64,000 nt of DNA from Bacteroidota bacterium. Lineage in GTDB: Bacteria > Bacteroidota > Ignavibacteria > UBA10030 > UBA8401. The translations under genes and the position numbers were made by a program. A model generated the notes under the pieces. It ran no database searches and was not told the DNA's origin. It saw only the letters and a list, made by a program, of their open reading frames with translations. Positions 1 to 64,000 of this stretch are shown here, piece by piece (the first letter of the stretch is position 1; each line of letters begins with the position of its first letter). The stretch covers positions 1 to 64,000 of the forward strand of contig JAJYOK010000015.1 in NCBI GenBank assembly GCA_021796215.1, in the 5' to 3' direction.

Positions 1-167
1 TTTTTTTTCGGAATGGGAATATTTGTTCATAAAATCTCGGTAAATTGTGTGTGGATGCGTTGGCGATAATATAGCCGACATAACGGGGAAAATCAATTGC
101 ATCGTTGTATTCTTTAAATTAGATTATGTCAAAGAAAAACTTGTGAATAAAATCAATAGAGGCCGTT
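1..167. other. Leader region without a gene
   Basis: AT-rich stretch before the first gene. I see no coding potential beyond a short out-of-frame ORF that overlaps the next gene. A ribosome binding site (AGAGG, 158-162) lies just before the ATG at 168. The promoter of the next gene is presumably here, but I cannot place it. Confidence 0.5.
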
Positions 168-1154
168 ATGAAAATTTTACACCTTGCTCTTACGCTGATT
201 GCTGTTCTTTCCTGCGCTTCAATAACAAATTACGCACAGGATAAAGCGACATTTCAAACGAAAAAATACACCATCGTTATTCACGGCGGTGCCGGAACGA
301 TCAGTCAATCAATGCCCGATTCAGTCAAAGAAGCGTATCTCAAATCACTCGCCGCTGCATTAAACATTGGCAAAGATATTCTTGAACACGGCGGAACCGG
401 CTTGGATGCGGTTGAAAAAGTCCTCAACTATTTTGAATCCGATCCGAAGTTCAACGCGGGCATCGGCGCAGTGTACACATCGGCTGGAACGCACGAAATG
501 GATGCGTCCATTATGAACGGGCGCGATCTTTCGTGCGGCGCCGTGGCAGGAGTGCAGCATATCGCCCATCCAATTTCTCTTGCACAATTGGTGATGGAAA
601 AAACACCGCACGTCCTTCTTGCATACGACGGTGCAGAAAAATTTGCGCAAAGCGCGGGTGTCACACTTGTTCCTTCAACCTATTTCGATACGCCGGAACG
701 GTTGAAACAACTGCACGAAATGCAGGAAAAAATAAAAGAAGGAAATCACGGAACGGTCGGCTGTGTCGTGCTCGATGAATACGGAAATCTCGCCGCCGGC
801 ACTTCTACCGGAGGAATGACGAATAAAATGCCTGGGCGCATCGGCGATTCTCCGCTCATCGGCGACGGAACGTACGCCAACAACAAAACGTGCGCTGTCT
901 CATGTACCGGATGGGGAGAAAAATTCATCAAGAATACGGTGGCGTTCAATGTCTCCGCGCTGATGGAATACAAAGGAATGACGCTGAAAGAAGCCGCCGA
1001 TGAAATGATTTACAAACGATTGCAGCCCGACGATGGCGGACTCATTGCCGTTGACCACGACGGGAATTATACAATGCCGTTCAACTCTTCGGGAATGTTC
1101 AGAGGCGTTGCAACTTCTTCAGGTACATTTGAAGTGAAGATTTGGAAAAAATAA
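168..1154 (+). CDS. Isoaspartyl peptidase / L-asparaginase (Ntn hydrolase), exported
   Basis: Plant-type asparaginase of the N-terminal-nucleophile family, which hydrolyses isoaspartyl dipeptides and/or asparagine. The N-terminus (residues 1-24, MKILHLALTLIAVLSCASIT) reads as a Sec signal peptide, so it probably acts in the periplasm. The family start motif IHGGAGT follows at about residue 38. The autoproteolysis site HGTVGCV is present, with Thr196 as the expected nucleophile and new N-terminus of the beta chain. The downstream GTSTGG and GDSPLIGDGTYA motifs form the substrate pocket. At 328 aa including the signal peptide, the length is normal. The stop codon overlaps a 15-bp palindrome. 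Family assignment is firm; which activity dominates cannot be told. Confidence 0.93.
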   Translation: MKILHLALTLIAVLSCASITNYAQDKATFQTKKYTIVIHGGAGTISQSMPDSVKEAYLKSLAAALNIGKDILEHGGTGLDAVEKVLNYFESDPKFNAGIGAVYTSAGTHEMDASIMNGRDLSCGAVAGVQHIAHPISLAQLVMEKTPHVLLAYDGAEKFAQSAGVTLVPSTYFDTPERLKQLHEMQEKIKEGNHGTVGCVVLDEYGNLAAGTSTGGMTNKMPGRIGDSPLIGDGTYANNKTCAVSCTGWGEKFIKNTVAFNVSALMEYKGMTLKEAADEMIYKRLQPDDGGLIAVDHDGNYTMPFNSSGMFRGVATSSGTFEVKIWKK

Positions 1155-1167
1155 CCTTGGCAAGGTT
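1153..1167. repeat. AACCTTG-N-CAAGGTT palindrome, copy 1
   Basis: Perfect 7-bp inverted repeat around one base. It overlaps the stop codon of the asparaginase gene. The same palindrome, with a different central base, is at 13102-13116. With two copies at gene ends it is probably a short interspersed palindrome. Confidence 0.6.
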
Positions 1168-1176
1168 TCTTTGAAT

Positions 1177-1373
1177 ATGACTCCTTCAGACATCGTTCGT
1201 TACCGACTTTCCAACCAGCGCATCTCACACAACGAGTTTGTGAAACACGGCGTGTGAAAGCGCTTCAAGCCGTTACTACCGAAGCGCTGTACGGAAAAAT
1301 TCCTTTCAAAGGAAAACTGCCGATTACAATTTCCGATTCAATGAAGTCTGGAATGGGGTTAACAGGAAAGTAA
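1177..1373 (+). pseudogene. Gene remnants: N-terminal stub joined to a glycosidase C-terminal tail
   Basis: An ATG at 1177 opens a 26-codon stub (MTPSDIVRYRLSNQRIS...) ending at a stop at 1257. It resembles the N-terminus of winged-helix DNA-binding (AlkZ-type) proteins. After that stop, a second open stretch from about 1260 to the TAA at 1373 reads ALYGKIPFKGKLPITIS and then a Gly-rich end. That matches the final residues of glycoside hydrolase family 3 / beta-N-acetylhexosaminidase proteins. Neither piece can make a domain. I infer an old deletion that fused two gene ends; both identifications are from motif memory only. Confidence 0.45.
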
Positions 1374-1404
1374 AAAACGGGGGGGATAATATTTTACCTC
1401 TTTG

Positions 1405-3822
1405 TTACCATTCTGTCCATAAGGATTCGAGATTCCATATTAGAATTTTTTTATCCATTCCACCGGTAGCAAAAATCTTTTTATTCAAGCTAAGGGAAAG
1501 GGACGTAATTGGCGCCGAATGCTCAATGATGGTCTCAGCAAGACTCCAAGTGCCTCCTTTCCAAAGCTTAACTGCTCCGTCATTACCGACTGAAATGATA
1601 CTTAGAAGGTCGGGGGAAATAAGTGCCGTTGCATTATTAATGTTCCCGCTAAGCGTCGCAATATTTTTCCCTGTTGTGACCTGCCAAATTCTTATCAATC
1701 CGTCGGAGCCTGCGGAAACAACAAGCGAGTCTCCCGAGTGAACGAATGTTACGCTATTTACGGTACCTGTATGTGCAGTCGGTATGGTTTTTATTTCAGC
1801 ACCGGTTGCAGAATTCCAAATCTTCAATGACTGATCCGCTGAACCCGATACCAAAGAAGTTCCTGCATACGAATATCTTAACGAAAAAACGGCACTTTGA
1901 TGTCCGCTAAGCGTACGGACAATAGTTCCATTAGTTTGATCCCAAATTCTAATAAGTTGATCCGCATGTCCGGTAGCAAAGGTTGCACCTGACGGTTGCC
2001 ATGAGACCGTGTAAGCTGTGGAGCCGGAATTTTTCTTCCAGATGAGAGAATCATTCGTAAGATCCCACATTCTGATCATCCCACCATCATACGCGACGGC
2101 AATGCGGTCATTTCGGGGACTAATGGCAAGCGCTCTGACACTGGATAGACTGTCAGTGATAAGAGAACCGAGCGTCGTCCCGTCAGCAACGCTATAAATT
2201 CTAACAATTCCGTTCAACCCACCCACGGCAACGAAACTACCGCTCGTATCAGCCGCTACAGCAAGAATCTCTGTTGTGTCGGTTATTACATGTTGCACAG
2301 CGAAATTAGTGGCTGACATTGTTACACGAAAAGGAGGTGAATATCTACTCTCATGAGCGCCTTTGAAAGCTTTTATTCGGAACTGATATGCACTTCGATT
2401 GTCCAGATCATTGTACATATTTGAAACTGTCCCAGCGTTCAGGGTAATTGAATCTTTTTTATTTGAAATCAAGTTCGTGCGCTCTACTTTTATCCCTTCC
2501 TCAAAAGTACTATTGTTTTGCCAATTCAATTGCACCGAACTTTGTGTCAGGCTGTTTATGGTAATGTCTGACGGTCCATTAAATACAAATTTAACACTAT
2601 CTATTGTTGAGTAATCGGACACGTTGCCTTTAGGACTAATAGCGCGTATCCGGTACACATAGAAGCTTCCATCAACTTTTCGCGTGCTGCTGTCAAAGAA
2701 GGATGTCGAGTTAGCAGGTACAATTTGCTGCAATGGAACAAAGGCCGCCGAACCAGGCGCCTTTTGCTCAATCTGAAAACCGGACTCGAATGAACTATTA
2801 TCGTTCCACGAAAGAGATATTCCCTTTTCCGGAGTGGTTGCTACGACAAAATTTGTTGGCTTTTGAAATATAACCATTCCTGAATCCGTGTTTGAATACG
2901 GGCTTATCCGACGAGACGATACTGCGCGCACACGGTATGAATAATAAAAATTTGTTTGAAAGGTACTTAAATCAGTATATGTCGTACTATTAGCATCGAG
3001 ACTGTCGCGAAGAATATAATTACCGCTCGATTTTTTCTCGATTACAAATTTTGATTCTGAGTTTGTATTATCTGACCAATGAAGAACCGCTGAAGTTTCC
3101 GAACTTGCGCTGACAGTAAGGTTAGTCGGTGCCGCAAACACAGGGGTGATTTTTATTTCGTTTGACGGAACACTTGCAACTGTAACTCCAAAATCACTTT
3201 CCCCAAGTGCTTTCACGTGATACGAATATTCAACGCTTCCATTCAACTGACCGGTATCAGAAAAAACCGTAACGTTTGAATCAGTAATCCCTGCTGTTAC
3301 ATAGTTACCACCTGCCCCTTTTCTTTCTACAAGAAAACCCGTTTCGCTGTTCGAGTTATCACTCCATGATATTTTAACTGTTTGGTCGTCAAGCGATATT
3401 AAAGTCAAAGCCGACGGTGCGGCAAGTGCAACGTTAATAGCAGCTTCTTCGGAATAAGGACCATAGTGATCTAAATTATTAACTCTAATCCGGTAAAAAT
3501 AAACACTATCAAGATTAGGTATTGAATCAATAATAGATGTCATTTCAATCGAACCAACCCTAATAGGCTGGTATGTACCAAATACTCCTATGCGGCGTTC
3601 AACTGAAAATGTTCTTACACCTTTGCTATTAACCGTCCATGAAAGTTGGATTTTATTTAAAGGCAATACGTTGAACACAAGATTAGAGGGCGGAGTGTAA
3701 TCTAACTGATCGTTTTCAGAATTAACCGATTTGTCTGAACAGTATGGGATTGTAAGAATACATACCACAGAAAGAAAAAATAACAACCCTTTTTTAAGCT
3801 TACGAATAGTTACAAGTAGCAT
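1405..3822 (-). CDS. Surface or periplasmic protein with five FN3 domains and a WD40 propeller
   Basis: 805-aa exported protein. A hydrophobic N-terminus (residues 9-27) ends in a cysteine (about residue 28), but Tyr at position -1 makes this a poor lipobox. Five fibronectin type III repeats span about residues 42-505. Each starts with a [AKGP]P[ST][NDA] motif and has a conserved SW.[DN]N core. They are followed by seven WD40 repeats (about 510-805), each closing in IRIW/LKIW/ILIW, enough for one complete seven-bladed propeller. FN3 plus WD40 on one exported chain suggests a binding or scaffold role at the cell surface. No enzymatic motif or sorting domain was seen. The gene stands alone; its substrate is unknown. 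Confidence 0.85.
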   Translation of the reverse strand: MLLVTIRKLKKGLLFFLSVVCILTIPYCSDKSVNSENDQLDYTPPSNLVFNVLPLNKIQLSWTVNSKGVRTFSVERRIGVFGTYQPIRVGSIEMTSIIDSIPNLDSVYFYRIRVNNLDHYGPYSEEAAINVALAAPSALTLISLDDQTVKISWSDNSNSETGFLVERKGAGGNYVTAGITDSNVTVFSDTGQLNGSVEYSYHVKALGESDFGVTVASVPSNEIKITPVFAAPTNLTVSASSETSAVLHWSDNTNSESKFVIEKKSSGNYILRDSLDANSTTYTDLSTFQTNFYYSYRVRAVSSRRISPYSNTDSGMVIFQKPTNFVVATTPEKGISLSWNDNSSFESGFQIEQKAPGSAAFVPLQQIVPANSTSFFDSSTRKVDGSFYVYRIRAISPKGNVSDYSTIDSVKFVFNGPSDITINSLTQSSVQLNWQNNSTFEEGIKVERTNLISNKKDSITLNAGTVSNMYNDLDNRSAYQFRIKAFKGAHESRYSPPFRVTMSATNFAVQHVITDTTEILAVAADTSGSFVAVGGLNGIVRIYSVADGTTLGSLITDSLSSVRALAISPRNDRIAVAYDGGMIRMWDLTNDSLIWKKNSGSTAYTVSWQPSGATFATGHADQLIRIWDQTNGTIVRTLSGHQSAVFSLRYSYAGTSLVSGSADQSLKIWNSATGAEIKTIPTAHTGTVNSVTFVHSGDSLVVSAGSDGLIRIWQVTTGKNIATLSGNINNATALISPDLLSIISVGNDGAVKLWKGGTWSLAETIIEHSAPITSLSLSLNKKIFATGGMDKKILIWNLESLWTEW

Positions 3823-4276
3823 AATGCTTTCTCATTTAAAATTACAAAGGGCGACATTGATTGTACCAATCGAAATATGAGGCACCGCTCCGGACCAATT
3901 TTTAGAAATTTGTGCTTGAGGAAATTATGGGGAACAAATTTTGAATATTGCTTGTGTGAAATCTCTGTGCTATTAAGCGCCCAATAGCACTAATTTTATA
4001 GTGCGTAAATGTAGTGTTTTTTCTCTTAACTATCTATAGCCTTCTGAAAATTTCTCTTTAATAAAATTTCGCGCTTACTATCATTTCCCGCCCTATTTCC
4101 CACGGTAAGGAAGGCAACTTAGAAGTCTTATTCCCAAGCACATTTTACTGTGCCGCCTCACATCTTTATTGAAAATTCCCCCTTCATTTTGCCTAAAAAA
4201 CTATTAAACAATTTCCACTTTTTTCCCGCCGGAAATCTACTCAACATCAAATTTAATTGCAAGGTGAACCCAGAAG
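3823..4276. other. Intergenic gap of about 450 bp
   Basis: AT-rich region upstream of the FN3-WD40 gene and downstream of the next minus-strand gene. A 6-bp stem (GCACTA/TAGTGC, 3987-4004) is the only structured element I noticed. No ORF of coding character was found. Confidence 0.5.
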
Positions 4277-4312
4277 CACAAAACCCCCGGCATCATTGCC
4301 GAGGGTTTTGTG
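4277..4312 (-). terminator. Hairpin terminator behind the 4342-5277 lipoprotein gene
   Basis: Ten-base arms (CACAAAACCC and its complement) continue inward as CGGC/GCCG around a short loop. The hairpin sits 29 bp beyond the stop codon. The U residues lie inside the stem, so it is a plausible but not textbook intrinsic terminator. Confidence 0.6.
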
Positions 4313-4341
4313 TTTTGAAATCCCCCTAATTATTCTGCGCG

Positions 4342-5277
4342 TCAATCAACGATGTACGGTATTCCCCAAATCTGCGAACTGAACGCCGTGGAGTCGTCGA
4401 ACACTGCGCTTCGCGGCACCGCGCCGACCATCACGTTGTGCCTTCCTGCCCATGCGCCGTGCCATGACGATTCGTACACGCGCGTGTATGTTCCGTTTCC
4501 ATTCGATACAGAACTGACAAGCTTCATCGGCGCACGGTACGACCACGCGTTGTTGAAAACAACAGGCCTTCGCGCCGTTACCAGATCGCTGTCCGGGTCG
4601 GTACTGTTCACCGTGACTTGAATTTTGAACGCCTCTTCCATGCTCTCCGGCATTTCTTCGAGGCAATGGTGTCCGCGCACTCCCTGCTGTAAATAAAAAT
4701 TGAGCGGGTCGGTCACTTCAATCGTATCGGTGCCGACGTAGAAATCAACCTTCTCAATGGTGATACCGTGGCTCGATGTCGTTCCTCCCTGCATTGCAGA
4801 AACCTGGCGCATTTTCCAGTTCCATCCGTGATGCATGGAGTCCGCCATCTTTGTGAATTTCACTTTGCGCTCGGAGCTTTCAGTGAACGGTTTATAAATT
4901 GTCGTATCGCCCATCGAATCCGGACGCGCTTCGCGAATCCAGATATTTCCGCCCCACGTGTTCGTGATCGTTGCAATGACGGTAACCGAATCAACCTGAT
5001 CGTACGATACATTCCGCGAAACCGTTGACCAATCAATTTTCCTTCCCCACGCTATCACATTGATCGCAGTTGTTGATTTCGCCAACGAGGTGCTGCCGTC
5101 ATTCAACATTGTTGCATCATTGGTAAAAAGCGCATCACTCGAAATCATATTATTGATCGCTGTTTGATCCGCGCTTGACAAAGATGCTCCAATTGGACCG
5201 GCAGGATTTGAACAACCGCTGAACCAAAGTACAAACACCGCACTCACGCAGAGCACGCCAACAAAAATACGCTTCAT
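4342..5277 (-). CDS. Hypothetical lipoprotein
   Basis: 311-aa protein with a type II signal peptide. Its lipobox FSGC places the lipidated cysteine at residue 22, so it is anchored in a membrane facing the periplasm or surface. The strong AGGAGG Shine-Dalgarno before the ATG at 5277 fixes the start. The mature part contains no motif I recognise. It has a beta-strand-like, Trp-rich C-terminal half and two His-rich spots (MHHGWNWKM, RGHHCLEEM). It is a single-gene unit with its own terminator. Function unknown. Confidence 0.8.
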   Translation of the reverse strand: MKRIFVGVLCVSAVFVLWFSGCSNPAGPIGASLSSADQTAINNMISSDALFTNDATMLNDGSTSLAKSTTAINVIAWGRKIDWSTVSRNVSYDQVDSVTVIATITNTWGGNIWIREARPDSMGDTTIYKPFTESSERKVKFTKMADSMHHGWNWKMRQVSAMQGGTTSSHGITIEKVDFYVGTDTIEVTDPLNFYLQQGVRGHHCLEEMPESMEEAFKIQVTVNSTDPDSDLVTARRPVVFNNAWSYRAPMKLVSSVSNGNGTYTRVYESSWHGAWAGRHNVMVGAVPRSAVFDDSTAFSSQIWGIPYIVD

Positions 5278-5447
5278 AAAGCCTCCTGAATGAAGAAAAA
5301 TAACAAGAACACTCGTTACTTAGGTAACAATCATTGTGCCATCAAAAAAGAAACGAAATTCTATTAGTTTTGTAGGTAGAAGGGAAAAATATGTGCAGGC
5401 CTTGCGCAGACGAGCGCAGGTTTTGCGTTGAAAGCAATCCAGGTTTA

Positions 5448-5478
5448 GATGTCCGACACCTTTGAGGTGCCGGGCATC
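5448..5478. repeat. Long hairpin behind the EthD gene
   Basis: About 14 paired bases with two G-U pairs around a 3-nt loop (arms GATGTCCGACACCT and AGGTGCCGGGCATC). It starts 10 bp past the EthD stop codon. It resembles other hairpins in the window with a CACCT/AGGTG core (45377-45407). It could act as a terminator, but the T run follows on the opposite strand. Confidence 0.55.
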
Positions 5479-5487
5479 TTTATTTCA

Positions 5488-5790
5488 TCACTCCGCCACA
5501 TCGGCATAGAAGAGCGTGACGAATTTTGCCGCAAACCCCATCAAATCTTTTCCGGCAGCACGGCCTTCCGGAGAACCGAGCGCCGCGTCGAGCGCATCTT
5601 TCGAATCGAAATACATTTCACACATCAGATAATGTGACGGCTCGCCGATAACGGAGCCGGTGATCTTTGCCAGTTCCATGCGGCGAAGTCCGGGCATTTT
5701 TTTTACGAGCGGTGTGTGAATCTCATTGTAGTGCTTATCAAATTCCGCAATATTGTCCGGCGTTTTATACAGAGCGATCAATTTTACCAT
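5488..5790 (-). CDS. EthD family protein
   Basis: 100-aa ferredoxin-like-fold protein of the EthD family. It has the typical opening MVKLIALY, the segment FDKHYNEIHTPLVKKMPGL and a closing hydrophobic strand FVTLFYADV. The conserved His of the HYNEIH segment is present. EthD was named for its requirement in ether degradation, but most members have no proven substrate. The start is set by AAAGGAG before the ATG at 5790. It stands alone between a lipoprotein gene and glnE, which run away from it. The family is clear; the role is not. Confidence 0.88.
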   Translation of the reverse strand: MVKLIALYKTPDNIAEFDKHYNEIHTPLVKKMPGLRRMELAKITGSVIGEPSHYLMCEMYFDSKDALDAALGSPEGRAAGKDLMGFAAKFVTLFYADVAE

Positions 5791-5820
5791 GGGAAAATCT
5801 CCTTTCGGAATATTCTGGAA

Positions 5821-5855
5821 TTCACCACAAAGCCACTACGTCACAAAGTAATGAA
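5821..5855. repeat. CACCACAAAG-type dispersed repeat, copy 1
   Basis: TTCACCACAAAGCCACTACG and the following bases match in pattern the elements at 27849-27869 and 46371-46418. All three are variants of an ACCACAAAGGCAC word in intergenic DNA. Assignment to one family is by eye. Confidence 0.45.
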
Positions 5856-5947
5856 GCATAAAAGAAAAATCAATTTGTTGGTGCACGGTATCTCGTTGAA
5901 TTTCCGTTGCAATTTTTCTATACTTCTCAGCATAGACTGATCAGCGT

Positions 5948-8929
5948 ATGGCTGAATTCGTCACGTCAAAAAAAGAATCCATGACTGCGGCACCACAGCA
6001 TTCGAAACACATTTCATCTTCCCCTGCCCGGGTTCATTTCACTAAAATTGAAGAACTCTATCTTGCCTCCGGATTAGGCGCGCACGCAAAACAATTTCTT
6101 CCATCACTTGCACGGCGGCTTCGCAATTCCGCCGATGAAGAAATGACTGTGACGAACCTTCTGCGCTTCATCGAAGCAAGCTTCAATCCAACGACACTCT
6201 TTCACGACCTCACCGAGCATTCCATCCTGCTCGACATGCTCATCGCGGCGTTCAGCACGTCGCAGTTCTTTTCGGACATTCTTGTACGCGACCCGGAATT
6301 GTTTCACTGGCTCACAACAACAACGGTGCTTGAACGACCGAAACGCAAAGAAGAATTTCTCGCAGCGGCGCGGCAAACGTCATTACTTTTTCATTCGGCA
6401 GAAAAAAAAATCAACGCGCTCAAACGGTTTCAGCGGCGCGAATTTCTCCGCATCGGCATGCGCGATATTCTCGGCCACGCCGATCTTGAAACGACGACGC
6501 GCGAGCTTTCCTATCTTGCCGATGTTGTTTTTCAACTCGTTGCAGAATTGATGTGGAATGAACTGTCGGAAAAATACGGCGCAACGCCGGAAACTTCATG
6601 GACAATTTTCGGACTCGGAAAATTAGGCGGTGAAGAATTGAATTATAGCTCAGACATTGACATCATCGCAGTGTTCGATGAAGACGGCGCACTACATTCA
6701 CCGGCGGCGCGTCATATAACACACACGGAATTTTTTATCCGTTTCATTGAGCGTATCGTTCAAACACTCACCGCGATTACTGAAGAAGGATTCTTTTACC
6801 GCGTTGACACGCGCCTTCGCCCCGACGGAGATTCGGGACCGCTCATCCGTTCATTCGCCGCAACAATGAATTATTATGAATCACGCGGTGAATTATGGGA
6901 ACGGCAAATGCTCATTAAGGCGCGGCGCATTGCAGGCGATGAAGAATTCGCAGGCCGCTTTCTTCGCTCTCTGACGCCGTTCATCTATCCGCGTTCATTT
7001 TTCCGAAGTCCGGTTGAAGAAATTGCGGCAATCAAGGCACGCATTGAAAATACTTCCGCCAAAAACAAGGCGGACAAGTCTGACGAGCGAAACATCAAGC
7101 TGTGCCGTGGCGGAATCCGGGATATCGAATTCGTCGTGCAGGCGTTGCAGTTGGTGAACGCCGGACAAAATCCCGCATTGCAAACCGGCACAACGTTGAG
7201 CGCGATTGAGATTCTCCACAAACACAAGATTCTTTCTGGTGGTGAGGCAGAAACCTTGCAATCTGCATATAAATTTTATCGCGTTCTTGAACATCGCCTG
7301 CAAATGATGGAATACGAACAAATTCATACGCTCCCTGAGTTAAAAAATGAGCGGCAATCGCTGGCGCGCAGAATGAACATGCAACCCGCAAAGTTCGAGC
7401 GGCTGCTGGCGCAACATCTTTCAGGCGTGAGAAAAATCTTTGGCGGCATTTTTGCACCAGCTCGCTCCGCGGCATCATCAGACATTGAGCGCATTGCATT
7501 GGAAAAACAGGATGCGCCAACCGTCAAAGAATTTTTCAGCAAATTCGGAATCCGGAATTCCGCAGAAGCACACCGCGCTCTGAAACGGCTTGTGTACGGC
7601 TCAACGCTCACCGGACGAAAAGAGCTGATGGAGCAAACAAGTGCACTCTTCAAAACGAACGCTGAAATTTTCCTGGCAGAGATTTCACATACTTCTTCAC
7701 CGGACAGAACGCTGCTCAACGCGGAAAAAATTATCGCCTCGTTCTCCGCGAAAGATTCACTGTATAAACTGCTCACCGACGAAAATTTTCTCCGCGCTTT
7801 CATCACCGTTTGCGGAAAAAGCGCGCGCATTGCACGTGCACTCTCGAACCTTCCCGAGCTTACCGAAATGATGATGACAAGTTTAACGGAAATCGTATCG
7901 GGAACAATTCAACCGCTCGCCGCCGTTCGCCATATCGTTGCATGGAAAATTCGTTCAGAAATACAGGCGGCAATCCGGTACGAGTTAGGCGAAGCTGACG
8001 AGCAGACGTTATTCCGAACGCTTACGCAGATTGCGGAACAAGCGGTACACACAACATTCGATAATACTTTCTCCGAAATGCATTTTCACAAAGAGACTCA
8101 ATTTGTCGTCATCGGGCTCGGAAAATTCGGCGGCGAAGAAATTAATTTTGACTCGGATCTTGACCTTCTGTTTTTATATCGCACAGAAAAGAACAACGAG
8201 GCGGTGAAATGTGAACGGTTTGCGTCTCAACTGATTGCAGACTTGAGCAGAACGGATTCGCACGGAACATTGTATTCAATTGATGCGCGCCTGCGTCCCG
8301 AAGGCAAGAATGCGCCGCTTGCCGTTTCATTTGATGCGTTCAATGAGTACCTTCACAAACGCGCGTCGTTGTGGGAACGGCAATCACTGACGCGTTCACG
8401 CATGATTGCCGGAGGCGAAGCGTTAGGCAAACAGGCAATGCGCACAATTCGGAAATTTGTTTACAATTCTCCTTTGCCTTCCGGATGGCAGAAGGAAATT
8501 CTTGCAATGCGCACAAAAACAGAATCGAGAAGCAGGACATTTTCCACTCATTCGGTAGACATCAAAGTCGGTGCCGGCGGATTGATGGATATTGAATTTT
8601 GCATTCAGGCGCTTCAGCTTGCGGCGGGAAAAAATTCTGATGAAGCGACAAATATGTTTGGCTTACTTGCGAAATATTCCCGCGAATTTAAATTTACCAA
8701 AGACATCCGTCAATTAAACGAAAATTATCACCTGCTCAGAAAGATTGAAACTGCGCTTCGCCTCAGCCTCGACACGCAAACGAATATTCTTCCGTCCGAC
8801 GAGGAGCAATTGGAGTACCTCGGCAAAGTAACCGGCTTTGCATCAAGAACGGAATTTTTAAAAACAACCGATAATGCAATGAAAGAGAACCGGAGAATCT
8901 TTGAAAGTATTCTTTCTTCACTGAAATGA
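5948..8929 (+). CDS. glnE: Bifunctional glutamine synthetase adenylyltransferase / deadenylase
   Basis: 993-aa GlnE-type protein that attaches and removes AMP on glutamine synthetase in response to PII and glutamine. Both nucleotidyltransferase halves are present. The first has GLGKLGGEELNYSSDIDI at about residue 221, the second GLGKFGGEEINFDSDLDLL at about 721. Each is followed by its GGIRDIEF/GGLMDIEF helical segment. The length is usual for the family. The stop codon overlaps an upstream ATG of the next ORF (ATGA at 8926). Nitrogen context is strong, since the PII/amt operon lies 7 kb away. Residues 369-378 coincide with a palindromic sequence (7052-7079) that may be an in-frame insertion in the linker before the first GGIRDIEF. 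Confidence 0.95.
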   Translation: MAEFVTSKKESMTAAPQHSKHISSSPARVHFTKIEELYLASGLGAHAKQFLPSLARRLRNSADEEMTVTNLLRFIEASFNPTTLFHDLTEHSILLDMLIAAFSTSQFFSDILVRDPELFHWLTTTTVLERPKRKEEFLAAARQTSLLFHSAEKKINALKRFQRREFLRIGMRDILGHADLETTTRELSYLADVVFQLVAELMWNELSEKYGATPETSWTIFGLGKLGGEELNYSSDIDIIAVFDEDGALHSPAARHITHTEFFIRFIERIVQTLTAITEEGFFYRVDTRLRPDGDSGPLIRSFAATMNYYESRGELWERQMLIKARRIAGDEEFAGRFLRSLTPFIYPRSFFRSPVEEIAAIKARIENTSAKNKADKSDERNIKLCRGGIRDIEFVVQALQLVNAGQNPALQTGTTLSAIEILHKHKILSGGEAETLQSAYKFYRVLEHRLQMMEYEQIHTLPELKNERQSLARRMNMQPAKFERLLAQHLSGVRKIFGGIFAPARSAASSDIERIALEKQDAPTVKEFFSKFGIRNSAEAHRALKRLVYGSTLTGRKELMEQTSALFKTNAEIFLAEISHTSSPDRTLLNAEKIIASFSAKDSLYKLLTDENFLRAFITVCGKSARIARALSNLPELTEMMMTSLTEIVSGTIQPLAAVRHIVAWKIRSEIQAAIRYELGEADEQTLFRTLTQIAEQAVHTTFDNTFSEMHFHKETQFVVIGLGKFGGEEINFDSDLDLLFLYRTEKNNEAVKCERFASQLIADLSRTDSHGTLYSIDARLRPEGKNAPLAVSFDAFNEYLHKRASLWERQSLTRSRMIAGGEALGKQAMRTIRKFVYNSPLPSGWQKEILAMRTKTESRSRTFSTHSVDIKVGAGGLMDIEFCIQALQLAAGKNSDEATNMFGLLAKYSREFKFTKDIRQLNENYHLLRKIETALRLSLDTQTNILPSDEEQLEYLGKVTGFASRTEFLKTTDNAMKENRRIFESILSSLK
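7052..7079. repeat. GGCGGACARGTC palindrome inside glnE
   Basis: Arms ACTTCCGCC and GGCGGACAAGT (one 2-nt bulge) around an 8-nt loop, within the glnE coding sequence. The right arm closely resembles the hairpin at 31573-31612 (GGCGGACAGGTC). It encodes part of a low-complexity linker (SAKNKADKSDE). Confidence 0.5.
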
Positions 8930-8964
8930 AGGCCGATCCAAAAGCACCAACAATAACAGAAAAC

Positions 8965-9023
8965 GGATTGATGGATAAATGGAATGATGGAATAAAATCA
9001 ATAATCCAAAAATCCAGCAATCC
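8965..9023. repeat. GGATTGATGGAT palindromic repeat, copy A
   Basis: Imperfect inverted repeat built from GGATT-TGGAT words on the left and AATCC words on the right. It lies between the glnE stop and the better start of the next gene. Copies B (12674-12734) and C (21803-21880) share the words and the geometry. Confidence 0.75.
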
Positions 9024-9036
9024 AGCATTTTTCTTT

Positions 9037-10875
9037 ATGAAAAAATTTATTGAGATCAACGCACACCATCTTGCCGCTTTTTTTCTGTGGCTTGTGGCGT
9101 TCATCGTCTATCTTCAAACGCTTGCGCCGTCTGTCGGATTTATTGACAGCGGCGAGCTGGCTGCCGTTCCGTGCGTGCTCGGTATTGCACATCCGACTGG
9201 CTATCCGCTCTGGACTTTGCTCGGACATATTTTTTCCCAGCTTCCGATTGCGAAGGAAGAAGTTGTCCGGCTGAATATCGAATCGGCGTTGTTGACATCT
9301 CTTGCAGCCGCTGCATTCTATTATGTGATGCTTTTTCTTTCGGGATCAAAAAGGGAAAGTGAAAGAAGGAAAACGGGAAATGAAAAATGGAAACCAGAAG
9401 AAATTATCCCGGCATTGTTCGGCGCAAGTGCGCTTGCATTTTCTCATACATTCTGGGACCAGTCCGCACACATTGAAGTGTACGCGCTTCATCTTTTTCT
9501 CGTCGGAATTGTGATGCTGTTTTTCCTGCGCGCAATCTACAATGAAAATTCTATACAACATCGGCTATGGTTTTTCTTCTCATACGTGTTGGGATTAAGT
9601 TTCGCGAACCACCTGACAACAATTCTTCTCGCGCCGGCGTTTTTGTTTCTGTTCTTTAAACGGTTCGGCTTCAGCAAAGAAGCATTCCGTTTCATTGCAA
9701 TTCTAGCTATTCCGTTTTTGCTCGGCTTATCGGCGTACATTTATTTTCCGATTCGCGCGGCTCAACATCCGGTACTGAGCTGGGGAAATCCGACAACGCT
9801 CGAAAAAATTTATTGGCATATCAGCGGGAAACAGTACCGCGTCTGGATGTTTTCGTCAACCGATGTGATGGTGAAGCAGTTCAACTATTTTCTCAATGAA
9901 ATGCCGAAAGAATTTTTCTACTTCCCTCTTCTGCTTTCTTTGTTAGGTATGTGGCGATTGCTGTGGCATAACCGGACGATGTTGCTGTTTATTTTCCTTT
10001 TGCTTGCAGGATGTTTGCTCTACACTATCAACTACGATATTTTTGAAATTGATCCGTATTTTCTTCTCGCATACATCGCGCTTGCATTGTTTGCTGTATA
10101 CGGAGCAGTTGAAATGTTAGAATGGTTCAAGAGGTCTTCGGGTAAAGCAGTAATTTCTCTTCTACTCTTAATTGTTGTGATTGCGGAAGTGAGCGCAAAT
10201 TTTAAAGATACCGACGAAAGCCATAATTATCTTGTTGAAGATTACACGAAAAACATTCTCACAAATCTTCAGCCGAATGCAATTATTCTTTCTTATCAGT
10301 GGGATTATTTTGTCGCCGGATCATTTTACTTTCAATTTGTGAAACACGTGCGGCCCGACGTTACTGTGATTGACAAGGAACTGCTACGCCGTTCGTGGTA
10401 TTACGACCAGATGAAACACAATGCCCCACAAGTGTACGAACGCTCGCGCAGTGAGATTTCTGCATTCCTCGAAGAGCTGTACAAATTCGAGCACAATCTT
10501 CCGTACGATCCAGCGTTGATTGAAGCGCGATACAACAGAATGATTGACAGCTTCATTGACCGTAATTTTGCCGACCATCCGGTCTACGTGACACTGGAAA
10601 TCGAGCCGCATCTTGCCTCGCATTACCAGCGCGTTCCCGAAGGACTTGCGTACCGGTTATATCGGGATACACTTTATCATCCGTTCGCGTTTCCGTCGCT
10701 GACGTACAGACCGTACCCGAAAACCGACCGTTACACAACACAGCTTCACAAAATGTATGCGGAAATGCTTGTTCAGCGCGGCATGTATGAACGGCGCTAC
10801 GGACATGATGAACTTGCAGAAAGATATTTCGAGAAGGCGAAGGAAATTAGCCCGGAGTTTATGATGATGAGGTAA
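9037..10875 (+). CDS. DUF2723 membrane protein (protein O-mannosyltransferase-like, TMEM260 family)
   Basis: 612-aa integral membrane protein. The N-terminal region has the DUF2723 hallmark FIDSGELAAVPCVLGIAHPT within residues 30-60, where the acidic residue after the first helix matches GT-C glycosyltransferases. About ten hydrophobic helices follow up to residue ~390, then a soluble C-terminal half. It probably transfers a lipid-linked sugar to exported proteins; this is inferred from the family. An ATG at 8926 overlaps the glnE stop, but the 37 codons from there are made of a palindromic repeat (8965-9023). I therefore prefer ATG 9037, where MKKFIEINAHHLAAFFLW begins a normal first helix. 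The C-terminal tail looks TPR-like (GHDELAERYFEKAKEISPEF). Confidence 0.85.
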   Translation: MKKFIEINAHHLAAFFLWLVAFIVYLQTLAPSVGFIDSGELAAVPCVLGIAHPTGYPLWTLLGHIFSQLPIAKEEVVRLNIESALLTSLAAAAFYYVMLFLSGSKRESERRKTGNEKWKPEEIIPALFGASALAFSHTFWDQSAHIEVYALHLFLVGIVMLFFLRAIYNENSIQHRLWFFFSYVLGLSFANHLTTILLAPAFLFLFFKRFGFSKEAFRFIAILAIPFLLGLSAYIYFPIRAAQHPVLSWGNPTTLEKIYWHISGKQYRVWMFSSTDVMVKQFNYFLNEMPKEFFYFPLLLSLLGMWRLLWHNRTMLLFIFLLLAGCLLYTINYDIFEIDPYFLLAYIALALFAVYGAVEMLEWFKRSSGKAVISLLLLIVVIAEVSANFKDTDESHNYLVEDYTKNILTNLQPNAIILSYQWDYFVAGSFYFQFVKHVRPDVTVIDKELLRRSWYYDQMKHNAPQVYERSRSEISAFLEELYKFEHNLPYDPALIEARYNRMIDSFIDRNFADHPVYVTLEIEPHLASHYQRVPEGLAYRLYRDTLYHPFAFPSLTYRPYPKTDRYTTQLHKMYAEMLVQRGMYERRYGHDELAERYFEKAKEISPEFMMMR

Positions 10876-10988
10876 TTTGCGTTATCACGTTTTTAATTGC
10901 GATAGCTTGACTGTCTCTTCTTCTCATCTTATTTTTCAGTCAGAAGCCGGCATACATTCTTCCCGATTTTATCACAGCGAGGTGTACG

Positions 10989-12650
10989 ATGGTACGACAA
11001 TTTATTTTCTTTGCAACAGCAACATTCATCATCAGCGGATGCACTATGAAACAGCAAACATCGGAATCGGCGCTTGAAGCAAAGATCAAACGCTTCGCTC
11101 CGACAGAAATCACAGGCGACACAACAAAACTTTCCACAGGCGACAAAGCCGCGCTTGCCAAACTCATCGAAGCGGCACACGTGATGGATAGTATTTACAT
11201 TCGACAGGTGTGGAGCGGCAACGACTCGCTTCTGCAAACATTGAAAGCCGACCAATCTCCGCTTGGAAAAGACCGGTTGCAATATTTCAAAATCAATATG
11301 AGCCCGTGGTCTGCACTCGATCACGATTCGGCATTCATTCCCGGCGTGCCGCCAAAACCGGACGGCGCAAATTATTATCCGCCCGAGATGACGAAGGACG
11401 ATTTCAATTCATGGCTCGCCACACTTCCGCCGGACGAAAAGAAAGACGCAACCGGATTCTTTTACGTTATCCGCCGCGGACCTGAAGGAAAACTCATGCC
11501 GGTTTCCTATGCAACAGAATACCGGACACTTCTCGAACAAGCGGCGCAGCTTCTCCGCGAAGCCGCCGCGCTAACGACAAACGAAAGTCTCAGAAATTTT
11601 CTGAACCTGCGCGCCGATGCGTTTCTTTCGAACGATTATTACGCGAGCGACGTGGCATGGATGGAACTCGACAGTCCGATTGATGTAACGATCGGTCCGT
11701 ATGAAGTGTATATGGATCGGCTGTTCAATTACAAAGCGGCATTTGAAGCGTTCATCACATTACGCGACGAAGAAGAAACTGCAAAGCTCGCAAAATTTTC
11801 GTCGTATTTGCAGGAAGTTGAAAACAATCTTCCCATTGATCCAAAATACAGGAATCCGAAATTAGGAGCGATGTCGCCGATCCGCGTTGTGGATGAAGTG
11901 TGCACCGGCGGGGAATCGCGCGCCGGAGTGCAAACGGCGGCGTTCAATCTTCCGAACGACGAGCGCGTGACGCGCGAAAAAGGAACGAAGCGTGTGATGC
12001 TGAAAAATGTGCAGGAAGCGAAATTCAATACCATTCTTCTGCCGATTGCAAACATCGCAATTGATCCGAGCCAGCGAAACATGGTCGCATTCGAGCCGTT
12101 CTTCACGCACATTCTTGCACACGAACTGATGCATGGCTTGGGACCGCACACAATTGTTGTCAACGGAAAGCAAACGACTGTTCGTCAGGAAATGAAAGAG
12201 CTTGGCTCGGCACTTGAAGAAGCGAAAGCCGATATTTCCGGCTTGTGGATGCTGCAATTTTTAATGGACAAAGGCGTCATCGAAAAATCTTTCGAGCAGC
12301 AAATGTACGTCACGTATCTTACCGGAGTATTCCGTTCCGTGCGATTCGGAACGAATGAAGCGCACGGAAAAGGAATGGCAATGCAATTTAATTATCTGAC
12401 CGACCAAGGCGCGTTTGAATACGATCCGGCAAATCAAACATACAAGGTGAATTTTGAAAAAATAAAAGACGCGGTGCGAAAGCTTACGAGCGAGATTATG
12501 ACAATTCAGGCACAAGGAGATTATGCGAAAGCAAAAGCATTGCTCGGACAATACGGTGTGATTCGTCCGCCAATGCAAAACATTCTGAACAAACTTACTG
12601 ATGTGCCGGTAGATATTGCGCCGAAGTTTCCGCTATCAAATAATAACTAA
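10989..12650 (+). CDS. M49-like (dipeptidyl-peptidase III family) metallopeptidase lipoprotein
   Basis: 553-aa lipoprotein with lipobox ISGC (Cys at about residue 18). The metal site reads HELMHGLGPH (His378, Glu379, His382), followed 28 residues later by EEAKAD (Glu410/411). That is the M49 arrangement of a His-Glu motif plus EExxA[DE], but with a five-residue HExxH rather than the six-residue HELLGH of classic DPP III. The same variant is known to me from the C-terminal domain of plant NUDX3-type proteins. It probably cleaves peptides at the membrane surface. The start is set by GAGGTG before the ATG. A palindromic repeat follows the stop. Confidence 0.85.
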   Translation: MVRQFIFFATATFIISGCTMKQQTSESALEAKIKRFAPTEITGDTTKLSTGDKAALAKLIEAAHVMDSIYIRQVWSGNDSLLQTLKADQSPLGKDRLQYFKINMSPWSALDHDSAFIPGVPPKPDGANYYPPEMTKDDFNSWLATLPPDEKKDATGFFYVIRRGPEGKLMPVSYATEYRTLLEQAAQLLREAAALTTNESLRNFLNLRADAFLSNDYYASDVAWMELDSPIDVTIGPYEVYMDRLFNYKAAFEAFITLRDEEETAKLAKFSSYLQEVENNLPIDPKYRNPKLGAMSPIRVVDEVCTGGESRAGVQTAAFNLPNDERVTREKGTKRVMLKNVQEAKFNTILLPIANIAIDPSQRNMVAFEPFFTHILAHELMHGLGPHTIVVNGKQTTVRQEMKELGSALEEAKADISGLWMLQFLMDKGVIEKSFEQQMYVTYLTGVFRSVRFGTNEAHGKGMAMQFNYLTDQGAFEYDPANQTYKVNFEKIKDAVRKLTSEIMTIQAQGDYAKAKALLGQYGVIRPPMQNILNKLTDVPVDIAPKFPLSNNN

Positions 12651-12673
12651 ACCGCCGGCTGGAAAAGCAAAAG

Positions 12674-12734
12674 TGGATTGATGGATTGTTGAATTATTGG
12701 ATGTTGCTCAATTATTCTATTGTCCATTAATCCA
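12674..12734. repeat. GGATTGATGGAT palindromic repeat, copy B
   Basis: Inverted repeat between two convergent genes. The left arm begins TGGATTGATGGATTG; the right arm ends TCCATTAATCCA. It could serve both genes as a transcription end, though there is no clean T run. Confidence 0.75.
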
Positions 12735-12760
12735 TTTTCTTATTACTGGCATCGTGGTTA

Positions 12761-13084
12761 CTATATTGTTTTTCTGTGGCGCAATTTCTGATACAGCGTC
12801 CAACCATAACCGATCACAACACCTGCTGAAACAAGCCATTGAACATTTCCGGTAAATAACACTGGCACGAGAACCTGAACCAGTGCAAGCGCAATAAGAA
12901 GAAATGCAACACGGCTCATTGAGCCGGGCATGATTGCCCAACCGTTTTTCAGCCCGCCGCCCTCCTGACGCTTTGCATTACGAAATGCTGCTGCGTTCTG
13001 AATCTTCCCAAATCCAAATCCGATTGCGCCGCCAAAAATTAATCCAGCAACCGAAAGAACAAAATTTACGAATTGAGTTTCCAT
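12761..13084 (-). CDS. Small membrane protein at the end of the PII-amt operon
   Basis: 107-aa protein with three hydrophobic stretches. One is Gly-rich (SVAGLIFGGAIGFGFGKIQN, residues 10-30) and two lie near residues 57-75 and 79-97. I do not recognise a family. It lies 51 bp downstream of amt on the same strand, with only a short AACCTTG palindrome between, so co-transcription with glnK-porin-amt is likely. A link to ammonium uptake is inference from position alone. Confidence 0.65.
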   Translation of the reverse strand: METQFVNFVLSVAGLIFGGAIGFGFGKIQNAAAFRNAKRQEGGGLKNGWAIMPGSMSRVAFLLIALALVQVLVPVLFTGNVQWLVSAGVVIGYGWTLYQKLRHRKTI

Positions 13085-13101
13085 AGTTTTTTCTTTTCTA
13101 A

Positions 13102-13116
13102 AACCTTGACAAGGTT
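13102..13116. repeat. AACCTTG-N-CAAGGTT palindrome, copy 2
   Basis: Same 15-bp palindrome as at 1153-1167 with a different central base. It lies between amt and the downstream membrane protein gene. Confidence 0.6.
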
Positions 13117-13135
13117 GTTTACTTAATAATTAAAC

Positions 13136-14701
13136 TTACCCTCTTGGGTGATGTGTTTCAGATGCTTTATCAAGCACCATTCCGCCATAGCCGGCGATTC
13201 CCATTTCGGGAACATCGAGGCCTTCAAGTTCAATTTCACGCGAAACACGGTTACCCACAAGTACTTCCGCAATTTTAAAGACAACGAAAGAAAGAATTGA
13301 CAGCGTAACAAAACACGTGACAACACCGATCACCTCTGCCCAGAATTGACTGAGTCCGCCGCTGTAAAACAATCCTCTAACTGTGCCGGCAACGCCATTC
13401 CAGCCGTCGCCGTACGTTCCATCCGCAAACAATCCAATGGACAAACAACCCCACGCGCCATTCACGCCGTGAACAGAAATTGCACCGACCGGATCATCAA
13501 TTTGAATTCTATCAAAAAAGAAAACTGATTCGACAACAAGAATTCCTGAAATTAGTCCGATGATCACTGCGCCGCCTGCACTCACAAAAGCGCACGGAGC
13601 GGTAATTGCAACAAGTCCTGCCAGCATTCCATTTGCCATCATTGTCGGGTCCGGTTTTTTTGTTCTGAACCACCACATCCACAACGTTGAGGCAAGAGCG
13701 CCGGCTGCCGATGCAAGCATTGTGTTCACTGCGACAACACTGATGCGCAAGTCGGTTCCGGCAAGTGTGGAACCGGGATTAAATCCGAACCAGCCGAACG
13801 CAAGAATGAATGTACCGATGATTGCCATCGGAATGCTGTGCGCCGGCATCGGGTTAATGCTTCCATCTTTGTTATACTTGCCGTAACGCGCACCGAGCAG
13901 CCACGAAAAAATAAGAGCGATCACACCGCCTTGCATGTGCACAACTGAAGAACCTGCGAAATCAACATGGCCGTGCCCGAGTCCGAAATTCACTCCAAGC
14001 TGTGAAAGCCACCCCCCGCCCCACACCCAGTTGCCGAAAACCGGATACATCACAGAACCGATGAAGCATCCATAAATCATGAACGCCGAAAATTTCCATC
14101 GTTCTGCGGCGGCTCCGGTCGGAATTGTTGCCGTCGTATCCATGAAAACCATTTGGAAAAGAAAGAGCGCAAATGCCGCAGTATCGTAGCCGGAACCTTG
14201 CAGAAAAAATCCTTTCAGTCCGATAAGACCGAACGGTTTTCCGAAAAGCGTCGCGGTAAGTTCGTGATTCAATCCTGAGTAACCGCCCATCGTTCCGATT
14301 GCTCCAACACCTCCAAACATGAAGGCAAACCCACAAACATAAAAGCCTAACATGCCTAACGGGTAAATCATAAAATTCATTGCCATCGTATGTCCGGCAT
14401 TTTTGGCGCGACACAATCCGGCTTCAACCATTGCGAAACCTGCCTGCATGAACATAACAAGGAAGCCGGTAATCAGCGTCCACATAAAATTGATTGCCAC
14501 GCGGTTATGTCCGACCGCATCGCCAATCTCTTGCAGTGTCGGCTGCCCTGGAGTCGCAGCAGGCACGTCGGCAATCGTACCGGTTTTTGTTCCCGACGGA
14601 TCGGGTTGATCTCCTGCATGAGCAAACGACGATGTTCCGACGAACATCGCCGCCAGCAGAAAGAAAATCAGGAAAAGCTTTCTATGAAAAAGCGGCTTCA
14701 T
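13136..14701 (-). CDS. amt: Ammonium transporter Amt
   Basis: 521-aa Amt/MEP/Rh channel for ammonium uptake in the inner membrane, expected to be a trimer gated by the PII protein encoded two genes upstream. A cleavable signal peptide (residues 1-29, ending SSFAHA) precedes an acidic linker. Family signatures are visible: FMWTLITGFLVMFMQAGFAM, the DFAGSSVVHMQGG segment carrying the first conserved pore His, and the later DDPVGAISVHGVNGAWG segment with the second. The start has AGAGGTG in front of ATG. The upstream neighbour is an outer-membrane barrel gene. Length and motifs are complete. Confidence 0.97.
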   Translation of the reverse strand: MKPLFHRKLFLIFFLLAAMFVGTSSFAHAGDQPDPSGTKTGTIADVPAATPGQPTLQEIGDAVGHNRVAINFMWTLITGFLVMFMQAGFAMVEAGLCRAKNAGHTMAMNFMIYPLGMLGFYVCGFAFMFGGVGAIGTMGGYSGLNHELTATLFGKPFGLIGLKGFFLQGSGYDTAAFALFLFQMVFMDTTATIPTGAAAERWKFSAFMIYGCFIGSVMYPVFGNWVWGGGWLSQLGVNFGLGHGHVDFAGSSVVHMQGGVIALIFSWLLGARYGKYNKDGSINPMPAHSIPMAIIGTFILAFGWFGFNPGSTLAGTDLRISVVAVNTMLASAAGALASTLWMWWFRTKKPDPTMMANGMLAGLVAITAPCAFVSAGGAVIIGLISGILVVESVFFFDRIQIDDPVGAISVHGVNGAWGCLSIGLFADGTYGDGWNGVAGTVRGLFYSGGLSQFWAEVIGVVTCFVTLSILSFVVFKIAEVLVGNRVSREIELEGLDVPEMGIAGYGGMVLDKASETHHPRG

Positions 14702-14757
14702 ATAAACACCTCTCTAATAATTATTTGTTGTGAATGAAATTTGTATTCAAATATTTT

Positions 14758-15831
14758 TCAAAATATCGTTACAACGCCGATGAGAAAAGTAAGCTGACTG
14801 TTTTCTGTTCCAACCGAAGTTTTCTTATCAAAAAATGCACCATTGGAAAAATCATCTCTTAGTTCGCCGCGGACCAAGAGAGGTTTAAAAACATACTGTT
14901 CATACGTGAGCGTGACTTCTTTGAATGTCGCTTTAGGAAACAGAGCACCGGTGGTATATCCGTAGGGATCGTAATAAACTTCACCGCGCAACGTAACGGC
15001 AGATTTTAAACTTGTCGCATAACGACCGTAAACAGCGGCGCCTTTCCATAACGCAAGCCCGTTCAGTGTTCGCTCATCGCCGTAGTCTGCATTGAGCGAG
15101 AGAGCAAGTGCATTGGTGAGTTGTTGTGTAACGATAAAATCAAAAACCGTTTTCTTGCCTGCAATCGCCGGCTCAGATTCTTCAACACCGTCCATCACAT
15201 TTAAGGTAAGCCCGGTTAAATTGCCCGGTGCATAATTCAAAGTAATTCCGAGCGACTTCCATTGATTATTGTCAACAACAGAATTCCATCCGTTAACAAT
15301 ATGAACGGCGGCTGTGAAATTGTTTGTAACAGGATATGTTAAACGAATGCCTGTATGGTAATACGGAATGGCATAGGCAAAGAGAAAAGACCGGCTGTAA
15401 TTCCAATTGTCTTTTGATTCGATTACCTCATAGCCCATGTGTGTCACAAATTTTCCTGCATCAACAGTTAATCCGTTGCCGAGCGGAAGAACAGCGGTGA
15501 GATATGCCTGTTGAAGAAAAGGAAGTGTGGCGCTTCCGATGCCGGTTTGAACAACGTCATTCGTTGTTCCAAAATCGGCATCAATCCGAAATCCAACCGG
15601 CGACGCTTTCTTTTGAAACACCAACTCTGCAAGGCTTAGCGTGAATTGGTTTTCCTGAATATCAAAGTTCCGTAGTTTGTTTATCTGGCTTACAGGCTGC
15701 GCAAAATTTTTGCTGTAGTACACATCAATAAAACCGCTCGTTGAAATGCCAGATGATGTTTGTGTGTCTTGTGCCCGCGCTAAAAATGCCCCAAGGAGCA
15801 AGGTTATTAACAGAATAGATGTGAGTTTCAT
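14758..15831 (-). CDS. Outer-membrane beta-barrel porin between PII and Amt
   Basis: 357-aa exported protein. Signal peptide residues 1-20 end in ARA|QD, and the mature chain is full of alternating strands ending in an aromatic C-terminus (...GVVTIF). The opening GFIDVYYSKNF and segments such as GFRIDADFGTTNDVV and DAGKFVTHMGYEVIESKDN are typical of the OmpL-like putative beta-barrel porin family (BBP2). AAAGGA precedes the ATG. Since it sits between glnK and amt with gaps of only 57-99 bp, I infer it helps ammonium or another nitrogen compound across the outer membrane. Substrate not shown by sequence. Confidence 0.85.
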   Translation of the reverse strand: MKLTSILLITLLLGAFLARAQDTQTSSGISTSGFIDVYYSKNFAQPVSQINKLRNFDIQENQFTLSLAELVFQKKASPVGFRIDADFGTTNDVVQTGIGSATLPFLQQAYLTAVLPLGNGLTVDAGKFVTHMGYEVIESKDNWNYSRSFLFAYAIPYYHTGIRLTYPVTNNFTAAVHIVNGWNSVVDNNQWKSLGITLNYAPGNLTGLTLNVMDGVEESEPAIAGKKTVFDFIVTQQLTNALALSLNADYGDERTLNGLALWKGAAVYGRYATSLKSAVTLRGEVYYDPYGYTTGALFPKATFKEVTLTYEQYVFKPLLVRGELRDDFSNGAFFDKKTSVGTENSQLTFLIGVVTIF

Positions 15832-15929
15832 GAGTGAATCCTTTGCGATGTGAATAAGGTTTTTCTTAAACGAACAGAAAAACTTTGTGTGTAAAAATAT
15901 TGAATTTGAGATAGCCCGGTTGCCGCCCT

Positions 15930-16268
15930 TTACAAAGCATCCTCTCCAACTTCTTCGGTACGGACGCGAATTGCTTCTTCAACGGAAGAAACAAATATCT
16001 TTCCGTCGCCGACCTCACCGGTTTTTGCCAGTCGCAGCACAATGGCGATTGCTTTCTCTGCCTTATCATCGGCACAGACAAGTTCGATTTTAATCTTCGG
16101 CAGAAAATTGATCGTGTATTCCGAGCCGCGGTAGATTTCGCTGTGCCCTTTTTGCCTGCCGTAGCCTTTCACTTCCGAAACTGTGAGCCCGCGGAAACCC
16201 GCCTCCTGCAACGCCTCGCGGACATCATCGAGCTTATGCGGGCGAATGATGGCTTCGACTTTTTTCAT
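15930..16268 (-). CDS. glnK: Nitrogen regulatory protein PII (GlnK/GlnB type)
   Basis: 112-aa PII signal protein that senses 2-oxoglutarate and ATP/ADP and gates Amt. The T-loop is intact, with the uridylylation Tyr at position 51 in RGSEYTINFLPK. The B-loop TGEVGDGKIFV and C-terminal RVRTEE are present. It is first in the operon glnK - porin - amt - membrane protein. GAGAGG precedes the ATG. It is named GlnK because of its linkage to amt; GlnB is the alternative. A promoter-like pair and a palindrome lie just upstream. Confidence 0.97.
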   Translation of the reverse strand: MKKVEAIIRPHKLDDVREALQEAGFRGLTVSEVKGYGRQKGHSEIYRGSEYTINFLPKIKIELVCADDKAEKAIAIVLRLAKTGEVGDGKIFVSSVEEAIRVRTEEVGEDAL

Positions 16269-16315
16269 AGAAACCTCTCAATTGTTAATGGTTAAATTAT
16301 TAAGGCAATTACAAG

Positions 16316-16376
16316 TAATTAACTTATTAATTAAGTTAATTATTAACAAATATAAATATATTTATCGTTTTGTCAA
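16316..16376 (-). promoter_or_regulatory. Candidate glnK-operon promoter with palindromic operator
   Basis: On the minus strand TTGACA (16376-16371) is followed after 16 bp by TATATT (16354-16349). A perfect 11-bp inverted repeat TAATTAACTTA/TAAGTTAATTA with a 5-bp spacer (16316-16342) then covers the expected start of transcription, about 48 bp before the glnK ATG. The placement fits a repressor site, or a hairpin in the leader. No known nitrogen regulator box was recognised. Confidence 0.5.
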
Positions 16377-16493
16377 GGGAAATCTTTACTAAATTACTGA
16401 GCACCCGTTATTAACATTCCATTCCATCTTTCTCCCGATTTGCTTACATTAAAAAATACTGGAAAACATATTATTAAAACTCTCAACACGCTG

Positions 16494-17759
16494 ATGAAGA
16501 ATACTTTTTATAACGATTTCGATAATGCATGCGCTGAAGCACCGCGAACAGCGGACTATCGCACACCTTTTGAACGGGATCGCGACCGCATCATCCACAC
16601 ATCGGCATTTCGCCGGCTTCAGGCAAAAACGCAAGTGTTTCTTTCAGGCGAATACGATTTTTATAGAACCCGCTTAACACACTCTCTTGAAGTCGCGCAA
16701 ATCGGAAGATCTGTATGCAGGTATCTGCAGCGCACCTCACCGCTCCTTTCAGATTCTTTTTTCATTGATTCCGATTTAGTGGAGGCCGTTTGCCTCTCAC
16801 ACGATCTCGGCCATCCACCCTTCGGCCATGCCGGTGAACGAACGCTGAATACGTTGATGAAAGAGTACGGCGGATTTGAAGGCAATGCACAAAGCTTGCG
16901 GCTTGTAACAGAAATTATTTATTCTGAACAAGGGCATCGAAAAGGAATGAATCCAACGCGGGCATTTGTAGACGGTATTCTCAAATACAAAACTCTTTAC
17001 CGCCAGTACAAAAACCCCGATCACCACTTTATTTATGATGATCAAGAGAATTATCTCCAGTTTGTTTTCGACAAGAAAGCAATACCGGAAGAATTCACTC
17101 CGGGGAAGCCGCTCAATAAACTCCGAAGCATCGAATGTCAAATTATGGATTGGGCAGACGACACCGCTTATTCTTTGAATGATGTCGCAGACGGCATTCG
17201 ATCGGGATTTATCACGATCCAGCAACTTGAACGTTGGGCATCCGAGCATTCATTATCCGAGACAGACTCGCAACATGTGGCTGAATTGTGTTCTGCCATG
17301 ACATCCGGAAATGTTGAACACGTGCTCGGAAAGAAAATCGGCGGCTTTATCGGGGCATGCGCAACAAAAGAGACGAAGAACTTCATGTCTGAAATGACAA
17401 ACCGTTACCGATTTTCTTTAGGGATTGACCCTGAGATTCAAAAAGAATCGGAGCTGTACAAACGCATTGCCTTGAATATTGTTTTCCATTCTCCCCAACT
17501 CCAGCAACTCGAGCACAAAGGCGACTTCATTCTTCGAAAAATTTTCATAACACTTAAAGAAAATTATCTGAACGACAGCACTCTCGAAATGCACTTGCTT
17601 CCCCGCGACGTTGAACAGCACATTGCAGAAGCACCAGACATGCAGCAGCGTGCACGGCTATTGTGCGATCAAATTGCCGGAATGACTGATGGGTTTGCCG
17701 TTCGGACTTTTAAGCGTTTGTTTGAGCCGGAATTCGGCTCGTTAGCAGATCTAATTTGA
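16494..17759 (+). CDS. dgt: Deoxyguanosinetriphosphate triphosphohydrolase-like protein (dGTPase, HD domain)
   Basis: 421-aa HD-superfamily enzyme expected to cleave dNTPs to deoxynucleosides and triphosphate. The family N-terminus DYRTPFERDRDRIIHTSAFR is clear. The HD motif CLSHDLGHPPFGHAGE (His103-Asp104 from ATG 16494) and the later MDWADDTAYSLNDV metal site are all intact. A TTG at 16440 would add 18 residues; I prefer the ATG because MKNTFYNDFDNA is the usual beginning of the family. The stop lies just before the ribosome binding site of the next gene (23 bp), so the two may be co-transcribed. Confidence 0.93.
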   Translation: MKNTFYNDFDNACAEAPRTADYRTPFERDRDRIIHTSAFRRLQAKTQVFLSGEYDFYRTRLTHSLEVAQIGRSVCRYLQRTSPLLSDSFFIDSDLVEAVCLSHDLGHPPFGHAGERTLNTLMKEYGGFEGNAQSLRLVTEIIYSEQGHRKGMNPTRAFVDGILKYKTLYRQYKNPDHHFIYDDQENYLQFVFDKKAIPEEFTPGKPLNKLRSIECQIMDWADDTAYSLNDVADGIRSGFITIQQLERWASEHSLSETDSQHVAELCSAMTSGNVEHVLGKKIGGFIGACATKETKNFMSEMTNRYRFSLGIDPEIQKESELYKRIALNIVFHSPQLQQLEHKGDFILRKIFITLKENYLNDSTLEMHLLPRDVEQHIAEAPDMQQRARLLCDQIAGMTDGFAVRTFKRLFEPEFGSLADLI

Positions 17760-17782
17760 TTTTTTTGAAAGGAGTTCCCTTG

Positions 17783-19651
17783 ATGAAACGGTTGTTTTTG
17801 CTCTCGTCATTTTTTCTCTTCTTTACACTCTCATCTTTTTCTCAACAAACGCCATTCCGTTTCGCCTGGCTCTCAGATACGCATGTCGGAAGTGCAACAG
17901 GAGAAGAAGACCTGCGCATTACAGTTCACGATCTCGATACGTTGAAAAATGTCTCCTTTATCATTCTCTCAGGTGATATTACAGAACTTGGATGGAACGA
18001 CCAATTCACACTTGCAAAATCAATGCTCGACAGCTTGAACAAACCGTACTACATCATTCCGGGAAATCACGACACAAAATGGTCGGAATCGGGCTGCACT
18101 ATGTTCGATCGAATTTGGGGCAGCGATCGCTTCGTGTTTGAATATGGCGGATTTCGTTTTATCGGATTGCACGAGGGACCGATTATGCGAATGGGTGACG
18201 GGCATTTTGCGCCGGAAGATCTGCGCTGGCTCGACTCTGTATTAACTGCAATGCCGGATAAAAAACAACCGCTCATCTTTATTACGCATTATCCGGTGGA
18301 TCCAAGCATTGACAATTGGTTTGAAATTACTGACCGTCTCAAGCATTACAACACACAAGTCATTCTTTGCGGCCACGGGCATGCAAATGGGAAATATAAT
18401 TTTGAAGGAATTCCCGGAGTTATGAGCAGATCGAATCTACGCGCACGGCATCCTCTCGGCGGTTACTCAATTGTTGATGTGCGAAATGATACGATGTTTA
18501 TTTCCGAACGAACGCCCGGCGTAGAAACACACACCGCATGGGACACTGTGGTACTTGCTACTCACAATTATGCTGCCGACACAACACATTATCCGCGTCC
18601 CGACTATTCGATCAATCAAAAATATCAAAATGTGAAACCTGTATGGACGGACAACACAAATTATACCATTGCATCGGCGCCGGCTGTAGAAGATAATAAT
18701 GTTGTTGTTGGCAACAGCAGCGGAAATGTAGAATGCTTTTCTCTTGCCGACGGAACAAAACGCTGGACGTTTCATACAAATGCAACCGTCTATTCTACGC
18801 CCGACATTGCAGGTCGAAAAGTTGTATTCGGTTCATCAGATAAAAATATTTACTGTTTGAATGTGAAGGACGGCAAAGAAATTTGGAAAGTAGAAACACA
18901 CGCAGCAGTTGTCGCAGTTCCGCGAATCGTTGACGGTGTTGTGTACATCGGCGGCAGTGACGGAATATTTCGTGCAATTGAACTTTCAACGGGAAAAATA
19001 AAATGGGAATTCCCCGGCATCAAAGCATTCGTTGAATCGAAACCGCTCGTGTACGACGGCGAAGTGATTTTCGGTGCGTGGGATGGAAATTTGTACGCGT
19101 TGAATATCGCCGACGGTTCGCTTTCATGGAAATGGTCGAATGAAAAAAGCTGGCTGGCGCTCGCACCGGCAGCGTGCTGGCCCGTTGCCGCGGACGGAAA
19201 AGTGTACATCGTTGCGCCAGATCGCTTCATCACGTGCCTTGATGCCGCAAGTGGAAAAGAAATTTGGCGTTCGGGCAAACATCAGGTGCGCGAAGCGATA
19301 GGCATTTCAAACGACGGCAGTCGCGTGTATGCAAAATGCATGAACGATACACTCTTTGCCTATTCCACTGCGGCATCAACTGAACAATTTGCATGGATTA
19401 CCGATTGCAAGTACGGTTATGATATTGATCCCTCGATGCCACAGGAAAAAGACGGCGTGGTTTTCTTCGGAACAAAGAATGGGCTTGTCTTTGCGCTCGA
19501 CGGAAAATCCGGTGCCATAGTGTGGGAACACAAGATCGGCAACACGATTGTAAATACTGTTGCTCCGATTGATGCGCGCCGTGTTATCGTAACTGATTTT
19601 GATGGAAAGGTAATATTGCTCCAAAGGAGTTTTCAACTTGAAAACAAGTAA
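17783..19651 (+). CDS. Exported calcineurin-like metallophosphoesterase fused to a PQQ-type beta-propeller
   Basis: 622-aa protein. A signal peptide (residues 1-20, ending SSFS) is followed by a complete metallophosphoesterase domain with WLSDTHVG, LSGDITELGW, PGNHDTKW, FITHYP and CGHGHANG, all five metal-binding blocks. From about residue 275 to the end there are repeated strands of the PQQ/pyrrolo-quinoline propeller type (WTFHTNATVYSTPDIAG, GKEIWKVETHAAVVAVPRI and so on), about seven blades. The start is ATG 17783 behind AAAGGAG. It likely hydrolyses a periplasmic phosphoester; the propeller probably binds a partner or substrate. The next gene starts inside its last codons. Confidence 0.9.
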   Translation: MKRLFLLSSFFLFFTLSSFSQQTPFRFAWLSDTHVGSATGEEDLRITVHDLDTLKNVSFIILSGDITELGWNDQFTLAKSMLDSLNKPYYIIPGNHDTKWSESGCTMFDRIWGSDRFVFEYGGFRFIGLHEGPIMRMGDGHFAPEDLRWLDSVLTAMPDKKQPLIFITHYPVDPSIDNWFEITDRLKHYNTQVILCGHGHANGKYNFEGIPGVMSRSNLRARHPLGGYSIVDVRNDTMFISERTPGVETHTAWDTVVLATHNYAADTTHYPRPDYSINQKYQNVKPVWTDNTNYTIASAPAVEDNNVVVGNSSGNVECFSLADGTKRWTFHTNATVYSTPDIAGRKVVFGSSDKNIYCLNVKDGKEIWKVETHAAVVAVPRIVDGVVYIGGSDGIFRAIELSTGKIKWEFPGIKAFVESKPLVYDGEVIFGAWDGNLYALNIADGSLSWKWSNEKSWLALAPAACWPVAADGKVYIVAPDRFITCLDAASGKEIWRSGKHQVREAIGISNDGSRVYAKCMNDTLFAYSTAASTEQFAWITDCKYGYDIDPSMPQEKDGVVFFGTKNGLVFALDGKSGAIVWEHKIGNTIVNTVAPIDARRVIVTDFDGKVILLQRSFQLENK

Positions 19652-20651
19652 GGGCATACTATTTCTTCTTTGCATCATTATTTCCATCGTTACAGCAGGG
19701 AATCTATCCGCGCAGGAACATCGTGCCGCACTGCAAGGATTCGAAGTAAGCCCAAATTGGAATGAACAGATAAAGACATTTGCCTTCGAGCCTGAAGTTC
19801 GCGTTCACATCAATGTGCCCGCAGCAGAAAAACTTGATTCCCGAAAAGCGACACTGCTCATCTTTTATGCCTTGCCCAATGGCAATACAATTGAACAAAC
19901 TGTGGGCAGGCAATTGGCAGACGGCTTAGATTGGCATTTTAACATTCAACACATCGGCGCGCAAGTACGGCGGCTGCGCGAGATTATGCCGGAAGAAAAT
20001 ATCATCATTGTCTATCTTGAAGCCGGAGGAAAAAGCTGGCCCGCGTGGAGAAGAAAACTCCCGAACAATAGCGAAATTATTTTTCACATAATTGATACAT
20101 TGAAAAACGAGTTTCAGGATTTTCACCCACACGTTGTGTTATCCGGCCACAGCGGCGGCGGAAGTTTCATCTTCGGATTTCTCAACGGCGTTGATTCAAT
20201 TCCGAATTGGATTGAGCGCATTGCTTTCCTCGATGCGAATTACAGTTACGGTGATTCCGCCCACCACGGCGATAAACTTATTGCATGGTTAAATGCCGAC
20301 AGCGCTCACCACCTTAGCGTTATTGCGTATGACGACCGAAATATTATGCTCAATGGAAAGCGTGTCGTTGGTCCGGATGGCGGAACATTTCGCGCAACAC
20401 ACAGAATGCTTGAGCGCTTCGGAAAAAATATCCAATTCACCTTTCACCAGGATTCAACAATTCAACAATACTCGGGACTGAACAACCAAATTGAATTCCT
20501 CATCCACACAAATCCTTCCAACAATATTCTTCACACTATTCTTGTCGAACGAAACGGATTCCTTCATGCAATGACTTTCGGGACGCCGTTCGAATCCGAT
20601 GCCGGAGCGTTTTTCGGAGAACCGATTTATTCGAAATGGATTCAGCCGTAA
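19638..20651 (+). CDS. Exported alpha/beta hydrolase
   Basis: 337-aa secreted esterase-like protein. It has a signal peptide (residues 1-25, ...NLSAQ) and the nucleophile elbow GHSGGG (Ser at about 172) in VVLSGHSGGGSFIFGF. A candidate catalytic His is near the end in NGFLHAMTFG. The TTG start at 19638 is supported by AAGGAG at 19624-19629 and overlaps the end of the phosphoesterase gene by 14 bp, so translation is coupled. Two hairpins follow the stop. The pairing with a metallophosphoesterase suggests stepwise breakdown of one exported substrate; this is inference. Confidence 0.85.
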   Translation: MKTSKGILFLLCIIISIVTAGNLSAQEHRAALQGFEVSPNWNEQIKTFAFEPEVRVHINVPAAEKLDSRKATLLIFYALPNGNTIEQTVGRQLADGLDWHFNIQHIGAQVRRLREIMPEENIIIVYLEAGGKSWPAWRRKLPNNSEIIFHIIDTLKNEFQDFHPHVVLSGHSGGGSFIFGFLNGVDSIPNWIERIAFLDANYSYGDSAHHGDKLIAWLNADSAHHLSVIAYDDRNIMLNGKRVVGPDGGTFRATHRMLERFGKNIQFTFHQDSTIQQYSGLNNQIEFLIHTNPSNNILHTILVERNGFLHAMTFGTPFESDAGAFFGEPIYSKWIQP

Positions 20652-20653
20652 AA

Positions 20654-20725
20654 ATGTCTGACAGCGCTTTTTGCTGCCTGACATAAAGCAAGATGTCAGA
20701 CGGCTGGAAAACGTCGTCAGACATC
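20654..20725 (+). terminator. Two tandem hairpins after the hydrolase gene
   Basis: First hairpin 20654-20684 (ATGTCTGACAGC paired with GCTGCCTGACAT), second 20692-20725 (GATGTCAGAC with GTCAGACATC). Both carry GTC-GAC/TGTC words, and part of the first (TCTGACAGCGC-TTTTGCT) recurs at 53701-53718. They probably end the 17.8-20.65 kb operon and may also belong to a dispersed palindrome family. Confidence 0.55.
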
Positions 20726-20829
20726 ATTTACCCTTTATTTTCAGCAAATCCGCACGCTGAGAACATTACAATATTCCCCAGCGTTATCCGTCTTAATTGG
20801 AAATGGCGCTGAAAGCGACATGAGAAATC

Positions 20830-21405
20830 ATGGAACCTGTATTGGAGACGGCCATCACAGAATCTGCGAACGTAATGTTAGACCGAGCAGTTCGCACCGA
20901 ACGCAAACGCTTGTTCGATTTTATCCGGCGGCGCGTACGTAGCGAAGAAGATGCGGAAGACATTCTGCAGGATGTTTTCTTTCAACTCGCCGCAACGTAC
21001 ACTGTCACCGAACCGATCGAACAATTAACTGCGTGGCTGTTCAAAGTTGCACGGAACAAAATCATTGACTGGTACCGGAAGCGGCGGCCAGAATCGCTGC
21101 CGCAGCGCAATGATGGCTCAGAGACGCCGCTCAATGTAGAAGACATTTTGTTCGATCCGAAGGAAACTCCCGACCGCGTGTTTGCCCGTTCAATGGTCTG
21201 GACGGATCTTGCAGATGCGCTCGACGAACTTCCCGATGAACAGCGTGAGGTGTTTGTGATGCACGAACTGGAAGGAAAAAGCTTCAAAGAAATCGCAGAA
21301 GAAACCGGCGAGCCGATCAACACGTTGCTTTCGCGGAAACATTATGCGGTGCTTTCATTGAGAGAACAGCTTCAAGAATTGTACAACGAATTTGACCAAC
21401 TATAG
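20830..21405 (+). CDS. ECF-type RNA polymerase sigma factor
   Basis: 191-aa sigma-70 family protein of extracytoplasmic-function layout. Region 2 spans about residues 15-90 (RVRSEEDAEDILQDVFFQLA, AWLFKVARNKIIDWYRKRR). Region 4 spans about 125-185 (ALDELPDEQREVFVMHELEG, FKEIAEETGEPINTLLSRKH). No regions 1.1 or 3. It is followed after 9 bp by a small membrane protein gene that may act as its partner. No classical zinc-dependent anti-sigma factor was found nearby. The start ATG has no clear Shine-Dalgarno. Confidence 0.93.
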   Translation: MEPVLETAITESANVMLDRAVRTERKRLFDFIRRRVRSEEDAEDILQDVFFQLAATYTVTEPIEQLTAWLFKVARNKIIDWYRKRRPESLPQRNDGSETPLNVEDILFDPKETPDRVFARSMVWTDLADALDELPDEQREVFVMHELEGKSFKEIAEETGEPINTLLSRKHYAVLSLREQLQELYNEFDQL

Positions 21406-21414
21406 GAGTTCACT

Positions 21415-21768
21415 ATGAAAAAACAATGGATCGTCCGAAGAATTGCAGGGGCAATTGTCATCGCACTCGTTGCTATTACTGTCTTCGGTTTTTTAGTCAT
21501 GCTGTTGTGGAACGCATTGATTCCTGATCTCTTCCACGGACCTGTTGTAACTTTTTGGCAGGCAGTCGGAATCGTGGTGCTTTCTCACATTCTGCTTCGC
21601 GGATGGGGACCGTGGCATCGCGGACATTTCTGGCGGCATGATCGCTGGAAACATCGTTTAGAAGAGAAGCTTTCTGCTATGACGCCGGAAGAACGCGAAA
21701 AATTTAAAGAAGAATGGCGGCGACGATGCGGCTGGAGTCCCGAAAGTTCTGGCGAAAAACCCGCATAG
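21415..21768 (+). CDS. Small membrane protein paired with the ECF sigma factor
   Basis: 117-aa protein with a membrane helix at about residues 10-32 and a second hydrophobic stretch about 45-62 (FWQAVGIVVLSHILLRG). A basic, Trp/His-rich C-terminal tail follows (GPWHRGHFWRHDRWKHR) with an acidic helix SAMTPEEREKFKEEW. A good TAGGAG site precedes the ATG. The tight linkage (9 bp) to the sigma gene suggests it senses or tethers the sigma factor. It does not look like a known anti-sigma fold. The His-rich tail could bind metal; that is inference. Confidence 0.75.
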   Translation: MKKQWIVRRIAGAIVIALVAITVFGFLVMLLWNALIPDLFHGPVVTFWQAVGIVVLSHILLRGWGPWHRGHFWRHDRWKHRLEEKLSAMTPEEREKFKEEWRRRCGWSPESSGEKPA

Positions 21769-21802
21769 CTTTTTTACGCTAAGAAGGGAAAAAAACAAAA
21801 AA

Positions 21803-21880
21803 GGATTAATGGATTGTTGGATAATTGGATTGCAGGAAAACTCAAGCCATAGATCCATCAATCCAATAATCCATTTATCC
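21803..21880. repeat. GGATTGATGGAT palindromic repeat, copy C
   Basis: Longest copy. The left arm GGATTAATGGATTGTTGG and a right arm ending AATCCATTTATCC pair over about 28 positions with a ~20-nt loop. It ends 11 bp before the ATG of the next gene, occupying the place of a ribosome binding site. Confidence 0.8.
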
Positions 21881-21891
21881 AATTTTTTTCT

Positions 21892-22260
21892 ATGACAGGA
21901 GCACAAGATAAAATTCGCAACGCCGTTTCTGAATGGAACGGCGTTACTGTTCATCCGCACCGCTTTGGCGGAATTGAATTTCGGCTCGGAAAACGGGAGC
22001 TCGGACACATTCATGGCGATTCGCTTCTCGATATTCCGTTTCCAATGGCGACACGCCATGAGCTTGTGAATTCTTATCGCGTGCAGCCGCATCATGTTCT
22101 TCCGGAAAGCGGCTGGATCAGTTTTTATATCAAAACGGAAAATGATATTCAGGAAGGAATCGAGTTATTACGTTTGTCGTTCGATATTGCACAAAAATCC
22201 CAACGGGACGCGCTCCAGCGCAGAAAATTGCCGGCGATAAGCGAGCAGAATAAAAAATAA
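21892..22260 (+). CDS. DUF5519 / luciferase-domain small protein
   Basis: 122-aa protein of the family annotated as 'luciferase' domain DUF5519. The core reads HRFGGIEFRLGKRELGHIHG, then DIPFPMATRHELV and HHVLPESGWISFYI. The name comes from a domain associated with fungal luciferases, not from shown light emission. The start ATG follows a palindromic repeat directly and has no Shine-Dalgarno. The gene ends 15 bp before the protease gene. Function unknown. Confidence 0.8.
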   Translation: MTGAQDKIRNAVSEWNGVTVHPHRFGGIEFRLGKRELGHIHGDSLLDIPFPMATRHELVNSYRVQPHHVLPESGWISFYIKTENDIQEGIELLRLSFDIAQKSQRDALQRRKLPAISEQNKK

Positions 22261-22275
22261 TGAGGAGGATTTTTT

Positions 22276-23358
22276 ATGGGAACGGTCATTCCGATTTCAA
22301 ATCAAGACAGGTACAGATCGCAGCCTAACAACAATTCTTCTCGGCCTTTGGCTGATCAGCCTACGGCTGAGCCGCACGACGGCGCGCTGCTTGATGCGTA
22401 CTCTGCAGCAGTCATCGAAGTTGTTGATAAAATTTCGCCAACAGTTGTAAAAATCGAGGTGTCGCACCATATTCCACGGCGGCGCGGAAATCAACGCGAA
22501 GAAAATATTTCAGGAAGCGGTTCAGGTGTTATCTTCACGCCTGATGGATTTATTCTTACCAACAGCCATGTTGTTCACAAAGCCGCTGCGATCAGCGCAA
22601 CGCTTTCCGACGGGCGAAATTTCAAAGCGTCGCTCATCGGCGACGATCCGTTCACAGATTTAGCAGTGATTCGCATTGACCCCGCTTTCGGCGGGGCAGG
22701 CATGCAAAATCTTCCGGCAGCAATATTGGGAGACTCGCAGGCGATCCGTATCGGTCAGCTTGTCATCGCAATCGGAAATCCGTTTGGATTTCAAGCGACA
22801 GTCACGGCTGGCGTTGTTAGTGCATTGGGAAGATCGCTGCGTTCCGGCGGCGGACGTTTAATTGACAACGTTATTCAGACAGACGCGGCATTGAATCCGG
22901 GAAATTCCGGCGGTCCGCTCGTCAACAGCCGCGGCGAAGTCATCGGAATCAACACGGCAATGATTCCGTGGGCGCAGGGAATTTGTTTCTCTATTCCTGT
23001 CAACACCGCAAAATTCATTGCCGCCAGATTAATGAAAGACGGCCGCATTACGCGCGCGTGTCTCGGCATCGGCGGGCAGGTGCTTGATATTGCAAAGCCG
23101 GCACTACGAGCACACCAACTTACCGGCTCACGCGGTGTGATGATTGCTTCCATTGAACACGGCGGCGCGGCGGAAAAAGCGGGGTCGCTGGAGGGAGATG
23201 TAATTATTGATTTCAACGACACACGGGTTGAAAGTATTGACGATCTCCACCGGCTTCTTACAAGCGACATGATCGGACGAGAAGTACATCTCACTGTTTT
23301 ACGTATGGAGAAAAAAATAGCACTCGTCATTGTTCCCGAAGAACTTCCGGGTCAATAG
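22276..23358 (+). CDS. HtrA/Deg-type serine protease with PDZ domain, no signal peptide
   Basis: 360-aa trypsin-like protease. The catalytic triad is visible: His98 in LTNSHVVH, Asp128 in FTDLAVIRID, and Ser211 in NPGNSGGPL. One PDZ domain follows at about residues 255-355 (GVMIASIEHGGAAEKAGSLEGDVI). The N-terminus is hydrophilic with no signal peptide or anchor, so it should be cytoplasmic, unlike most HtrA proteins. AGGAGG before the ATG supports this start. Two palindromic elements are embedded in frame: residues 22-32 (22340-22371) in the N-terminal tail, and about 135-141 (22680-22696) between the Asp strand and the NLPAAILGDS segment. Confidence 0.92.
   Translation: MGTVIPISNQDRYRSQPNNNSSRPLADQPTAEPHDGALLDAYSAAVIEVVDKISPTVVKIEVSHHIPRRRGNQREENISGSGSGVIFTPDGFILTNSHVVHKAAAISATLSDGRNFKASLIGDDPFTDLAVIRIDPAFGGAGMQNLPAAILGDSQAIRIGQLVIAIGNPFGFQATVTAGVVSALGRSLRSGGGRLIDNVIQTDAALNPGNSGGPLVNSRGEVIGINTAMIPWAQGICFSIPVNTAKFIAARLMKDGRITRACLGIGGQVLDIAKPALRAHQLTGSRGVMIASIEHGGAAEKAGSLEGDVIIDFNDTRVESIDDLHRLLTSDMIGREVHLTVLRMEKKIALVIVPEELPGQ
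22340..22371. repeat. GGCTGATC REP-like palindrome inside the htrA-type gene
   Basis: Inverted repeat with outer arms CTCGGC/GCTGAG and a central GGCTGATCAGCC. It encodes PLADQPTAE in the disordered N-terminus. A related hairpin lies between genes at 53750-53785. Confidence 0.65.
22680..22696. repeat. CCCCGC/GCGGGG palindrome inside the htrA-type gene
   Basis: Six-base arms around a 5-base loop in the coding sequence. It encodes an extra DPAFGGAG loop where related proteases run almost directly from the Asp strand to the next conserved segment. Confidence 0.5.
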
Positions 23359-23510
23359 GAAAACTCTGCTATCTTCTTATCACTTCGAACTTCATCGTTC
23401 ATTTCGTATATTCAATAGAGTGCAGTGCGGCTGTTTTTCGATGCGGCGACAGCTGATTCAGACTCGCAAAATATTTAAACATTCATGCATAGCTGAGAAT
23501 CAGGATATTC

Positions 23511-25184
23511 GTGAGCGACAACAAGATTATTTTTTCTATGATTGGCGTTGGGAAAGTCGTTAAGCCCAACAAACAAGTTTTGAAGGATATTTATCTCTCG
23601 TTTTTCTACGGTGCGAAAATTGGTGTGCTCGGATTGAACGGTGCAGGAAAAAGCACATTGCTCCGCATTATTGCCGGCGTGGACAAAGATTATCTCGGCG
23701 AAATCACATCCCAAAAAGGAATTACTTTCGGCTATTTGCCGCAAGAGCCGGAACTTGATCCCGGCAAAACTGTCAAACAAATTGTTGAAGAAGGCGCGCG
23801 GCATATTGTCGATCTTGTACGAGAATATGAAACCGTTTCCGCACAATTCGGTGAACCCGGCGCAGACGTCGACAAACTTCTCGAAAAACAAGGCGCTTTG
23901 CAGGAACGCATTGAACATCTTGACGCATGGGATATTGACAGTAAACTTGAACAGGCAATGGATGCGCTCCGCTGCCCGCCTGGCGATACAGCAGTTTCAG
24001 TGCTGTCGGGCGGCGAACGGCGCAGAGTCGCCTTGTGCCGGTTGCTGCTGCAGGAACCTGACGTCCTTTTGCTCGACGAGCCGACAAATCATCTTGATGC
24101 CGAATCGGTCGCATGGCTTGAGCTTCATCTGAAACAATACAAGGGAACGGTCATCGCGGTGACGCACGACCGTTATTTCCTTGACAATGTTGCCGGATGG
24201 ATTTTAGAACTTGACCGCGGCGAGGGAATTCCTTTCGAGGGAAATTATTCGTCGTGGCTTGAACAGAAAAAGCACCGCCTTGAAATTGAAGAGAAGCAGG
24301 AATCAAAACGACAGCGAATGCTCGCCCGTGAATTGGAGTGGGTGCGGTTGAACCCGAAAGGACGGCATGCAAAAAGCAAGGCGCGTGTTACTGCATACGA
24401 AAAAATGCTCGCTGAACAAAGCGATACGCGCGATGAAGAGATCGAAATCTTTATTCCGCCCGGACCCAGGCTCGGCCGCACAGTCATCGAAGCAAACGAT
24501 GTGGCGAAATCGTTCGGCGAAAAACTGCTCGTTGAAAACCTGAATTTCTCGCTTCCTCCCGGCGGCATTATCGGCGTTATCGGACCGAACGGCGCGGGAA
24601 AAACCACTTTGTTCCGCATGATCACCGGCGAAGAAAAGCCCGATGCCGGAATGATGACAATCGGTGAAACGGTGAAGCTCGCGTATGTTGACCAAAATCG
24701 TCCGCTCGATCCGAATAAAACGATCTGGCAGGAAATTTCCGGCGGTGAAGACATACTGCTGCTCGGCAATCGTGAAGTGAACTCGCGTGCGTATGTCGCG
24801 CGATTCAATTTCAGCGGGACAGACCAGCAAAAATTGACGGCGCAAATTTCCGGCGGCGAACGTAACAGGGTTCATCTTGCAAAGATTTTACGAGAAGGTG
24901 CGAACGTTCTTCTTCTGGATGAACCGACAAATGATCTCGACGTCAATACGCTTCGCGCGCTGGAAGAAGCGCTGCTGAATTTTGCCGGATGCGCTGTTGT
25001 TATTTCTCACGACCGCTGGTTTCTCGACAGAATTGCAACGCACATTCTTGCGTTCGAAGGAGAAAGCAAAGTCGTCTGGTTCGACGGCAACTTTTCCGAA
25101 TATGAAGAGAATCGCCGCAGGCAGCTCGGCATTGCTGCCGACCAACCGCACCGCATCAAATACAAAAAATTGATACGGGAATAG
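23511..25184 (+). CDS. ettA: Energy-dependent translational throttle protein EttA (ABC-F ATPase)
   Basis: 557-aa ABC-F protein, the usual EttA length. It has two ATPase domains, with Walker A motifs GLNGAGKST (about residue 43) and GPNGAGKTT (about 361). The signatures are [11 protein letters not shown] and ISGGERNRVHL; the Walker B ends are LLLDEPTNHLD and LLLDEPTNDLD. An arm and linker lie between. EttA binds the ribosomal E site and couples early elongation to ATP level. The GTG start at 23511 has CAGGA upstream. It appears to be a single gene. Confidence 0.95.
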   Translation: MSDNKIIFSMIGVGKVVKPNKQVLKDIYLSFFYGAKIGVLGLNGAGKSTLLRIIAGVDKDYLGEITSQKGITFGYLPQEPELDPGKTVKQIVEEGARHIVDLVREYETVSAQFGEPGADVDKLLEKQGALQERIEHLDAWDIDSKLEQAMDALRCPPGDTAVSVLSGGERRRVALCRLLLQEPDVLLLDEPTNHLDAESVAWLELHLKQYKGTVIAVTHDRYFLDNVAGWILELDRGEGIPFEGNYSSWLEQKKHRLEIEEKQESKRQRMLARELEWVRLNPKGRHAKSKARVTAYEKMLAEQSDTRDEEIEIFIPPGPRLGRTVIEANDVAKSFGEKLLVENLNFSLPPGGIIGVIGPNGAGKTTLFRMITGEEKPDAGMMTIGETVKLAYVDQNRPLDPNKTIWQEISGGEDILLLGNREVNSRAYVARFNFSGTDQQKLTAQISGGERNRVHLAKILREGANVLLLDEPTNDLDVNTLRALEEALLNFAGCAVVISHDRWFLDRIATHILAFEGESKVVWFDGNFSEYEENRRRQLGIAADQPHRIKYKKLIRE

Positions 25185-25222
25185 GCACAGAACGTGAACT
25201 TCTTAAGACATTCAGTCTCGCA

Positions 25223-25582
25223 GTGAAAACTTTGATGCGTTTACTACAAAACACGGTTTCGGTTATTCTTCTTGCAAGCTACGGCTTTGTCGGCGGCGCA
25301 GGAATTGTTGCAGCATGGGCTAAGCTTCTTAATTCTGGCGGCGAACCACGCACCGTTTCAACCGCAAAAGCATCACGGCCGTTGACTTCTCTGCCGGTCT
25401 ACGTGCAGGCATCGCAAAGCCCAACCACATCGAAATATGATTCGATTCATGAAGCCGTTCTTACAGAGCACACACCAACTTCCTTTGTAAAGGAATTACC
25501 GTGTGCTGCTCTGGTGTCAGTCCCGAGCGTTTCAACACCATTACTTCATTATTTTTCTCCCCGAAGTCCTCCGCGTTCATAA
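25223..25582 (+). CDS. Hypothetical small protein with one membrane helix
   Basis: 119 aa from a GTG at 25223 (an ATG at 25235 is possible). A hydrophobic Gly-rich helix covers residues 12-33 (VILLASYGFVGGAGIVAAWA). The rest is a Ser/Thr/Pro-rich tail. No family recognised and no clear ribosome binding site. Codon pattern is acceptable, so I list it as possible. Confidence 0.4.
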   Translation: MKTLMRLLQNTVSVILLASYGFVGGAGIVAAWAKLLNSGGEPRTVSTAKASRPLTSLPVYVQASQSPTTSKYDSIHEAVLTEHTPTSFVKELPCAALVSVPSVSTPLLHYFSPRSPPRS

Positions 25583-25669
25583 TCATCATTTCCCGAAACG
25601 TATATCATTTTTAAACAATTATGTGAACCGCAGCGATGTGGTGCGCGCTTTTTTAAAGCGAGGACGATT

Positions 25670-25804
25670 ATGAAAACCCAGGAAAAAAACATTCCTTTGC
25701 CCGATGAACAACCCGGTCCATTTCCGGTAACACTGATCATTTTGTTGACGGTAATTGGCGCGGCATTGTTGTTTGTTGCCGCGAAATTGTTCGGCATCGT
25801 GTAA
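25670..25804 (+). CDS. 44-residue single-helix membrane protein
   Basis: Short ORF from ATG 25670 with GAGGA six bases upstream. It has a polar, Pro-rich N-terminus (MKTQEKNIPLPDEQPGPFP) followed by one transmembrane helix (VTLIILLTVIGAALLFVAAK). A clear terminator hairpin begins 11 bp after the stop. Start, helix and terminator together make this a convincing small gene. Size and shape suit an accessory subunit of a membrane complex, but no partner is identifiable. Confidence 0.7.
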   Translation: MKTQEKNIPLPDEQPGPFPVTLIILLTVIGAALLFVAAKLFGIV

Positions 25805-25814
25805 ATTTCTGCAA

Positions 25815-25849
25815 CCCTGCCAGCGTCCTGCTGGCAGGGCTGTATTTTA
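25815..25849 (+). terminator. Intrinsic terminator after the 44-residue gene
   Basis: Perfect 10-bp stem CCCTGCCAGC/GCTGGCAGGG with a 5-nt loop (25815-25839), followed by CTGTATTTT. Confidence 0.8.
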
Positions 25850-25867
25850 AAAAGTGTCGTTCAATGC

Positions 25868-25890
25868 ATCCCGACTTGTCGGGATTTTTT
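25868..25890 (+). terminator. Terminator-like hairpin directly before the ABC permease start
   Basis: Stem ATCCCGAC/GTCGGGAT followed by five more Ts, ending only 13 bp before the ATG at 25904. No room remains for a separate promoter between hairpin and start. It may be an attenuator, or a second end for the upstream transcript. Confidence 0.6.
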
Positions 25891-25903
25891 GTATATTTTC
25901 CCC

Positions 25904-27640
25904 ATGTCATTTGTCCGCACATATGTCCGACTGCGCCGCAGGACAAGCTGGATAGATTTATTTGTCTTCGCCGGCATTGCAGCGCTCCTCTTCGGCTTGC
26001 TCAGCGTCGGCAAAGAATGGAGCGGTGAACTTCGTCCGCGAGTTGATATTGATCTCTCGCCTTCCGCACTTCCAAAATATACATTCTTCTCTCTCGTCCG
26101 CGGTTTTGCGGCGTACGGCGTTTCACTGGCATTCACTCTTGTGTACGGTTATGTCGCAGCGTACAACAAGAGAGCCGAAAAAATTATGCTCCCCCTGCTC
26201 GATATCTTGCAAAGCATTCCGGTGCTCGGTTTTCTTCCCGGTTTAGTGCTTGCACTTGTTGCAACATTTCCGAATTCAAATCTTGGACTCGAGCTTGCCT
26301 GTGTGCTGATGATTTTCACCGGACAAGTATGGAATATGACGTTCAGTTTTTACAATTCTCTTCGCTCGCTTCCGGAGGAATTGCGCGAAGCCGCCAGTGT
26401 GTACAAATTGAATTGGTGGCAGCGTTTCATCAAACTTGAGCTTCCTTATTCCGCCATGGGACTAATCTGGAACAGCATGATGTCAATGGCCGGCGGTTGG
26501 TTTTTTCTTACGATCACTGAAGCGTTCGTTCTCGGCGATAAAGATTTTCGTCTTCCCGGCATCGGCTCGTATATGAGTGTCGCTATTGCGCACGGCGACA
26601 TACGGGCAATGCTTTCAGCGGTTTTGGCGATGATTCTCATGATTCTTCTTGTGGATCAATTATTCTGGCGCCCTATTGTTGCATGGGCGCAAAAATATAA
26701 ATTTGAAGAAACAGAATCAGCACAGGTTGAAAAATCTCTTGTCCTTGACCTTCTCCAAAGATCTCAACTGCTGAAATTTGCCCGCGAACGAGTATGGCAG
26801 CCAACTTCGGCGGCATCAATGCGTGTCCTTCAAGGCGCGGTCGCTCTTGAGCAAGTTGAAGAGAAAAAAAATGAGTCAGCGACAAAATATTTGAAGCTTG
26901 CTTTCACATGGCTTGCACGAGCCGCAGTGATTGCCCTCCTGTTCTACGGCGCCGGAAAATTGTTTTCGTTACTGTTCAGTGTGAACCTGGCTGCGTGGAT
27001 AAATATTCTCTTCCGTTTACTTCTCACACTCGTTCGTGTTAGTGTCGCGGTCATCATAGGAACGCTCATCATGATTCCCATCGGTGTGGCGATCGGACTG
27101 AATCCGAAACTCTCTAGAATTCTTCAGCCTGTTGTTCAAGTGACGGCATCGTTCCCCGCACCAATGCTCTTCCCTCTTGTTATTCTTGCATTATCATCAG
27201 CCGGCGTTGGCATTGAAGTCGGAGCAATTGTTTTGATGTTGTTGGGAACGCAATGGTATATTCTTTTCAATGTCATTGCCGGAGCAATGGGAATTCCGCA
27301 TGATCTTCGTGAAGCGGCGCGCGTTGCACGGCTGACACAGTGGCAAACATGGAAACGCTTGATTCTACCGGGAATTTTTCCGAGTCTTGTAACGGGATGG
27401 GTAACGGCCACCGGCGGTGCATGGAATGCGAGCATCGTTGCAGAATATGTCCACTTCGGAAATAAAAACCTGATCGCTACCGGGCTCGGATCGCTCATTA
27501 CGACTGCAACCGACGCGGGGAATTTTGGAATGCTTGCCGCCGGAGTGATTGCGATGGCGACAACTGTTGTGCTTATCAATAAATTTTTCTGGCGCCGATT
27601 GTACGCCATTGCCGAAAACCGATACAGCCTAAACAAGTAG
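25904..27640 (+). CDS. ABC transporter permease with two fused permease domains (anion/nitrate-sulfonate type)
   Basis: 578-aa membrane protein holding two binding-protein-dependent permease domains in tandem. The first spans about residues 60-260 (EELREAASVYKLNWWQRFIK coupling loop) and the second about 370-575 (HDLREAARVARLTQWQTWKR coupling loop). Each has five to six helices. The duplicated layout and neighbouring ATPase match the anion-type (nitrate/sulfonate/bicarbonate-like) importers. No substrate-binding protein is encoded nearby, so the substrate cannot be named. A TTG at 25889 would add five residues, but I prefer the ATG. Neither has a Shine-Dalgarno. Confidence 0.88.
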   Translation: MSFVRTYVRLRRRTSWIDLFVFAGIAALLFGLLSVGKEWSGELRPRVDIDLSPSALPKYTFFSLVRGFAAYGVSLAFTLVYGYVAAYNKRAEKIMLPLLDILQSIPVLGFLPGLVLALVATFPNSNLGLELACVLMIFTGQVWNMTFSFYNSLRSLPEELREAASVYKLNWWQRFIKLELPYSAMGLIWNSMMSMAGGWFFLTITEAFVLGDKDFRLPGIGSYMSVAIAHGDIRAMLSAVLAMILMILLVDQLFWRPIVAWAQKYKFEETESAQVEKSLVLDLLQRSQLLKFARERVWQPTSAASMRVLQGAVALEQVEEKKNESATKYLKLAFTWLARAAVIALLFYGAGKLFSLLFSVNLAAWINILFRLLLTLVRVSVAVIIGTLIMIPIGVAIGLNPKLSRILQPVVQVTASFPAPMLFPLVILALSSAGVGIEVGAIVLMLLGTQWYILFNVIAGAMGIPHDLREAARVARLTQWQTWKRLILPGIFPSLVTGWVTATGGAWNASIVAEYVHFGNKNLIATGLGSLITTATDAGNFGMLAAGVIAMATTVVLINKFFWRRLYAIAENRYSLNK

Positions 27641-27848
27641 TATTTTTTACTGCAAAGAAATGTATAAGAATGAACGTTCAAAAACCGTAATCGGATATAC
27701 AATAAAGTTCACTCGGTATTGGGCCCTGGTTTGTTGAAATCTGTCTATGAATCATGCGTAGAACATGAATTGTAAGCTTGCACTTTTGATTAATTTCAAC
27801 GTTCTTCATTTGAGAGAAGGCATAAAAAGGATTGTTAATAAATTACAA

Positions 27849-27869
27849 CTTTGCACCCTTTGCGGTGAA
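27849..27869. repeat. CACCACAAAG-type dispersed repeat, copy 2 (reverse)
   Basis: CTTTGCACCCTTTGCGGTGA lies 12 bp before the ABC ATPase start. Read on the other strand it matches the ACCGCAAAGG-type word of the other two copies. Confidence 0.4.
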
Positions 27870-27881
27870 TAGTTACAACAC

Positions 27882-29201
27882 ATGAACAACGGACAAACAC
27901 CACCAATTGCTGAACTGCTGAACGTTCACAAAAATTTCATCCTGCCAACCGGCGCAGAGATCAAAGTGCTGGAGAACATCTCGCTTCAGATTCAGCCGGG
28001 AGAAATTGTTGCATTGCTCGGACCTTCGGGCTGCGGCAAATCAACGTTGATGAGAATTCTCACCGGACTTATCGAGCCGACATCCGGAAAAGTGCTGGCA
28101 TACGGCACGCCGCTCGAAGGATTCCACCCGCGCGCCGCAATTGTTTTCCAAAATTTCGCATTGTATCCTTGGCTGACTGTGCAGGATAACATCGCGATGG
28201 GACTGGAATGGATGAAGCTGCCGGAAGATAAAGTGCGCGAACGCGTTCGCAGCGCCGTTGATAAAGTCGGCTTGGAAGGATTTGAAGAAGCATACCCGAA
28301 AGAGCTTTCCGGTGGAATGAAACAGCGCGTCGGCATTGCACGCGCAATCGTCGTTCAGCCGGAATTGCTGTGCATGGATGAACCATTCAGCGCACTCGAC
28401 GTTCTCACTGCAGAAAACCTTCGCTCTGAAGTTCTGAACCTTTGGCTTGATCACAAAGTTGAAATCAAAAGCGTCCTTTTTGTAACACACGATATTCGGG
28501 AAGCGGTCTTTCTTGCCAACAGAATTGTTGTGCTCAGTTCGCACCCCGGAACAATCCGCGTCATTCTGCAAAACGATTTGCCGCACCCGCGCGACCTGCG
28601 CACACCTGCATTTCAGCAAATGATTGACCGCATTCACGACATTATTACAAACGCGATTATTCCTGATGAAGTTGTGCCGGCAGTATCGTCAACCATCACC
28701 GCCCGGCGAGTTGAATCGTTGCCGCAAACATCGCCAGGAGAAATCATCGGTCTGCTCGAAGTATTGGATGACAACAACGGCAAGGTCGATGTTTTCGATT
28801 TGGCGGTGAGAACAGGAAAAGATTTCGGCTCAACAATTACCGTTGTCAAGGGAGCAGAGCTGCTCGACTTTATTGATACGCCGAAACAAAATGTTGTCTT
28901 CACCGATCTCGGAAAGAAGTTTCTGCAAAGCGATATTAACAACAGAAAAATTATTTTCAAGGAGCAAACGCTTCAGCTCCGCATTTTCGACATCATCACA
29001 AAAATGCTGCAACGAAAAGAGGACCTGAGCATTGACGAAGACACTTTGAAAGAAGAGCTGGCAATTCTTCTGCCGAACGAGGATCCCGACAGATTGTTCG
29101 AGGTAATTGTCGCATGGGGACGTTACGGAGAGCTTTTCGGCTATAACGCCGATGAAAGAATCGTTTATCTCGATACAGGAAATAAAGAAAACGAAGAGTA
29201 G
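27882..29201 (+). CDS. ABC transporter ATPase with C-terminal AAA-associated domain
   Basis: 439-aa nucleotide-binding subunit for the double permease upstream. The NBD (residues 1-255) has Walker A GPSGCGKST, Q-loop FQNFALYPW, signature LSGGMKQRVGIARA, Walker B LLCMDEPFSALD and the H-loop VTHD. Residues about 285-430 form the AAA-associated C-terminal domain found in some nitrate/taurine-type ATPases (GEIIGLLEVLDDNNGKVDVF..., later KKFLQSDINNRKIIF). It is probably a regulatory winged-helix-like module. No Shine-Dalgarno before the ATG. 241 bp separate it from the permease gene. Confidence 0.92.
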   Translation: MNNGQTPPIAELLNVHKNFILPTGAEIKVLENISLQIQPGEIVALLGPSGCGKSTLMRILTGLIEPTSGKVLAYGTPLEGFHPRAAIVFQNFALYPWLTVQDNIAMGLEWMKLPEDKVRERVRSAVDKVGLEGFEEAYPKELSGGMKQRVGIARAIVVQPELLCMDEPFSALDVLTAENLRSEVLNLWLDHKVEIKSVLFVTHDIREAVFLANRIVVLSSHPGTIRVILQNDLPHPRDLRTPAFQQMIDRIHDIITNAIIPDEVVPAVSSTITARRVESLPQTSPGEIIGLLEVLDDNNGKVDVFDLAVRTGKDFGSTITVVKGAELLDFIDTPKQNVVFTDLGKKFLQSDINNRKIIFKEQTLQLRIFDIITKMLQRKEDLSIDEDTLKEELAILLPNEDPDRLFEVIVAWGRYGELFGYNADERIVYLDTGNKENEE

Positions 29202-29203
29202 CG

Positions 29204-29296
29204 TTATCCGCCGAGAAAGCCCGCCGTAAAAATTTGATCGGGCATGTGACTACAGACTTCACCAGCATGTGGAACTTCAGCGAGAAAATGACTCAT
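29204..29296 (-). CDS. Possible 30-residue peptide downstream of the cytochromes
   Basis: ATG at 29296 is preceded by AAAGGAG (29303-29309) at a normal distance. The ORF encodes 30 residues beginning MSHFLAEVPHAGEVCSHMPD and ends at 29204, directly against the end of the ABC ATPase gene on the other strand. It lies 65 bp beyond the cytochrome gene in the same direction. It contains CSH but no heme motif. The ribosome site is the main evidence; function unknown. Confidence 0.45.
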   Translation of the reverse strand: MSHFLAEVPHAGEVCSHMPDQIFTAGFLGG

Positions 29297-29361
29297 CGCT
29301 GACTCCTTTTATTGCCATTCAAATTTCCTTCCATTAATGAATCGCCAGTCGAAAATTGCCT

Positions 29362-29976
29362 TCAATGTACTGATTGATGTTCAGCATAATCGCCAGCCGT
29401 TTCTGACAACTTTTCGAAATCGCTGTGTGGAGAATAATCAGGAATTTTATGCCACACCGGTTTCAGGTGGCGAAGATAGACAACTACCGCATATCGGTCT
29501 TCATCTGTCATGTTCGAAAAATCGAACCACGGCATATATACCGGTTCCATTAATCTGCCGTCGTGAAATACACCGCTGCGGAGAACACGCATAATTTCAG
29601 CATCAGTGCGCGTGCCCATGCCGGTTTCTTTGTCCGGAGTTAAATTGCGCGAGACAACGCTGCCGTATAATTTGAAACCATCTTTCATTCCACCACCTGC
29701 GAGAAACTCATCATAATTCGGACCTTGCGAACCTTGCGGCGTATGACAATCGTTACACGCCGAACGGCCAACGATCATCTTTCCGCGTTCAGCAAGAATT
29801 TTTTCTGCCGGATCTTTGATGGATTTCAGCGGCGCATCCAGTGCCTGAGCAAGCGGTTCTGTGAATGCCGTTTGCGGAATCATTGTTAACGGCGGAATAA
29901 AATAGAGAAATGCAAGAAATCCGACTACAACCAAACAGCCAGCGACGATGGCGGTCCATTTCAAAATCTTCTTCAT
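29362..29976 (-). CDS. Membrane-anchored mono-heme cytochrome c
   Basis: 204-aa protein with an N-terminal membrane helix (residues 7-30). It has one c-type heme site, ACNDCHT (about residues 74-79), and a likely axial Met in VYMPWFDFSNM near residue 150. The layout is that of a class I cytochrome c domain facing the periplasm. The start overlaps the stop of the triheme cytochrome gene by 4 bp (ATGA), with an unusually strong AAAGGAGGTG site inside that gene. The two products should be made together and pass electrons in sequence. The terminal partner is not in the window. Confidence 0.92.
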   Translation of the reverse strand: MKKILKWTAIVAGCLVVVGFLAFLYFIPPLTMIPQTAFTEPLAQALDAPLKSIKDPAEKILAERGKMIVGRSACNDCHTPQGSQGPNYDEFLAGGGMKDGFKLYGSVVSRNLTPDKETGMGTRTDAEIMRVLRSGVFHDGRLMEPVYMPWFDFSNMTDEDRYAVVVYLRHLKPVWHKIPDYSPHSDFEKLSETAGDYAEHQSVH

Positions 29977-31421
29977 GGCTGCACCTCCTTTACATCATTC
30001 CTAAATGGATTTTCATTGTGAACAACAAGCGGCGTTGAAAGCGAACCGGATGAAGTGTTCTGCGACTCTTCGCTGTCCTGTCCGCCGTCTGTGCCGCCTT
30101 TGGCGTCATGTTCCATTTTGCTGAAATCTTTAAGCGGGTAGATATAACCCGGATATTGTTTTTTCAAAATCAACATTTCAAATTTTCCCCACATGTATGA
30201 AAAAATATTCGGCTTCTCCGGCAACGGCACCTCATTGCGAATCGGGGGAACAGTTCGCAGATATGCGATGATGGCATTCACATCATCATCCGGCATTTGT
30301 GCAATCGAAGTCCACGGCATTGGGAACGGAAGCAAACGGCTGCCGTCGCGCTGAATTCCCTGCGTAATTGCACGTTTGATCTCCGCATCAGTCCAGTTTC
30401 CCAGTCCGGTTTCTTTGTCTGATGTGAGATTGAACGATGTGAATTTTCCGAACGGATATATATCAAACACCAATCCTCCGGCAAGCTTGAATTCCGGAAC
30501 AACTTTCCCATCGGCGGAATATCCGGAATGACATCCCTCGCAGCTCGATTCAACAAGATATTTACCGCGCTCCACTGGATTCTTTTTCGCTTCCGCATCA
30601 GCAGCAGAATAAAAGGCTTTCAATTCTTCAGCGTTCATTGCCCACACCGGTTTGCGCGCAAGTGACACAACATAGTTAGCAAGGTTCCACATTTCTTTTT
30701 CGCTTGCGCTTCCGACATACGAGGGCATAGGCGTGCCGTTCATTCCCGTGCGGAACCGCAAATAAATATCGCGAGCTGTGCTTCTGCCTTTGAATGTCCA
30801 AGGCTCGGTAAGATTTGCAGCCGTAATTTCATTTCCCCAATCATCAATAAGATCGGTCGCAGTGGCGTCGGTTCCTTTACCATCTGTGCCGTGGCACGAA
30901 GCGCATTGCAGTTTTGCGTAAACGCGTTTTCCGTTTGCAACACTCGACGCCGAACTCGGTACCGGTGAACTGATATCCACAACACGCGGTTTCTCTTTTT
31001 CAAATCGAGGAGAAAAAGATTTAATGTAAGCAATGATCGCTTTCAGAGAATCACCGTGAAGAAAAGGGCCCCAGTCCGGCATTGCCGACCCGTACAATCC
31101 GTAGGTGATTGAACGTGCAAGGTCGTCATCGGTTGGTATACTGCCCGATTCCGTCGTGCGGATTTTGTACATCCCGCTCGTAAAATCGCGCGGCGCAGGG
31201 TTAAGAAGCGGCGCCGCTTTGCCATCTCCTTTACCGGAAGCACCGTGGCAGGTCGCGCACTTGGCTTGATAAATTGCTTTGCCGAGAGGCATTGATTGTT
31301 CCGATTGATTGGGGTTTGGAGAGCCGTTGAGCGGGCTCAACGCTCCCATCCAGAAATACAGAAGAAATGCCGCTGCCGCTCCTGCTGTTCCAAATAAAAA
31401 GTAGACGAACCAGCGTTTCAT
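29973..31421 (-). CDS. Triheme membrane-anchored cytochrome c
   Basis: 482-aa protein with an N-terminal helix (residues 5-27) and three cytochrome c domains carrying CATCHG (about 56), CASCHG (about 171) and CEGCHS (about 295). Probable Met ligands follow in SAMPDWGPF, GTPMPSYVG and PFPMPWTS. The third domain closely resembles the single domain of the downstream cytochrome (TSDKETGLGNWTDAEIKRAI against TPDKETGMGTRTDAEIMRVL), suggesting duplication. It is probably a periplasmic electron shuttle or part of an oxidoreductase. GGAGG before the ATG. The C-terminal tail is Gly/Ser-rich. Confidence 0.92.
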   Translation of the reverse strand: MKRWFVYFLFGTAGAAAAFLLYFWMGALSPLNGSPNPNQSEQSMPLGKAIYQAKCATCHGASGKGDGKAAPLLNPAPRDFTSGMYKIRTTESGSIPTDDDLARSITYGLYGSAMPDWGPFLHGDSLKAIIAYIKSFSPRFEKEKPRVVDISSPVPSSASSVANGKRVYAKLQCASCHGTDGKGTDATATDLIDDWGNEITAANLTEPWTFKGRSTARDIYLRFRTGMNGTPMPSYVGSASEKEMWNLANYVVSLARKPVWAMNAEELKAFYSAADAEAKKNPVERGKYLVESSCEGCHSGYSADGKVVPEFKLAGGLVFDIYPFGKFTSFNLTSDKETGLGNWTDAEIKRAITQGIQRDGSRLLPFPMPWTSIAQMPDDDVNAIIAYLRTVPPIRNEVPLPEKPNIFSYMWGKFEMLILKKQYPGYIYPLKDFSKMEHDAKGGTDGGQDSEESQNTSSGSLSTPLVVHNENPFRNDVKEVQP

Positions 31422-31720
31422 ACCGCCTCCATTGAACTATAATGAATCTCGTTTAAAAAGATGAAAGATCTTCTGAGTCTGTAACGGCAAATCTCGTGCA
31501 GAGAAATTGCCGCGATTCATATTTCAACTTCTCAAAAATCTTTTACTTACCGAACATTGGCTCGATCGTAGACCGACCCGCCTTCTGACAAAAAAGATGG
31601 CGGACAGGTCGGCGGAAAAGAAAGGTGTGACCACAAATAGAAATCTTTGGAACTGGATGTGGCAATTTCGTAATCTCAATCGAAAAAGTCAACCGTTGAA
31701 GCGTGCAATTCAAACACTAT
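31422..31720. other. Intergenic region upstream of the cytochromes
   Basis: About 300 bp holding the presumed cytochrome promoter, a palindromic repeat (31573-31612) and a short ORF with no coding character. Nothing else recognised. Confidence 0.5.
31573..31612. repeat. GGCGGACAGGTC palindrome
   Basis: Arms CCGACCCGCC and GGCGGACAGGTCGG (one bulge) around a 16-nt loop. The right arm matches the element inside glnE at 7069-7080. Confidence 0.6.
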
Positions 31721-31757
31721 AAAGAAAAAGCGTCATGCAAATAAACTTACATGACGC
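31721..31757 (-). terminator. Intrinsic terminator of the 31794-32399 lipoprotein gene
   Basis: Perfect 8-bp stem GCGTCATG/CATGACGC with a 12-nt loop (31730-31757). On the minus strand it is followed by TTTTTCTTT. It lies 36 bp past the stop codon. Confidence 0.8.
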
Positions 31758-31793
31758 CATGGATGACAAATACAGCGCGATTATTTCATTCTT

Positions 31794-32399
31794 TCATTTC
31801 ACACGAACGAATTCTCCCGGATTCGGAAACGCGCCGCTGTCATCTGCATAACGGGTAACAAGCTGCTGAAGCTCTTCCGTCGTTGCTGTGAGAATAACAT
31901 CTCCATCGCGCTTTACATGAGCAATCGTCAGCGAGCCGTCATCAATCTTTTTCTTCAGCCAGTCACTTTCCAGTGATGAAACGCTGAACGAATCTGCCGA
32001 CTGAAATTCGATTTTCGAAATAATGTGCATAGAGAGCAGATGAAAATCGCCAGGATCTCCTGCGAGAAAAGAATCGAGAAACCATGAATTTCCGAGCTTG
32101 CCCAATTGCACCGCATACATCACGCTGTCCATCCCTTCGTTTGAAGATGTATCCGGACGCACCACAACCTCGTAATTTTTTTCTCCCGCTTGCCGGAACG
32201 TGTACACATCTCCTTTGTTCACCCACGTGCCGAGAATGAGAGGATTGAAGGCGGTATCTTTATCTGTAAACAACGGCTGCAGCGAACGCACCGGGCAGCC
32301 GGCGAAAAGAACAGCAAGTCCGAGAATCAACCAGAGGTTAATCAGCCCCAAGGGGGTTTTCAACCTTCGGCTGAAAAGAAAATAGCGCATGCTTTTCAT
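31794..32399 (-). CDS. Hypothetical lipoprotein
   Basis: 201-aa protein with a long signal sequence (residues 1-34) ending in lipobox LFAGC. The mature part has alternating beta strands and a C-terminal ATTEELQQLVTRYADDSGAF helix but no family I can name. GGAGG before ATG 32399 supports the start. Residues 9-19 (SRRLKTPLGLI) are encoded by a palindromic sequence (32343-32373), so the basic region of the signal peptide seems to derive from a repeat. Own terminator, single gene. Confidence 0.78.
   Translation of the reverse strand: MKSMRYFLFSRRLKTPLGLINLWLILGLAVLFAGCPVRSLQPLFTDKDTAFNPLILGTWVNKGDVYTFRQAGEKNYEVVVRPDTSSNEGMDSVMYAVQLGKLGNSWFLDSFLAGDPGDFHLLSMHIISKIEFQSADSFSVSSLESDWLKKKIDDGSLTIAHVKRDGDVILTATTEELQQLVTRYADDSGAFPNPGEFVRVK
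32343..32373. repeat. Palindrome encoding part of a signal peptide
   Basis: Arms CAGCCCCAAGG and CCTTCGGCTG around a short loop, in the coding sequence of the lipoprotein. The CTTCGGCTG half resembles the GGCTGATC family, and CCCCAA-GG-TTTTCAA resembles bases 42946-42960 at the start of the OstA-type gene. Confidence 0.45.
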
Positions 32400-32439
32400 A
32401 AGAACCTCCGTTAGTTAATTTCACATTTTTGCAGAATAG

Positions 32440-32778
32440 TTACCGACGAATTAATCCTTTCAACGTTAATATCCGAAGCACTGTTTCAGAATCTTCCACT
32501 GTGAATCCGATGCGTAGTTTCTTTCCTGCAAGAGAAATGAAAAAGATTTTGTCTCTTTTCGGACGTACAAGGTCGAGTGGAAACCATGTTCCGAAATCTG
32601 TTGTCCCTTGTAGCCGCCATTTCCCGTTAAGCAAAGTCGGCTCTTCCGCGGTGATTGCCCGAACCTGTTCAAAACGAATTCGTTTTGCGGAGAAAAAAGG
32701 AAAATAGTAGTTCTTCAAAAGAATTGAGTCGGCGGAAATTTCAATTAAACTGTCTTTGTAAAGAATGGTGGTTTCCAT
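32440..32778 (-). CDS. Hypothetical protein, possible PH-like fold
   Basis: 112 aa from ATG 32778. The strand-rich sequence METTILYKDSLIEISADSIL, then RIRFEQVRAI, WFPLDL and KLRIGFTVED, ends in a helix (DSETVLRILTLKGLI). This is the pattern of small PH-like domains, though I do not recognise a named family. The frame is open further up to 32883, but those codons fall in the 217-bp repeat and in its junction, so I reject that longer start. Weak ribosome site. Confidence 0.6.
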   Translation of the reverse strand: METTILYKDSLIEISADSILLKNYYFPFFSAKRIRFEQVRAITAEEPTLLNGKWRLQGTTDFGTWFPLDLVRPKRDKIFFISLAGKKLRIGFTVEDSETVLRILTLKGLIRR

Positions 32779-32837
32779 TAGTGCGCTCGTGAGTTTATCT
32801 GTCCAATGCGGCAGGTAAATCGGTAAGTACTTTTTAA

Positions 32838-33054
32838 GGTAAGCGCATGTTTTGTTTCCTTCGTAATACAAAACAGCTTTCAATTGAACGGGAGCAATAT
32901 AGAAATTTACACAGCGAACGGCAAATATGGCTCAGAACACACTGCTTGCGCGTGTCTATCTAAACATCAGATATTTTTCAACGTAATTTAATTTTTTCCT
33001 TTTTCACTTTTAATCTTTCATTTACCGCAACAGCACCATTCGTTTTGTCGAAAC
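32838..33054. repeat. 217-bp direct repeat, copy 1
   Basis: Nearly identical to 36825-37042 (a handful of differences including one 1-bp indel). It contains the last codons (VSTKRMVLLR) of the M4 peptidase gene, its 3' flank, and a 5' flank ending ATGCGCTTACC. That is the start of the 223-aa gene found after copy 2, but here it is cut off after four codons. Confidence 0.9.
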
Positions 33055-36000
33055 AAAATTCCCTGCCTGCAGGCGGTAAAAATACACGCCGCTCGGGAGT
33101 GAGCTTCCATCAAATTGCACATCGTATGTGCCGGGAGATTTGCGTTCGCTTACAAGCGTTGCCACTTCTCTTCCTAATATATCGTAAATCTTGAGCATCA
33201 CAAATCGGACGTCATCAATCGTAAATCGTAAATGCGTTGATGGATTAAACGGATTAGGGTAATTTTGAAAAAGTTTATCCGAAAGGGGAATTACTGGTTT
33301 TTGTTTTACATCAGTCACGCGTGTACCAATAGCAAACCAAACGGGGAATGTTGCATCAACTGAATGACTGTCCGGTGTTCCACTGCCGGTAATTTGATCT
33401 GTTAACAATGGCATTTTGTTAACAGCTTCATGTGTAGCAGATTGATACAAGACTTTGGTGTGGTATGCAATTGTATCATCGTCAGATGAATAAGTTGGGT
33501 AGCCAAAAACATTTTCAGTGCTCACAACAAATCCAATATTACCAGTGTTAAAATCAGCTGCAAAAACAGAACCATTCTGTGTATCTTCGTCGTAGTAGTC
33601 GAATGCAAATCGGTTCTGAGTTGTCTTAGAAAAAGACGGATCACCGACATCAATCCCTTGAGGCTGGGACGGAAGCACTGTTACCATTTGCCCTGTGTTT
33701 ACATCAAGTAAACCGATATTCCAATAATGAATTGAGTCACTTTGAGAGCTTTTGAGTTGGTTATATGCGTCAAACAGGAGATATTCCCCTGTCGGATCAA
33801 ATGAAAGTGCATCTGCATACAATGCAGTGTTTGTGGGTGGACCATCAAAGGATTGCTCTACAATTTTAAATTGTTTGCTCTGATTCGCGGTCAAATCGAA
33901 ATAGTAAATTGTTGTGTCGGTGTAAATTGATGTCATCGCTAAACTGCTGAGACCGGGACCAATTGCAACGCTCCACCATACTCTGTTGGTGTCTATGAAT
34001 TGTTCTTGTGGATTGGAGGGATCTGTATACAGGGCCCTTAATCTATAATCTTTGTCGACAAACAACACAATTTTTCCATCATCAGAAACGGCAGGTTTTG
34101 TTAACACCAAAGTCTTGCTGAGGGGGAAGAAGTCTGCATTTGATACGGCTACGGTTTTTGTCATGTATATTGAATTCGAATCGTTGGAATCGGTGTTGGT
34201 TAAAAGAAGATAATTCGGTCCAACGACTTGCGAAGCTGGTGGCAGAGGCGTTCCACTACTCTCAGTGACACCAACAGCGTCCCATGAGTTTTTGATAACA
34301 GTAACCTCGTTGCTTGATTGGCCGTAGAGTTCTGTCGCTGCATTTACAGTAGCGATACGTGCGTCCACAAATTGTGAAGAACGTGTCAAATAGTTAGTGA
34401 GCGCTTTATACCATATTTGTGAAGCTTCATATCTTCCTATTGACGAAGCTGCGAGGTAAAAAGCATGATTTGGAATGCCGCTGTTGGTATGCACGCCACC
34501 CTTATCTTTGGTCGTGTTTACAAACTCATTCATGTTTGCAGGCTGCCAGCTTGCACTGCCTGTATTACCGCCATTATGTGGGTTTGAAAGATCACGCAGT
34601 GCTCCAGTTGGGAAATCAACTAAATCTTTTACTACGTCTTCACCAATAGTCCAATTTGCAGAATCAAGCGTAGCTGCAAAAACGTCAGACATGGACTCGT
34701 TAAGCGCACCGGATTGGTCAAGGTATTCAAGATTAGCAGTATGCTGAGTTACTCCATGAGTCATCTCGTGTGCTGCAACATCAAGTCCCCCCGCTAAAGG
34801 TTTGAAAAATACCGCCCCGTCTCCGTAAGCCATGACAAAACCGTTCCAGTACGCGTTCTCCATTGGTTGAGATTTGTCTGTAACATGTACAATCGAATAT
34901 ATTGTCATACCGCTGTCGTCAATGGAATTTCTATTGAATCTACTTCTGTAAAAGTTGTAAGTAACACTAGCGTTATATTGAGCCGAGACGGTACTACTGT
35001 CGGCCCAACTATTATTCGTTGAGGTGACATAATAAAATGACGACTGAGACGACAAATCAGCATTGCGTAGATCTAGTGCAACGATAGCCCCTACAGGCTC
35101 ATCGGGAATTTTAGAAGCCGTGGCATTAAACATTGGCTGAGAAGCATCAATCATGTAATATGTCCCGCTGAGAAGGTACGTTCCAAAAGTTCTGTTAATG
35201 CCATTGAGGTCGGTTCCGGTGCCCGTTGTCGGTCCATCATTCTTGACATTATCATAGTAACGGAGAATGGTGCCGTCTTTTGCATCAATAAAGTAATACC
35301 AATCATGGTTGATTCCGCTTCGTACTTCTACAAACCAAGTGAGATGAGCACTAGGTGTTTTGTTGTACCAAATCACTTTCTTAATTTGCGGGCCAGAATA
35401 GTGGAATAATTTTTTGAAAGCTTCAGGCATATCCGTATTGAAACCTTTAGCTCGTAAATCATCCAATGCAGTATTTAAAGCTGACGCAGAATTTACATTC
35501 ACTGCCGTGTCAATGGATGGAGTAGGCGCATATACACCGTTAAACGAAGCAAGCTGTCCCGTTCGATCAATGTGCACGTACACATCTCTTGCCCACACTT
35601 CAATTCCTTTGTACTGCTGTTGAAACCGGACATGAGAAAATCCCTGCTTATCTACTGAACTGTTAACAAGTTTAAACTCTGAATCGGGGTCACTGATTTT
35701 CAACAACACTTTATTGTCGGCGAAAAATTGTTTTGCAACAGTAATTGAATTTACTTGGGGTGCATTTGAGGAAGTAGAATTATTCCGCATCGGTATAGAA
35801 TACTCAATCAATCTCGGTGTTCCGAAAGTTTTGTTCCATTTGATTTTGCTTGGCACTATTTTAGGAAGTGTTTTATTCTGCAACTGTGCGGTTGTAAGTT
35901 TAGTCGATTGGATTAACCCGGAGGTTTTTGCAAGTTTAACAGGCTGAGGTTTAATCCCATTCTTTGCAAGAAAATTTAGAAGGTTATTGCCAGCCTTTGT

Positions 36001-36153
36001 AGCAAGCTGCTGCATACCCTGAATACCGTATTGAGTATTTATGGAGTTTGTAGAACTTGCGGTTTTCTGCTGCTTGCCGCTTTTTGTTGCCGCGGAAGCT
36101 TGGAAAAAGCAAACGCAAAGAATAATGACAAAACCGTATCTAAGTTGACTCAT
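33022..36153 (-). CDS. Secreted thermolysin-type M4 metallopeptidase with T9SS sorting domain
   Basis: 1043-aa exocellular protease. It has a signal peptide (residues 1-21, MSQLRYGFVIILCVCFFQAS), then an FTP/PepSY-type propeptide (about 60-290). The M4 catalytic domain has HEMTH (His462, Glu463, His466) and the third zinc ligand Glu486 in LNESMSD. A beta-propeller-like repeat region of about 300 residues follows, then a C-terminal type IX secretion sorting domain (FQNYPNPFNPSTHLRFT ... RMVLLR). The start at 36153 is set by AAGGAG; a longer frame runs antisense into no better start. It follows the 223-aa gene by 10 bp, so they form an operon. The final codons lie in the direct repeat. Confidence 0.95.
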   Translation of the reverse strand: MSQLRYGFVIILCVCFFQASAATKSGKQQKTASSTNSINTQYGIQGMQQLATKAGNNLLNFLAKNGIKPQPVKLAKTSGLIQSTKLTTAQLQNKTLPKIVPSKIKWNKTFGTPRLIEYSIPMRNNSTSSNAPQVNSITVAKQFFADNKVLLKISDPDSEFKLVNSSVDKQGFSHVRFQQQYKGIEVWARDVYVHIDRTGQLASFNGVYAPTPSIDTAVNVNSASALNTALDDLRAKGFNTDMPEAFKKLFHYSGPQIKKVIWYNKTPSAHLTWFVEVRSGINHDWYYFIDAKDGTILRYYDNVKNDGPTTGTGTDLNGINRTFGTYLLSGTYYMIDASQPMFNATASKIPDEPVGAIVALDLRNADLSSQSSFYYVTSTNNSWADSSTVSAQYNASVTYNFYRSRFNRNSIDDSGMTIYSIVHVTDKSQPMENAYWNGFVMAYGDGAVFFKPLAGGLDVAAHEMTHGVTQHTANLEYLDQSGALNESMSDVFAATLDSANWTIGEDVVKDLVDFPTGALRDLSNPHNGGNTGSASWQPANMNEFVNTTKDKGGVHTNSGIPNHAFYLAASSIGRYEASQIWYKALTNYLTRSSQFVDARIATVNAATELYGQSSNEVTVIKNSWDAVGVTESSGTPLPPASQVVGPNYLLLTNTDSNDSNSIYMTKTVAVSNADFFPLSKTLVLTKPAVSDDGKIVLFVDKDYRLRALYTDPSNPQEQFIDTNRVWWSVAIGPGLSSLAMTSIYTDTTIYYFDLTANQSKQFKIVEQSFDGPPTNTALYADALSFDPTGEYLLFDAYNQLKSSQSDSIHYWNIGLLDVNTGQMVTVLPSQPQGIDVGDPSFSKTTQNRFAFDYYDEDTQNGSVFAADFNTGNIGFVVSTENVFGYPTYSSDDDTIAYHTKVLYQSATHEAVNKMPLLTDQITGSGTPDSHSVDATFPVWFAIGTRVTDVKQKPVIPLSDKLFQNYPNPFNPSTHLRFTIDDVRFVMLKIYDILGREVATLVSERKSPGTYDVQFDGSSLPSGVYFYRLQAGNFVSTKRMVLLR

Positions 36154-36163
36154 GATGGTCTCC

Positions 36164-36835
36164 TTACTTTTTGGATGACTTGGATTGTTCATCACGAAAT
36201 GTTGCTGGAAAACGCTGCAGAGCGAACCGCTCAATCTCAGGCACCGCTTTTGCTGCCAGCAACGAAGCTTCGACTGCTTCAAAAGCACTTGGCCGTCGGT
36301 TAAATTCTTTTAAAAACTTTGCCATAAAAGGCTGGATGACGAGGGCTAAAATCGGATCGGTTGACAGCGATGCCGAACTTATACTTATATTGAGAAATTT
36401 GAAAAACTTGTTCAACATCTTAGTTGCAACAAGATATTGCGTAATCAATTTACTGAGCACTGTGTCTGAAGGTGAAATCTGCGTTGAGAGCCCAGTAGAG
36501 TCAAAAAATATTTTGAGATGCTTTGATTTGAGAAATCGGCCTTCAGTGAGCATTGCAGGAGTATGAAACTCAAGATCGAATTCCGATCGAACCGAGTCTC
36601 CAGTAGTTGTCCGTTTGAAATGCGTCAACCAAATAGAGAATTTCTCGCCAACCTCAGTGGTTCGGAAATGCTTCGAACTATCAAGTGCACTAACAACAGC
36701 GATCTTAACGAAATGAAGGTCATTCTTTTCGTTCAATCTGGTCTTGACATCAACCAAAATTTGTGAGAATGCCGAGGAAGAGACAAGTAACAAGTAGAGA
36801 AAAGCCGTGACAAAAAAACGATATGGTAAGCGCAT
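36164..36835 (-). CDS. Exported protein of unknown function, operon partner of the M4 peptidase
   Basis: 223 aa from ATG 36835, with GAAGGAAAC upstream. Signal peptide residues 1-25 (...LLVSSSAFSQ). The mature part begins with strands (ILVDVKTRLNEKNDLHFVKI) and ends in helices (SAFEAVEASLLAAKAVPEIE). No motif recognised. Because it is co-transcribed ahead of a secreted protease, an inhibitor, chaperone or substrate-presenting role is conceivable; this is only inference. Its promoter, leader and first four codons are duplicated in the repeat copy at 32838-33054. Confidence 0.7.
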   Translation of the reverse strand: MRLPYRFFVTAFLYLLLVSSSAFSQILVDVKTRLNEKNDLHFVKIAVVSALDSSKHFRTTEVGEKFSIWLTHFKRTTTGDSVRSEFDLEFHTPAMLTEGRFLKSKHLKIFFDSTGLSTQISPSDTVLSKLITQYLVATKMLNKFFKFLNISISSASLSTDPILALVIQPFMAKFLKEFNRRPSAFEAVEASLLAAKAVPEIERFALQRFPATFRDEQSKSSKK

Positions 36836-37042
36836 GTTTTGTTTCCTTCGTAATACAAAACAGCTTTCAATTGAACGGGAGCAATATAGAAATTTACACA
36901 ACGAACGGCAAATATGGCTCAGAACACACTGCTTGCGCGTGTCTATCTAAACATCAGATATTTTTCAACGTAATTTAATTTTTTCCTTTTTCACTTTTTT
37001 ATTTTTCATTTACCGCAACAGCACCATTCGTTTTGTCGAAAC
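36825..37042. repeat. 217-bp direct repeat, copy 2
   Basis: Spans the first codons and leader of the 223-aa gene, the intergenic DNA and the last codons of the S1/P1 nuclease gene. Paired with 32838-33054 at a distance of 3,987 bp in the same orientation. Confidence 0.9.
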
Positions 37043-38434
37043 AAGGCTTCCTGATTCCAGCCGGCAATAATACACACCGCTCGGTAGTGTGCTGCCGTTG
37101 AATTGTGCGTCGTACGTACCGGAAGATTTCTGCTCGTTCACCAATGTCGCAATTTCGCGTCCGAGCATGTCGTACACTTTCAGCGTTACAAATCCCGCAC
37201 GGGCGATTGTAAATCGTAACCGGGTTGTCGGGTTGAACGGATTCGGATAATTTTGTGAAAGCGAAAACTCACGCGGCATATCGGAGTGCGTTTTTACTGC
37301 CGTGAGAGTTCCATTGCCATCAAGTGCTATTATTTGCGGGCTCCCATCCGAATTGTTGTAGAACAACGCGGTATCTTTCACCTCATCAGCTGTTACTGGC
37401 GAGAAGGAAATATAAAATTTTGCGCTGTCCGACGGATTGATCGTCGCACTTGCCGGCGTTATTGCGAAGAGCGCTGTCGCCGTTTTCACCGAATCAATTG
37501 TTAACATCGCTGCGCCGGTGTTGCATATATAAAAGCTGTCCACGCCGCTCGAACCAAGAAGCACATTGCCGAACGAAATGTCCAGCAACGAAATTGAAAA
37601 ATATGCCGAAGGCGATGAAATTATTCCCGCATTCACCGCCGCCGTGTAATACAGATCTGCTAAATCTACCGTTGCATCCTGCACCTGTTTCCGCGTCAGC
37701 ATGCCGGTCTTTGCCCAGAGCGCGGCGTAATATGTGGCATTGTAACTTCCGCCAGATTGTGCTTTCGCATATGTATCTCCGGCGAGAATGGAGTCCACAT
37801 ACACGTGCGCTCCGTAGATATAATTGAAAACAAAATCAATCGGCTTCTCAACATAATGAACGGACGTCGGAGTGATGGTAATGGTGTTGAGATATGTTGA
37901 CATCATACTCGATTCGTACCGGCTGTGAATACCGTTGTTACCGGTCTGCCTGCCGTCATAGTTTGAAGTCACATGAAGCGGCTGGTGGCCGTCTGCAACG
38001 TAGTGTCCGAGGTCGGCGGCAAATTGCAACGCGCTCGCGGTGTCCGCTCTTTTCAGAGCGGCAGTAAGCGAATCCATCGCCCAGATTGCCGCCCATGGCA
38101 CTGTGCCGATGTTCGTCACAAACGAGAGTCCGTGTGCCAGCACCAGCGAATCGTAGTTGTGCGAAAGCGTGCCCGTTGCATATTCCGGATAATCTTCGAT
38201 GTCAATAAAATGTTTCGGGCTTTCTGTCGGGTCAGAATTTTTTCTCGTATCTGCATCGGGCGCGTGGTCCCGGAGAAACTGAGCATTATTGATGAACAAG
38301 GACAGCGACGATGGTAAATGTACCACCGAATGCTCGTTAATGAATTTGTGTGTTGCGCTTCCCCACGAAAACGCCTGCGATGCCGGGAGAAGAATAATGG
38401 CACAGTAAAAAATATAACGGAAGAAATTTTTCAA
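37010..38434 (-). CDS. Secreted S1/P1-type nuclease with T9SS sorting domain
   Basis: 474 aa from TTG 38434 (AAAGGTG upstream). An ATG at 38467 would overlap the end of tyrA. The signal peptide ends ASQAFS|WG, so mature Trp1 provides the N-terminal zinc ligand typical of S1/P1 nucleases. Other zinc residues are seen in ATHKFINEHS, KHFIDIEDYPEY, and ADLGHYVADGHQPLHV followed by GIHSRYE. After about residue 265 comes an Ig-like (choice-of-anchor D / ASPM-type) domain, then the sorting domain LSQNYPNPFNPTTRLRF ... RMVLLR. It likely degrades extracellular single-stranded nucleic acid. Zinc-dependent phospholipase C is the alternative in this fold. Confidence 0.88.
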   Translation of the reverse strand: MKNFFRYIFYCAIILLPASQAFSWGSATHKFINEHSVVHLPSSLSLFINNAQFLRDHAPDADTRKNSDPTESPKHFIDIEDYPEYATGTLSHNYDSLVLAHGLSFVTNIGTVPWAAIWAMDSLTAALKRADTASALQFAADLGHYVADGHQPLHVTSNYDGRQTGNNGIHSRYESSMMSTYLNTITITPTSVHYVEKPIDFVFNYIYGAHVYVDSILAGDTYAKAQSGGSYNATYYAALWAKTGMLTRKQVQDATVDLADLYYTAAVNAGIISSPSAYFSISLLDISFGNVLLGSSGVDSFYICNTGAAMLTIDSVKTATALFAITPASATINPSDSAKFYISFSPVTADEVKDTALFYNNSDGSPQIIALDGNGTLTAVKTHSDMPREFSLSQNYPNPFNPTTRLRFTIARAGFVTLKVYDMLGREIATLVNEQKSSGTYDAQFNGSTLPSGVYYCRLESGSLVSTKRMVLLR

Positions 38435-38448
38435 AAAAACACCTTTCA

Positions 38449-39642
38449 CTAAGTAATGTGAGACCATTGTACTTTCAATTTCAGAGTTTTCAGAAGAGCA
38501 CGTTTCGCTTTCCGCGCATCGTCTGCCGAATCGAATGAGAAGCGAAATGTGCCGACTTCTCCTTCGCGGATTTTCAGCAGCTCAATATCGTGAATATTGA
38601 TACCGGCGCGGAACAGCGCTGTGGTAATCCGCGACAGTGCGCCCGGCGTATCTTCCACCCACACGTACATATCGTGTAGCGGATGTAAAAATCCTTTGGT
38701 GCTCTTTGGAATCGCGTCGCGCAAAGATTTTGCAGAGCGAAATCGCTGCTGCATGTGAACCGGCTTTTGTTGGAAAAGATCGCTGTTCATTACACGAAGC
38801 TGAGCCGCCATTTCTTTTAGAACGAAAGCGATCTGCGAGCGATTATAGCGAAGAATATCGTTCCACATCGGAAACGGGCTCGAAGCGATGCGTGTCATAT
38901 CACGGAAGCCGCCAGCGGCAAGTTGAAGAAATGCCGGATTCGATTTGTTCTTTTGTCCTGTCAGATTCATCATTGCAACCGCGAGAAGCTGCGGCAAATG
39001 GCTGATCGTTGCTGCAACGCGGTCGTGTTCTTCTGCGCCCATCACCAGCACGCGCGCGCCGATTGATCGCACCAATGAAGCAAGTTTTTTGGCCGCCGCA
39101 TTTTTTTTATTCAACGGGCACAACACATAGACCGCATTTTGAAACAGCAGGGCATCGGCGTATTCAATGCCGCTTCCTTCCGAACCCGCCATTGGGTGAC
39201 CGCCGATGAATTCCGCCATAGGTCGCAAAGGACTCCTTCGGAGCTGATCCGGCTTTCGCGGAATTTCTTTCGTTTTGAAAAATTTTTCCGCTTGCGATTG
39301 AACCACCTCTTTCACACTTCCAACATCCGTAACGATGGCATGCGATGGAACAAATCGCGCGATGCGGGGAAGAAGGGAAAGAATTGATGAAATCGGCATG
39401 CAGAGAAAAACAACATCAGCATTCTCAACGGCTTGTTTTAACGTCGCTGCGGAAACATCAACCGCACCTCGTTTCCGTGCGCGATCCATGACCTTCGGTG
39501 AGTCAAACCCGATAACATGAATTTTCGGGCGGTACTGTTTGATCGCCAAACCGAGCGAACCGCCGATCACTCCAAGTCCGATGATTGCGATGCGTTCGGG
39601 AAAATGTAACCGGGAAGATTTCATTCGGGATATATCAGACAA
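38449..39642 (-). CDS. tyrA: Prephenate dehydrogenase with ACT domain
   Basis: 397-aa enzyme for tyrosine synthesis. NAD-binding [18 protein letters not shown] is near residue 18, and the conserved [14 protein letters not shown] segment near 146 contains the catalytic-region His. The middle is helical, and a C-terminal ACT domain (about 325-395, [19 protein letters not shown]) suits feedback by tyrosine. The TTG start at 39642 overlaps the end of the DAHP synthase gene; ATG 39624 is possible. About 18 residues (126-145, ...[12 protein letters not shown]...) just before FIGGHPMAG come from a palindromic element (39208-39267) and are extra compared with the family. Confidence 0.92.
39208..39267. 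repeat. Palindromic element inserted in frame in tyrA
   Basis: Outer arms GAATTCCGC and GCGGAATTTC, with inner paired words CGCAAAG/CTTTCGCG and CTCC-TTC-GGAG. It is about 60 bp long, a multiple of three, and encodes an extra loop without breaking the gene. Confidence 0.7.
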
Positions 39643-40651
39643 TTTTTCTTCCGATGGCTTCTGCGATAAGACGGATCTGCTTCATCAATTCTGCAAACTG
39701 ATTCGGGAACAATGATTGCGCTCCGTCGGATAATGCGTGGTCGGGATCGTGATGCACTTCGACGATAATGCCGTCCGCACCTGCGGCAACTGCCGCGCGC
39801 GACATCGGAATTACTTTGTCGCGAATGCCGATTCCGTGAGACGGGTCGGCAATGATAGGGAGATGGCTTTTCGCATGAATCACCGGAATTGAGCTGATAT
39901 CCATTGTGTTGCGCGTTGCAGTTTCAAATGTGCGAATTCCCCGCTCGCAGAGCATGACTTGCTTGTTGCCGCCGGATAAAATGTATTCGGCAGACATCAA
40001 CCATTCTTCGAACGTTGCGGAAAGTCCGCGCTTCAACATTACCGCCTTCGAGGTTTTCCCAAGCTCTTTAAGGAATGTGTAGTTTTGCATGTTCCGCGCG
40101 CCGATTTGGATGATATCCGTGTATGCTTCAACCAATTCAATCTGACCGCGGTCCATCACTTCGGTGATCACCAGCAATCCGAATTCGTCCGCCGCACGGC
40201 GGAGAAGTTTCAATCCTTCTTCCCCCATTCCCTGAAATGCGTACGGCGAGGTGCGTGGCTTGAACGCACCGCCGCGAAGAAATTTTGCGCCGCTTTCCGC
40301 CACACTTTTTGCGATAGTGAACATTTGCTGTTCATTTTCAACCGAGCAGGGCCCCGCCATGACAACAATATCTTTTCCGCCGATTTTCACACCTTTAACA
40401 TCAATAATGGTGCTTTCCGGTTTGAATGAACGGCTCGCAAGCTTGTACGGCTCGGTAATGCGGTACACATGCGCGACGCCCGGCAGCAATTCGATCTGCC
40501 TCGTATCAAAATCCGGTTTTACACCGATAGCGCCGAGCACAGTCTGATTCACACCGGTGGAACGGTGGACATCAAATCCGTACTCGTGCAATACTTTAAT
40601 AATGCCTTCGATTTCTTTTTCAGTTGCATGTTCTTCAGCGACAACGACCAT
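39635..40651 (-). CDS. aroF: 3-deoxy-7-phosphoheptulonate (DAHP) synthase
   Basis: 338-aa first enzyme of the shikimate pathway, of the type related to Kdo8P synthase. An N-terminal ferredoxin-like regulatory domain (residues 1-75, [18 protein letters not shown]) is followed by the TIM barrel with [35 protein letters not shown] and [16 protein letters not shown] precedes the ATG. It is coupled to tyrA by an 8-bp overlap, making an aromatic amino acid unit. The isozyme letter is conventional. Confidence 0.94.
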
Positions 40652-40824
40652 GAATTCTCCGAATTTTATTTTAAATATATTGAGCCAAGTATGTTGAATT
40701 TAGAATTTAGGATTTTATTCCGATGCTTTTTAATTTTTGTGAATATTTTTCAACTAATATTGGCGGAAGATTTTCGCAGGTTCTGTCATTCTTACTTCTC
40801 ACTACTGTATACTAAATTCTGAAA

Positions 40825-41613
40825 TCATTCGTATCTGTCCAACTTAAAACTTTCGCCAAGGTATAATTTCCTCGCTTCCGGATCGTTCGCAAGAAATTCT
40901 GCGGTTCCGGTTTTCAAAATCTGTCCTTCAAATAACAAATACGAACGGTCGGTAATTGATAATGTCTCGTGCACATTATGATCGGTGATAAGTACGCCGA
41001 TGCCGCGGTCTCCCAAATGCGACACCATTTTCATAATATCTTCGACAGCAATCGGGTCAATTCCTGCAAACGGTTCATCGAGAAGAATGAATTTCGGGTC
41101 GGTCGCAAGTGCACGGGCAATTTCGGTTCGCCGCCGTTCACCGCCGGACAGCATGTACCCTTTGCTTTTCGCAAGAGAAGTCAATCCGAATTCTTCCAGC
41201 AATTGATCGCAGCGTTCAGCACGTTCCTGCACTGAAAGCTCCGTTGCCTGCAGCACCGCAAGAACATTCTCGCGCACGGTTAGCGTGCGAAACACCGACG
41301 CTTCCTGCGGCAGATATCCGATGCCCGCACGTGCGCGCTTGTACATCGGCATGTGTGTAATATCTTGTTCATTGAAGAACACTTTCCCCTCCGACGGGCG
41401 AATCATTCCGACGATCATATAGAACGTCGTCGTTTTGCCGGCGCCATTCGGTCCGAGCAAACCGACAATTTCTCCCTGCTTCACTTCAATAGAAACATCG
41501 CGGACAACTGCGCGTTTCTTGTAGCGCTTGACCAAATGTTCCGAGCGAAGTATCTGCTGCGCCCGCCCGCGTTTCTGTCCGTCGGAGCCGGATTGTTGTT
41601 CTTCAGTTGTCAC
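40825..41613 (-). CDS. lptB: LPS export ABC transporter ATPase LptB
   Basis: 262-aa cytoplasmic ATPase that powers lipopolysaccharide transport with LptF/LptG (not in this window). Walker [10 protein letters not shown] is followed by TFYMIVGMI, which is typical of LptB. Q-loop [12 protein letters not shown], signature [15 protein letters not shown], Walker [14 protein letters not shown] and H-loop TDHNVHETL are all present. The GTG start at 41613 overlaps the stop of the OstA-type gene by 4 bp. Last gene of the kdsA-lptB operon. Confidence 0.96.
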
Positions 41614-42977
41614 AGATTATTCTTTCGTGAAAAAACGCTTTCAAAGTTCGGGCGGTCGGTGCGGAGATTGAATCCGTCGAGGTTATATTTTTCAATATTG
41701 TTTTTCAACATGTTTTCCGGATAGTACATTCCTTCAATTCCTTTCAGCACGCGAATGAAGTCGAGCTTGCCGTTTTCAAATGACATTGTGATCGCGTCGC
41801 CGCTGGTTTGGTTCGCTCCGTTCGGGTCTTTGCCGTCATATAAATAGTAGAGGCTTACCGCATTTCTTGTCACATAAATCTCGTGAAGTTTTTCATTGGC
41901 AAATTCCATATCAATTTTTCTCCCCGTCAGTTGATTATAGCGGGAAGGATACGCGCTGTCGCTCAACGAAATGGCGAATGCACGATTCAAAATGTGAGCG
42001 TGTTTTAATTTATTCTTTTCAAGATCGAGCGAGATCGTGTCGCCGGTAACCTGATTATCTTCGTACCACAAAATCGGCTGTTGATACAGCGTAATTTCGT
42101 CCCTTTTCGTGAAATAATAGAGCACACCGCAACGCGCTGCAAGAGGCCCGCGCACGACTTCCACGCTGTCGGTCGCAATCAGTTTTTTCGTCGAATCGTC
42201 GTACGACTCCATCACGATACTTTTCATGACGAGCGTATCAATTTTCGGCAGTGCACCCGCAGTAGTGCTCGCGGATGTGTCAATCTTCATCAGGCGCGGT
42301 TCTTGTGTCAGTTTCGTGTAATGCGTTTCGTCAAAATGTTCAAGATAATCGCCGAAGAGAACAACATTATTTTCGCTGTTCAGGACGCGTATGTGATGCA
42401 CTGCAATGGACTTGCGCTCTTTTTCAAAATACGTCAGCTCATCACAAAATATTGTCGTGGTCGAATCTATCACGCGCACGTTTTGATGAAAGAATGCTCT
42501 CTTCTCATCAAGATAATACGTTCCGAAATCCGCAAGAAGCACAATATGTTTCGTCTCCATCCGGACATTGCCTTCGCCATCCGCTCTTTTCACATTGCCG
42601 AAATATTTTCCACGCTGCGCTGTAAGTGTCACCGTATCGCGGACAACTTTCACGCTGCCAACAAGTTCAACCTCGTTGCGCGCGAGATATTGAATCGCGT
42701 TGTCGCACCAGACCTGCACATTCCCTTGTGAAAGATGCACATGTCCGTTCAACTCACGAACATCCTCGCCGTTTATTTGCCTGCCGATAAATTCATCGGC
42801 GTAATCGAGAATGATGCGGTCACCTCTGCGAGTCTCACGATTCGTAGAATCGTTGGCTTGCTGAGCGTGCAGCGGAAGTGCATAATAGAAAAAAAGTGTG
42901 CAGAACGTACAAAGAATGATCCGAATATTCCATCGCAGCCCCAAAGGAATTTTCAAATTGTTCGGAAGCCAATTCAC
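41610..42977 (-). CDS. OstA/LptA-like periplasmic LPS transport protein
   Basis: 455 aa from a GTG overlapping the lptC stop. An N-terminal hydrophobic segment (residues 17-37) serves as signal or anchor. The body is a long run of beta-jellyroll strands of the OstA/LptA type ([40 protein letters not shown] and similar). It is much longer than E. coli LptA (about 185 aa), so it probably extends the LPS bridge or merges two OstA repeats. It lacks the C-terminal barrel of LptD. The first codons (NNLKIPLGL) resemble repeat-derived sequence seen at 32343-32373. Confidence 0.85.
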
Positions 42978-43507
42978 TTTGATTCACTGCTTCCGCTTAC
43001 TTTGAAAATGCGGTAATTGTGCAAATTCTGATCCGATTCAAAACCGGTTCCTTGCAGGGTTTCTTTCGGCGATGTGATGCGCACAAAATCGTCGGAATAA
43101 ATCTTCTGTCGTGTGTTATCCCAGTACATGTGCTGCGTGCGTACAACCACGCCGCTGTCTGAAGTAACAACAACGTTGCCAATTGCTTCAAGATTGTTCG
43201 AATTCTCATCCGCCTTCCCTGATTCAGACGTCAGCACGGAAGAATGCACACCGTGCTCATCAAAAAAATCGAGATGCACACCGCTGTCCAACAGCGTTTG
43301 CTTTGAATTCTCGTACGCAGAAATATGTCCTGCTTTCAAAATTGCTCTCACTGTTCCTGAATCGAAAAAGGTCACCGTGCTGTTCCAGCTTTCCTGCGCA
43401 GGAAGAACGGTGTTTGAAAGATTATCGAGAACGGATGGTTTGATCTTTTCTTCACATCCCGCACACACCAACAGAAGCAACGCAGCTGTGAGAAATAACT
43501 TCATCAC
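42974..43507 (-). CDS. lptC: LPS export protein LptC
   Basis: 177-aa protein with an N-terminal helix ending VCAGCEEK, so probably lipid-modified at Cys18 rather than bitopic. The LptC-type jellyroll contains VTFFDSGTVRAILKAGHI and GVHLDFFDEHGVHSSVLTS followed by an EAIGNVVVTSDSGVVVRT strand. It hands LPS from the inner-membrane complex to the OstA-like protein. Four-base overlaps on both sides show a tight operon. Confidence 0.9.
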   Translation of the reverse strand: MMKLFLTAALLLLVCAGCEEKIKPSVLDNLSNTVLPAQESWNSTVTFFDSGTVRAILKAGHISAYENSKQTLLDSGVHLDFFDEHGVHSSVLTSESGKADENSNNLEAIGNVVVTSDSGVVVRTQHMYWDNTRQKIYSDDFVRITSPKETLQGTGFESDQNLHNYRIFKVSGSSESK

Positions 43508-44520
43508 ACGCCTGTCTCACCTGCAGAGCCGTTTTCAACTCCGTCGCTGCCCAGCCCAGCTTTCACCAAATCATGAAGGTGCACCATGCCGATGGGCTTA
43601 TGCAATTCATCAACGATGACAAGCTGTGTAATGTTGAATGTTTCCATTTCCTGAAGTGCGATCGACGCAAGCACGCCCATTCGTATTGTTTTGGGATTTT
43701 TCGTCATAATTTCTCTGGCACACACCGAAGATATATCCATCTTTTTTTGCAGAAGACGCCGCAAATCTCCGTCCGTAACAATCCCGTGCAGCGTTCCCGA
43801 CTCGTCAACGACGCACGTCGCGCCGAGGCGTTTCGTTGTCATTTCAAGAATAGTATCGCGCAAGTTCGCTTCAAGCAGAACTGTAGGAACTTGATCACCG
43901 CTCACCATCATCTCTTCAATCTTAAGAAGCAGCCGTTTGCCCAACGTTCCGCCCGGATGAAACAGTGCGAAATCTTCAGCACTGAAATTTCTTTTTTCAA
44001 GCAGCGTCACCGCGAGCGCATCACCCATGGCGAGCGTTGCCGTTGTCGAAGCAGTCGGCGCAAGATCGAGCGGGCATGCTTCTTCATCAACAGAAATATC
44101 AAGCACGACATCGGAGTTGCGCCCAAGCTGTGAATGAGGATTGCCAACCATCGCAATCATCGGCACGCCGACGCGTTTGAACATTGGCAGCAATTTCACA
44201 AGCTCCTGCGTGTTGCCGCTTTTCGAAATAGAAATGACAACATCGTCGCTGCGCACCATCCCGAAATCTCCGTGCACCGCATCCGACGGGTGAAGAAAAA
44301 AAGCCGCTGTGCCGGTGGAATTCATCGTCGCAACGATCTTTCTTCCAATGATCCCGGATTTTCCCACGCCGGTCACAATCACCCTTCCTTTACATTCAAA
44401 CAACAACATCACCGCACGCTCGAACGAAGCATCAATTCTATGCTCAAGTGCGGCAACAGAAGCCGCTTCAATGCGGATAACATTCTTACCCTTTTCGATT
44501 TCAAATGAAGGAATGCTCAT
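43504..44520 (-). CDS. kdsD: Arabinose-5-phosphate isomerase (KdsD/KpsF)
   Basis: 338-aa enzyme converting ribulose-5-phosphate to arabinose-5-phosphate for Kdo. The SIS domain (about 30-175) has VTGVGKSGIIGRKIVATMNS and ISISKSGNTQELV, with HPSDAVHGDFGM. Two CBS domains follow (about 205-325, VLLEANLRDTILEMTTKRLG and MTKNPKTIRMGVLASIALQ). The length is normal. It overlaps lptC and the zinc-ribbon gene by 4 bp each. kdsC, the phosphatase of this pathway, was not found here. Confidence 0.96.
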   Translation of the reverse strand: MSIPSFEIEKGKNVIRIEAASVAALEHRIDASFERAVMLLFECKGRVIVTGVGKSGIIGRKIVATMNSTGTAAFFLHPSDAVHGDFGMVRSDDVVISISKSGNTQELVKLLPMFKRVGVPMIAMVGNPHSQLGRNSDVVLDISVDEEACPLDLAPTASTTATLAMGDALAVTLLEKRNFSAEDFALFHPGGTLGKRLLLKIEEMMVSGDQVPTVLLEANLRDTILEMTTKRLGATCVVDESGTLHGIVTDGDLRRLLQKKMDISSVCAREIMTKNPKTIRMGVLASIALQEMETFNITQLVIVDELHKPIGMVHLHDLVKAGLGSDGVENGSAGETGV

Positions 44521-45368
44521 AGTTTCAATCCTGTCTGCCGGCTTTTTGGCAGAGCCGAGAAAAATTTCGAAAAGAAAGAGCGCCGGCTCACTGTGGTTTG
44601 TGCAATTGCACCAAGCTCAACTTTCTTTCGAAGATTATTGTAGCCGATAAACGCCGCCGTAAGATCGCTGTCTGAATATGACGAAAGATCGCGAAACAGA
44701 TGCTGTGAATCGAGGGCAATTTCCGGGTCGCGAACACGTTTATGCATCATCAATTCGTTGTAAAAATTCGTCACTGGAATCAAATGGACAACGCCGTCGC
44801 TGCCGTCATAAATCCATAAACGCTTGTCCGATGGACAGATTGCCAGCGTCAATGCAATACCCGTGACGCGCTGAATCGTTATTTCGCGGACATGTTGACC
44901 GCACATAGGACATTGTGCGCCGGAACTCCATTCCGAAAAATTCCATCGCCGCCGCTCTTCAAAAGTTTCCGGAATCGTCTCGCTGTCAAGGTTCACAATT
45001 TCAAATTCAAGCTGAAAATCTCTTTGGGACTGACCTTCCTCCACTTCGCGCAGCGTTGCAGAAATTTTTCCTGCACTTGTTTCAATCACGCCATACGCAA
45101 ACACCGGGGCGAGCGGCGCAGAAGTGTCCGGCGCTCCCGTTTTCCCGGCAGGATTTTCAACAGGCGCCAGGATAAAATTTCCTTCGCCGCGCCTTCCTCT
45201 GCCGATCACTTTCCATGTCTCAATGCAACGGCGATAGTGTTGATAGCCCGGTTTATGTTCCGGCAAAAGCCATAGCAGTGTCGCACGCTCAAATTCCGAC
45301 AACGCTCGCGGAAACGCGCTCCCGGTTTGCTGAGAGCTTTGTCCATTTGTCGGAAATGAAGTGCTCAT
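44517..45368 (-). CDS. Unknown zinc-ribbon protein within the Kdo/LPS operon
   Basis: 283-aa soluble protein. An N-terminal helical part (FERATLLWLLPEHKPGYQHY) is followed by a strand-rich middle and one CPMCGQ knuckle at about residue 153. There is a second Cys in AICPSDKR, and a C-terminal helical tail (YSDSDLTAAFIGYNNLRKKV). No family recognised. Its position between kdsA and kdsD, with a 4-bp overlap to kdsD, ties it to the envelope pathway. A single CxxC plus one Cys may bind zinc as a dimer or with His. A hairpin 9 bp upstream contains the only Shine-Dalgarno-like word. Confidence 0.65.
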   Translation of the reverse strand: MSTSFPTNGQSSQQTGSAFPRALSEFERATLLWLLPEHKPGYQHYRRCIETWKVIGRGRRGEGNFILAPVENPAGKTGAPDTSAPLAPVFAYGVIETSAGKISATLREVEEGQSQRDFQLEFEIVNLDSETIPETFEERRRWNFSEWSSGAQCPMCGQHVREITIQRVTGIALTLAICPSDKRLWIYDGSDGVVHLIPVTNFYNELMMHKRVRDPEIALDSQHLFRDLSSYSDSDLTAAFIGYNNLRKKVELGAIAQTTVSRRSFFSKFFSALPKSRQTGLKL

Positions 45369-45376
45369 TGCCGCCA

Positions 45377-45407
45377 GATGGTCTCCACCTTCAAGGTGGA
45401 GGCCGTC
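45377..45407. repeat. Hairpin between kdsA and the zinc-ribbon gene
   Basis: Fifteen-base arms (GATGGTCTCCACCTT and AAGGTGGAGGCCGTC, two G-U pairs) around one base. Read on the minus strand, the AAGGTGGAG word of the stem is the best ribosome-site candidate for the downstream gene but lies about 15 nt from its ATG. It shares the CACCT/AGGTG core with 5448-5478. Confidence 0.6.
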
Positions 45408-45429
45408 TTAACTGTTAAAAATAAAATAC

Positions 45430-46275
45430 TCATAACCATCCGTTGCGTTTCGCCAGCTCATCAATAGAAATAATTTGCGTCAGCAACTGTTCCAATCGCG
45501 ATAAAGGAAGCTGGCTTGCGGCGTCGCTGAACGCCTTTTCGGGATGCGGATGCGTTTCCACAAACAAGCCGCTGATACCGACCGCAGCGCCGGCTCGGGC
45601 AATTGGAAAAATAAATTCCGGCTGGCCGCCGCTTCGTCCTTCTTCATCACTCGGCAGCTGCACCGAATGCGTTGCATCTAAAATTACCGGATAACCGAAC
45701 GAGCGCATGATCTGAATTCCGCGCATGTCCACGACAAGATTGTGGTAACCGAACGATGTGCCGCGTTCTGTGACAAAAACTTTTTCATTGCCCGTTGAGG
45801 TAACTTTTTCAATCGGATGTTTGATATCTTCCGGTGCAAGGAACTGCCCTTTTTTGATATTCACAACTTTGCCGGTTTTTCCTGCTGCGATAAGCAGTTC
45901 GGTTTGACGGCAGAGAAACGCGGGAATTTGCAGCACATCGGCAACGTCAGCCGCGGCGGTGACTTCTTCCTGTGAATGAACATCGGTCAAAATCGGCATT
46001 GCAAAATTCTTTTTGACTTCCGCTAAAATCGAAAGAGCTTTATCCATGCCAATACCGACAAAACCTGAGACGCTCGTCCGGTTTGCTTTCTTGTATGACG
46101 ATTTGAAAATTACCGGCACATGCAGGCGTGCACAAATTTCTTTGATTTTCTCCGCAGTTGTCAGAACAAGATCGCGGCTTTCCACAACACACGGTCCGGC
46201 AATAAGCACCAGCGGCTGATTTCCACCGATTGCTATTGAATCTACAGCGATTGTTTTCATTTTCGAAGGAATCAT
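45430..46275 (-). CDS. kdsA: 3-deoxy-8-phosphooctulonate (Kdo8P) synthase
   Basis: 281-aa TIM-barrel enzyme that condenses arabinose-5-phosphate with PEP. Motifs are LIAGPCVVESRDL, FKSSYKKANRTS, TDVHSQEEV, IPAFLCRQTELL and the late FVETHPHPEKAFSDA. AFLCRQT with its Cys suggests the metal-dependent class seen in Aquifex. The ATG 46275 has no strong ribosome site, and ATG 46260 is an alternative. First gene of the LPS operon. Confidence 0.96.
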   Translation of the reverse strand: MIPSKMKTIAVDSIAIGGNQPLVLIAGPCVVESRDLVLTTAEKIKEICARLHVPVIFKSSYKKANRTSVSGFVGIGMDKALSILAEVKKNFAMPILTDVHSQEEVTAAADVADVLQIPAFLCRQTELLIAAGKTGKVVNIKKGQFLAPEDIKHPIEKVTSTGNEKVFVTERGTSFGYHNLVVDMRGIQIMRSFGYPVILDATHSVQLPSDEEGRSGGQPEFIFPIARAGAAVGISGLFVETHPHPEKAFSDAASQLPLSRLEQLLTQIISIDELAKRNGWL

Positions 46276-46370
46276 TTGGACTTAAGTGATGTAAAATAAG
46301 AATCTTTCGAGGGAAAGTAAAGAAATGGAGATGAGCGATCGTACCTTAATTGGCCCTATTCAGAGAAAAC

Positions 46371-46418
46371 CACAAAGGCACGAGAATAATGTACCTAAAA
46401 TTACTTCGTGCCTTCGTG
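46371..46418. repeat. CACCACAAAG-type hairpin, copy 3
   Basis: Left arm CACAAAGGCACGAG and right arm CTTCGTGCCTTCGTG pair over about 14 bases with a 19-nt loop, between kdsA and the amidase gene. Same words as at 5821-5855 and 27849-27869. Confidence 0.6.
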
Positions 46419-46458
46419 AGCTCGAGCTTACAAAATGGGTTTTTCACCCTCAATGCGT

Positions 46459-48279
46459 CTATTGCGCGGTTTTTGTCCTCACAAATTCTTCCAACCCCTT
46501 CACAATTTGCTCTGCCGCTTGTTCACGAAATGTCGGATCAAGAATACGGATTTCATCTTCCGGGTTTGAAAGAAAAGCGGTTTCTACAAGTACGTTGGGA
46601 AGCTGTGTCGGCGCATTGAGAGAAAAATTAAAACTGCCCACGCAGCCTTGCTGGCCAAGACCAAGCTCCAGCATTTTGCCGTACATAATTTCCGCTAACG
46701 GTTGGAAGCCGATATACCGATAATACGTGCTCACTCCTTTTGTCAATGCCGGGTCGCCGGTTTCTCCGGTGGAATTGCAATGGATACTGACAAGAATTTG
46801 CGCATTGGAGGAAATGATTTTGTCTGTCCGGTCTGACATGGAAACACTTGAATCATCGCTGCGTGTCATTACAACATGGACACCTTTCGATGTAAGAAGA
46901 GAATCAAGATTCTTTGCAAACATCAACGTCATATTTTTTTCAAGCACACCGGTCGAACCAACTGCACCGTTATTGTCTCCGCCATGTCCCGGATCCACCG
47001 CGATGGTAAATCCTGAAAGCGGCATATCCTGTGAAGCGACGACCGGCGGTCGGCGCAAGACAATTTTCATTGTTGAGTTGTTGACATAGCTGATATCATA
47101 TCCCCAATGCTGCTGATACGCAAGCGTAATGATCAAACGATAACGGTCAGCTTCCATTTGCTGCCACATAACACTTTTAATTCCCTTTGAACTAAGCTGT
47201 TGCGTGATCCAATTGGTGTTCGATGTCGCGCCAAAAATATCAACAATAAGCTGAGCAGGATTGACGCGTTGTTCGCTCAAGTACGGTAAACGCTGGCTGA
47301 GCGATACCGTCACCACATCTTCGCCTTGATTGCTGTTCGCGGATGAATCCTTGCCGGTCACGGTCAGCGTGCCGACCAATGAATTCGGCAGCGGCGTGTC
47401 GGACGGCAGCAACGATGTGAAAAATTGCGGAAGCCATGCATCCAGATCGTTGGAAAGATGCACGCGGTATTGGCTGCCGACTTTCCCCGTGACGACAACT
47501 CGAACGCCGTTTTGAATGTACCCTAATTTTGCACCGCCCAGGCGGTCCCTTCCCAAACCTGCATTGAGAAACGCATGTTTGCTTGTGATTTCCGCAACGA
47601 GTGGAAGTTCCTTCGGCATAATGGAAACTTTCCCCTTCGCGTACGCTTTTTCACTGCTCCAGAAACTTTTCTTCAAATAAAATTTTATCTGTGCATCCTT
47701 CACATCGTCACCTTCACGAACTTTGTAGCGGCCAATGTACACACCGCCAAGTCCATTTGCCTGATCCGGCGAAAGTTCGGTCATCGGAATTCCCGATTCC
47801 ACACCTTCAATATCAAACGATGCCTCGTGCTCCGGGCTTCCCTTAAAACGAACCTCAAGAACATCTCCCGCACCAAGCCACATGTCCTCAGATGGCTTCA
47901 TCATAGCCGATTCAATAACAACAGGATCGCTTGGCGAAGTTTTAAGCGGCTCTGGACGTTCCAGCACAAAATCCTTCTCAAGCGAATCTCCATTTGCTGC
48001 ACGAACAACAATCCGCAGCACAGATGTATCAAATGGAACATCCGCTGCACCGCAAAAAGCGCCGCTGGAATAAACTTTGACCTCCTTCCCATTAATGAAT
48101 GCGCGGGCAGAGGGAAGCGTTGAAGCAGAAATGCGCTGGCTGGAAAACGGATTGAGCGTTGTATCAGATTCCGGAACGATGACGCGAAGAAACAACGAAT
48201 CCGGGGGCGGTGCAGTTTGAGAAAATAATGAATAAGAAAAGAAAACAAAGGCGGCACAAAGGTATCGAAATGAGTTCAT
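46459..48279 (-). CDS. N-acetylmuramoyl-L-alanine amidase with AMIN- and SH3-like domains
   Basis: 606-aa cell-wall hydrolase. Start ATG 48279 (GGAGT upstream) opens a signal peptide MNSFRYLCAAFVFFSYSLFS. Then come an Ig-like region, an SH3-like segment (about 255-315, YIQNGVRVVVTGKVGSQYRV), an AMIN-like domain (about 320-410) and Amidase_3 (about 415-600). Zinc and catalytic residues appear in VDPGHGGDNNGAVG, LEKNMTL, VSIHCNS and VETAFLSNPED. It cuts the bond between muramic acid and the stem peptide. The frame stays open to 48522 only because it reads antisense through tRNA-Ala; that extension is not protein. Confidence 0.93.
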   Translation of the reverse strand: MNSFRYLCAAFVFFSYSLFSQTAPPPDSLFLRVIVPESDTTLNPFSSQRISASTLPSARAFINGKEVKVYSSGAFCGAADVPFDTSVLRIVVRAANGDSLEKDFVLERPEPLKTSPSDPVVIESAMMKPSEDMWLGAGDVLEVRFKGSPEHEASFDIEGVESGIPMTELSPDQANGLGGVYIGRYKVREGDDVKDAQIKFYLKKSFWSSEKAYAKGKVSIMPKELPLVAEITSKHAFLNAGLGRDRLGGAKLGYIQNGVRVVVTGKVGSQYRVHLSNDLDAWLPQFFTSLLPSDTPLPNSLVGTLTVTGKDSSANSNQGEDVVTVSLSQRLPYLSEQRVNPAQLIVDIFGATSNTNWITQQLSSKGIKSVMWQQMEADRYRLIITLAYQQHWGYDISYVNNSTMKIVLRRPPVVASQDMPLSGFTIAVDPGHGGDNNGAVGSTGVLEKNMTLMFAKNLDSLLTSKGVHVVMTRSDDSSVSMSDRTDKIISSNAQILVSIHCNSTGETGDPALTKGVSTYYRYIGFQPLAEIMYGKMLELGLGQQGCVGSFNFSLNAPTQLPNVLVETAFLSNPEDEIRILDPTFREQAAEQIVKGLEEFVRTKTAQ

Positions 48280-48441
48280 AAGGTACTCCGTGGTAAAATT
48301 ATGGTCAAAGAAATGTGCGGAAGTAAGGTAAATGATTTTTGATTGAAATGGAAGGGGTCGAAAAACATTTCTACGCGGGTTCATGGATTCAGGCTTGTCT
48401 TCAAAAACGAACTTTTGTATATTGTTACAACTTGAGTTTGA

Positions 48442-48514
48442 GGGGCTGTAGCTCAGTTGGGAGAGCGCTTCGTTCGCAACGAAGAGGTCGTCGGTTCGAT
48501 CCCGATCAGCTCCA
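48442..48514 (+). tRNA. tRNA-Ala(CGC)
   Basis: 73-nt cloverleaf. Acceptor stem GGGGCTG/CAGCTCC (one G-U) with discriminator A, D-arm GCTC...GAGC, anticodon stem CTTCG/CGAAG with loop TTCGCAA giving anticodon CGC, variable loop, and TPsiC arm with GGTTCGATC. The next bases are CA, so CCA is not fully encoded. A displaced copy of its 3' end follows 103 bp downstream. Confidence 0.95.
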
Positions 48515-48587
48515 CAAGACAATTTACGATAATTGGTAACTGCGCTTCATTTTTCAGAACCGTGAGGGCGTGGCGCCACAGGCGCCA

Positions 48588-48618
48588 AGGTCGTCGGTTC
48601 GATCCCGATCAGCTCCAC
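48588..48618 (+). pseudogene. Displaced 3' fragment of tRNA-Ala
   Basis: 31 bases identical to 48485-48515, running from the variable loop through the TPsiC arm to the acceptor end plus one base. The 5' part of a tRNA is absent. The 72 bp between carry a GGCGCC-rich palindrome (GTGGCGCCAC, 48570-48579) and no ORF. It looks like the leftover of an insertion that rebuilt the tRNA, or of a partial tandem duplication. Confidence 0.85.
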
Positions 48619-48659
48619 GCATCATTCAAAAAGTAAAGAAATATTATTCAGAAAAGAAT

Positions 48660-48690
48660 AAAAATCCCGCCCACGTGCGGGATTTTTATT
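48660..48690 (+). terminator. Terminator of the tRNA-Ala unit
   Basis: Stem AAAATCCCGC/GCGGGATTTT with a 6-nt loop and trailing TATTT, 42 bp after the displaced tRNA fragment. Confidence 0.8.
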
Positions 48691-48720
48691 TCCACCGCGT
48701 AAAATAAATATATTTGTACA

Positions 48721-48752
48721 TAAAAAAGCCCGGTGTGGGGGGGCACCGGGCT
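48721..48752 (-). terminator. Terminator of the K+ channel / CNB operon
   Basis: Stem AGCCCGGTG/CACCGGGCT (48727-48752) around a run of seven Gs. On the minus strand it is followed by TTTTT. It is 110 bp beyond the stop of the CNB gene. Confidence 0.7.
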
Positions 48753-48861
48753 CGACCTTTTAGTGTGCAACAATCAGGGGAGGAATTGCCGCACAGGTCA
48801 ATGGTAATATACAAAATAATTTTCGCCTGTCAAAGAAAAAAATAAATTCCCGCCGGCTAAA

Positions 48862-49374
48862 CTACCGCTCAAGCGCAAGACTCAGCGCAGTTGTGAGCTT
48901 GAGAACATCCTTTGTCGTTTTCTCAAGTCTTACACTAATAATTTTTGCGATATTCTTCAGCACATAGTATCCGATTTCATTATCCGCTTCAGCAAGTTGG
49001 AAAAAAGATTCCTGTGAAATAACAGCAAGCGCACATTTAGTTTTTGCGACAACGCTCGCGGTGCGTTCCGAATTTTCTTCAAAAAGCACCATCTCGCCAA
49101 AAAAAGCATAATGGCTTCCGTTGAATCGAATCAGAGATTTGTCGTGCTGGTTCATGCCGTGTCCCGCGACCTTCAACAACAGAGTTTTTGACACTTCCAC
49201 CTCACCGTCGAGGAGAATGAACATTTCGCTTCCCTTTTCTCCTTCTTTGATAATCGTGGTGTCGGCTTCCACCGCTTTCTCAACAATGAGTGTTCGTATT
49301 CTCTCAAGCTTTTCGTCGGGAAGCCCTTTGAAGAGAGGGATGTTCTTCAAAAACTCGATATCAATTTTCTTCAT
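48862..49374 (-). CDS. Cyclic-nucleotide-binding domain protein
   Basis: 170-aa single-domain protein with a CNB/CAP fold: FLKNIPLFKGLPDEKL entry helix, KEGEKGSEMFILLDGEVEVS barrel, FGEMVLFEENSERTASVVA phosphate-binding cassette (the usual Arg is in ERTAS). There is no DNA-binding domain, so it is not a Crp regulator. It starts 12 bp after the K+ channel gene with AAGAG upstream. The natural reading is a separately encoded ligand sensor for that channel; this is inference from the operon. Confidence 0.9.
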   Translation of the reverse strand: MKKIDIEFLKNIPLFKGLPDEKLERIRTLIVEKAVEADTTIIKEGEKGSEMFILLDGEVEVSKTLLLKVAGHGMNQHDKSLIRFNGSHYAFFGEMVLFEENSERTASVVAKTKCALAVISQESFFQLAEADNEIGYYVLKNIAKIISVRLEKTTKDVLKLTTALSLALER

Positions 49375-49386
49375 AGCATGTCTCTT

Positions 49387-50571
49387 TTACTTCGCTTGTG
49401 AGTCAATCGTTCCGATAACCACCGCCCAATCTTTTTTCTGAATTTGGTAGTCAAGCGGCGGGTTTACATCAACGCGCATTCCCATGCGCTCGGCGACATT
49501 AATGCCGGCCTCACGGAATTTTCGTTCAATGAACGCGTCAACTGCCGACATATCGTGTGAGAGAATGTCATTGAGGCTGACCGTTTCTTCTTCTGTGACA
49601 ATGCCAATGACCGTCCAGTTTTTTGCCCTCTTGAAATGAAGAAGGAGTTCTTCATAGGACTTCCCGATAAATTCTACCGGAATTGGTACGCGATGAAGGT
49701 CGTTACCGCGCTCATAATCGAGAAGCTCCATCGCGACTTGCGGTGCACCGGGGTAAAGTATCTGATTGGCAAGGAAAAATCCGACATGCTGGTCGCTCAC
49801 AATTACCTCATCCGCATTCGCGCGTTTGACGTGCTGAAGACTTTCACGATTCATAATATGCGTGATAACTTTCACCCGCGGATTGATTGATTTGATTGTA
49901 AGCAAAGCAAGAAGTGTTTTTTCATCGGACAATGCTCCTGTTTGCGGATTAGCATCAGGAACAATAATCGCGGCAACCGCTTCTTTCGCATTCGCACGAT
50001 TCAACACCGGCTCACGCGTGTAATCGCCGCGGACAAATTTTACCTCTAAGCGCGGAAATGCTTCAGTAATTACTTCCATGCGTTCCGGCGGCGCTTCATT
50101 CACCAGTACGATGTTCGTTGCATTTTCTTTAGTACCATACAAATTGAAAATGCGGAGAATCTCTTCTACATGCGAATTCCAGCCGCAGATGAGAACGTGT
50201 CCTGTAAAGTTAATATCTTGCAATCCTTGGCTCTCCTTTATTTTTCGTGCAACAAAAACAGACGAAATAGTTGCGGTGAATAATGAAATGAGAATCATGC
50301 CGCTGATAATCGTGATTGAACCGAAGATACGGCCAGCAACGGTAATCGGAACTTTGTCGCCATAGCCGACTGTGGCAACAGTCACTATCGCCCACCACAA
50401 TGCATCACCGAACGATGTAAACTGCGAGTGATTTTTATATCCTTCTGAAAAGTACACCAGCACCGCTCCGATGTTGATGAGCGCAATGATGGCAATTGAA
50501 AGCCTTGCCAGTTCATTTTTTCTTAATAGCTTGGCCGCTTGACGGACCACGCCCCGAAAATCGTTCTTCAT
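49387..50571 (-). CDS. Two-helix potassium channel with RCK (TrkA-N) domain
   Basis: 394-aa ion channel. TM1 is about residues 22-42; the pore region WWAIVTVATVGYGDKV holds the K+ selectivity filter TVGYGD; TM2 is about 83-108. A Rossmann RCK domain follows (about 128-265, HVLICGWNSHVEEILRIF) and then a C-terminal regulatory domain (about 285-390). The start overlaps the M23 peptidase stop by 4 bp. Channel identity is clear; ligand is unknown. It is followed by the CNB protein. Confidence 0.93.
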   Translation of the reverse strand: MKNDFRGVVRQAAKLLRKNELARLSIAIIALINIGAVLVYFSEGYKNHSQFTSFGDALWWAIVTVATVGYGDKVPITVAGRIFGSITIISGMILISLFTATISSVFVARKIKESQGLQDINFTGHVLICGWNSHVEEILRIFNLYGTKENATNIVLVNEAPPERMEVITEAFPRLEVKFVRGDYTREPVLNRANAKEAVAAIIVPDANPQTGALSDEKTLLALLTIKSINPRVKVITHIMNRESLQHVKRANADEVIVSDQHVGFFLANQILYPGAPQVAMELLDYERGNDLHRVPIPVEFIGKSYEELLLHFKRAKNWTVIGIVTEEETVSLNDILSHDMSAVDAFIERKFREAGINVAERMGMRVDVNPPLDYQIQKKDWAVVIGTIDSQAK

Positions 50572-52877
50572 CGAAATACCGTCAATGATTTTGTCGCGCG
50601 TGCAGTATTACCGGCACGGTCTTTAATTTCAATGGAAACGGTGTACTGTGCACGCGGCACAGGTTCAAATGGAATAAAAGATACACGGTGCCTTTCAGGG
50701 TTGTACTCCGGAATAACGCGTTCACCATTCATGAAAACATTGATCTCATCGGCATCAATACCGGAAAAATTATCGCGCACCGAAAAAGAAAACAACGGGT
50801 GACCGGAATTGTTGTAATGTGATGCGCTCCATCTTTGGATAACCGGCATTTTCGTATCTGTGAATATCCCGAATTCGCCTAACGAATGCTCTTTGCGGAG
50901 AAGGAAAGTATGAGCACGAACATCCCGTTGCGCGTGAGTGAATGTCCACTCGCCGCGGTCTTTCATATACAGCGCTATCTTGTCCCGTTCATCATACGTT
51001 ACCGGATAGTGCAGCGTTATTGTGCAGCCGCCGCGCAAAAGCTGATCTCGCGGCTCAATCGAGTACGTTGCCTCACCAATCTTTTTCACATAAAAATGCA
51101 CAGGCGTATAGACTGCACCGGCGTGAAATTCTGCAATAAAATTTCCATCGGTGGAAGAAACTGTCCCTCCCTGTTCCGGCGTAACAGAATTAATTTCAAA
51201 CGAATCAAATGCTTCTGACCGCTGACGGCCGGTTTCGCAAAACGCTTTAATGAACGATGTTCCGCTGTATGAATCGGAAAGGCGATACACACCGTCATAA
51301 CGCATTTCATTTACGGCATGCATTGCAACGTCCGCAATTGTTTTTTCTTGCTGCACTTCTACAACAGGCGGACTTGTCAACGGAGCGTTGGAGCAAACGC
51401 TGATCTTTAAAAACGAATCGGTAATCTCTTTTTCAATCCACACACGCGGCGCACTGCGCGGATGTTCAAAAAAGAAATAAGAGGGAAACGATTTTGTTCC
51501 CCAAATATTTTTCGCCGTTACCCGCACAACATCGCACTGCAGTCCCTCAAGTGAAATCAAAAGTGAATCACGCCCCGCCGTAAACTCTTTGGCATCATAT
51601 TCTTCTGCGTGCCATTGCTTTGCTGATAATTTCCTCGTTTCTATTTTTACTGAACGTATTTTGTCGAGATTCGGAACAACGACATATAATTGCTTATCTG
51701 CAACACCAAGAATTTCAACCGCAGGCGGATGATTGAGCACGAAAGTGCCGCTTAATTCGGATACATTGCCTGAAAAATCCGTTGCCAAAATTTTGAACGT
51801 ATGCATTCCTTCAGAAATTTTTTGTGAAGAAACTGCGCCATCATATAAAGAGGCTGAAGAATAAAACGGCAGTGTGTTTCCTTGATCAAGATACAATTTT
51901 TCAAACTCGCCGCGATGCTCACGCCAAAGGCTCCAGTCATACTCCAAGCCAATTTCCCGCGTTTCATCAACCGGAAATTTATTATGTGCCGATTGAAACA
52001 ATGTCCGACCATCTACCTGAAACTGAATCTTGTAAACTCCCCGCATATATCGTGAAGTCGGGCTTTTATCCTGTGCATCAACTTCGAAACCTGCCATGCC
52101 TGTGCATCGGATAACTTCAGGTATTCTGTACACTCCCCGCTTAATGTACCGCGGGAGAAAAAGCTGCGGGGCAAATTCATAATCAACAAATGATTTGGCA
52201 TCCAATGGCACCACCGCTAACCGCCGGAATATCGGAGGGTGCGTGTCATCGCTTTCTTTGATATCAGGACATAAAAACGGATTGATGGGATTAAATTTTT
52301 CATCCCGCACCTCGAAATGAAGATGTGCACTCCCTTCGCCGCTCTCTCCCGAATATGCAACAAGCTCTCCTTTCCGCACAACAATTTCTCCCGGTACAAA
52401 TTTCAACTCAACGGAAAATTTCCCTTTTCTCAATTGTTCCTCATGCACCAAACGTTCAAGCGCGGGGTTAAATGAATGCAAATGCGCATACGTTGTATAA
52501 TAACCGTCCGGATGGCGAAGCACAAGAAAACGTCCGTAACCGTACGGCGAAACCGATACTCTGGCAACATATCCGTCTCGTGCGGCGTACACTTCCATCC
52601 CAATTTTATTATGCGTACCAATATCAACACCGCCATGAAAATGCGTCGAACGAAATTCTGCAAACGTAGATGTGATGCGTTGATCGGAATTGATAGGCCA
52701 GCGATAATCGTCAAGGTCCGTCGTTATCGCTGGTGAAAACGCCGCGGGAGCAGAAAATTCCATTGCCTCCGAATTTGTTTCACCTGAATTTATAGGAACT
52801 CCGCCAAGCAGTGATAACAGCACAATGCCCGCTGCGACAAACAAAAAAAACTGTATTATTTTCTTAAAAATTTTCAC
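50568..52877 (-). CDS. M23 family metallopeptidase with Ig-like C-terminal domains
   Basis: 769 aa from GTG 52877, which lies one base after the FAH gene stop. An ATG 54 bp earlier would overlap that gene. A membrane helix (residues 7-25) precedes the M23/LytM domain (about 60-185). Zinc and catalytic residues are in TSTFAEFRSTHFHGGVDIG, YAHLHSF and SGEGSAHLHFEVRD. About 550 further residues form beta-rich Ig-like units, the last a Big-like FSVRDNFSGIDADEINVFMN. A periplasmic endopeptidase or divisome-type activator is likely. The long tail is unusual for this family. Confidence 0.9.
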   Translation of the reverse strand: MKIFKKIIQFFLFVAAGIVLLSLLGGVPINSGETNSEAMEFSAPAAFSPAITTDLDDYRWPINSDQRITSTFAEFRSTHFHGGVDIGTHNKIGMEVYAARDGYVARVSVSPYGYGRFLVLRHPDGYYTTYAHLHSFNPALERLVHEEQLRKGKFSVELKFVPGEIVVRKGELVAYSGESGEGSAHLHFEVRDEKFNPINPFLCPDIKESDDTHPPIFRRLAVVPLDAKSFVDYEFAPQLFLPRYIKRGVYRIPEVIRCTGMAGFEVDAQDKSPTSRYMRGVYKIQFQVDGRTLFQSAHNKFPVDETREIGLEYDWSLWREHRGEFEKLYLDQGNTLPFYSSASLYDGAVSSQKISEGMHTFKILATDFSGNVSELSGTFVLNHPPAVEILGVADKQLYVVVPNLDKIRSVKIETRKLSAKQWHAEEYDAKEFTAGRDSLLISLEGLQCDVVRVTAKNIWGTKSFPSYFFFEHPRSAPRVWIEKEITDSFLKISVCSNAPLTSPPVVEVQQEKTIADVAMHAVNEMRYDGVYRLSDSYSGTSFIKAFCETGRQRSEAFDSFEINSVTPEQGGTVSSTDGNFIAEFHAGAVYTPVHFYVKKIGEATYSIEPRDQLLRGGCTITLHYPVTYDERDKIALYMKDRGEWTFTHAQRDVRAHTFLLRKEHSLGEFGIFTDTKMPVIQRWSASHYNNSGHPLFSFSVRDNFSGIDADEINVFMNGERVIPEYNPERHRVSFIPFEPVPRAQYTVSIEIKDRAGNTARATKSLTVFR

Positions 52878-52878
52878 T

Positions 52879-53541
52879 CTACTTCGCAACCACGCGATGG
52901 TGCAATAAACCGATGCCGGGAATTTCCGCATCTATCACATCATTTGCAATGACCTGCCCTACACCTTCCGGCGTTCCAGTAAAAATAACATCTCCTTCTT
53001 CAAGCGTGAAAACCAACGAGAGAAATGCAATAATTTCATCTATCTTAAAAATCATCTTTCCTGTGTTCGAATGCTGCCGCTGCTTTCCATTCACACTTAA
53101 TTTGATATCAAGATTATACGGATCGCTAACTGATGCTTTCGGTACGAATGGAGAAAGTGGCGCTGAGGTATCAAATCCTTTTGCAATAGACCACGGACTG
53201 CCTTCTTTCTTTGCCTCCGATTGTTTGTCGCGCATTGTCATATCGAGCCCGATACCATAGCCAGCTACATAATTCATCGCATCGGACTTCGGAATATTTT
53301 TTCCTGCGGCTCCTATAAGAACGGTCAGTTCCACTTCATGGTGAACGTTTTTTGAAAGCGGCGGAAGAATAATATCGCCGCCATTTTCAATGATGGCGGT
53401 TGGCGGCTTTAAAAAAATCATCGGAGATTGCGGAACGTTCCCTCCAAATTCTTTTGCGTGCTCGGCATAATTTTTTCCCAAACATAAAATTTTACCGACG
53501 GGAATTTTTTTCTTTTCTGGTAGCAATGTAACAGTGTGCAT
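52879..53541 (-). CDS. Fumarylacetoacetate hydrolase family protein
   Basis: 220-aa enzyme of the FAH superfamily (FAHD1-like). It starts VGKILCLGKNYAEHAKEFGG, has the metal ligands in VHHEVELTVLIG, and DMTMRDKQSEAKKEGSPWSIAKGFD and FTGTPEGVGQV near the end. Related proteins act as acylpyruvate hydrolases or oxaloacetate decarboxylases; the exact substrate is open. ATG 53541 is chosen over a TTG at 53583 because MHTVTLLPEKKKIPVGK is the usual family beginning. The M23 gene follows directly. Confidence 0.9.
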   Translation of the reverse strand: MHTVTLLPEKKKIPVGKILCLGKNYAEHAKEFGGNVPQSPMIFLKPPTAIIENGGDIILPPLSKNVHHEVELTVLIGAAGKNIPKSDAMNYVAGYGIGLDMTMRDKQSEAKKEGSPWSIAKGFDTSAPLSPFVPKASVSDPYNLDIKLSVNGKQRQHSNTGKMIFKIDEIIAFLSLVFTLEEGDVIFTGTPEGVGQVIANDVIDAEIPGIGLLHHRVVAK

Positions 53542-53749
53542 AAGAGTAATAATTTGTTCGAGGTTGAAGTTATCGTGCGGCAATAAAACCGCCGAATCGG
53601 ATTATGATAAACACCGCCGCATCTGTGCGCCAATATAGAGAAGTGCAGAGATTTTATCAAGGAATATGGGAAAAGAACCGGATATTTCGTTTATTTCGCA
53701 TCTGACAGCGCCTTTTGCTTGCAATTATCATTGCTTTTTCCTACAATTC

Positions 53750-53785
53750 CACTCAGTCGCAGGCTGATCGGCCTTTGGCTGAGTG
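53750..53785. repeat. GGCTGATC REP-like hairpin, copy 2
   Basis: Outer arms CACTCAG/CTGAGTG and inner AGGC/GCCT around TGATCG. Words GGCTGATC, GGCCTTTGGCTGAG are shared with 22340-22371. It lies 32 bp before the MerR gene start. Confidence 0.7.
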
Positions 53786-53817
53786 TAGAATACTCACAAG
53801 CAATGAGGTGATGGTGT

Positions 53818-54237
53818 ATGAAATCTGTCGGTATCAAAAAACTTTATTATTCAATCAGTGAAGTAAGTAAGATTACCGATCTTGAACAGTATGTGTTGCG
53901 CTACTGGGAATCCGAATTCGAACAATTGAAACCGGCGAAAAACCGCGCGGGCAATCGCATTTACACGAACAAGGATATCAAGCTTATTCTGTACATCAAG
54001 CAACTGCTGCGGGAAGAGCGCTACACGATTGAAGGCGCAAAGCAAGTTCTCAAATCATGGACGCCTGAACTTGAAACCGGCGAGCAATTGTCTCTCCTTC
54101 CGGCAGATTCCGCAGTAACCCAACTGGCAGCTGACGTTCAAACAACACAGCCGACACAAATTCAATCCGAGAAATTGAAAGATGATATGAAAGAAATTAA
54201 AAATTTCTTGGAAGACCTATTGCAAAAACTCAACTGA
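53818..54237 (+). CDS. MerR family transcriptional regulator
   Basis: 139-aa regulator. The MerR winged helix covers residues 8-75 (YYSISEVSKITDLEQYVLRYWE, RAGNRIYTNKDIKLILYIKQ). After a short linker, a C-terminal coiled coil ends the chain (KLKDDMKEIKNFLEDLLQKL). The effector domain is very short with no Cys metal site, as in the widely conserved MerR proteins of this phylum. GAGGTG precedes the ATG. It is followed by a bidirectional terminator. Confidence 0.93.
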   Translation: MKSVGIKKLYYSISEVSKITDLEQYVLRYWESEFEQLKPAKNRAGNRIYTNKDIKLILYIKQLLREERYTIEGAKQVLKSWTPELETGEQLSLLPADSAVTQLAADVQTTQPTQIQSEKLKDDMKEIKNFLEDLLQKLN

Positions 54238-54270
54238 TTCAAGCTGTGTGAAAAAAAAGAAATGTACAAC

Positions 54271-54305
54271 AAAAAAGTCTTTGCAAAACAGCAAAGACTT
54301 TTTTT
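54271..54305. terminator. Bidirectional terminator between merR and the tRNA-Pro locus
   Basis: Ten-bp stem AAGTCTTTGC/GCAAAGACTT with A and T runs on both sides (54271-54305). It ends merR on the plus strand and the displaced tRNA-Pro unit on the minus strand. Confidence 0.9.
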
Positions 54306-54314
54306 ATGCAATGT

Positions 54315-54390
54315 CGGAACGGCGGGATTCGAACCCGCGACCCCTACCACCCCAAGTTCCAAAGGAATCCCTTTGGGAGTAGTGCGCTAG
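54315..54390 (-). pseudogene. Displaced, hairpin-interrupted 3' part of tRNA-Pro
   Basis: Bases 54315-54356 and 54379-54390 are identical to 54690-54731 and 54732-54743 of the intact tRNA-Pro. Between them a 22-nt hairpin sequence (54357-54378) interrupts the anticodon stem. The acceptor 5' strand and most of the D-arm are missing, so it cannot be a tRNA. The GIY-YIG stop codon lies in its CTAG. Confidence 0.92.
54357..54378. repeat. 22-nt hairpin inserted in the displaced tRNA fragment
   Basis: Perfect 7-bp stem CCAAAGG/CCTTTGG with loop AATC, flanked by TT and GA. It is absent from the intact tRNA at the same point, so it is a clean insertion. Confidence 0.85.
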
Positions 54391-54656
54391 GGGATTGATA
54401 ATGGCTTTTTCAGCTTGCTTTTTATTTCTTGAAGCTCCTTCCAGCCTTCAGGAGATTTTAAGAAATGTTCTCGTCCCATTGCTTGTGCTCGAGTATGAAA
54501 TGTTTCATAGTAAATAAGTTCCCACGGAAGATATGGCTTTGTTGAAAACATTTCGCCGCGGTTGTGGCGTTGTAATCGTGATTTCAGATTGGAAGTTTGT
54601 CCAAGATAATAGCGATCAAATTTTTGGCTTTTCAATATATAAAAATGGTAGCTCAT
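54387..54656 (-). CDS. Small GIY-YIG nuclease inserted at tRNA-Pro
   Basis: 89-aa protein consisting of one GIY-YIG domain. FYILKS and YYLGQT stand for the GIY and YIG strands, LQRHNRG carries the catalytic Arg, and a downstream ETFHTRAQAMGREHF helix follows. This resembles the UvrC/YhbQ branch of single-domain nucleases. The ATG follows the T run of the tRNA-Pro terminator with no Shine-Dalgarno, and the TAG stop belongs to the displaced tRNA fragment. No integrase or transposase is present. The gene looks more AT-rich than its neighbours. I infer the nuclease mobilises the unit into tRNA genes. Confidence 0.88.
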   Translation of the reverse strand: MSYHFYILKSQKFDRYYLGQTSNLKSRLQRHNRGEMFSTKPYLPWELIYYETFHTRAQAMGREHFLKSPEGWKELQEIKSKLKKPLSIP

Positions 54657-54743
54657 AAAAAAAGTCTCACAAGGAGACTTTCATGTAGTCGGAACGGCGG
54701 GATTCGAACCCGCGACCCCTACCACCCCAAGGTAGTGCGCTAG
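54391..54743 (-). mobile_element. Candidate tRNA-targeting GIY-YIG element (353 bp)
   Basis: The unit begins in the D-loop of tRNA-Pro and supplies a new 3' part of the tRNA (54 nt). It adds a terminator and the GIY-YIG gene, and ends where the old 3' part of the tRNA resumes. Thus the upstream tRNA is whole and the old tail is displaced. The flanking direct repeat is 54 nt apart from the later 22-nt insertion. The boundaries are exact by sequence; mobility is inference. Confidence 0.7.
54654..54681 (-). terminator. Terminator of intact tRNA-Pro, abutting the GIY-YIG start codon
   Basis: Stem AAAGTCTC/GAGACTTT with a 5-nt loop, then TTTT on the minus strand running straight into the ATG of the nuclease gene at 54656. 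Any expression of the nuclease must read through it or start inside. Confidence 0.85.
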
Positions 54744-54763
54744 CCGGGCTGCGCTACGTTCCG
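54690..54763 (-). tRNA. tRNA-Pro(GGG)
   Basis: 74-nt cloverleaf on the minus strand. Acceptor stem CGGAACG/CGTTCCG, D-arm GCGC...GCGC, anticodon stem CTACC/GGTAG with loop TTGGGGT giving anticodon GGG, TPsiC arm CGCGGGTTCGAATCCCG. CCA not encoded. The 3' 54 nt are duplicated downstream at 54315-54390. Confidence 0.95.
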
Positions 54764-54816
54764 AAACTGTCTCAATGTATAAAATAACTCTTCAAATGTC
54801 AAAGACGATAATCGGT

Positions 54817-55578
54817 ATGAAAACGCTTTTCTTGTTACTGGTTTTTATGTCATCAACACTTCTCGCACAGATTGATCAGTCACGGCAATTGATCGTGGTC
54901 GTAGCGAAAAATTGGGACGCGGATAACGGACAATTATATCTGTTCGAACGAAATGAATCAAACGAATGGATTCAAACTGCCGGTCCATGGAATGTAATGC
55001 TCGGCGATTCAGGTTTGGCGTGGGGAGCCGGATTATACGCTGACCCTCCGGATGAAAGGCAAAAAATAGAAGGCGATCATCGTTCACCCGCCGGTGTTTT
55101 CGAACTGGGAGATTTTTTCGGGTACGATTCGATTCCGCCGGCAGGCATAAAATTCCCATACCACTACGCAACAAAAACGCTTCACTGCGTTGACGATACA
55201 GGCTCGGTATTTTACAATTCTCTTGTTGATGAAAGTCAGGTGGTCCGTGACTCTGCCGGACGCCTGCCGTGGAATTCTTCAGAAGTTATGCGTTTGGATT
55301 CTGTGGATTATAAATACGGAATTGTTGTGAAACATAATCCGCAGGCAATTCCCGGACTGGGCAGCTGCATCTTTCTCCATCTTAATAGTTATTCTCATGC
55401 TCCCACGGTCGGTTGCACCGCAATGGATGAAGACAAGATGCTTCAGCTTATGCACTGGCTCAATCCGGAAAAATATCCGCTGCTGATTCAGCTTCCTTTC
55501 GACAGCTATATTGCGCACCTTGCCGATTGGGATTTGCCGCTGCTGCCTGTTGAGCAATCGGAAAAAAATTCAGAGTGA
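54817..55578 (+). CDS. Exported L,D-transpeptidase (YkuD) family protein
   Basis: 253 aa from ATG 54817, whose signal peptide reads MKTLFLLLVFMSSTLLAQ. Earlier in-frame starts from 54775 would add a polar leader. The catalytic region is IFLHLNSYSHAPTVGCTAMD, with the conserved His in FLHL and the nucleophile Cys in TVGC. GDHRSPAGVFELGDFFG before it is typical of the family. It would cross-link peptidoglycan or attach proteins to it, or act as an amidase. It lies 15 bp before the penicillin acylase gene. Confidence 0.87.
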   Translation: MKTLFLLLVFMSSTLLAQIDQSRQLIVVVAKNWDADNGQLYLFERNESNEWIQTAGPWNVMLGDSGLAWGAGLYADPPDERQKIEGDHRSPAGVFELGDFFGYDSIPPAGIKFPYHYATKTLHCVDDTGSVFYNSLVDESQVVRDSAGRLPWNSSEVMRLDSVDYKYGIVVKHNPQAIPGLGSCIFLHLNSYSHAPTVGCTAMDEDKMLQLMHWLNPEKYPLLIQLPFDSYIAHLADWDLPLLPVEQSEKNSE

Positions 55579-55593
55579 ATTGTTCACAGTCTT

Positions 55594-58005
55594 ATGTCTA
55601 AAAAAATTAAAATCACAATCGGTATCCTTGGGTCACTTGTGATCATTGCCGCCGCCGCCTTTTTCATTCTTCGGCATCTTGTCACGAAATCATTCCCAGT
55701 GGTAGACGGAGAACTGCGTGTTGACGGATTAGAGCAGCCGGTAACTATCTACCGCGATAAATACGGCGTGCCGCATATCATTGCTCAGAATGAGCACGAC
55801 CTTTTCTTCGCGCAGGGATATGTTCACGCACAAGACCGGTTGTGGCAAATGGATATCACCCGGCGTGCCGGAGAAGGAAGGCTTTCCGAAGTTCTCGGCT
55901 CGTCAACATTGGAATACGATAAGCTTTTTAAAACCATTGGAATTCAGCGCATCGCCGAAAGACTTGAAACACAGCTTCATCCCGAATCAAAGCTGATTTT
56001 GCAGGCGTATTCAGATGGCATCAACGCGTTCATCCACTCGCACCAAGGCAATTATCCGATTGAATTCGATATGCTGAATTATGTTCCGGAAGATTGGCAG
56101 CCGGTTCATACACTTATTGTTTCGCGCATGATGGCGTGGGAATTGAACCTTTCGTGGTATGTTGATTTAACGCTCGGCGAGCTTGTGCAAAAATTCGGTG
56201 AAGAAAGGGCGAAGGAAATTTTTCCCACTTATCCGGAAAATGCGCCTGTGATTGTGCCAAAAGAATTATTGAACAGGAAAATTGCATTCGACGGCGAAAG
56301 TTTCCTTCGCGCAGATAAATCGTTCAGGGAATTTTTCGGGATGTCAGGCATGCATATCGGCAGCAATGCGTGGGCGATCAGCGGCAAAAAATCTGCAAAT
56401 GGTTTAGCGATGCTCGCTAACGATCCTCATCTCGGACTTTCTGAGCCGTCAAAATGGTACGAAATGCATTTACAGGGCGGTGCACTAAATGTCGCAGGAG
56501 TTTCATTGCCGGGTGCGCCGGGAATTATTATCGGGCACAATCATTCCATCGCATGGGGAATGACAAACGTGATGGCTGACGACGCAGATTTTTTTGTCGA
56601 GGAGGAAGATTCCCTCGATCACAATCGTTATCAATACAAAGGGGAGTTAAAAAATTTTGAAACATATAACGATACAATTTTTGTGAAAGATTCTGATTTC
56701 GTTCCAATAACGATTCGCGGAAGCGTGCACGGCCCGATTATCAATGACGTAAATCCGTCTGCGACAACCTCACAATATCCTGTCGCACTTCGTTGGACGG
56801 GTGAAGACATGAGCGACGAATTGTATTCAATCTATTGCATTGACAAAGCACAATCATGGGAACAATTTGAGGACGGCGTAAAAGAATTTACAGTGCCCGG
56901 GCAAAATTTTGTCTATGCCGATGCCAAAGGAAATATCGGCTACTGCATGGGCGTGCGGCTGCCGATTCGCGCGACGCAAAATCCGACACTTCCGATGCCC
57001 GGATGGACTGGCTATTATGATTGGACAGGGTTTGTGCCGTTTGAGAAACTTCCGGAACTGTTCAATCCGCCGGAACAATTTGTAGCGACGGCAAATAATA
57101 AAACAACCGACGCATCGTTTCCGTATCACATTTCGAATTTATGGGAGCCGCCGTCACGCATCGAGCGCATTAGGGAATTCCTTTCGACAAGAAATAAACT
57201 AACGGTGGAAGATTTCAAACAGATGCAGCTCGATTATTATTCTCACTTTGCAAAACAAATCTCGCCGTTCATCATCCATGCGTTCGATTCCGTACAGAGC
57301 GCCGATCCGAGCCTTCAAATGGCGTTAAAGTATTTCCGAAATTGGAATTTTCAGGAAACCAAAAACGATGTAACCACAACTCTTTTGAATGTGTGGTTCA
57401 CCCACCTGATGGAAAATATATTCGAAAACAAAATGGGCGAAGAATTGTATAAAAATTATATTTTCCTTGCCAACATTCCGTTGCGCGTTGTTCCTGCCCT
57501 TTTCGAAACGCCGTCTTCTCTCTGGTTTGACGATCCTTCAACACCGAACATTGAAACGCGCGATGAAATTATTCGAAAAAGTTTAGCGGAAGCAATGAAC
57601 GATCTCCGGCAAAAATTAGGAGATGAAATGAAAACCTGGCAATGGGGACGGCTTCATACACTGACATTTGAGCATCCGTTTGGCTCGCATCCGCCGCTCG
57701 GTGCAATTTTCAATATTGGTCCTTTTGAAGTTGGCGGTTCCGGCACGACACTCAACAACGGTGAATATCATTTTGCCGATCCATATCGCATGTACCTGGG
57801 TCCCTCAATGAGGCAAATTACCGATTTCTCCGATATTAACGGCGCGCTTTCCGTCATTCCGACAGGACAATCGGGCCAGCCGTTGAGCGCACATTATTCA
57901 GATCAAACCCCGCTATGGCTGAACGGTGAATATCATTCGATGCCGCTTGACGATGCGGCAATTCAATCAGAGGCGAAACACCGGCTGCGGTTAATTCCCA
58001 AATAA
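55594..58005 (+). CDS. Penicillin acylase family Ntn hydrolase
   Basis: 803-aa precursor. An N-terminal helix (residues 7-27) acts as anchor or signal. The alpha-chain motif NEHDLFFAQGYVHAQDRLWQ is at about residue 66. The autocleavage site HIGSNAWAISG has Ser257 as nucleophile of the beta chain. Later NDPHLGLSEPSKWYEMHL, IIIGHNHSIAWGMTN and the oxyanion Asn in ATANNKTTD are present. Members hydrolyse N-acyl amides such as beta-lactam side chains or acyl-homoserine lactones; the natural substrate here is unknown. Pyruvate kinase follows after 12 bp. Confidence 0.93.
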   Translation: MSKKIKITIGILGSLVIIAAAAFFILRHLVTKSFPVVDGELRVDGLEQPVTIYRDKYGVPHIIAQNEHDLFFAQGYVHAQDRLWQMDITRRAGEGRLSEVLGSSTLEYDKLFKTIGIQRIAERLETQLHPESKLILQAYSDGINAFIHSHQGNYPIEFDMLNYVPEDWQPVHTLIVSRMMAWELNLSWYVDLTLGELVQKFGEERAKEIFPTYPENAPVIVPKELLNRKIAFDGESFLRADKSFREFFGMSGMHIGSNAWAISGKKSANGLAMLANDPHLGLSEPSKWYEMHLQGGALNVAGVSLPGAPGIIIGHNHSIAWGMTNVMADDADFFVEEEDSLDHNRYQYKGELKNFETYNDTIFVKDSDFVPITIRGSVHGPIINDVNPSATTSQYPVALRWTGEDMSDELYSIYCIDKAQSWEQFEDGVKEFTVPGQNFVYADAKGNIGYCMGVRLPIRATQNPTLPMPGWTGYYDWTGFVPFEKLPELFNPPEQFVATANNKTTDASFPYHISNLWEPPSRIERIREFLSTRNKLTVEDFKQMQLDYYSHFAKQISPFIIHAFDSVQSADPSLQMALKYFRNWNFQETKNDVTTTLLNVWFTHLMENIFENKMGEELYKNYIFLANIPLRVVPALFETPSSLWFDDPSTPNIETRDEIIRKSLAEAMNDLRQKLGDEMKTWQWGRLHTLTFEHPFGSHPPLGAIFNIGPFEVGGSGTTLNNGEYHFADPYRMYLGPSMRQITDFSDINGALSVIPTGQSGQPLSAHYSDQTPLWLNGEYHSMPLDDAAIQSEAKHRLRLIPK

Positions 58006-58017
58006 TAATAATAATTT

Positions 58018-59460
58018 ATGCCTACTTCACGAACTTACGGAAACACGAAAATCGTCTGCACACTCGGACCGGCATCATCATCGGTGCAAGTGCTGGAAAA
58101 AATGATTCATGCAGGAATGGATGTTGCGCGACTGAATTTTTCCCACGGCACGTACGATGAACACCGCGAAACGATGAAAAAACTCCGCATTGCCGCGGAA
58201 CATGCCGGCGAACCAATCGCCGTTCTCCAGGATCTGCAGGGACCGAAAATCCGTACCGGCAAGCTTACAGCACCTGAAGTTTTGCTCCGCGACGGCGCAA
58301 AGTTTACGATCACTATAGAAAATATCCCTGGAACAGCCGAGCGTGTTTCGACGACATACACAGAGCTTCCGAAAGATGTTCGTCCAAACGACACGATCTT
58401 AATGGACGATGGTTTATTGCAGTTAAAAGTTATTCGCTCGACGGCAACAGACGTTATTACAGAAGTCGTGCACGGCGGAATTCTGAAAGAACACAAAGGT
58501 ATTAATCTTCCCGGCGTTGCCGTCAGTGCGCCGTCCTTCACGGAAAAAGATATTGAAGACCTTGCTTTCGGATTAGAAAATAATATTGATTACGTTGCGC
58601 TGTCATTCGTCCGGTCGGGAAACGATATTCGTCAGTTGCGTGAAGTGATTGCAGCGAAAGCCGGACGAAGACATCATTTACCGATTGTAGCAAAGATTGA
58701 GAAAAGCGAGGCGCTCCGCAATATTGACGAAATCATCGCAGAAGCAGACGCAGTGATGGTTGCACGCGGAGATTTGGGTGTGGAGTGTGCACTTGAAGAA
58801 GTTCCGATAGCGCAGAAAATGATTTGTAAAAAAGCAAACGCTGCGGGCAAACCGGTGATCATTGCAACACAAATGCTGGAATCAATGATCGAGAATCCGC
58901 GCCCAACCCGCGCAGAAGCGAACGATGTTGCCAACGCCGTTCTTGACGGCGCCGACGCCGTAATGTTGAGCGCCGAAACTTCAGTCGGAAAATATGTTGT
59001 GGAAGCAGTTCAGACAATGGATACGATCGTTCGAAAAGCAGAAGAAAATGAGAACGACAGATTGGACTTAGCAGATCCACAAAGCAGCGACGAGGCGAAT
59101 GTTTTCAAAGCGCTTGGGCGTTCGGCGTGCGTACTGGCAAAACAAATCGGCGCAGCGGCAATTGTTCCAATCACGCATTCCGGCGAAACGGCAAAAACAA
59201 TCGCGAAGTACCGTCCTTCAGCGAAGATCATTGCCATGACCGACCGCGAATACGTGCGGCGGTATTTAAATCTTGTGTGGGGCGTTCGTTCAGTCTTGAT
59301 TCCAAAACTTGCCGATACGGATACAACTCTTTCGCTCATTCATGAAGAGCTGCTCAAATCACATTACGTTAACTCTGGGGATTATATTGTTTTGACTGCC
59401 GGGATTCCCCTGCTTGCACGAGGCACAACAAACACTCTCAAAGTCGAAAAAATTGTTTGA
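58018..59460 (+). CDS. pyk: Pyruvate kinase
   Basis: 480-aa glycolytic enzyme making ATP and pyruvate from PEP. The barrel has TKIVCTLGPASSS, MDVARLNFSHGTYDEHR, VLQDLQGPKIRTG, the active-site signature IVAKIEKSEALRNIDEII and MVARGDLGVE, then TRAEANDVANAVLDGADAVM. A C-terminal allosteric domain extends to residue 480. The length is normal. It has no Shine-Dalgarno, but AT repeats precede the ATG. Its end meets a convergent small gene through a short hairpin (59460-59474). Confidence 0.97.
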   Translation: MPTSRTYGNTKIVCTLGPASSSVQVLEKMIHAGMDVARLNFSHGTYDEHRETMKKLRIAAEHAGEPIAVLQDLQGPKIRTGKLTAPEVLLRDGAKFTITIENIPGTAERVSTTYTELPKDVRPNDTILMDDGLLQLKVIRSTATDVITEVVHGGILKEHKGINLPGVAVSAPSFTEKDIEDLAFGLENNIDYVALSFVRSGNDIRQLREVIAAKAGRRHHLPIVAKIEKSEALRNIDEIIAEADAVMVARGDLGVECALEEVPIAQKMICKKANAAGKPVIIATQMLESMIENPRPTRAEANDVANAVLDGADAVMLSAETSVGKYVVEAVQTMDTIVRKAEENENDRLDLADPQSSDEANVFKALGRSACVLAKQIGAAAIVPITHSGETAKTIAKYRPSAKIIAMTDREYVRRYLNLVWGVRSVLIPKLADTDTTLSLIHEELLKSHYVNSGDYIVLTAGIPLLARGTTNTLKVEKIV

Positions 59461-59473
59461 GAGTTTTCAACTC

Positions 59474-59617
59474 TTACGCTTCCAAGTCAGAGAGGTAATC
59501 GTTGATGTCGTAGCGGATATTCATGTCGTTACGCTTCAGAGATTCTGAACGGCGCACCAACATAAAAGGGATTGCTAACACACTTGCAATAACTACTGCC
59601 CATTTTAAATATTTCAT
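59474..59617 (-). CDS. Small single-helix membrane protein
   Basis: 47 aa from ATG 59617 (an ATG 12 bp earlier is possible). One transmembrane helix MKYLKWAVVIASVLAIPFML is followed by a basic segment RRSESLKRNDM and an acidic tail NIRYDINDYLSDLEA. The gene ends within 13 bp of pyk on the other strand. Topology suggests a cytoplasmic tail that could bind a partner. No family recognised. Confidence 0.6.
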   Translation of the reverse strand: MKYLKWAVVIASVLAIPFMLVRRSESLKRNDMNIRYDINDYLSDLEA

Positions 59618-59862
59618 AAAAGCTTTCATTGATTTTACTGTGTGAAGAAAATTATTTCCTTCAACAGAATGACGGAATAGCAGCCAGTATTCCACTGCTG
59701 CTTTTGGTTTGCTACGGCGAACTCGATGAAATCGTCCAGCGCCATTTCATATCGCCGTGGAAATCGTTCAAACTGCCTTGCACTATTCATCGTTCGCTCC
59801 ATAATTGTTCTATACTTATGGAACGTAAAAAGGAAGCGGAAAGTTGTGCGCTCTGTCAAATT

Positions 59863-61980
59863 TTATCTATAATATTTTTTAATGTACTCTTCCACCATAC
59901 GGTGGGTATTATACTTTGGAACCAGTGTTGCAATAGCGCGCCGAATACGCTGCAGCCATCGGTGCGGAATACCGTTCTCATCGCGGTCAAAAAACTCGGG
60001 AATAATTTGCTCTTTCATCACCTGATAAAGATTTTCTGCATCCTGCTGATCCTGAACGTCTGCTAATGCCGGGGACTCATCTTTTCCGATTGACCAGCCG
60101 TTGGTCCCGTCGTATGCTTCACGCCACCAGCCATCCATGATGCTGCAGTTCAAACCGCCATGGATTGCAATCTTTTGTCCGCTCGTTCCGCTCGCTTCCA
60201 GCGGCCTCCGCGGATTATTCAACCACACATCCGCGCCGGAAACCAGATTGCGGGCAACGTTGATGTCATAATTTTCCACGAAAACGATTTTCCCGAATAA
60301 CAGTGGATGCTTTGTCAGTTCAACTACATATTTGATAAACTTCTTACCTTCATCATCGCGTGGATGAGCTTTACCTGCAAACAAAAGCTGGACAGGTTTT
60401 TGCGGATCATTGAACAATTCAATAGCGCGGTCGAGATTTTTAAAAAGAAGCGGTGCGCGTTTGTATGTTGCGAACCGCCGCGAGAAACCAATTGTCAGGG
60501 CGTCGGGATTGAGCACCGTATCGTAAACAGCTACGCCGTTGCCGAAGCGTGAATGCTGCAGACGAAGTTGTTGGCGCGTAAATTCTATGAGCGAGCGCCG
60601 CAATGTGTACCGCAACGCCCATAATTCTTCATCGGACACAACAGATGGATCAATCGCATGGTGCCAAAAATCCGCATCAAGAAAATGCTGCTGCCAATCG
60701 TTCCCTAATTTTCTTCGCCAAAACTGCGATGTGTGCTTGAACATCCATCCGCCGATATGCACGCCGTTGGTGATAAATCCGATTGGCACTTGTTCGGCCG
60801 GCGTTTGTGGATATAAATTCTTCCACATTTCGCGGCTTACTTGGCCGTGCAATTGACTCACGCCGTTTGCCGCGCGGGACATTTTCAACGCGAGCACCGT
60901 CATACAAAACGTTTCATTCGGATCATTCACAGCGACGCGTCCGTACTTCATCAGTTCATCAACGGACATATTCAATTTTTTTGCCATGGATGAAAAAGCA
61001 TAACTCATCAAGTCGAAGCTGAAACGATCATGGCCGGCGGGAACGGGCGTGTGCGTCGTGAAAACACATTGCTGTTTCACATCCGCTTCTGCTTCCTTTA
61101 GCGGGCGGTTTTTCTCAACATGTTCGCGCAGCAATTCAAGCGTGAGAAAAGCCGAGTGTCCTTCATTCATGTGAAATGTTGACGGTGCGACGTTCAGCGC
61201 ACGCAGCAGACGAACACCGCCGATGCCGAGAATAATTTCCTGCGAAATGCGTGTTGAAATGTCGCCGCCGTACACATGTGCAGTTAGATCGCGGTACCGT
61301 TCTTCATTCTCGATCAAATTTGTGTCAAGCAAGTACACCGTTGCACGGCCGACTTGAAGTTTCCACGCATGAAAGTGTACCGTGCTGAACCCGATTTCCA
61401 CTGAACATCTCAACGGCGCACCGCTGCTGTCAGTGACAATGGTTAAGGGAAGCTTCGACGGATCGGCGGTGATGTATTGCTCCTGCTGCCACCCATCCAC
61501 CGCAAGACGCTGTTCAAAATATCCTTGACGATAAAAAAGCGTGATGCCGATGAAAGGAATTCCCAAATCACTTGCCGACTTTGTGTGGTCGCCGGCGAGT
61601 ATGCCAAGTCCGCCGGAGTATGTACGCAGACTTTCATGGAAACCGAATTCAGCAGAAAAATATGCGATCGGCGATTGAATATTTTTCGCCTGAGTTGCTG
61701 CCCATGTGTTTTTTTCATTTATGTATGAAAAAAACTGTGCAATGACAGTGCAAACGCGTTCGGCAAATTCCGGATCGCCCAACCGGGCAAGCACTTCTTG
61801 TTCAGACATCGAAGCAAGCAGTGCCACCGGATTGTGACTTGTCTGCTGCCATAATTGCGGAGAAAGTTCATTGAATATTTGTTGTGCTTCGCAATTCCAC
61901 GCCCACCATAAATTCTGCGTCACCGCACGAAGATCGCCTAATATTTCTTTTGCTGAAGGAGATGTTGTCTTTTTTGTCAT
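59863..61980 (-). CDS. glgP: Alpha-glucan (glycogen/maltodextrin) phosphorylase
   Basis: 705-aa enzyme of the short alpha-glucan phosphorylase type. It starts LRAVTQNLWWAWNCEAQQIF and includes YFSAEFGFHESLRTYSGGLGILAGDH and FHMNEGHSAFL. The PLP-binding region has FAGKAHPRDDEGK followed by EASGTSGQKIAIHGGLNCSI and GWWREAYDGTNGW. It releases glucose-1-phosphate from stored glucan. Start ATG 61980 after AAAGAAAAG. Together with pyk it marks a carbohydrate-use neighbourhood, though the genes are not an operon. Confidence 0.95.
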   Translation of the reverse strand: MTKKTTSPSAKEILGDLRAVTQNLWWAWNCEAQQIFNELSPQLWQQTSHNPVALLASMSEQEVLARLGDPEFAERVCTVIAQFFSYINEKNTWAATQAKNIQSPIAYFSAEFGFHESLRTYSGGLGILAGDHTKSASDLGIPFIGITLFYRQGYFEQRLAVDGWQQEQYITADPSKLPLTIVTDSSGAPLRCSVEIGFSTVHFHAWKLQVGRATVYLLDTNLIENEERYRDLTAHVYGGDISTRISQEIILGIGGVRLLRALNVAPSTFHMNEGHSAFLTLELLREHVEKNRPLKEAEADVKQQCVFTTHTPVPAGHDRFSFDLMSYAFSSMAKKLNMSVDELMKYGRVAVNDPNETFCMTVLALKMSRAANGVSQLHGQVSREMWKNLYPQTPAEQVPIGFITNGVHIGGWMFKHTSQFWRRKLGNDWQQHFLDADFWHHAIDPSVVSDEELWALRYTLRRSLIEFTRQQLRLQHSRFGNGVAVYDTVLNPDALTIGFSRRFATYKRAPLLFKNLDRAIELFNDPQKPVQLLFAGKAHPRDDEGKKFIKYVVELTKHPLLFGKIVFVENYDINVARNLVSGADVWLNNPRRPLEASGTSGQKIAIHGGLNCSIMDGWWREAYDGTNGWSIGKDESPALADVQDQQDAENLYQVMKEQIIPEFFDRDENGIPHRWLQRIRRAIATLVPKYNTHRMVEEYIKKYYR

Positions 61981-62142
61981 CAACTTTTCTTTATGTGATT
62001 GTTGGCATTCAGAGTTTTAACGATACAAATAAATCAAATTTTTGGCTCAATTTCCATTGAAAAATGTGAAATAACAGAATTAAATATTTTTCATCACGGG
62101 AAATTTGGAAGAGGTTGGAAGAAGTTCACAGCGGGAGATGGA

Positions 62143-62634
62143 TTAATGAAACAGCAGCCTCATTTGTTCATTGGTGAGGAGCCACAACAGAATTCCGGTC
62201 CCGCGTTGAACCGAAGAATGCGTTTCAAGACATGCCATGCTTGCTTTCTTCATGGCTACTTTTGATTCATTGGCTCCGCTGATGAGCGAAGCAATACAAC
62301 TGCTGGCAAATGGCTCGTGAGTGACAAGAAGAATTCTGCTGTCCTGTGGATATTGTGCAAGTTCGCCAAACAAATTTCGCGGTTCAGACAAGGGGGAAAG
62401 ATAATCGCAATCTTGTATTTCTAACGTAGAAAAATTACTGATAGCAATTTTAGCTGTCTGTCGCGCTCGAATAAGCGGGCTGGACAGAACATGGGTGAAT
62501 ACCAATTTCAATGCACGAATCGTTTGCGCAACATCATTTGCCTGTGCTCTGCCTTCCTCCGTAAGCTCACGATCAAAATCGTTCGCATAACCCGAATTTG
62601 CAGAGTCAGCATGTCGGAGAAAATAGAGAAGCAT
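62143..62634 (-). CDS. sixA: Phosphohistidine phosphatase SixA
   Basis: 163-aa histidine-phosphatase-fold enzyme: MLLYFLRHADSANSGY (RHA in place of RHG, as in SixA), FDRELTEEGRAQA, and VLSSPLIRARQTAKIA, with the second catalytic His in LLVTHEPF. It removes phosphate from phosphohistidine proteins. ATG 62634 has AAAGGAC upstream; an open frame to 62703 overlaps the previous gene and is rejected. It lies 7 bp behind the ArsC-like gene. Confidence 0.92.
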   Translation of the reverse strand: MLLYFLRHADSANSGYANDFDRELTEEGRAQANDVAQTIRALKLVFTHVLSSPLIRARQTAKIAISNFSTLEIQDCDYLSPLSEPRNLFGELAQYPQDSRILLVTHEPFASSCIASLISGANESKVAMKKASMACLETHSSVQRGTGILLWLLTNEQMRLLFH

Positions 62635-62641
62635 TTGTCCT

Positions 62642-62989
62642 TTATAAAATTTCTTTGATGCGCTCAGCCGGGCGCGCAAGAATTGCCTTCGATCCTTTTT
62701 CAACGATAGGCCGCTGAATCAGGTCCGGATAGATTGTCATAAGGTTAATAATTTCATCATCGGAAAGCTTCTTTTCAGAAAGCCTCAGCTCCTTATACTT
62801 AGGCTCTTTCACTCGCAATAGTTCTGCAGCAGATATTCCCATTTTATGAAGCAGCTCTTTCAACTTGTTCTTTGGAATCGGCTCGATGTAATAATTCACT
62901 GCATCAAAGTCAACACCGCTTTCTTTGAGGAAATTGTACACCTGCTTGCATGTCGTGCAAGTCGGTTTTTGATAGATAGTAATTTTCAT
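62642..62989 (-). CDS. ArsC/Spx family thioredoxin-fold protein
   Basis: 115-aa protein with MKITIYQKPTCTTCKQVYNF, where Cys11 and Cys14 form a CxxC. The ArsC-type tail is YPDLIQRPIVEKGSKAILARP. Classic arsenate reductase has a single N-terminal Cys and an RxxR triad, while Spx has CxxC, so a redox or Spx-like role is as likely as arsenate reduction. No ars genes are nearby. Likely operon with the upstream lipoprotein and add genes. Confidence 0.85.
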   Translation of the reverse strand: MKITIYQKPTCTTCKQVYNFLKESGVDFDAVNYYIEPIPKNKLKELLHKMGISAAELLRVKEPKYKELRLSEKKLSDDEIINLMTIYPDLIQRPIVEKGSKAILARPAERIKEIL

Positions 62990-62999
62990 CGGTATCGTG

Positions 63000-63500
63000 T
63001 TACGACGGCGAAAATTTCGGATTCACCGGAATCATCGTTACAACAATCGGATCAAGATTCACATTCCCGATAACAAGACGTTGAATCGTTACCGTGATCT
63101 GCTCACCTGCAATGCGATACCACGGATGTTCTTCAGCATTTGTGTCTCTTCCGTTCAATGTCATTTCGTACGAATCTCCCGGAAGAACAACGATGTACGG
63201 CAACGACAAAAACTTGCCGTTGTATTCATAGTGAACATTTTCCGATTTCACGCTGACCGAGGCGAGTCTCAAATCGAGTGTGTCGTTGCTGTTGTTTTCA
63301 AAATCAAGAGAGATCGTCGTTTCGATTCTGTCGGTTACCTTATATTGCGCTTCGCAGATAATTGTAAAATGATGCTGCACATCCCTGTACGTATATTTTC
63401 TGCAATTGCAGTTATCGTTCTTTATAAGATAAATATACGATTGATTGCAGGAACTCAGCAGCAATGTGCCTGCGAGAATAATATAGCGGACTCCTCTCAT
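63000..63500 (-). CDS. Hypothetical lipoprotein
   Basis: 166 aa with lipobox LLSSC (Cys18). The mature part has an early Cys pair (NDNCNCRKYTY) and a strand-rich body (TISLDFENNSNDTLDLRLAS) like a small immunoglobulin-type fold. The start overlaps the adenosine deaminase stop by 4 bp. No family recognised. Confidence 0.78.
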   Translation of the reverse strand: MRGVRYIILAGTLLLSSCNQSYIYLIKNDNCNCRKYTYRDVQHHFTIICEAQYKVTDRIETTISLDFENNSNDTLDLRLASVSVKSENVHYEYNGKFLSLPYIVVLPGDSYEMTLNGRDTNAEEHPWYRIAGEQITVTIQRLVIGNVNLDPIVVTMIPVNPKFSPS

Positions 63501-64000
63501 TTCGCTTTTTGATGCTCTCGCGCTTTCACAAAGCCCGGTTTCAAAACATCGTAGATAATTCTGATGCGTTCTTTGTACGGAACGAATGCGCTCTTCATCG
63601 CATTGATCGTAATTTTTTCAAGATCGTCAAGCTTCAATCCGAAATGCTCGGCAGCAGCCTGATATTCATCTGACAAAGTGATGCCGCTCATCAGCCGATC
63701 ATCGGTATTAAGTGTTACGCGGAATTTATAGCGGTACAAAATTCCGAACGGATGTTCAGCGATCGTTTTCACGGCGCCCGTATGCACGTTACTTGTTAAA
63801 CAAATTTCAAGCGGAATGCGTTTATCAAGAACATACTGTGCCAGCGTGCCCATGCTCAAGACTTCTCCGTCTTTTATCCGCATATCTTCGGTCAGCCGCG
63901 TGGCATGTCCGATGCGGTGTGCACCGCACCATTGTATCGCTTGCCAGATGGATTCTTTGCCAAACGCTTCCCCGGCATGAATTGTAATGTTAAAATTTTC
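63497..64000 (-). CDS. add: Adenosine deaminase, C-terminal part (cut by window edge)
   Basis: The frame is open to the window end, so the gene begins beyond 64000. Visible parts are the active-site ITIHAGEAFGKESIWQAI (catalytic Glu in HAGE), CGAHRIGHATRL, PLEICLTSNVHTGAV, and VTLNTDDRLMSGITLSDEY with the metal-linked Asp pair. It ends normally with a basic tail. It deaminates adenosine to inosine. The ATG at 63883 is internal, not the start. Confidence 0.95.
   Translation of the reverse strand, partial: ENFNITIHAGEAFGKESIWQAIQWCGAHRIGHATRLTEDMRIKDGEVLSMGTLAQYVLDKRIPLEICLTSNVHTGAVKTIAEHPFGILYRYKFRVTLNTDDRLMSGITLSDEYQAAAEHFGLKLDDLEKITINAMKSAFVPYKERIRIIYDVLKPGFVKAREHQKAK

Follow-up and report, generated by a model that had tools for sequence, protein, structure and literature searches.

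The window, by which we mean the whole 64,000-nucleotide stretch of DNA that was analyzed, contains an intact tRNA-Ala(CGC) gene followed by a displaced copy of its own 3' end (Table 1). The 31 nt at positions 48485 to 48515 (AGGTCGTCGGTTCGATCCCGATCAGCTCCAC) recur at 48588 to 48618 with zero mismatches, at an offset of 103 bp and across a 72-nt spacer. The copied segment starts in the variable loop, at tRNA position 44, takes in the T arm and the acceptor strand on the 3' side, and ends one base beyond the discriminator; the T loop of the displaced piece is intact. The palindrome directly touches the displaced fragment and thereby closes the spacer. When the intact sequence, GAGAGCG[CTTCGTTCGCAACGAAG]AGGTCG, is compared with the displaced one, GAGGGCG[TGGCGCCACAGGCGCCA]AGGTCG, the palindrome is found to have the same length as the anticodon arm. 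The 3'-most bases of the spacer portion that precedes it, GTGAGGGCG, are similar to the end of the D arm of the tRNA, GGGAGAGCG, and on this basis the spacer may contain an additional tRNA remnant. An initial annotation, made from the sequence alone, had described the 31-nt repeat, the 103-bp offset, the gene-less 72-bp spacer, and the GC-rich palindrome, and all of these held. It had missed that the hairpin abuts the fragment, matches the anticodon arm in length, and takes the place of that arm.

About 6 kb away lies a tRNA-Pro(GGG) unit with the same anatomy, in which, as had also been claimed, the intact tRNA comes first and the fragment lies behind it. Here, the intact gene and its displaced 3' end are separated by an ORF for a GIY-YIG nuclease, whose TAG stop codon falls inside displaced tRNA sequence. 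Twelve nucleotides of the D/anticodon region of tRNA-Pro (54379 to 54390) precede the displaced 3' end. The terminator beyond that end is the one found behind the tRNA in G001, a sister species in which the site is empty, and the ORF has a dN/dS of 0.07 relative to its ortholog in a second sister species, G002. No ORF was found within the 72-nt spacer of the tRNA-Ala unit, so that the unit itself lacks the nuclease. The initial annotation had proposed one mechanism for both loci, with tRNA-Ala as a nonautonomous or decayed unit; this fits, because the anatomy is shared and the GIY-YIG ORF is missing. We infer that the tRNA-Ala unit is an ORF-less cassette, either a decayed remnant or a nonautonomous unit acted on in trans, although action in trans was not observed and whether the unit was formerly complete cannot be told. 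The unit shows no sign of movement of its own, and its downstream flank is too diverged to tell which side is old.

TABLE 1 Coordinates of the features described in the window
Feature	Position	Strand	Evidence or remark
Intact tRNA-Ala(CGC)	48442–48514 (end 48514/5)	+	ARAGORN; Rfam RF00005, 67.1 bits
31-nt repeat, source copy (from tRNA position 44 through one base beyond the 3' end)	48485–48515	+	Sequence comparison
Spacer portion before the hairpin, without ORF	48516–48570	+	Possible further tRNA remnant
Hairpin TGGCGCC-ACA-GGCGCCA, 17 nt, at the place of the 17-nt anticodon arm	48571–48587	+	
Displaced tRNA-Ala 3' end	48588–48618	+	Sequence comparison
Intact tRNA-Pro(GGG), in an ORF-bearing unit of the same kind as tRNA-Ala	54689–54763	-	ARAGORN; Rfam
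GIY-YIG nuclease ORF, 89 aa	54387–54656	-	Pfam PF01541, E 1e-13
22-nt palindromic insertion in displaced tRNA-Pro	54357–54378	-	
Displaced tRNA-Pro 3' end, 44 nt (positions 33 to end)	54313–54356	-	
Dispersed double-hairpin copy, in frame in coding sequence	22341–22370	+	Tied to the tRNA-Ala finding only via the hairpin family

The genome to which the window belongs (G000) is a 3.37-Mb draft with 46 tRNA genes, about one-third of which have a displaced 5' or 3' piece, in most cases bearing a hairpin. By reading of the flanks, 3' pieces lie behind Ala_cgc, Pro_ggg, Pro_cgg, Asn, Ser_tga, Ser_gga, Ser_cga, Thr_cgt, and Val_gac, and 5' pieces lie before Pro_cgg (two), Pro_tgg, Ser_tga (three, 62 bp apart), Leu_caa, Val_cac, Asp, and Gly_ccc; Ser_cga has an apparent 5' piece across a contig break. 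The pieces are 15 to 70 nt long, may derive from the 5' or the 3' end of the tRNA, and in most units are identical to the intact copy. Tandem arrays of pieces occur at Thr_cgt and Ser_tga. In a test for chance matches, with flanks masked for other tRNAs, 15.9% of tRNAs reached a local-alignment score of ≥15 against their own flanks, compared with 0.5% against the flanks of other tRNAs and 0% in antisense; the tRNA-Ala repeat scores 31. Most of the 12 GIY-YIG matches in the genome are beside tRNAs with a piece, except for three of another class, and most ORFs of the one class sit between an intact tRNA and its displaced piece. The many pieces elsewhere in the genome favor the initial annotation over simple old tandem duplication, the outcome that it had said would refute it; the 5' pieces and the breadth of the phenomenon had escaped it.

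G001 and G002 belong to the same genus as G000, and all three are multicontig drafts. The tRNA-Ala(CGC) gene of G001 stands alone, with the adjoining cNMP-binding gene kept, and thus represents an empty site. In G002, the same gene is followed by 79-bp units, at least three in tandem, each with the hairpin TGGCGCC-AGC-GGCGCCA and the same 31 nt. The spacers of G000 and G002 look related, and the hairpin stem is kept between them, while its loop and the spacer have diverged. Since the site is empty in one species and occupied in the other two, the tRNA-Ala unit is polymorphic within the genus. Other relatives have different pieces or none at this tRNA, and ORF-bearing units are found there in two further genomes (G026 and G028). 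The fragment is therefore not carried by all relatives, which again favors the earlier reading.

Presence and absence at the same site in close relatives are also seen for Pro_ggg, Asn, and Leu_caa. At Pro_ggg, Asn_gtt, and Ser_tga, the sequence beyond the displaced piece is the sequence found behind the tRNA in the empty species, which indicates that the piece is the original end and that the intact tRNA and the ORF are the insert. This identity of the piece with the old end of the resident gene at several loci was likewise missed by the initial annotation. The displaced remnant at Thr_cgt in G001 matches the allele of the other two species, and the alleles of Val_cac and Pro_tgg in G000 have been replaced, with 14 differences. 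The incoming tRNA alleles are clearly foreign for Val_cac and Pro_tgg and are likely to be so for Thr_cgt and Pro_ggg. Apart from these four, no intact tRNA allele looks foreign, and divergence between occupied and empty alleles was not significant overall (P = 0.26, 0.04, and 0.07); allele replacement is thus not general. At Pro_cgg of G001 (L186), the tRNA is followed by ATGTATTACACTTG, which almost matches the opening codons of the GIY-YIG ORF at that site in G000 and is likely a relic of a lost unit.

A GC-rich hairpin abuts the inner border of 40 of 75 pieces, compared with 1.9% of control points, but under a strict test hairpins are not detected at every break. Breakpoints are concentrated at both borders of the anticodon arm, with 30 observed against 6.6 expected, and in the T loop, with 41 observed against 20 expected. 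Their overall bias toward loops is modest (154/209, 65% expected; P = 0.004). Borders at 31 and 18 nt from the 3' end recur in many tRNAs. Within displaced ends, hairpins are found at the position of the anticodon arm, the T loop, or the D loop, and at three loci (L234, L239, and L240) there are insertions with both sides of the tRNA retained. The tRNA-Ala hairpin is of a single type, with six copies in G000, three of them at tRNA pieces; besides tRNA-Ala, the type is found at the Pro_cgg and Pro_tgg pieces and at Pro(cgg) pieces of other families. A 30-bp double hairpin (doublet) recurs in displaced tRNA pieces beside the nuclease ORF. It has 23 copies in G000 (controls, 0) and is scattered through 27 of 60 related genomes, again without control matches, and its stems covary: 116 of 124 hairpins are complementary at the two pairs left free by the search pattern. 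The hairpins might inactivate the displaced copy or protect it against cutting or recombination, but this is a guess, and their role is unproven.

Two further hairpins in the window lie away from tRNA genes. The doublet at 22341 to 22370 adds ten codons (RPLADQPTAE) to an apparent HtrA/DegP-type protease gene. The hairpin at 25869 to 25884, TCCCGACTTGTCGGGA, is of a type also present in displaced tRNA pieces and appears here to be intergenic.

Among 118 genomes sampled from the phylum, 74 had ORFs of this class that matched a profile built from five tRNA-associated GIY-YIG ORFs. Of 89 such ORFs whose loci were read, 70 are within 250 bp of a tRNA, all 70 on the tRNA strand, and a cognate displaced piece is present at 61 of these 70. 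Most of the remaining 19 are at tRNA pieces, arrays of pieces, or RNase P RNA. A sister class of small GIY-YIG ORFs, comparable in size and from the same genomes, used as a control, was never near a tRNA (0/30; Fisher P = 1.5e-15). The ORFs encode about 80 to 90 aa, are the only genes inside ORF-bearing units, and belong to family PF01541, with the catalytic residues Y6, Y17, G19, R27, H31, and E63 invariant. They are under purifying selection, with dN/dS values of 0.07, 0.13, and 0.24 (no host-gene yardstick). The same anatomy is present in genomes of one or two contigs (G086, G121, G113, and G065), and, in Patescibacteria, the order of a 5' piece with hairpins, ORF, and intact tRNA recurs at several tRNA-Ser genes. 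Arrays of ORFs occur in G110 and G089.

At one locus (L110:1591-2092), a gene other than a tRNA shows the full anatomy: the intact SRP RNA gene is followed by a GIY-YIG ORF and then by a displaced piece of SRP RNA, in which there are two insertions. An ORF of the same class apparently lies within the RNase P RNA gene in two genomes (L273:930-1644 and, on the reverse strand, L266). It seems to occupy the loop of a long perfect stem (24 bp in L273), with the RNA extended rather than duplicated. This stem is likely the P3 region; the RNase P boundary given by cmscan is doubted because a better-pairing 5' strand lies upstream of the ORF. At two other loci, L289 and L267, eight and at least three GIY-YIG ORFs, respectively, stand in tandem, and hairpin-bearing pieces resembling tRNA-fMet and tRNA-Asn lie between the units.

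We favor, with a probability of roughly 0.63, the reading that the tRNA-Ala repeat marks the junction left by a small selfish cassette, of a free-standing homing type, that resides in structural-RNA genes. The anatomy, the empty and filled sites, the displaced piece at the ancestral flank of several loci, the specificity of the ORF class for RNA genes, and its purifying selection are shown, whereas nuclease cutting, homing, and action in trans are inferred. In this model, a complete cassette would comprise the GIY-YIG nuclease ORF and a copy of the tRNA (or of the displaced half). Upon its entry, one side of the insert would carry the restored tRNA, and the other would keep the former 3' or 5' end of the resident gene next to its original flank. 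The nuclease is inferred to cut, most likely, the tRNA gene that lacks a cassette; an occupied copy would then serve as the repair template, which would spread the cassette, and recombination between the direct repeats would produce tandem arrays. Neither cutting nor homing was observed in this analysis, which was made without experiment and on draft genomes.

A bolder reading, which is no more than possible, is that nuclease ORFs and hairpins belong to a single mobile system: during the insertion reaction, hairpins would replace arms of tRNA, SRP, and RNase P RNA genes or be inserted into their loops, and the dispersed hairpins would be products of the same machinery. If this is true, mobile bacterial palindromes would gain a candidate enzyme and a target rule, namely, structured RNA genes. 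The natural empty and filled sites in sister species make such an origin of mobile hairpins testable. The cassette reading would explain common small GIY-YIG proteins (74/118 genomes), previously unassigned, as occupants of structural-RNA genes and would show how a selfish gene survives inside essential single-copy genes by rebuilding them.

The most serious rival is that a neighboring GIY-YIG enzyme, or slippage, tandemly duplicates the tRNA and that the spare copy decays by deletion and hairpin insertion, so that the pieces are ruined duplicates rather than the junctions of inserted cassettes. This remains possible: there are tandem arrays of pieces and of ORFs, the piece is identical to the intact copy in most units, and SegB does so in phage T6. 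However, amplification and decay alone leave unexplained the ORF between intact tRNA and piece at so many loci, the older-allele piece at Thr_cgt of G001, the ancestral flank beyond the piece, and the recurrent borders at 31 and 18 nt. That the displaced pieces function as RNA for the host or the element (as a decoy tRNA, a processing signal, or a protector of the ORF transcript) is unlikely. The kept stem of the Ala hairpin and the covariation of the doublet stems would be consistent with such a function, but the wide range of piece lengths, the origin of pieces from both ends, and their absence from the same tRNA in close relatives speak against it.

The duplication of a tRNA 3' end in direct orientation would also be expected of the scar of an integrative element that uses this end as attL/attR. 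We consider this very improbable, as the 72-bp spacer holds no recombinase, ORF-bearing units hold only the nuclease ORF, 5' pieces are equally present, and hairpins lie at the inner border; such an att site was rejected since no recombinase gene lies between the repeats in any unit. An artifact of metagenome assembly at repeats might be suspected because G000, G001, and G002 are multicontig drafts and some contigs end in repeats, but it is all but excluded by the same anatomy in the one- or two-contig genomes and in unrelated Patescibacteria assemblies. A group I or II intron in the tRNA was rejected as well; no intron family was found at E ≤ 0.01 in 16 loci, and the tRNA is intact.

No description of the cassette system was found in the open-access literature, the only literature searched, and this tRNA-squatting type of selfish DNA is apparently undescribed there. 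By sequence, the closest solved relatives of the ORF are UPF0213/YhbQ-like GIY-YIG proteins (PDB 1zg2 and 1ywl), the entries for which are labeled as hypothetical proteins. In behavior, the nearest tested enzyme is SegB, a free-standing GIY-YIG homing endonuclease of T-even phages that cleaves within tRNA genes and causes them to be amplified in tandem (PMC13096335, PMC2988022). On the opposite strand, its motif, RAWTSGAAC, corresponds to the T-loop consensus. The idea that the hairpins always break a SegB-like T-loop site was dropped, given the T loop of the tRNA-Ala piece. SegB acts in phage tRNA clusters, and the relevant sections of those papers report no displaced, hairpin-bearing tRNA ends. 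A search of phages for a source of the cassette ORF gave none, nor any close relative.

The double-hairpin elements of fungal mitochondrial DNA and the palindromic elements of Rickettsia are short dispersed hairpins that also occur in frame in coding genes. The doublet described here differs in being a 30-bp covarying element that recurs next to a nuclease ORF, within displaced tRNA pieces, and the Ala hairpin is single. By analogy, the nearest anatomy is that of fungal mitochondrial mobile endonuclease ORFs that replace the end of a gene, known from Allomyces atp6 and from Glomus atp6, atp9, cox2, and nad3 (PMC3630166). In these, an endonuclease ORF (GIY-YIG in Glomus atp9) brings a replacement 3' end, and the native end is displaced downstream; the corresponding pattern, with the native end at the ancestral flank and the gene end rebuilt, is seen at Pro_ggg, Asn_gtt, Ser_tga, and, in G001, Thr_cgt. 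The fungal elements occupy mitochondrial protein genes and affect the 3' end only, whereas the putative cassettes described here occupy bacterial structural-RNA genes at the 3' or 5' end, encode a nuclease of only about 80 to 90 aa, have hairpins in the displaced end, and include ORF-less units such as that at tRNA-Ala.

Follow-up and report, generated by a model that had tools for sequence, protein, structure and literature searches.

What kind of unit places the gene of a small nuclease between an intact tRNA gene and a second, partial copy of the same tRNA? The locus that raises this question lies in the window, the whole stretch of 64,000 nucleotides analysed here (positions 1-64,000 of the forward strand of contig JAJYOK010000015.1, assembly GCA_021796215.1), which belongs to Bacteroidota bacterium (UBA8401), the genome labelled G000. 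Along the minus strand, an intact tRNA-Pro(GGG) gene is followed by a terminator-like hairpin, a GIY-YIG open reading frame (ORF) and an interrupted second copy of tRNA nt 21-76 (54390-54313). The parts of the locus are listed below in this order; G001 is a relative in which the site is empty.

54688-54763, minus strand: intact tRNA-Pro(GGG) (ARAGORN)
54657-54682, minus strand: terminator-like hairpin GAAAGTCTCCTTGTGAGACTTTTTTT, insert-borne, downstream of the tRNA and upstream of the nuclease start codon (from the sequence; the G001 tRNA has a different terminator)
54387-54656, minus strand: stand-alone GIY-YIG nuclease ORF, 89 aa (PF01541, E 1e-13)
54379-54390, minus strand: copy of tRNA nt 21-32, which opens the interrupted downstream copy and holds the ORF stop codon (BLAST of the tRNA against the locus)
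54357-54378, minus strand: 22-nt double hairpin, TCCCAAAGGGA followed by TTCCTTTGGAA, a clean insert between tRNA nt 32 and 33 and a dispersed genomic repeat
54313-54356, minus strand: tRNA nt 33-76, the displaced native 3' part (matches the intact copy at 100% identity; the native terminator and the MerR gene come next, as in empty G001)
54266-54312, minus strand: terminator native to the tRNA, here 3' of the displaced copy (homologue of the stretch immediately 3' of tRNA-Pro in empty G001)

The intact gene is the sole Pro(ggg) gene among the 46 tRNA genes above cut-off in the window genome, and the ORF ends at a TAG inside the D-loop sequence of the tRNA. The two tRNA copies are spaced 353 bp apart before the hairpin and 375 bp after it (i.e., an insert of 375 bp, or of 353 bp without the hairpin). 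Within the locus the 44-nt exact second copy has an E value of about 1e-19, and a random gene lies this close to a tRNA with a probability of about 1.6%; together with the recurrence of the layout at many tRNA genes of this genome and its relatives, these figures exclude a chance origin. There is no group I intron ribozyme around the ORF: a scan of the loci against Rfam at the gathering score returns tRNAs only, and the tRNA is intact without splicing.

A sequence-only reading of this DNA had described the same minus-strand order of tRNA-Pro, terminator, 89-aa GIY-YIG gene and second tRNA 3' copy, which ARAGORN, the PF01541 match and BLAST of the tRNA confirm. The second copy is indeed a 3' copy, but it is not the one continuous 54-nt stretch of that account, since the 22-nt insert separates nt 21-32 from nt 33-76; likewise, the 353-bp unit holds when it is measured before or without the hairpin, but becomes 375 bp when the hairpin is counted. 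The nuclease was correctly taken as the sole protein of the unit: no other ORF of note and no integrase gene lie between the tRNA copies at this locus. The downstream copy had also been rightly called the displaced old 3' part of the gene, as a comparison with relatives makes clear.

Synteny around the window locus is kept within the genus, and the site is occupied in G002, whose nuclease has 87% protein identity. In G001 the Pro-GGG site is empty, and the uninterrupted tRNA is followed directly by the terminator found behind the displaced copy in the window, and then by the MerR gene. Because the native terminator and the MerR gene adjoin the tRNA in empty G001 and the interrupted copy in the window, the interrupted copy is the displaced native 3' end. 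The site is also empty in G007, which belongs to the same family; judged against the empty loci of G001 and G007, the intact tRNA-Pro(GGG) of the window joins a native 5' part to a 3' part supplied by the element. Further sites differ in the same manner among relatives. The Leu-CAA site is occupied in G000 (in the mirror layout called type B below) and empty in G001 and G002, the Pro-CGG site is empty in G001, and at Ser-GGA an extra type B unit stands before the tRNA in G002, where G000 has an uninterrupted promoter and tRNA. Occupied and empty alleles of one site exist, as they do for homing endonuclease elements; by themselves, empty sites do not distinguish gain from precise loss.

The window ORF matches PF01541, the GIY-YIG domain, above cut-off (E 1e-13), and among 28 relatives Y6, Y17, G19, R27 and H31 are invariant and E63 is present in at least 90%. 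The AF2 model of the 89-aa protein has a pLDDT of 92; its top Foldseek matches are UPF0213 and Slx1, the I-TevI catalytic domain (Z 5.3) and the UvrC N-terminal domain are also matched, and the Z values are middling. Motif and modelled fold together place the window protein in the GIY-YIG nuclease superfamily. The UPF0213 or YhbQ-type small GIY-YIG proteins (PDB 1ywl, 1zg2), which have fold and size in common with it, provide its best sequence and Foldseek match, but their sequence similarity is weak (E 0.008). Matches to NCBIfam, PHROGs and PADLOC are also weak and give no specific assignment. A comparison with the G002 ortholog gives a dN/dS of about 0.07, indicating purifying selection. The length of 89 aa leaves no room for a separate DNA-binding domain, and a protein without one is unusual for a site-specific homing enzyme, which counts against a homing reading. 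Elsewhere in the window genome, more divergent GIY-YIG ORFs (L009, L010, L014) have no tRNA nearby, and a UvrC-like frame of 638 aa (L018) also matches the GIY-YIG domain.

The window locus is one of many. In the window genome, GIY-YIG ORFs with partial copies of the same tRNA also occur at tRNA-Ser(GGA), Ser(CGA), Ser(TGA), Asn, Pro(CGG) and Leu(CAA). When 60 related genomes were searched with the window protein and the neighbourhoods of the matches were examined, 50 genomes gave matches, with 139 distinct GIY-YIG ORFs; 114 of these lie within 400 bp of a tRNA gene, all but one (113/114) in the orientation of the tRNA, and 102 of the 114 are accompanied by partial copies of the same tRNA. The single opposite-strand case is an apparent association with tRNA-Lys (L020/L027), which was rejected as a contig-end fragment of a Ser-CGA unit. 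At least 22 tRNA species are targeted in this set. Two layouts are found: type A, in which the intact tRNA is followed by the nuclease and a displaced 3' copy (67 cases), and its mirror image, type B, in which a displaced 5' copy is followed by the nuclease and the intact tRNA (46 cases). In many units (L013, L067, L083 and others) the nuclease start codon lies a few nucleotides 3' of the tRNA, or the stop codon a few nucleotides 5' of it, so the mRNA may be released by tRNA processing.

An alignment of all target types (A1) had no stretch conserved enough for collection scans, and the closer set A2 was used instead. A scan of named genomes found 251 relatives; the 80 best loci contain 92 ORFs, of which 71 lie close to a tRNA, every one of the 71 on its strand, and 60 have partial copies. 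Among the hosts in which an ORF is linked to a tRNA are Bacteroidota, Ignavibacteria, several Patescibacteria, Chloroflexota, Neomarinimicrobiota, Marinamargulisbacteria, an Endomicrobiales MAG, a Micavibrio MAG, and cultured Cyclobacterium and Lunatimonas. Stacks of two to four nuclease ORFs at one tRNA occur at 19 of 176 tRNA loci, with Cyclobacterium among the examples. A scan of viral contigs with the Ser-type nuclease found no relatives, and searches of phages and plasmids gave three weak matches only and no carrier. No description of GIY-YIG elements in bacterial tRNA genes was found in the searchable literature, beyond whose reach lie most subscription papers and preprints. The elements, of homing type and rebuilding the bacterial tRNA genes that they target, form a real, widespread and apparently undescribed family.

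Evidence for movement comes from one further locus and from the nuclease tree. At the Ser-CGA/Ser-GGA locus, two blocks of element plus tRNA are 94-100% identical between G000 and G002, and most windows further out are 63-86% identical, some being higher beside the elements. The Ser-GGA nuclease has a dS of 0.15 between the two genomes, the ORF between the two tRNAs 0.90, and a downstream ORF 2.2. At this one locus, in this one genome pair, the pattern supports recent homing or conversion with short co-conversion tracts, of which it is the expected trace. For the Pro-GGG nuclease of the window, dS between the same genomes is about 0.98, of the order of nearby host genes, and the element looks vertically inherited between them.

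In a tree of 200 nuclease domains, the anticodon label changes 34 times for the 60-genome set, compared with 87 in shuffles, and the host family 58 times, compared with 72. The nearest nuclease relative in another genome has the same anticodon in 127 of 175 cases (6% expected). Nuclease lineages thus specialise on one tRNA, and different hosts have the same lineages. The sequence-only reading had named several points to check in relatives, and none of the refuting outcomes that it listed was observed. The combination of tRNA, GIY-YIG ORF and second tRNA copy is found for 102 of the 139 ORFs; empty sites are present in genomes of the same genus and the same family; many other tRNA targets are used; and in the nuclease tree the grouping by tRNA target is much stronger than that by host family. 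Absent from that account were the double hairpin inside the copy, the mirror-image layout and how large the family is.

The 22-nt insert of the window copy, TCCCAAAGGGATTCCTTTGGAA, is a pair of neighbouring hairpins, TCCC-AAA-GGGA and TTCC-TTT-GGAA. Exact matches to the surrounding 27-bp stretch occur at three other places in the window genome, and there are several near-exact copies. The same double hairpin also lies inside a larger palindromic repeat of this genome (L003-L008), with outer arms like GATGGACTCC and GGAGTCCATC. Breaks were surveyed in 125 unique displaced copies, counting inserts of at least 12 nt; these are mostly clean and of stereotyped lengths (22, 30, 20 nt, etc.). A hairpin stem of at least 5 is present in 112 of 137 inserts (30% in random pieces), and tandem double hairpins make up 22 of 85 short inserts (0.2% after shuffling). 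By position (n=112), inserts exceed expectation in the D-loop (32 vs 17) and the T-loop (23 vs 11) and are depleted in stems (34 vs 58). The excess in the D- and T-loops is about twofold, but strict insertion into loops was rejected, with 34 of the 112 inserts in stems.

Type B copies often end near the anticodon. The nt 30-35 window is kept intact in no displaced Pro-GGG copy, an outcome that random break placement gives at a similar rate of about 1 in 10, and this only suggests that the Pro-GGG target lies close to the anticodon arm. A pattern in which all displaced copies of a tRNA type have lost one common site was also considered, but it falls short of significance under random break placement (p about 0.1 for each of four of the five types), and a mapped cleavage site is therefore not claimed. 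At Pro-CGG, Ser-TGA and L073, hairpins of the same kind flank the intact tRNA on both sides, an arrangement that does not fit a single insertion.

The window holds a second partial copy of a tRNA:

48588-48618, plus strand: copy of nt 44-74 of tRNA-Ala(CGC), 72 bp behind the intact gene (48442-48515)

This copy matches the last 31 nt of the tRNA exactly and is preceded by a hairpin (TGGCGCC..GGCGCCA), and no nuclease gene lies between it and the intact gene. In relatives (loci L126, L129, L139, L154), a GIY-YIG ORF is found at tRNA-Ala(CGC). The Ala copy may be read as a nuclease-less scar of the process seen at Pro-GGG. Partial copies without a nuclease gene, mostly with hairpins, occur in the window genome at Ala-CGC, Val-CAC, Asp, Gly-CCC, Pro-TGG and Thr-CGT, and these too are read, from their sequence, as probable scars.

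Several other arrangements at tRNA genes were observed. At tRNA-Thr(CGT) of the window genome (L023, 800-1650), the intact tRNA heads five tandem repeats of about 109 bp, each with the 18-nt 3' end of tRNA-Thr behind hairpins and no nuclease gene. At tRNA-Ser(TGA) of the same genome (L019, 1219-1405), three tandem 62-bp repeats of the 5' half, with the anticodon arm replaced, stand upstream of the intact tRNA, and repeats of about 104 bp at a Cyclobacterium tRNA-Pro(GGG) (L238) are similar to this array. The tRNA-Leu(CAA) segment of G000 (L016) is oriented opposite to that of G001 and G002 (L274/L275) relative to its neighbours. At tRNA-Met(CAT) (L024, 1501-2380), an 85% identical copy of the last 41 nt lies 765 bp downstream; no GIY-YIG ORF was found in the uncharacterised stretch between, which is possibly another kind of tRNA-targeting insert.

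The unit is probably a minimal mobile element of the homing type, whose sole gene encodes a stand-alone GIY-YIG nuclease and which carries a piece of tRNA that restores the target gene. Observed directly are its architecture, alleles with and without it, nuclease lineages that keep to one tRNA target across hosts, recent similarity limited to the element at one locus, and stacking; spread by cutting of tRNA genes and repair copying would fit this evidence. The nuclease would cut within the tRNA sequence of a gene that is still unoccupied, for Pro-GGG perhaps close to the anticodon arm. Recombinational repair, with the conserved tRNA halves as homology arms, would then copy the element in and rebuild the tRNA. 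In type A, the native 5' half would be completed by the 3' half of the element, with the nuclease gene next and the old 3' half and native terminator pushed downstream. In type B, the native promoter and 5' half would stay upstream, followed by the nuclease gene and a new 5' half from the element that completes the tRNA. Rebuilding would leave the tRNA open to a further hit, and the stacked arrays would find their explanation in this. The direct repeat would be broken by the hairpins of the displaced half, which probably stabilise the insert and may block recutting. Against the homing reading stand the persistence of any target inside the tRNA in the rebuilt intact gene, the displaced copies being the interrupted ones, the apparently vertical inheritance of the window element between G000 and G002, and the failure of the searches to find a phage or plasmid carrier.

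Three other explanations have to be weighed against a homing-type element. The nuclease could be an immobile host gene that sits beside tRNAs for a functional reason (e.g., tRNA processing or repair), the partial copies being by-products of tandem duplication. That the ORFs lie on the tRNA strand, are mostly intact and evolve under purifying selection agrees with such a role, but the ORFs are patchy among congeners with clean empty sites, have many different tRNA targets within one genome, and are placed, in either mirror layout, with the intact tRNA on one side and the displaced piece on the other; element blocks are also far more similar than their flanks, and a host gene is a very unlikely explanation. 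Even less probable is the scar of an integrative element, in which a tyrosine recombinase inserted at the tRNA 3' end, exchange of att sites rebuilt the tRNA, and the integrase was lost and the GIY-YIG gene left. Integrases use tRNA 3' ends and rebuild them, and the type A layout looks similar. Here, however, the window unit has no ORF besides the nuclease, a unit of about 350 bp recurs with no room for an integrase, units stack, and type B has 5'-end half-copies, which are not the product of att sites at tRNA 3' ends; such a scar is very improbable.

It is also conceivable that the small palindromes are themselves the mobile agents, that they insert in tRNA loops where only tRNA duplications survive, and that the GIY-YIG gene is a passenger or an enzyme that serves them. 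Palindromes are present in most displaced copies, often as clean inserts and enriched in the D- and T-loops, and hairpin-bearing partial copies without a nuclease gene are found at Ala, Val, Asp, Gly and Thr. Yet the nuclease lineages track tRNA identity, the ORF sequences are conserved, the units move with the ORF, and nuclease-less copies can be remnants after loss of the ORF, so that palindromes as the moving agents are very unlikely.

The closest known systems for a homing-type element of this design are the mobile endonuclease ORFs of fungal mitochondria that carry a replacement gene end, found in atp6 of Allomyces macrogynus and in atp6, atp9, cox2 and nad3 of Glomus (PMC3630166). Common to the fungal and the bacterial cases are an endonuclease ORF lodged in a gene, a substitute gene end that comes with it, and a native end displaced to a downstream position; the ORF of Glomus atp9 is a GIY-YIG. 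Compared with empty G001, the window likewise has an ORF, a substitute gene end and a displaced native end, but not in a mitochondrial protein gene. The fungal ORFs are larger, use 3' ends only, and occur in organelle protein genes with a clearly diverged foreign end (PMC3630166), whereas the bacterial family occupies chromosomal tRNA genes in 5' and 3' versions, with a lone domain of about 80-90 aa, stacked arrays and hairpin-bearing displaced copies. At one Moranbacteria locus, the T-arm of the intact tRNA differs from the displaced one, which matches a relative's tRNA; this mismatch recalls the signature of a foreign end seen in the fungal cases, but only one such example was found, and the window copies are identical.

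SegB of T-even phages, a GIY-YIG homing endonuclease that cuts within tRNA genes at RAWTSGAAC (PMC13096335), is likewise a GIY-YIG enzyme tied to tRNA genes. Read as its reverse complement, the tRNA T-loop GTTCGAATC fits this motif, and hairpins interrupt the motif in several displaced copies of the bacterial family. SegB acts in phage tRNA clusters, and gene-rebuilding half-copies are not described in the available text (PMC13096335); in addition, the break of the window element is in the anticodon arm, not the T-loop, and no close sequence relationship to SegB was found. Repetitive or double hairpin elements in the mitochondria of fungi and sponges are similar small tandem hairpins, in RNA genes and intergenic DNA, but they are mitochondrial, and the accessible portion of the source does not connect them with a nuclease and a rebuilt tRNA (PMC2800124). 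Integrative elements that target tRNA genes also insert into a tRNA and restore its end; the bacterial family differs in having no integrase, in its mid-tRNA junctions and in its use of both tRNA ends. By analogy, the design resembles that of the fungal endonuclease ORFs and phage SegB in the way it would work, but it is found in bacterial chromosomes, with a lone nuclease domain and both tRNA ends.

A bolder and more doubtful proposal is that these loci represent an unrecognised class of bacterial mobile elements that spans phyla, in which a GIY-YIG domain on its own would home into tRNA genes, restore them from the 5' or the 3' side, and stack because its target is regenerated. Tentatively, the nuclease and the double hairpins may then form one system, in which hairpins enter tRNA loops that have been cut and thereby protect the displaced copy from recutting and recombinational loss. 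Essential, highly conserved and often single-copy, tRNA genes would offer a selfish nuclease an ideal universal target, since homology arms common to species come with the tRNA, but only if the element repairs the damage that it causes. The family described here appears to repair its target from both ends with one protein of about 80-90 aa and no intron, intein or integrase. It opens to test how a lone GIY-YIG domain would recognise a single tRNA gene and how hosts survive an element that regenerates its own target, and it bears on the reason for the presence of tRNA fragments and stacked half-tRNAs in bacterial genomes, where they can mislead the annotation of tRNAs.
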